Source: Thiomonas sp. X19
GTDB lineage: Bacteria; Pseudomonadota; Gammaproteobacteria; Burkholderiales; Burkholderiaceae_C
Length of the DNA: 15,183 nucleotides
Assembly (NCBI RefSeq): GCF_900089495.1
Contig: NZ_LT605203.1
Location: 3,769,739 to 3,784,921, forward strand
Direction: 5' to 3'
Part shown: piece after piece, positions 1-15,183 of the stretch
Position numbering within the stretch: the stretch's first letter is position 1
How the letters are laid out: every line of letters starts with the position of its first letter
Position numbers and translations under genes: made by a program
Notes under the pieces: generated by a model
Database searches by the model: none
What the model was told of the DNA's origin: nothing
The model's input: only the letters and a program-made list of their open reading frames with translations

Positions 1-3
1 TTA

Positions 4-16
4 CCTGAATCCGTGA
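4..16 (+). repeat. IS1380 left terminal inverted repeat
   Basis: CCTGAATCCGTGA is an exact reverse complement of 1705-1717. The match stops after 13 bases. Confidence 0.85.
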
Positions 17-100
17 GCTCGGGCATGCGGAATTTTCATAAGTTGTTGATGCATAATGGTTTATTCGATAAAATGACCCCTTTGTCTTCTCACCCAGCGG

Positions 101-1483
101 GTGAACGTTCCGGGGTATGGCATGGGGTTTGGATTTCGCGTCAAGCAACTCGACTATGACCTGACGCCGGTGGCCGGTCTGGCCCTTGTCGGTCATCACC
201 TCAAGCGCCTCGATCCTCTGTTCAAACGCCTGGATGCCCAGTGGCCTTGCCGCGGCGGACTGCCGCCCAGCACACTGATGCGCAGCTATGTTGGCTTGCT
301 CGCGCAGAGCAAGAGCGACTTCGATGCCATCGAAGGCTTTCGAGGCGATCGTTTCTTCCAGGAGGCGCTGGGTCTGGTGGGTGTGCCGTCCTCGCCCACC
401 CTGCGCCAGCGCCTGGATGCGCAGGCCGCCCTGTGGTTTGACTTCACCTCCCAGGCGATTGAAGCGCTGCTGCGCAAGAGCCAACCGGACTATGGTCTTT
501 TGCCTTGCGGTCATGTGCCGCTGGACATCGACACCTTCGCGATGGACAACTCGGGCACAGCCAAGGATGGGGTGAGCCGCACCTACGCGGGGGTCGATGG
601 CTACTGCCCGCTGGCGGCCTACCTGGGCACGCATGGGTTTTGCCTGGAGTTCGCCCTACGTCCGGGCGCGCAGCACTCGGCTTCGGAGACGACCTACAAC
701 CTCGAGACGGCCGTGCCCATGGCGCAGCGCCTGTCGACCGCAGGCCCCAAGGCGCCGATTCTCGTGCGCATGGATGCGGGGTTTTGCTCGGCCGCCTTGA
801 TGGCCGACATGCAGCGCTGCAACAGGCCAGGACTGCCCCGGGTCGATGTTCTGATCAAGTGGAATCCCCGCAAGACCGATCCTCTGGAGGTCTTGCGACG
901 GCAGGAACTGGAAGGGGGTTTGTTGTGGCAGCATCCGCGCGCAGGCAAGCGCGTGGCGGTTTGGGAGGTGGCCGTGCAGGTCGAAGGCATCGCCCATCGC
1001 CTGCGCCGCATTGTGCGCATCACGGAGCGCACCGTCGATGCCCGTGGCCAGCAGTTTTTGGTCCCCGAGATCATCTTGGAGGGCTGGACGACAAGCTTGC
1101 CCAAGGCCATCAGCGCCGAGGCGATCATCGACCTGTACGCCGGGCACGCTACGCACGAGCAGTTCCATGCGGAATTCAAAACCGACATGGATCTGGAGCG
1201 ACTGCCCTCGGGGAAGTTCGACACGAACGATCTTGTCTGCCAGCTTGCGGCCCTGACGATGAACGTGCTGCGCCTCATGGGGCAGCAAGGGCTGCTGGGG
1301 CCGCATGCACCGGTGCGCCATGCGGCCAGGCGACGGCGTCTGAAGACTGTGATCCAGGAACTTGTCATCCGCGCAGCACGCGTGATCAACCATGGCGGGC
1401 GGCTGTGGTTGGGACTGGGCGCCAACGACAAGGCAGCCCGTGCCTTTTGCGATCTGCATGCGCAGTTCGCCGCCAGCGGCTGA
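101..1483 (+). CDS. IS1380-family transposase
   Basis: This 460-residue DDE transposase (PF13701, Transposase_DDE_4 type) catalyses cut-and-paste movement of the surrounding IS. Visible family marks are the block LDIDTFAMDNSGTAKDG near residue 145 with the first catalytic Asp, LVRMDAGF near residue 222 with the second, and YAGHATHEQFHAEFKTDMD near residue 350 with the catalytic Glu. The length is normal for the family and the frame is unbroken, so the element may be active. The longest frame starts with GTG at 101; an in-frame ATG at 122, eight bases after a GGGG run, is an equally good start. The gene fills the space between matching terminal repeats. Confidence 0.93.
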   Translation: MNVPGYGMGFGFRVKQLDYDLTPVAGLALVGHHLKRLDPLFKRLDAQWPCRGGLPPSTLMRSYVGLLAQSKSDFDAIEGFRGDRFFQEALGLVGVPSSPTLRQRLDAQAALWFDFTSQAIEALLRKSQPDYGLLPCGHVPLDIDTFAMDNSGTAKDGVSRTYAGVDGYCPLAAYLGTHGFCLEFALRPGAQHSASETTYNLETAVPMAQRLSTAGPKAPILVRMDAGFCSAALMADMQRCNRPGLPRVDVLIKWNPRKTDPLEVLRRQELEGGLLWQHPRAGKRVAVWEVAVQVEGIAHRLRRIVRITERTVDARGQQFLVPEIILEGWTTSLPKAISAEAIIDLYAGHATHEQFHAEFKTDMDLERLPSGKFDTNDLVCQLAALTMNVLRLMGQQGLLGPHAPVRHAARRRRLKTVIQELVIRAARVINHGGRLWLGLGANDKAARAFCDLHAQFAASG

Positions 1484-1704
1484 AGACGCAGTCCAAGCTT
1501 TCCCAGCACCCCAAGACGCTGGCCACAAGGGCTCGGCGGGGGAACGGCTGCGCGCAACCCACCCGAAATGACCGATCAAGGGGGCCGATCGTTCGCGCAC
1601 AGCCCCACAGCCCCCTTCGACACGGCGCTCGAACCGTGAACCTGCGGGAAATCGGGAAAATCGGGCCGTCACAATCAGCTTTCAAGTCGATGGATTATCG
1701 GAAG

Positions 1705-1717
1705 TCACGGATTCAGG
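1705..1717 (+). repeat. IS1380 right terminal inverted repeat
   Basis: TCACGGATTCAGG is the exact reverse complement of 4-16. The first base after it already belongs to the IS30-like sequence. Confidence 0.85.
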
Positions 1718-2808
1718 CTGAAGTGCAACACCTTGCCATCCGGTAAGGTGCCGTGAATGACAAGAACGACGTACCGACAGCTTCAACCCGCCGAACGCAT
1801 GCGCATTGAGATCTGGAAAGCCGAGAAGGTCAGTCTGCGGGCCATGGCCCGCAGACTGGGCCGTGCGCCCTCGACCTTGACGCGGGAGCTTGCCCGCAAT
1901 GCCCAAGACAGCGCGGGGAGCTACGACGCCATGGTGGGGCAGACCCTGCGCGCCAGGCGCCGCGCCGCCAGCCGTCCAGCGGCGAAGCTGGCCCCCAGCA
2001 GCGTGCTCTGGGGTGCGGTGCGCGAGATGCTGGCGTGGAAGTGGTCGCCCCAGGAGATCGCCGCTACGCTCAAGCGCACCTATCCTGACGATTCCAGCCG
2101 CCACGTGTCCCACGAGACGATTTACAACGCCATCTACGCCCACCCCAAGGGCGAGCTGCGGCGCGAACTCATCGCCTGCCTGCGCCAGGGCCATGGGAAG
2201 CGCCTGCCGCGTTCGCGCGGCACCGACCGCCGCGGCCAGATCCCCGAGATGGTCAGCATTCATGTGCGCCCGCCCGAGATCGAGGATCGTCTGATGCCCG
2301 GCCACTGGGAGGGCGACCTCATCAAGGGGGCGGGCAACAAGTCGGCTGTGGCCGTGCTGGTCGAACGCATGAGCCGCGCCGTCTTGCTGGCCAAGATGCC
2401 CGACTCCACGGCGGCATCGGCGCTGCAAGCCTTCACCACCAAGCTGCAATCCCTGGTGGCGCCGCTGCGCCAGAGCATGACCTACGACCAGGGCAGGGAG
2501 ATGAGTCGGCATGCCGATTTGACGGCCGCCACCGGCGTGCGGGTGTACTTCTGCGACCCGCACAGCCCCTGGCAGCGCGGCACCTGCGAGAACACCAACG
2601 GCCTGCTGCGCCAGTACATGCCCAAGGGCACGGATCTGTCGGTCTACTCGCAGCAAAAACTCGACGCGATCGCCGACAGCCTCAACACCCGGCCGCGCCA
2701 AACCCTGGGCTGGAGGTCGCCACTGCAGGTGCTCGCGGAAATCCTCGTCAACCCCCAAGAACCCTCTCCCGTCCATTAACCCCAAGGGCGTTGCGCTTCG
2801 CACTTGAA
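1718..2808 (+). mobile_element. IS30-family insertion sequence
   Basis: The element carries one intact transposase flanked by imperfect inverted repeats. The left core GAAGTGCAACACC (1720-1732) matches the reverse complement of 2787-2799 (GAAGCGCAACGCC) at 11 of 13 positions. The exact ends are uncertain by about 10 bp because the left end abuts or is clipped by the IS1380 right repeat, and the right end could extend to the TTCAAGTG motif (reverse complement of 2801-2808). About 1.09 kb is normal for IS30. The right end interrupts a minus-strand membrane-protein gene. Confidence 0.75.
1757..2779 (+). CDS. IS30-family transposase
   Basis: The protein has 340 residues. The N-terminus carries the IS30 helix-turn-helix (residues about 1-50, YRQLQPAERMRIEIWK through RRLGRAPSTLTRELARN) that binds the element ends. 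The C-terminal rve-type integrase core shows GHWEGDLIKG (first Asp, near residue 183), TYDQGREMSRH (second Asp, near 243) and PWQRGTCENTNGLLRQ (catalytic Glu, near 278). The ending NTRPRQTLGWRSP is typical of the family. The ATG at 1757 follows an AAGGTG ribosome binding site. The frame is intact and full length, so it is probably functional. Confidence 0.94.
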   Translation: MTRTTYRQLQPAERMRIEIWKAEKVSLRAMARRLGRAPSTLTRELARNAQDSAGSYDAMVGQTLRARRRAASRPAAKLAPSSVLWGAVREMLAWKWSPQEIAATLKRTYPDDSSRHVSHETIYNAIYAHPKGELRRELIACLRQGHGKRLPRSRGTDRRGQIPEMVSIHVRPPEIEDRLMPGHWEGDLIKGAGNKSAVAVLVERMSRAVLLAKMPDSTAASALQAFTTKLQSLVAPLRQSMTYDQGREMSRHADLTAATGVRVYFCDPHSPWQRGTCENTNGLLRQYMPKGTDLSVYSQQKLDAIADSLNTRPRQTLGWRSPLQVLAEILVNPQEPSPVH

Positions 2809-3051
2809 ACCGCCCAGTAATCCCAGCAACGGCAAAAGACGACCGAACAGGTTGAAGATGCTCACGAACAGGCTCGCGGTGGCGAGGATGCAGCCCATGA
2901 AGCCGGCCAGGTCGAACACCGCGGCCAGACCCCAGGCGCTGTCGCTGCGTTGATGGGTAAGAAACAGCAGGCCCAAGTAGCCCGCCACCGCGAGGATGGT
3001 GCCCGGATGCGGCAGGCCCAGCGCGGCGCTCGCTGCGGCGGATTGCGGCAC
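2776..3051 (-). pseudogene. Membrane-protein gene remnant truncated by IS30
   Basis: The minus-strand frame encodes 91 residues with two or three hydrophobic stretches (TILAVAGYLGLLFLT near residue 18 and a long one running from GFMGCILATASLFVSIF to LLPLLGLLGGF). From LLGGF onward the frame enters the right end of the IS30 element and stops just inside it. This pattern fits a host inner-membrane protein that has lost its C-terminus. The start is unclear: GTG at 3051 is the first start codon, no good ribosome binding site is seen, and the frame stays open upstream. I do not recognise the family. It lies downstream of the HPF-like gene on the same strand, so the two may once have been cotranscribed. 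Confidence 0.45.
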
Positions 3052-3240
3052 TGAACATGAGGATGAGCGGCCAGCAGCGCATCGGTGTTGCGCAGCACGG
3101 CGCGGGACGGGAGATGAGGGTGTTGCAGCCCATGAAAAACTTCCTGAATGGAACGACCGAGGTGTCGGGTTTTGGGCTTGGTGTCGACCAGGCTGGGCCA
3201 GATCAAGCTCGGCCGGGAGAACGACAAGGACGGTATGGCC
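3052..3240. other. Intergenic stretch without a recognisable gene
   Basis: Between the membrane-protein remnant and the end of the HPF-like gene, all frames look like random GC-rich translation. The 5' part of the truncated gene may have lain here, but I see no convincing protein or terminator hairpin. Confidence 0.4.
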
Positions 3241-3621
3241 TCAGGCACCGACTGACAGAAGGGCACACGGCAATGCGACGTGCGCCTCGCCTGGTCTGCG
3301 CCGCTGCTGCTTGGCGCGTTGCAGGCGTGCGGCAACCGAGCGGCTGGCGCGGGCCACGGCGCCGTCGATCAGGCTGCGCCAGTCGGCATGCCGCTGGCGG
3401 ATGACGACGGCAGGCTGCTGGGGCAGATCCACGCGCAGCACGCAGCGCTTGTCCTTGCCGCCGCGCGGGCCGTTCACGTCCGACAACACCACCGCGACGC
3501 GAACCACGCGGCGCGACAACCTGGCCAGGGCGAATTGCAGGCGGCATTGCAAATGCGCCAGCATCTGCGCACGCTGCAGGGCGTCCATCGGCTGGCCTGA
3601 AACCTGAATGTCGATGTGCAT
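3241..3621 (-). CDS. HPF/RaiA-family ribosome-associated protein
   Basis: The product is about 126 residues from MHIDIQVSGQPMDAL. It resembles the S30AE/HPF-RaiA fold (PF02482): an N-terminal beta strand and helix, then VRVAVVLSDVNGPRGGKDKRC, a strand LRVDLPQQPAVVIRQ, and a final helix DWRSLIDGAVARASRSVAARLQR. The GPRGG-DK-C block is typical of a short HPF-like group in betaproteobacteria. Members of the wider family bind the 30S subunit and inactivate ribosomes in stress or stationary phase; whether this shorter variant does so is inferred. The ATG at 3621 is chosen because AGGAGG lies six bases upstream; the frame runs ten codons further but without such a site. It is divergent from the NhaR-like regulator. 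Confidence 0.75.
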   Translation of the reverse strand: MHIDIQVSGQPMDALQRAQMLAHLQCRLQFALARLSRRVVRVAVVLSDVNGPRGGKDKRCVLRVDLPQQPAVVIRQRHADWRSLIDGAVARASRSVAARLQRAKQQRRRPGEAHVALPCALLSVGA

Positions 3622-3749
3622 GGGAACCTCCTGAAAGTCGGGAAAGGACAATGTTGCCAGGCCCTAATTTAGGTTCTGCAATACTTCGTGTAAATTCGAA
3701 TTTCCAAATCATTCATTTCGAGAAAATCGAACTGTTAAGGATTCCTGGC
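3622..3749. promoter_or_regulatory. Divergent AT-rich control region with palindrome
   Basis: This 128-bp gap separates the divergent HPF-like and NhaR-like genes and is clearly more AT-rich than its surroundings. It contains a perfect 12-bp palindrome, AAATTCGAATTT, at 3692-3703, and further TTCGA/TTTCGA motifs at about 3716-3730. LysR-family proteins usually bind dyads in such divergent gaps and control both their own gene and the neighbour. That this palindrome is the operator is inferred from position and symmetry. I cannot place the promoter boxes with certainty. Confidence 0.5.
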
Positions 3750-4661
3750 ATGCTCAACTTCAAGCATTTGCATTACTTCTGGGTTGTGGCCAAGACCGGC
3801 GGCATCGTCCGCGCAGGCCAGCAGTTGCACATCACGCCGCAGACCCTGAGCGGGCAGATCAAACTGCTGGAAGATCGCATCGGCACCGCCCTGTTCCGCA
3901 AGAGCGGGCGCAAGCTCGAACTCACCGAGGCGGGCAGGGCGGCACTGCGCTATGCCGACGACATCTTCGCCCTGGGCGATGAGATGGAAGCAGCACTGCG
4001 GCGCGATGCGGCGCAAACCCCGGCGCTGGTGTTTCGCGTGGGCATCAGCGATTCGGTGCCCAAGACCATCGCTTACCGCCTGGTGGAGCCGGCGCTGGAC
4101 CTGCCGCAGCCGGTGCGCATGCAGGGTGAGGAGGGCAAGATGGCCGATCTGCTGGCGCGCCTGGCCGTGCACCAGCTCGACCTGGTGGTGGCCGACACCC
4201 CGCTACCCGCGCACTTCAGCGTGCGCGCCTACAACCATCACCTCGGCAGATCGGGCTTGAGCGTGTTCGCTTCGCCCGCGTTGGCCAAGAAGGCTCGGGG
4301 AGCGTTTCCGCAAAGCCTGGGCACGATTGCGCTGCTGATGCCGGGATCGGATTCGGCGCTGCGTTCGCAATTCGAGCAATGGCTGCGCCAGTTGCAGATC
4401 CAGGCGCACACCGTGGCCGAGTTCGACGACAGCGCGCTGATGACCGCCTTCGGTCGCCAGGGGCGCGGCGCTTTCGTGGCGCCCAGCGTGATGGAGCCGG
4501 AAATCGAGCGCGAGCACGGCGTGCAGTGCCTGGGCCGCTGCGAGGACGTCGCGGTGGACTTCTACGCCATCTCGGTGCAGCGGCGCATCACCCATCCCTG
4601 CGTGGCCGCCATCACCCAGAGCGCGCGCAACCGGCTGTTCATGGCCGGAAAATCGGGCTGA
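3750..4661 (+). CDS. nhaR: LysR-family transcriptional regulator, NhaR-like
   Basis: The protein has 303 residues. The N-terminal winged helix-turn-helix (residues 1-60) begins MLNFKHLHYFWVVAKTGGIV and continues ITPQTLSGQIKLLEDRIGTALFRK. This closely follows E. coli NhaR (HLYYFWHVYKEG, LTPQTITGQI), including PQT at the recognition helix in place of the usual PSAVS. The effector domain also matches NhaR, for example HQLDLVVADTPL, LLMPGSDSALR and the FDDSALMTAFG-FVAPSV block. In E. coli NhaR responds to sodium and activates the NhaA antiporter; no antiporter is present here, so the target and ligand are unknown. The ATG at 3750 has AAGGA eight bases upstream. The divergent HPF-like gene is the most likely regulated neighbour. 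Confidence 0.88.
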   Translation: MLNFKHLHYFWVVAKTGGIVRAGQQLHITPQTLSGQIKLLEDRIGTALFRKSGRKLELTEAGRAALRYADDIFALGDEMEAALRRDAAQTPALVFRVGISDSVPKTIAYRLVEPALDLPQPVRMQGEEGKMADLLARLAVHQLDLVVADTPLPAHFSVRAYNHHLGRSGLSVFASPALAKKARGAFPQSLGTIALLMPGSDSALRSQFEQWLRQLQIQAHTVAEFDDSALMTAFGRQGRGAFVAPSVMEPEIEREHGVQCLGRCEDVAVDFYAISVQRRITHPCVAAITQSARNRLFMAGKSG

Positions 4662-4693
4662 TTGCGGCGGCCGCACGGACCGATGCGATCGCT

Positions 4694-5401
4694 TCAATGT
4701 CCGGAATCGGCCCGTTCGATGGACTTGCGCACCCGCCCGACCATGTCCCGCAGCATGCGATCGAGCAGGGTCTGGGCGGCGGCGGCGTACTGCGCGGCGT
4801 CGTTGGCCGCAACGGCCTGCTTGGCGTCGAAATGCCAGTGTGCGGCGATGCGGCGCGGGGCGTCCTGCGCGAGCTGGCAAGTCAGGCCCAGCCGCACCGT
4901 TCCTTGGCTGCCGCGGATGTCGTGCTCGAGCCGTGTCAGTTCGCAATGCAGGGTCCAGGCGGCGGGCGCGAGATGAGCATTCATCTCCACCGCGCTCACC
5001 CAGGGCTGGCGCGACAGGGTCTGCCCGATCGTTGCGCGAATGAGATCCGCCGGAGGTGCCAGCCAGCGGCTGTCGCGGTAGGGCATCAGCACGCTGCCGG
5101 GTCGCACGGCAGCGCCTGCGCCCTGGCCTGATGCGGCCGGCTCGGTGATCGCCCGAGCCGGCTGCCCGCTGTACAGCATGGCCGGGCTGTCGAGGCCGGG
5201 TGCGGCGCCAACTGGCAACAGGCGGATGACGGTGGGTTGGACAGCGCCAGCCGGCGTGACCACAGGCGGGGCTTGCAGACGGTAGATGATTTGCGGCGGC
5301 TGGCGCGTCATGGGCAGCGAACAGCCGGCGCCCAACAGGGCAAAGAGGGATGTGCAAAGCAGGACCGGCAGCGGGGCTGCGCGGCGTGAGGCGGTTTTCA
5401 T
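4694..5401 (-). CDS. ABC-type transport auxiliary lipoprotein (PqiC/YmbA-like)
   Basis: This 235-residue protein has a lipoprotein signal: basic MKTASRR, a hydrophobic stretch, then LLGAGC with the lipidated Cys at residue 27. The rest resembles the PF03886 auxiliary lipoprotein family: an IIYRLQAPP strand soon after the lipid anchor, LMPYRDSRWLAPPADLIRATI in the middle, and a C-terminal helix AAAAQTLLDRMLRDMVGRV. Such proteins are thought to sit in the outer membrane and work with MCE-type lipid transporters. The ATG overlaps the stop of the MCE gene in ATGA (5398-5401), which suggests translational coupling. It is the last gene of the operon and converges with nhaR across 32 bp. Confidence 0.87.
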   Translation of the reverse strand: MKTASRRAAPLPVLLCTSLFALLGAGCSLPMTRQPPQIIYRLQAPPVVTPAGAVQPTVIRLLPVGAAPGLDSPAMLYSGQPARAITEPAASGQGAGAAVRPGSVLMPYRDSRWLAPPADLIRATIGQTLSRQPWVSAVEMNAHLAPAAWTLHCELTRLEHDIRGSQGTVRLGLTCQLAQDAPRRIAAHWHFDAKQAVAANDAAQYAAAAQTLLDRMLRDMVGRVRKSIERADSGH

Positions 5402-6369
5402 CGCTGTTCTCCTGGGCCCGGAGGTGGAAGCGGCGAGCCGTAGAGCAGTTGGCTGGGGTTGCCCTTGAGGCTGCGGATGAGTTCGGTCAGCTGGCTGCTG
5501 AGCTGCTGCAGGTTGTCGGTGAGCCGGTCGAAACCCGGCAGGGTGCGGTTCTGCAACCGGTCCAGGGCCTGCGTTCCGGTCGCACCCAGCTTGGCCGCGC
5601 CCTCCCCGGCCTGGCGCCAGCTTTTCGCCGCCGCGTCCATCTCACCCAGGGTGCCCTGCAGGTGCGCCGTGGTGTCGCTGAGCTGCGCGAGCAGCTTCTC
5701 GCCATGGCCGGTCAACCGCTGGCCTTGCACGCCCAGCGCCGCGAGCTCCTGGCTGGACTGGCGCAAGGCCACCAGGGTCTGCGCGATGTCCTGTCGATGG
5801 GCGGCGAGTGTCCCTGTGATCTGCTCGGCGTGCGCCAGGGTCCGGCTCAGCGCCTGCAGGTTTTCGTTGCTCAGCAGCATGTCCAGTCGGGTGGCGATTT
5901 TCGACAGCATGAGCGTGGCGTCGCTCAGGCCGCCCTCCAGGCGCGAGAACACGGACGGCGCGTAGCGGATGACCGGATAGGGCTGGCCGGGCGCGGCGCG
6001 CAGCGGTTGGGGCGATGCGCCGCCCGTGAGGTTGATGACCGACAGTCCCGTCACGCCCTGCGGGTTGAGTTGCGCGACGGTGTCGGTGCGCACCGGCACG
6101 TTCCTGTCGATGTCGACGCGGATGCGGATGAGGGTGGGGTTGGCCGGGTCGATTTCGATGGAGGCCACCCGTCCCACATTCACGCCGCGGTACAGCACGT
6201 TGCTGCTATTCCTCAAGCCGTTGACGTTGTCGGTGGCGTAGATGAGATACGGCGTGGTGTTCTGCTGCCTCCCGCCCACCGCCAGCCAATAGGCGGCGGC
6301 CGACAGCAGCAGGCAGAGCAGCAGGATGAAAACACCGACCGCCGTGTAATTGACTTTCGATTCCATCAT
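5398..6369 (-). CDS. MCE-domain lipid transport protein (MlaD/PqiB-like)
   Basis: The product is about 322 residues, starting at the double ATG at 6369/6366 behind AAGGTG; the frame extends upstream but into the preceding ATPase gene. One transmembrane anchor (VGVFILLLCLLLSAAAYWLAVG) is followed by a single MCE domain (about residues 38-115) with VNGLRNSSNVLYRGVNVGRV and LNPQGVTGLSVINLTGG. After this comes a long helical tail rich in Leu and Gln (about 140-300). MCE proteins form periplasmic hexamers that carry phospholipids or other hydrophobic substrates between the inner and outer membrane. The tail is much longer than in E. coli MlaD (about 183 residues in total) and could form a helical needle or contact the downstream lipoprotein, which is inference. 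It lies 28 bp after the ATPase gene. Confidence 0.92.
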   Translation of the reverse strand: MMESKVNYTAVGVFILLLCLLLSAAAYWLAVGGRQQNTTPYLIYATDNVNGLRNSSNVLYRGVNVGRVASIEIDPANPTLIRIRVDIDRNVPVRTDTVAQLNPQGVTGLSVINLTGGASPQPLRAAPGQPYPVIRYAPSVFSRLEGGLSDATLMLSKIATRLDMLLSNENLQALSRTLAHAEQITGTLAAHRQDIAQTLVALRQSSQELAALGVQGQRLTGHGEKLLAQLSDTTAHLQGTLGEMDAAAKSWRQAGEGAAKLGATGTQALDRLQNRTLPGFDRLTDNLQQLSSQLTELIRSLKGNPSQLLYGSPLPPPGPGEQR

Positions 6370-6397
6370 TGCACCTTCATGCGGCGTTCCGTCTTGT

Positions 6398-7222
6398 TCA
6401 TGATGTCCCCGTGATCTGCGTGGCGTGCGCCTGGTGCCGGCTCGCGTCGGCCGCCTGGCGCGCATAGGCCAGCGACCGCCCCCGCCGGAAATAGGCCGCG
6501 AGCTCGGGTTCGTCCCGCTGCGCCAGCTCGGCCGCCGTTCCCAGCGCCAGCACTTTCTTGCGCGCGAGAAAAGCCACCATGTCGCTGCCGTGCCAGATCG
6601 AGTCGAGGTCGTGCGTGACCTGCAGGATGGTCAGGCCCAGCAGATCGCGCAACTCGCGGACCAGGTCGTCGAATGCAGCGGCGCCGATCGGATCCAGCCC
6701 CGAGGTCGGCTCGTCCAGCACCAGCAGTTCGGGGTCGAGCGCCAGCGCGCGGGCCAGCGCCGCGCGCTTGACCATGCCGCCGGAAAGTTCCACCGGGTAC
6801 TTGTGCGCGGCATCCGCCGGCAGGCCGGCCAAGCGGATCTTGAGCATGCCGATGTCGGCGAGGAATGCGCGTTCCACCGCGCCGTGCTCGCGCAGCGGCA
6901 GCAGCACGTTCTCCAGCACCGTGAGCCCGGTGAACAAGGCCCCTCCCTGGAACAGCACGCCGATGCGCTGGCGCAGGCGCTGGCGGATCGTCCCGTGCGC
7001 CGCGAGCGCGTCCTGTCCGAACAGCGCGAGCTGGCCCGCCTGCGGCTCGCGCAGCAGGATGAGCGTGCGCAGCAGCACCGTCTTGCCCGTGCCGGAACCG
7101 CCGACCAGGGCCATGATGCAGCCGCGCGGAATGCGCAGGTCCAGGCCGTCGTGCACGACCACGTCGCCGAAGCGGTTGACGATGCCGCGTGCCTCGATCA
7201 CGGCGGGCGTCTCGCCGTTCAT
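6398..7222 (-). CDS. ABC transporter ATP-binding protein (MlaF-like)
   Basis: This 274-residue ATPase powers the MCE transporter from the cytoplasmic side. Visible motifs are Walker A GGSGTGKT (residues 41-48), Q-loop LFQGGALFTGLTV, signature LSGGM, Walker B LLVLDEPTSGLDP and the switch histidine VTHD. The LFQGGALF and VELSGGMVKRAALARA blocks are typical of the MlaF/Ttg2A group. The C-terminal helix with DEPELAAYFRRGRS is longer than usual. The ATG at 7222 is chosen because AGGGG lies about seven bases upstream; an in-frame ATG at 7336 would give an unusual leader overlapping the permease gene. The permease gene ends 73 bp upstream. Confidence 0.94.
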   Translation of the reverse strand: MNGETPAVIEARGIVNRFGDVVVHDGLDLRIPRGCIMALVGGSGTGKTVLLRTLILLREPQAGQLALFGQDALAAHGTIRQRLRQRIGVLFQGGALFTGLTVLENVLLPLREHGAVERAFLADIGMLKIRLAGLPADAAHKYPVELSGGMVKRAALARALALDPELLVLDEPTSGLDPIGAAAFDDLVRELRDLLGLTILQVTHDLDSIWHGSDMVAFLARKKVLALGTAAELAQRDEPELAAYFRRGRSLAYARQAADASRHQAHATQITGTS

Positions 7223-7295
7223 GGGCGCACCCCTGCGTTGCGCGCCGTCCTGCCAGGCTGGAATACCCCCATGTTCGAACGGCCATGCGATGAGG

Positions 7296-8444
7296 TCATA
7301 GCCCGAGCAGGTTGTAGAGAATGGAAAACCCGGCATCGATCACGATCACCAGGAAGATGGCCTGCACCACGCTGACCGTGGTGGCCCGGCCCACCGCCGC
7401 GGCGCCGCCCGACACGCGCAAGCCCTGCATGCAGCCCACCAGCGCGATGATCACGGCGAACACCGGCGCCTTCACCAACCCCAGGGCCAGGGTTTGCGCC
7501 GAAACAACCTGGGGGATGCGGCTGATGTATTCGCTCCACGACACGCCGTAGCCCATGGAGGCCACCACGCCGCCGCCCGCCAGCCCCATCACATCGGCGA
7601 ACAGCGACAGCAGCGGCAGGGTGATGACCAGCGCCAGGACCTTCGGAAACACCAGCACTTCGAAGGGCGACAGGCCCAGCGCGCGCAGCGCGTCGATCTC
7701 CTCGGTGATGCGCATGGTGCCCAGCTGCGCGGTGTACGAGGAGCCGGTGCGCCCCGCCACGAGGATGGCGGCGAGCAGCGGCCCGAGTTCGCGCAAGGTG
7801 ATGATGGCCACCAGATTCACGATCAGGATGTTGGCGCCGTAGGTCGCCAGCGTGGCGCCGCCCTGGTAGGCCATGACCATGCCGATCAGGAAGGACAGCA
7901 GGCCGATGATGCCGAGGGCGCGAATGCCCGCCGCGTCGATCTCGGCCACCACCTCACGCCAGCGGATGCGCCAGAACCTGGCGAACAGCGGCGGCCCGCG
8001 CCAGGCCAGCTCGCCGACGAAGGCCATGAATTCGCGCCCCTCGCGCCAAGCCGCGACGCCGGCGCGGCCGAGGTCGCCGAGCAGGCCGGCATGCGCCCGG
8101 GGTTGGCGCGGCGGCGCGGCCGCCATGCGTTCCCGCACGAGGTCGAGCAACTGGTTCTGGGGCGCCGCCAGTCCGGCGCGATCGACCTCCACGCCGGCGT
8201 CGATCCACGCCTGCAGACTGCGCGTCAGCACCAGCGCACCGGCGGTGTCGAGCTGCCAGTCGCTTGCGGCCAGACGCACCGCCCTGCACCCGGCAGGAAG
8301 CCGCAGCCTCGGCGCCGGGTCCAGGCCCTGGACGGTCCAGCTTCCTGCCAGCTGCAAATGCCCGACGCCCGGAGCGACGGCCCCGCCAGTCAGCCATTGG
8401 GCGTGGGCGGGCGGCATGCCGGTCGGTGAGTCTGAGTCTGGCAT
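7296..8444 (-). CDS. MlaE-type ABC permease with N-terminal STAS-like domain
   Basis: The product is about 382 residues, well above the roughly 260 of E. coli MlaE. The C-terminal 250 residues are a clear MlaE permease (PF02405) with LGIIGLLSFLIGMVMAYQGG, LRELGPLLAAILVAGRTGSSYTA, a LGTMRITEEIDALRALG coupling segment, and several membrane helices ending VIVIDAGFSILYNLLGL. The first 110 residues resemble a STAS/MlaB-like domain (RLAASDWQLDTAGALVLTRSLQAWIDAGVEV). A fused STAS domain would take the role of the separate MlaB subunit, and no mlaB gene follows. Start choice is uncertain: ATG 8444 has GGGA four bases upstream, and ATG 8474 is possible. It is the first gene of the four-gene transport operon. 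Confidence 0.9.
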   Translation of the reverse strand: MPDSDSPTGMPPAHAQWLTGGAVAPGVGHLQLAGSWTVQGLDPAPRLRLPAGCRAVRLAASDWQLDTAGALVLTRSLQAWIDAGVEVDRAGLAAPQNQLLDLVRERMAAAPPRQPRAHAGLLGDLGRAGVAAWREGREFMAFVGELAWRGPPLFARFWRIRWREVVAEIDAAGIRALGIIGLLSFLIGMVMAYQGGATLATYGANILIVNLVAIITLRELGPLLAAILVAGRTGSSYTAQLGTMRITEEIDALRALGLSPFEVLVFPKVLALVITLPLLSLFADVMGLAGGGVVASMGYGVSWSEYISRIPQVVSAQTLALGLVKAPVFAVIIALVGCMQGLRVSGGAAAVGRATTVSVVQAIFLVIVIDAGFSILYNLLGL

Positions 8445-8498
8445 GAGGTCCCGCACGGGTGTTCGACAAGACATCGCGCAGAGGAGTCGGCAACAGGG

Positions 8499-8594
8499 TC
8501 AGCTGCGGCGCAGGTCGCCGAGATTGAAGGCGCAGGCGGCGCTTGCGCTGCTCAGCAGCAAAGCCACGCCCAGAACATGCTTGCGCTTGAACAT
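8499..8594 (-). CDS. Small putative secreted peptide, 31 residues
   Basis: A short frame, MFKRKHVLGVALLLSSASA followed by ACAFNLGDLRRS, has an excellent ribosome binding site (AAGGAG, eight bases before the ATG at 8594). The peptide is nearly all signal sequence: two or three basic residues, a hydrophobic core and likely signal peptidase sites (ASA or ACA), leaving a tail of about ten residues. It has no lipobox. It lies between the MITE-like element and the permease gene on the same strand. Before the MITE inserted it would have begun about 54 bp after the gspE stop. I do not recognise a family. It may be a functional micropeptide or the surviving 5' end of a larger exported protein. Confidence 0.5.
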   Translation of the reverse strand: MFKRKHVLGVALLLSSASAACAFNLGDLRRS

Positions 8595-8647
8595 CGAAAA
8601 CTCCTTGGCGGTTGCGGTGACAACGGGGCTGCAGGCTTCAGCGCTCA

Positions 8648-8805
8648 GAGGGTGTGAATGAATCCGGCGTGGCCGAGCAGGGCGCCCAAACGGTTCCAAT
8701 CAAGGCGCCAAGCACAGCCGTGCCTGACGGCACGGCGCGCATTGGCAACGCCGAGTGGGGCCGTTTGGGCGGGATGAGCGGGCATGGCGGATTGTTCACA
8801 CCCTC
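8648..8805. mobile_element. 158-bp palindromic MITE-like element
   Basis: The segment starts GAGGGTGTGAA (8648-8658) and ends with its exact reverse complement (8795-8805). It is flanked on both sides by TCA (8645-8647 and 8806-8808), a TNA duplication as made by the IS1031 group of IS5. The arms match imperfectly throughout their 79 bases, including an exact 11-bp block CGCCCAAACGG (8683-8693 with 8761-8771). The centre is a perfect 8-bp stem with a 4-base loop (8717-8736) whose midpoint, 8726.5, is the exact midpoint of the element. There is no room for a transposase, so it would depend on one acting in trans. As RNA it could form a long hairpin after gspE. Confidence 0.75.
8717..8736. repeat. 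Central hairpin of the MITE-like element
   Basis: GCCGTGCC and GGCACGGC form a perfect 8-bp stem around the loop TGAC. No run of T follows on either strand, so it is not a typical intrinsic terminator, although it may slow polymerase. Confidence 0.6.
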
Positions 8806-10641
8806 TCAGCCTTGCGCCGCGGGTGTGGCGCGCAGCACTTCGTCCAGCGTGGTGCCGCCCTCGGCCACTTTCAAAGCACCGGCCAGCCGCAGCGGACGCA
8901 TGCCGTCTTTCACAGCCTGTTGACGCAGCGCGTCAAGCGGTGCCGCGGCGGCGACCAGCGCGCGCAGAGCCGGGCTGAACACCAGCAATTCGTACAGGCC
9001 AACGCGGCCGAGATACCCGGTGTTACGGCATTCCAGGCAGCCCACCGGCTTGTAGGGCGACACCTTGGTGCTGGGCTTCCAGGGCGACACGGCCTGCTCG
9101 AAGGTGGCTTGGTCGAACGCATCGTCGGGCAGCTTGCAATGCGCGCACAAGGTGCGCACCAGGCGCTGCGCCAGCACGCCGAGCAGGGTGGCGCTGACCA
9201 GATAGGGCGCCACGCCGAGTTCGAGCAAACGGGCAATGCTGCCAGGCGCGTCGTTGGTGTGCAGGGTGGACAAGACGAGGTGGCCGGTGAGGGCGGCCTG
9301 CACCGCCATGTCGGCGGTCTCGCGGTCGCGAATCTCGCCCACCATGATGATGTCCGGGTCCTGCCGCATCAGCGCCCGCAAGCCTTCGGCGAAGCCGATG
9401 TCGAGGCCCGTCTGCACCTGCATCTGGTTGAAGGCGGGCTCGACCATCTCGATCGGATCCTCCACCGTGCACACATTCACTTCGTCGGTCGCCAGGCGCT
9501 TGAGCGTGGAATACAGCGTGGTGGTCTTGCCGCTGCCGGTGGGGCCGGTGACCAGCACGATGCCGTGCGGGCGGCTGGTGAGTTCGTTCCAGCGCGCGCC
9601 CTCGGCGCTGGGAAAACCCAAAGCGGCCATGTCGCGCAGCACCACGTCGGGGTCGAAAATGCGCATCACCAGTTTTTCGCCAAAGGCCGTGGGCAAAGTG
9701 GACAGGCGCAGCTCGATTTCGTCACCCGTGGGCCGGCGGGTCTTGATGCGCCCGTCCTGCGGGCGGCGTTTCTCCACCACGTCCATGCGGCCCAGCAGCT
9801 TGACGCGGCTGGTCATGGCGTTCATCACCGAAGGCGGCAGCTGGTAGACGGTTTGCAGCACGCCGTCGATGCGAAAGCGGATCACGCCCAGTTCGCGCCG
9901 CGGCTCCAGGTGAATGTCGGAAGCGCGCTGCTCGAAGGCGTATTGCCACAGCCAGTCGACCACCTGCACCACGCCGGCGTCGTTGGCATCCAGCGCGCGG
10001 CCGCTCCTGCCCAGCTCCACCAGTTGCTCGAACTGGTTGACCCCGCTCATGCCCGCCGTCGCGCTGTTCTTGTGCGCCTGGCGAACCGAACGCGCAAGGT
10101 TGAAGAACTCGATGGTGTAGCGCGTGATGTCCACCGGGTTGGCCACGGCCAGCCGGATGGGCCGGCGCAGCATGCGCTCCAGCTCCGTCTTCCAGCCCAG
10201 GTCGAAGGGCTCGGCGGTGATGATGGTCACGCCCTCGACGTCGGCTGCCACCGGCAGGATGCGATGGCGCTCGGCGTAGTTGAGCGAAATGAGATCGCCG
10301 ATCTTGCCGATGTCCACTTTCAGCGGGTCGATGCGCACCAGCGGCATGTCGGCGCGTGCGGCCAGCCAGGCGGTGAGCAGGTCGAGGTCCAGCGCCTTGG
10401 CGTCGGCCACGCGCGTCAACCCGGCGTTGGCCACCTTGTGCAGCGCGTGCAGGCGCTCGCTGGCATGGGCGCAGCGGTCCAGCCCCTGGCGCAGCCCGGC
10501 ATCGTCGATGAGCTTGTCGTCGTGCAACCAGTGCAGCACGTCGCGCCAGTCCAGCGGCCCATGCATCGCGCGCGGCGCGGCCTTGGGCTCGGACCGATCG
10601 TGCGCCTCAGCCTTGGGAGTTGCGGGCCTGGATGCTTGCAT
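8806..10641 (-). CDS. GspE/PulE/PilB-family secretion or pilus assembly ATPase
   Basis: This 611-residue hexameric ATPase of the type II secretion/type IV pilus family has all expected motifs. The N-terminal MshEN/N1-like region (about 30-190) contains ADMPLVRIDPLKVD. The C-terminal engine shows ASDIHLEP and RFRIDGVL, Walker A GPTGSGKTTT (near residue 365), the Asp box VEDPIE, Walker B IIMVGEIRD (near 430), the His box LSTLHTNDA, and a tetracysteine zinc motif (LCAHCK near 500, CLECRNTGYLGR near 540). No gsp or pil partner is in the window, so whether it serves secretion or pili is open. Its stop codon TGA is one copy of the MITE target duplication. The start is ATG 10641; its Shine-Dalgarno is weak and 10566 is an alternative. 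An IS5 element ends 44 bp upstream and may have cut it from its original promoter. Confidence 0.93.
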   Translation of the reverse strand: MQASRPATPKAEAHDRSEPKAAPRAMHGPLDWRDVLHWLHDDKLIDDAGLRQGLDRCAHASERLHALHKVANAGLTRVADAKALDLDLLTAWLAARADMPLVRIDPLKVDIGKIGDLISLNYAERHRILPVAADVEGVTIITAEPFDLGWKTELERMLRRPIRLAVANPVDITRYTIEFFNLARSVRQAHKNSATAGMSGVNQFEQLVELGRSGRALDANDAGVVQVVDWLWQYAFEQRASDIHLEPRRELGVIRFRIDGVLQTVYQLPPSVMNAMTSRVKLLGRMDVVEKRRPQDGRIKTRRPTGDEIELRLSTLPTAFGEKLVMRIFDPDVVLRDMAALGFPSAEGARWNELTSRPHGIVLVTGPTGSGKTTTLYSTLKRLATDEVNVCTVEDPIEMVEPAFNQMQVQTGLDIGFAEGLRALMRQDPDIIMVGEIRDRETADMAVQAALTGHLVLSTLHTNDAPGSIARLLELGVAPYLVSATLLGVLAQRLVRTLCAHCKLPDDAFDQATFEQAVSPWKPSTKVSPYKPVGCLECRNTGYLGRVGLYELLVFSPALRALVAAAAPLDALRQQAVKDGMRPLRLAGALKVAEGGTTLDEVLRATPAAQG

Positions 10642-10684
10642 GCTCTGAGTGTAGAGCTTGGTTGAAGTCCGGCTGATGCACTGA

Positions 10685-10700
10685 GAGGGTGTAGACGAAA
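10685..10700 (+). repeat. IS5 element terminal inverted repeat (left)
   Basis: GAGGGTGTAGACGAAA matches 11888-11903 exactly in reverse complement. TGA precedes it as target duplication. Confidence 0.9.
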
Positions 10701-10704
10701 TGAT

Positions 10705-11229
10705 CTATGTAGCGAGTCTGGTTGCGAGGATACGCGCCTCGGCCAGCCAGACCCAAGCGAGTGGGGCCCAAGTTGACCTGTCATGGTGTGCCATGAGGCG
10801 GCGTGCGCGCTCGTTCCAGGCATGAGTACGCTCGACAACCCAACGCTTGGCCTGCACGACGAAGCCCTTGGCTACAACCTCTGGCCACAAGGGCTGCTGC
10901 GCGTCCTGCCAAGTGCCCGTGCTGCGGTTGCCGGGGTGACGCACGATGTCCACGCTGAGGCCGTGGGCCTCCTCGATGGCCACGGCGCACTTGCCGCCGT
11001 AGGCGCCATCGGCGTAGAGCTTCTTCAGGCCAGTCACCTTGGTGCAAGCCTGCGCCACCACGGCAGCGGCGGCGTCACGGTCCTGCACGCTGGCCGCGGT
11101 GACCGTGACGGCCAGCAGAAGGCCCAAAGTATCGACCACCAGATGGCGCTTGCGCCCCTTGACCTTCTTGCCGGCGTCGAACCCGGCCCCACCACCTTGC
11201 GCGGTGCTCTGCGCATCGATGATTGCGGG
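10705..11229 (-). CDS. IS5-family transposase, C-terminal part (frameshifted)
   Basis: This frame carries the second half of the DDE transposase (PF01609 type). It begins in effect at the frameshift near 11227 with PAIIDAQST, which holds the first catalytic Asp. It continues AGFDAGKKVKGRKRHLVVDTLGLLLAVTVTAASVQD, LYADGAYGG with the second Asp, and WVVERTHAWNERARRLMAHHD with the catalytic Glu. The same open frame extends upstream to 11499, but that part is a shadow of the N-terminal frame. Expression as a working enzyme would need a frameshift by the ribosome or a reverting mutation. Confidence 0.82.
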   Translation of the reverse strand, partial: PAIIDAQSTAQGGGAGFDAGKKVKGRKRHLVVDTLGLLLAVTVTAASVQDRDAAAAVVAQACTKVTGLKKLYADGAYGGKCAVAIEEAHGLSVDIVRHPGNRSTGTWQDAQQPLWPEVVAKGFVVQAKRWVVERTHAWNERARRLMAHHDRSTWAPLAWVWLAEARILATRLAT

Positions 11230-11833
11230 CCGTCGGCTCGGGCGCTCGACCGATGCGGTCACGCCATTGCTGGCGCAGCCGATCATGCATGGCCTCAAAG
11301 ACGCCGAGCGCAGCCCAACGGCTGAAGGCCTTGTAGGTCGCCTGCCAGGGCGGGAAGGTCTTGGGCAGCAGCCGCCACGCGCAGCCGGTGCGCAACGCGT
11401 GGCAGCAGGCGTTGACCATGTGGCGGCGCGCATACCGGGGCGGCACCCCGCGCTGCCCATCGCGCTCGAACAAGTCGCCCACCAGCGCCCACTCGGCATC
11501 GGTCAGGTCGGTGTTCATGCCGCTGGCGCCATCGGCACGACGGTGCGCTGCGGTGTAGCCGTATCGCGTCGGGGTTGCCCCTTGAACTGCCGCCCGTTCA
11601 CCCGCCCGGCGCAGCGGCTTGAGCCGCTCGATGCCGGCCTTGCGCAGCGCCTTGCGCACGGTGACGGTGCTGACCTTGACTCCCGTGCGTCGAAACAACT
11701 CGCGCGTCACCGCGTCCAACGACGAGCGCGGCTGCTCCTGCGTGATCGCGCGCAGCACCGCCGTGTGTTCAATGTTCAGCGAGGGCTTGCGGCCCGGCCG
11801 TCCTGCTTGCTCAATCTGCGCCTTCCTGACCAT
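11075..11833 (-). CDS. IS5-family transposase, N-terminal part (frameshifted)
   Basis: The meaningful part covers about the first 200 of 252 residues. Residues 1-75 look like an added helix-turn-helix domain (GRPGRKPSLNIEHTAVLRAI, SSLDAVTRELFRRTGVKVS, TVTVRKALRKAGIERLKP), unlike a minimal IS5 transposase. From MNTDLTDAEWALVGDLF near residue 105 the usual IS5 N-terminal domain begins (PPRYARRHMVNACCHALRTGCAWRLLP, PPWQATYKAFSRW, RLRQQWRDRIGRAPEP). After ACG GCC at about 11230 the frame drifts into unrelated residues. Skipping one C of the CCC at 11227-11229 joins it to the C-terminal frame exactly where family members have AAVIDSQS-like residues. I read this as a one-base insertion. Confidence 0.82.
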   Translation of the reverse strand: MVRKAQIEQAGRPGRKPSLNIEHTAVLRAITQEQPRSSLDAVTRELFRRTGVKVSTVTVRKALRKAGIERLKPLRRAGERAAVQGATPTRYGYTAAHRRADGASGMNTDLTDAEWALVGDLFERDGQRGVPPRYARRHMVNACCHALRTGCAWRLLPKTFPPWQATYKAFSRWAALGVFEAMHDRLRQQWRDRIGRAPEPTARNHRCAEHRARWWGRVRRRQEGQGAQAPSGGRYFGPSAGRHGHRGQRAGP

Positions 11834-12425
11834 TCGATACCTCGCCGACGCATGACTCGATCCGAGTCATAACGCGCGAGATGTTGTTTTCGTCTACACC
11901 CTCTGAGCCTTCGCCGGCGATCAGGCCATGACGGGCGAACACCAGCCGCCAAGCCTCCAGCTTGCGCGCAAAACTCCACGACGCATTCGCCGGGCTGGTG
12001 GAGGGCAGGCGGTGGCAAAACGGAGCCAGGCTCGCGGTGGAACGCATCATCCGCGCCGACTCGCCGCCGTTGTGCGCAATGGCCTGCAGCCGCGGCAGCC
12101 GTGCCACCAGCCCGGGCAGATCGTTCGGCTGCGCCTGGGTGATGGCGGCGTCGAGGCTGCCCTCGCGCTCACACGCGGCGTATACGTCCCAGATGCCCAG
12201 ACCGCGCGCCATCACTGCCTGCAGCCGCGCTGCGTAGTCCAGCCGCATCAAATCCAGCTCGAACAAGGCGGCGAGCAGAGGCCAGAACTGGTTGCGCGGA
12301 TGGGCGTAATACTGCTGCGCCTGCAGCGACGCTCGGCTCGGAAAACTGCCCAGCAGCAGCAAGCGGGTTTGCGCTCCCGCCGCTGGCGGCAGGCCCTGCA
12401 AACGGGTTGGTGATGGTGGGGGCAT
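11811..12425 (-). CDS. DNA-deoxyinosine/uracil glycosylase-like protein, C-terminus altered by IS5
   Basis: The frame from ATG 12425 encodes about 204 residues; the first 165 or so are a uracil-DNA-glycosylase superfamily protein of the deoxyinosine (hypoxanthine) DNA glycosylase type. Motifs are LLLLGSFPSRASLQAQQYYAHPRNQFWPLL near residue 20, GLGIWDVYAACEREGSLDAAI near 70, AIAHNGG near 115 and LPSTSPANASWSFARKLEAWR near 135. Such enzymes remove deaminated bases in base excision repair. After LIAGEGS (ending at 11904) the frame enters the IS5 terminal repeat (EGVDENN) and stops inside the element. All active-site motifs precede the junction, so activity may survive. An upstream ATG at 12548 is possible but gives a low-complexity leader. 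Confidence 0.83.
   Translation of the reverse strand: MPPPSPTRLQGLPPAAGAQTRLLLLGSFPSRASLQAQQYYAHPRNQFWPLLAALFELDLMRLDYAARLQAVMARGLGIWDVYAACEREGSLDAAITQAQPNDLPGLVARLPRLQAIAHNGGESARMMRSTASLAPFCHRLPSTSPANASWSFARKLEAWRLVFARHGLIAGEGSEGVDENNISRVMTRIESCVGEVSNGQEGAD
11888..11903 (-). repeat. IS5 element terminal inverted repeat (right)
   Basis: This is the exact reverse complement of 10685-10700. TGA follows as the second copy of the target duplication. The repeat is translated as EGVDEN in the fused glycosylase frame. Confidence 0.9.
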
Positions 12426-12567
12426 CGTGGGGCCGGATGTGCAGTCGGAAATGGAGACTGAAATAGATTCGGATAGGAATTTAGCGGCGGCCAGGAGCGG
12501 CGTATCGGTTGGGGGCTGATCAACTGGCGCCTGCGGCTGAACGCGCATCCCAGGCAGGCGCCCTGCC

Positions 12568-12573
12568 TATAAT
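12568..12573 (+). promoter_or_regulatory. -10 box of the tRNA-Gly promoter
   Basis: A perfect TATAAT lies 11 bases before the first base of the tRNA sequence, a normal distance for a stable-RNA promoter. No clear -35 box is visible 17 bases upstream. The promoter now reads into the integrated element. Confidence 0.6.
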
Positions 12574-12584
12574 CAGCGGCTCAA

Positions 12585-12622
12585 GCGGGCGTAGTTCAAT
12601 GGTAGAACTTCTGCTTCCCAAG
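12585..12622 (+). pseudogene. tRNA-Gly(CCC) 5' half, interrupted in the anticodon loop
   Basis: The sequence reads as tRNA: acceptor strand GCGGGCG (12585-12591), TA, D-stem GTTC (12594-12597) pairing with GAAC (12605-12608) around AATGGTA, anticodon stem TCTGC (12610-12614) and loop TTCCCAA (12615-12621) with anticodon CCC. The 3' anticodon strand should be GCAGA, but after G12622 the sequence is GGTAAGTAAG and has no T arm or matching acceptor strand. The gene is therefore cut at the anticodon loop, at the point where the integrase-bearing element begins. Confidence 0.85.
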
Positions 12623-12726
12623 GGTAAGTAAGATCGCCCTGAGACCCGCATGAATGCTTGTATTTCCTGTGTCGCCTATCCCTTTTGTGGGAATCCAGTG
12701 GGAATGACAGGAAAGGAACAAGCATC
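12615..12726 (+). other. Attachment junction (attL-type) and integrase leader
   Basis: The host tRNA sequence ends within or just after TTCCCAAG (12615-12622), the probable crossover core. Element DNA follows up to the integrase start. Many tyrosine recombinases use an anticodon loop and its symmetric stem as crossover site. The exact core cannot be fixed without the other end of the element. Confidence 0.65.
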
Positions 12727-13797
12727 ATGGCTTACTTCGAACAACGCGGCACCGGCTGGTCTGTGCAAGTGCGTCGCAAGGGCGCGCCATCGATCAGCCG
12801 CACCTTTGATCTGAAGACCGACGCCGAAGCCTGGGCGCGCGAGGTCGAGCGCGAGCACCAGCGCGGCAACGTCATGGCGATGCGCAATGACGCGGGCAAG
12901 GTGACCCTTGGTGAAGTCGCGGACATCTACATGGTGGCCGTGGTGCCGCTCCGCCGATCGCATTCCGCTGGGACGCACATCCGGTTTGCCAAGGAACGAT
13001 TTGGCAAGTTCTTCCTGGCCAATATCCGTTCTGTCGATGTCGCCGCGTGGCGCGATGAGTTGCTGCGCGCTGGCTACGCGCCGCAGTCCGTGATTCACCA
13101 GCTCAATGCCCTTTCTGCGTTGTTCAGCCACGCCGAAAAGGAGATGTCCATCCCCTTGCCCGCTGGCAACCCGGTGAAGGCCATCCGCAAGCCTGCCAAG
13201 ACGCCACCGCGCGAACGTCGCTTGGTTGGGCTTGAGTACGACTACCTGATGCGCGCCGCAACCGCAGCACAAGCGCCCGGCCTTCACCAGGCGCTTGTGC
13301 TGGCCGTCGAGACTTCCGCGCGGTTGTCTGAGTTGCTGTCGATGAAGTGGAAGGATATTGACCTGCAGCGCCGCACCGTCAAGCTGCGCGGCGTCGGTGG
13401 GCGTGTCACGAAAAATGATGATCCCTTCCGCGTCGTCGCGCTGTCGAGCGCGGCTATCAACGCGCTGCAAAGCATGCCACGCCGACTTGATGGCAAGGTG
13501 TTTAGTTGGTGTCCCACACCAGCCAAAGTCGCAACATTCCAGAAGGCTTGGCAGCGTTGTCGTGCCCGCGCGTTGCGTTTCTACCTTGCCGATTGCGCGC
13601 GCGATGGCGTAGAGCCTGACCCAGCGTTCCTGCATGACTTGCATTTCCATGACCTGCGCCACGAGGCTACATCCCGCCTGTTTGAGAAGAACCTGGGCAT
13701 CATGGAGGTGGCCAGCATGACGGGCCACAAGAGCCTCGCCTCGCTCAAGCGATACACGCACATCGAGGCGGAGAAGCTGGCGGCAAAGCTGGGATAG
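12727..13797 (+). CDS. Tyrosine-recombinase integrase of the integrated element
   Basis: The protein has 356 residues. The N-terminus (MAYFEQRGTGWSVQVRRKGAPS) is an arm-binding domain of the type seen in phage and ICE integrases, followed by a SAM-like core-binding domain (about 70-160) and the catalytic domain. Catalytic residues are visible: R199 in ETSARLSELL, H308 and R311 in HFHDLRH, H334 in MTGHKSL and the nucleophile Y343 in LKRYTH. The ATG at 12727 follows AAAGGAA at slightly long spacing; the frame is open from 12658 without a better start. It starts 105 bp from the tRNA junction, the classic position for an integrase at an element end, and should catalyse insertion into tRNA-Gly(CCC). 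It converges with brnA, with only four bases between the stops. Confidence 0.94.
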   Translation: MAYFEQRGTGWSVQVRRKGAPSISRTFDLKTDAEAWAREVEREHQRGNVMAMRNDAGKVTLGEVADIYMVAVVPLRRSHSAGTHIRFAKERFGKFFLANIRSVDVAAWRDELLRAGYAPQSVIHQLNALSALFSHAEKEMSIPLPAGNPVKAIRKPAKTPPRERRLVGLEYDYLMRAATAAQAPGLHQALVLAVETSARLSELLSMKWKDIDLQRRTVKLRGVGGRVTKNDDPFRVVALSSAAINALQSMPRRLDGKVFSWCPTPAKVATFQKAWQRCRARALRFYLADCARDGVEPDPAFLHDLHFHDLRHEATSRLFEKNLGIMEVASMTGHKSLASLKRYTHIEAEKLAAKLG

Positions 13798-13801
13798 TTC
13801 T

Positions 13802-14152
13802 TCAAGCCGCCTTGCTGTGCCGCTCGCCGCGCGGCGCAGGCTTGGCTGGCGCCACCTCCCGCAGCATCGCCTCGCGCAGGATGGCGTTGATCTTGGTCTG
13901 GTAACCGCGCCCCTTGGACTTGAGCCACAGCAGCACGTCCGAGTCCACGCGCACCGTGGTCGGCGTCTTGGTGGGCTTGTAGAACGGGTTGCGCACCGCG
14001 TTCTTCCAGAACGCATCCCCCAGCGCCGGGATGTCGCTGACATCGATACCGCTGTCAGGCTTCGCCGCCAGGGCCTCCAGTTCCTTGCGCTGCCTGGCGG
14101 TCAGCGGCGGCAGCTTGGCCAGGTCCACGGCATGTTTAACCATTTTGCTCAT
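13802..14152 (-). CDS. brnA: BrnA-type antitoxin
   Basis: This 116-residue protein is the antitoxin of a type II BrnT/BrnA pair. Its C-terminal half (NPFYKPTKTPTTVRVDSDVLLWLKSKGRGYQTKINAILREAML) is the family's DNA-binding ribbon-helix-helix region: the TTVRVDSDVL strand, then two helices. The N-terminal half (LPPLTARQRKELEALAAKPDSGIDVSDIPAL) is the usual toxin-contacting part. The ATG at 14152 lies inside the end of brnT (17-bp overlap) with GGAAAG upstream; ATG 14143 is an alternative. BrnA proteins bind the toxin and repress the shared promoter. It ends four bases from the integrase stop. Confidence 0.9.
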   Translation of the reverse strand: MSKMVKHAVDLAKLPPLTARQRKELEALAAKPDSGIDVSDIPALGDAFWKNAVRNPFYKPTKTPTTVRVDSDVLLWLKSKGRGYQTKINAILREAMLREVAPAKPAPRGERHSKAA

Positions 14153-14429
14153 AGTCTTTCCTTTCCTTCGGGTCGGCGCGCCGGGCCGAGATGATGCGGA
14201 TGACCTCGGTGCCATCGTCCTCGTTGCGCACGGTGTGCGCCACCACGAGCAACACATAGCCCTCCACCACGCCAATGGTGATCCACCTTGGCTCACCGCC
14301 TTCGATGCGGTCCTGGTTGGACGATGCGAGCGGGTCGGCAAACACGCGCATGGCCGTCTCGAAGCGCACCCCATGCTTGCGCAGGTTGGCCAGCGCCTTG
14401 GCGGGGTCCCATTCGAATTTGGTGAGCAT
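14136..14429 (-). CDS. brnT: BrnT-type toxin (ribonuclease)
   Basis: The protein has 97 residues, normal for PF04365. Family signatures are FEWDPAKALANLRKHGVRFETAMRVFADP at the N-terminus, VEGYVLLVVAHTVRNEDDGTEVIRIISARRA in the middle, and ERKDYE at the end. BrnT is a RelE-like ribonuclease that blocks translation when free of BrnA. Residues matched to the family include the HT (near 65) and RIISAR (near 78) segments. The gene order toxin then antitoxin, with overlap, is the standard BrnTA layout. In an integrated element the pair probably stabilises the element, which is inference. Confidence 0.92.
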   Translation of the reverse strand: MLTKFEWDPAKALANLRKHGVRFETAMRVFADPLASSNQDRIEGGEPRWITIGVVEGYVLLVVAHTVRNEDDGTEVIRIISARRADPKERKDYEQNG

Positions 14430-14459
14430 GCGAATATGTTAGTACAAATTTGCCTGCTT
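14430..14459 (-). promoter_or_regulatory. brnTA promoter/operator region
   Basis: The 30-bp gap before brnT is AT-rich in a GC-rich setting. It contains the dyad TGT-TAGT-ACA (14437-14446). TATTCG lies just before the ATG, so transcription may give a nearly leaderless message. BrnA is known to repress its own operon through inverted repeats; that this dyad is the site is inferred. Confidence 0.4.
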
Positions 14460-14918
14460 TCAATCTTCGCTCGGCAGCATGATCGTGATGACCGGCTCGC
14501 CTGCGTCGCCAGGTCCGACCTGCAGCTTGAGCGTGGCCAGGCGGGGACGAACGCCCCGGCCATCGCGCGGGATGCGCAAGACTTGAAACAAGATCGGGTC
14601 GCGGCCATCGTGCCCACGGCGCAGGCCTGCGCGGATCGCACGCGATGCCATCCACACGACATCCCAAAGCCTGCCGCTCTCGCTCTGCCAGCACGCCCCG
14701 CCACCCTTGCGCTTGTCGTCGGCGTCGGTCCAAGCGCAGGCGTCGGCCCACGCGGCGGATGTGAGGGCCACGGGCCACACGATGCCGGCCTCGCGTGCGG
14801 TGGTGCTGACATCGATCAGCATGCCGTCCTCGATGGCTTGCGCGCGGGTGTAGGTGTGGATGGGTTCGCCGAAGATTTCTTGCATGGCGTCGGTGCGGGT
14901 GATGGTTGCTGCGGTCAT
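14460..14918 (-). CDS. DUF6573-like protein of mobile elements
   Basis: The product has 152 residues from the ATG at 14918, which has AGGAG eight bases upstream. The N-terminal segment IFGEPIHTYTRAQAIEDGMLIDVSTTAREAG is the hallmark of the DUF6573 family, and the conserved tail ends in DAGEPVITIMLPSED. The middle has GRLWDVVWMASRAIR and DPILFQVLRIPRDGR. The function is unknown. Such proteins are frequent on plasmids, conjugative elements and other islands, near replication or transfer genes, which agrees with its place in a tRNA-integrated element. It lies 30 bp upstream of brnT on the same strand. Confidence 0.75.
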   Translation of the reverse strand: MTAATITRTDAMQEIFGEPIHTYTRAQAIEDGMLIDVSTTAREAGIVWPVALTSAAWADACAWTDADDKRKGGGACWQSESGRLWDVVWMASRAIRAGLRRGHDGRDPILFQVLRIPRDGRGVRPRLATLKLQVGPGDAGEPVITIMLPSED

Positions 14919-14946
14919 GGTGTGTGCTCCTGCGTGGTTGCGTGGA

Positions 14947-15183
14947 TCAGTAGATGCGGACAAAGAGAGCCTTGCGCATCGGCTTGCTGTCGTCGTATCC
15001 GAAATAGGCTTTCAGGCCGTGCCCGATGTCGCGCGTGTCGCCGACGGTCACCGGCTCATGCGGGCCGTTGAACCAGCGCAGCACCTCGTCGACGTCGTGC
15101 GCCTGGGCTGCCTCTGCCGTGATGAAGAACTCACCGCTCAGGTAGTGCTTGTGCAGGGTTGCCTCCGGGATTTGCACATCTGC
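14947..15183 (-). CDS. Hypothetical protein, 5' end beyond window
   Basis: The minus-strand frame is open from the window edge to TGA at 14947-14949. A GTG at 15177 (VQIPEATLHKHYL) could start it, but no ribosome binding site can be assessed and the frame stays open before it, so the true start is probably outside. The 78 visible residues are a small soluble protein with LSGEFFITAEAAQAHDVDEVLRWFN and a final strand KALFVRIY. I do not recognise the family. It precedes the DUF6573-like gene on the same strand by 28 bp and may share its transcript as island cargo. Confidence 0.6.
   Translation of the reverse strand, partial: ADVQIPEATLHKHYLSGEFFITAEAAQAHDVDEVLRWFNGPHEPVTVGDTRDIGHGLKAYFGYDDSKPMRKALFVRIY

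Follow-up and report, generated by a model that had tools for sequence, protein, structure and literature searches.

Among the tRNA-targeting islands described in Islander, 3760/3919 displace a 3' fragment of the gene, and 159/3919 (about 4%) are found with a 5' fragment (PMC4383910). Similarly, a review citing Williams 2002 states that the rebuilt bacterial tRNA retains its original promoter, with very few exceptions (PMC8371274). Considering both sources, islands of the 5'-fragment kind are known and rare. They have a complete tRNA gene and a 5' fragment at their ends and a tyrosine integrase, with anticodon-centred sites being common among them (PMC4383910). The 5' half of a tRNA gene is also used by the archaeal pTN3-like integrases; however, integration breaks up their integrase gene, and the promoter of the integrase is said to serve the tRNA (PMC8371274, PMC5495485). 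Regarding phages, the tyrosine integrases of the Pseudomonas phages PAJU2, Ab31 and YA3 are among the closest named ones to the enzyme described below (about 35% identity), and YA3 and Ab31 likewise target a tRNA gene, but in YA3 the shared sequence is the final 63 bp of a tRNA-Ser gene, that is, a supply of the 3' part (PMC7326022). In the tRNA-dependent lysogeny of mycobacteriophages it is also the element, and not the host, that secures the interrupted tRNA, but by carrying a whole separate tRNA gene (PMC10865867).

The window, that is, the whole stretch of 15,183 nucleotides analysed here (G000:C3:3769739-3784921, from Thiomonas sp. X19), contains the integrase-side end of a 5'-fragment island, a kind already known and rare in bacteria. 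Against the Islander counts, the earlier note was right in degree in calling the arrangement unusual. Our main reading, to which a probability of about 0.88 is given, is a 22.3-kb integrative, probably mobilizable element located in the anticodon loop of tRNA-Gly(CCC), whose far end replaces the 5' half of the gene and likely its promoter, and which possibly came by way of tRNA-Pro(UGG). As in the Islander 5'-fragment islands, a complete tRNA gene and a 5' fragment stand at the ends, the integrase is a tyrosine one and the site is centred on the anticodon. Unlike that set, the window integrase belongs to a clade whose sampled members are otherwise of the 3' type, and the change of side can thereby be traced inside a single group. 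In contrast to the pTN3/SSV type, the integrase ORF is whole and the attachment site lies 105 bp upstream of it; in contrast to the mycobacteriophages, a half gene is fused to the other half of the host.

The closest comparison is with the own relatives of this integrase, found in tRNA-Pro, -Arg, -Thr, -Asp and other genes, the closest with 59-66% integrase identity. They share the anticodon-loop site and, where compared, the left and right arm motifs with their spacing, but mostly have the 3' part antisense beside the integrase, and the three far ends read supply a 3' half and a terminator-like hairpin. As these close relatives do the opposite, the two arrangements can be compared end for end: the spacing is the same, the tRNA half is the other one, and TATAAT takes the place of the hairpin. 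The host tRNA gene is thus very likely now under the promoter of a mobile element, while the native tRNA promoter faces the integrase.

The two ends of the element and the rebuilt tRNA-Gly(CCC)

The features of the integrase-side end are the following (window positions).

12585 to 12622, + strand: displaced 5' half of tRNA-Gly(CCC), a left-behind fragment with 38/38 nt identity to the complete gene
12615 to 12621, + strand: anticodon loop TTCCCAA, putative strand-exchange (overlap) region; the identity of the two ends stops at 12622
12623 to 15183, no strand assigned: left part of the element, which extends beyond the window as far as G000:C3:3804696 (total length 22,336 bp)
12727 to 13797, + strand: tyrosine integrase, 356 aa (PF00589, 78.1 bits, cut-off 27.1)

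The half gene reads GCGGGCG...CTTCTGCTTCCCAAG, with the anticodon CCC at 12617-12619, and matches the start of the complete tRNA-Gly(CCC) at G000:C3:3804659. From 12623 onwards the window has GGTAAG where the intact gene has CAGATG, and the identity between the two element ends ceases at 12622, one base beyond the anticodon loop; strand exchange would hence be placed within this loop, its exact crossover position being a probable one. The integrase ATG at 12727 is 105 bp past the last tRNA base, and the gene points away from the orphan half on the same strand. In the window itself, no tRNA is called by ARAGORN, nor by Rfam at gathering scores. The sequence therefore bears out the earlier description of a tRNA-Gly(CCC) 5' half cut by an element, with an integrase 105 bp further on.

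As seen in the rest of the 4.67-Mb genome, the 43 bp at 12580-12622 have a single other exact copy (E 1.8e-15), located without mismatch at G000:C3:3804654-3804696, which runs on into a complete tRNA-Gly(CCC) at G000:C3:3804659-3804732 (73.4 bits). Since a repeat of this significance heads a complete gene, the orphan half is not a matter of chance, and the length of the element comes to about 22,336 bp. At the right end are found TATAAT (3804588-3804593), the right-arm motif ATTGATTT and another copy of the 5' half, which is joined to the 3' half in the chromosome. In this way, the suggested look beyond position 15183 found TTCCCAAGCAGA followed by the T arm and the acceptor strand, and of the two options in the earlier note, the one of a substitute 5' half and promoter at the far end holds directly for the half, and by way of the TATAAT, as a likely case, for the promoter. 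No separate tRNA gene was found in the window part of the element, in its 19.1-kb interior (L035) or, besides the rebuilt gene, in L036; 164 interior bases of the element are masked.

Relatives lacking the element, whose comparison had also been proposed, exist in two congeners (G001 and G011), where tRNA-Gly(CCC) is intact at the empty site. The same genes flank the empty sites and the element: a UDG-superfamily gene, with 83% (G001) and 80% (G011) identity to this genome, and a methyltransferase gene (Pfam Methyltransf_4), which we take to be TrmB, with 87% (G001) and 75% (G011). The far-end 5' half and the empty sites together indicate that the element brings a substitute 5' half. Islander looks for a fragment and a complete tRNA gene in the same orientation, 2-200 kb apart, with a 5' fragment upstream of the complete gene and an integrase in the interval; here, the fragment (3782323) and the complete gene (3804659) are both on the + strand and 22.3 kb apart, the 5' fragment is at the lower coordinate, and the PF00589 integrase lies between them.

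Homologous right ends were searched at two scales. Among 399 genomes of the order, at E 1e-25, a threshold that would drop weaker right-end matches, there were besides this genome eight matches, all confined or nearly confined to the tRNA. Among 28 genomes of the genus, at E 0.01, a match of 68% over the right end was obtained in G023, in addition to short ones in G000 and G020. The right end of this other element in G023 has the 5' half as well and leads into a complete tRNA-Gly(CCC) (72.6 bits).

The left chromosomal flank of the island holds three different transposase genes, at window 101-1483 (+), 1757-2779 (+) and 10705-11499 (-), with the domains DDE_Tnp_1_4, HTH_38 plus rve (presumably IS30-like) and DDE_Tnp_1, respectively.

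Related integrases and their attachment sites

The comparison with relatives covered 82 distinct integrase matches, the window included, and the upstream DNA of 74 of them. With a library of 43 tRNA sequences found in the loci examined, by which unlike tRNAs may be missed, a tRNA match was obtained in 64/74 upstream regions (window included) and none in ten. The 3' part of a tRNA, antisense to the integrase, is present in 55/64 matching regions, and 49 of these 55 matches start within the anticodon arm (tRNA position 25-36), the other six having another start owing to a match that was short or that ran on. A complete tRNA was matched in eight regions (seven sense, one antisense), although five of the seven sense ones match only to about position 60, yet read whole. 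A 5' part in sense was found in the window alone (1/64). Relative to its close kin, the tRNA gene of the window is reversed with respect to the integrase. It also follows that the premise under which the locus had been called unusual, namely that most elements restore the tRNA at the integrase end, does not apply to this integrase group.

Some relatives could be read at both ends; several are fragmented. In the 3' type of G249, in tRNA-Pro(UGG), the complete gene is at C10:73950 and the displaced 3' half at about 98050. The displaced half was also found beside the integrase for Pro(GGG) in G327 and for Arg(UCU) in G327 and G000. In the three far ends read (G249 Pro(UGG), G327 Pro(GGG) and G000 Arg(UCU)), a hairpin and a T run come after the complete tRNA, as read in the sense of the tRNA (3/3, by eye).

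The probable arm-type sites beside the window integrase are two.

12644 to 12660, + strand: left-arm motif ACCCGCATGAATGCTTG, a probable arm-type integrase site that recurs
12687 to 12705, + strand: two direct GTGGGAAT repeats, probable arm-type sites, with a similar pair at the right end

The left-arm motif, often degenerate, is also seen next to related integrases, about equally far from the anticodon. At five right ends, in integrase orientation, pairs of GGGGGAAT-, GTGGGAAT- or GGGACAAT-like repeats are followed by a TTGATTT motif and then by the tRNA half. The distance from the end of the right-arm motif to the anticodon (or adjacent base) is 52 bp for the window element and 53 bp in G023, compared to 52 bp (G249 Pro), 53 bp (G000 Arg) and 51 bp (G327 Pro) in the 3' types. 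Within this distance, the window element and G023 have a 5' half, and the three 3' types an antisense 3' half. The interval between the repeats and the right-arm motif contains a terminator-like hairpin in the three 3' types, and TATAAT or TACAAT in the two 5' types. Thus, the arm sites keep their spacing, whereas the tRNA half that is duplicated and the control signal next to it are different.

The stretch 12633-12649 (ATCGCCC...CCCGC) was considered as an acceptor strand or degenerate 3' half, but is better read as element sequence with the ACCCGCATG left-arm motif, which is seen again next to integrases located in other tRNA genes; one Arg(UCU) relative has ATCGCCT before this motif, similar to the ATCGCCC of the window.

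Related integrases are plentiful in this genome (eight matches). Two of them, at G000:C3:3048973-3050037 (+, L073) and 3102260-3103324 (-, L074/L090), with 66 and 64% identity to that of the window, flank a block of about 54 kb on both sides and point into it; this block splits one gene resembling, as read from its translation, a TRAP-type transporter permease, which suggests two islands in one protein-gene site. In addition, the integrases of L093, L086, L089 and L106 match that of the window no further than about residue 284-300, with a poor fit in the C-terminal part, a hint of mosaic or truncated enzymes. A single-protein search of the genome_contigs and viral_contigs collections confirmed no relatives, and an alignment-based one gave 11 viral loci with a related integrase (27-38% identity); the upstream DNA of nine was compared with the tRNA library and matched in six, the best matches being the 3' part in sense, so that these loci are of little use for explaining the flip in orientation.

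Promoters, cargo and mobility

The native promoter of the tRNA gene is placed by its -10 element.

12568 to 12573, + strand: TATAAT, -10 of the native tRNA-Gly(CCC) promoter, the same in the empty sites of G001 and G011

The distance from TATAAT to the tRNA start is 10-11 nt in both empty sites and 11 nt in the window. As the empty sites match the left side of the window, the native promoter is the one on the left, and the leader at the right end is part of the element. In this leader, TATAAT stands 65 nt before the tRNA, and it is the sole TATAAT on the + strand of the 22,336-bp element, the - strand having none (164 bases masked); TACAAT is in the corresponding place at the right end of G023. 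A consensus scan for a sigma-70 promoter at the right end returned none and also missed the native tRNA promoter, so that the scan is uninformative and, given the TATAAT, promoter activity is likely. Judging from the sequence, the rebuilt tRNA-Gly(CCC) is most likely made from the element's own promoter. On the other side, no terminator-like site was found in 12400-12760, and the native tRNA promoter would read via the orphan half toward the integrase, thereby expressing it in the integrated state.

Besides the integrase, the element carries the following genes.

14136 to 14429 of the window, - strand: BrnT-type ribonuclease toxin gene of a type II toxin-antitoxin system (PF04365, 89.6 bits, cut-off 34.5)
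L035:9219-10604 and G000:C3:3801159-3802544, both + strand: transposase ORFs of 461 aa, the first of which was scanned against Pfam

A DUF6573 gene is also near the integrase, and the two transposase ORFs, about 7 kb apart, are identical in their first 60 residues. Regarding mobility, a VirD4/TraD-type coupling protein is encoded (PF02534, 51.8 bits, cut-off 20.1), which scores 75.1 bits against the NCBIfam SXT_TraD model, below its cut-off of 366, as well as a MobC-like replication-relaxation protein with scores below both cut-offs (MobC_subf 167.7 bits, cut-off 200; Replic_Relax 23.5, cut-off 25.3). The Pfam scan of nine ORFs of the element turned up no relaxase. In the G023 element, a TrwC relaxase and a coupling protein of the TrwB type are present. 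By their gene content, both elements look mobilizable.

Origin of the 5'-supplying arrangement

The proposed course of events would begin with the tyrosine integrase inserting the element into the anticodon loop of tRNA-Gly(CCC). The 3' half of the gene would then be displaced by the integrase-side end, leaving the native promoter and the 5' half as an orphan facing the integrase, and the replacement 5' half of the far end, with TATAAT 65 nt before it, would join the host 3' half into a complete tRNA gene. Since the duplicated block is at the right end and the tRNA is co-oriented with the integrase, this block must be a 5' half with a promoter for the gene to survive. Compared to the relatives, a 3' half would have been exchanged for a 5' half and a terminator for a promoter, with the spacing of the arm sites unchanged.

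For the source of this reversal, the 17-bp anticodon arm of tRNA-Gly(CCC) was compared with both strands of the tRNAs in loci L001-L030, where the best non-self match is tRNA-Pro(UGG) antisense (15/17 bases); against its own antisense, the arm matches at 14/17. An ancestor using tRNA-Pro(UGG) may thus have met tRNA-Gly(CCC), whose anticodon arm is nearly identical on the opposite strand. With a nearly equal core and a reversed gene, the element would have to give up its 3' half and terminator, acquire a 5' half and promoter, and keep the arm spacing. The nearest integrase was expected to target tRNA-Pro(UGG), and in a 32-row full-length tree computed at the same time the window integrase pairs with the Pro(UGG) integrase L093 (96/93). 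When four relatives were added and ten distant rows dropped (26 rows), support for this pairing fell to 46/97, and of 1000 bootstraps, 527 join the window to two integrases in a transporter-like gene and 462 to L093. A tree of residues 1-176, a split picked after the conflict in the full-length tree had been seen and which should hold the DNA-binding domains, again pairs both (100/99). The first 178 residues of L093 have 74-75% identity to those of the window integrase, with the next row at 65%; its open frame is cut short (287 aa), and the alignment of the C-terminal part is poor (49% over 96 residues). No far end of L093 turned up within 40 kb. As 2/22 of the other integrases of the clade use Pro(UGG), a chance match would be expected in roughly 1 in 10 cases. 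With one sister pair behind it, the Pro(UGG) to Gly(CCC) route is suggestive.

In general terms, 5'-supplying islands could arise when integrases move between tRNA genes with near reverse-complement anticodons, such as Pro(UGG)/Gly(CCC), after which the orphan native promoter would read into the integrase; we hold this proposal tentatively, at somewhat less than even odds. If true, it predicts which pairs of tRNA genes yield the rare 5' type. In a literature search that was not worded on complementary anticodons, no title on such a route was found.

An alternative to this route, with a chance that comes close to even, accepts the 5'-fragment island but holds the likeness to Pro(UGG) as coincidental, the 5' half and promoter of Gly(CCC) having been captured directly, for example by imprecise excision. 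It is in agreement with the lower sister support of the 26-row tree, with the frequent changes of target in the group, where Arg, Thr, Asp, Met and Pro targets interleave in the trees, and with the near-symmetry of tRNA-Gly(CCC), by which an integrase could turn round on the same gene; the union of the N-terminal half with L093 and the rank of antisense Pro(UGG) as best non-self match in the scored set argue against it. A composite structure, with the left end of one island and the right end of another brought together by recombination or deletion, so that they form no single functional attachment-site pair, is considered improbable. The eight related integrase matches in this genome and the two transposase ORFs with a shared start inside the element could have provided for it, but the GTGGGAAT-type repeats and arm motifs match at both ends with the spacing of related islands, the end-to-end identity stops one base past the anticodon loop, and a homologous right end is present in G023.

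Two further readings concern the tRNA itself, and both have practically no chance. That the cell lacks tRNA-Gly(CCC) and reads GGG with tRNA-Gly(UCC), the other option in the earlier note, agrees with the missing tRNA call of the window only, and is refuted at the sequence level by the complete gene at 3804659-3804732. Trans-splicing of two half transcripts, as in the split tRNAs of some archaea, found no support in the tRNA scans, and against it stand the contiguous tRNA-Gly(CCC) gene and neighbouring genes of bacterial kinds.

A pattern search for cut 5' halves of tRNA-Gly(CCC) gave nine loci in genome_contigs and none in viral_contigs. At L128:6484-6512 (-) of CAKMKG010000027.1, from an uncultured Firmicutes, the cut half is followed on the same strand by a 316-aa integrase that is XerC/XerD-like with scores below curated cut-offs, possibly an independent 5'-type island; no second copy of this half was found in its genome at up to one mismatch. 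The loci L130, L132 and L133 were set aside, as by eye they look like complete tRNAs with an altered anticodon stem. At L134:4120-4148 (+) of JAIESW010000024.1, a Burkholderiales MAG, a tRNA-Gly 5' half stands before an almost complete inverted copy of itself, with which it could fold into a long hairpin, and a tRNA-Gly-like sequence comes next (by eye). At L129:964-992 (Chromatiales MAG) and L131:6015-6043 (Sedimenticola MAG), the tRNA-Gly(CCC) 5' half is cut after the anticodon loop, and a divergent second tRNA-Gly-like sequence, reading complete by eye, comes shortly after it.
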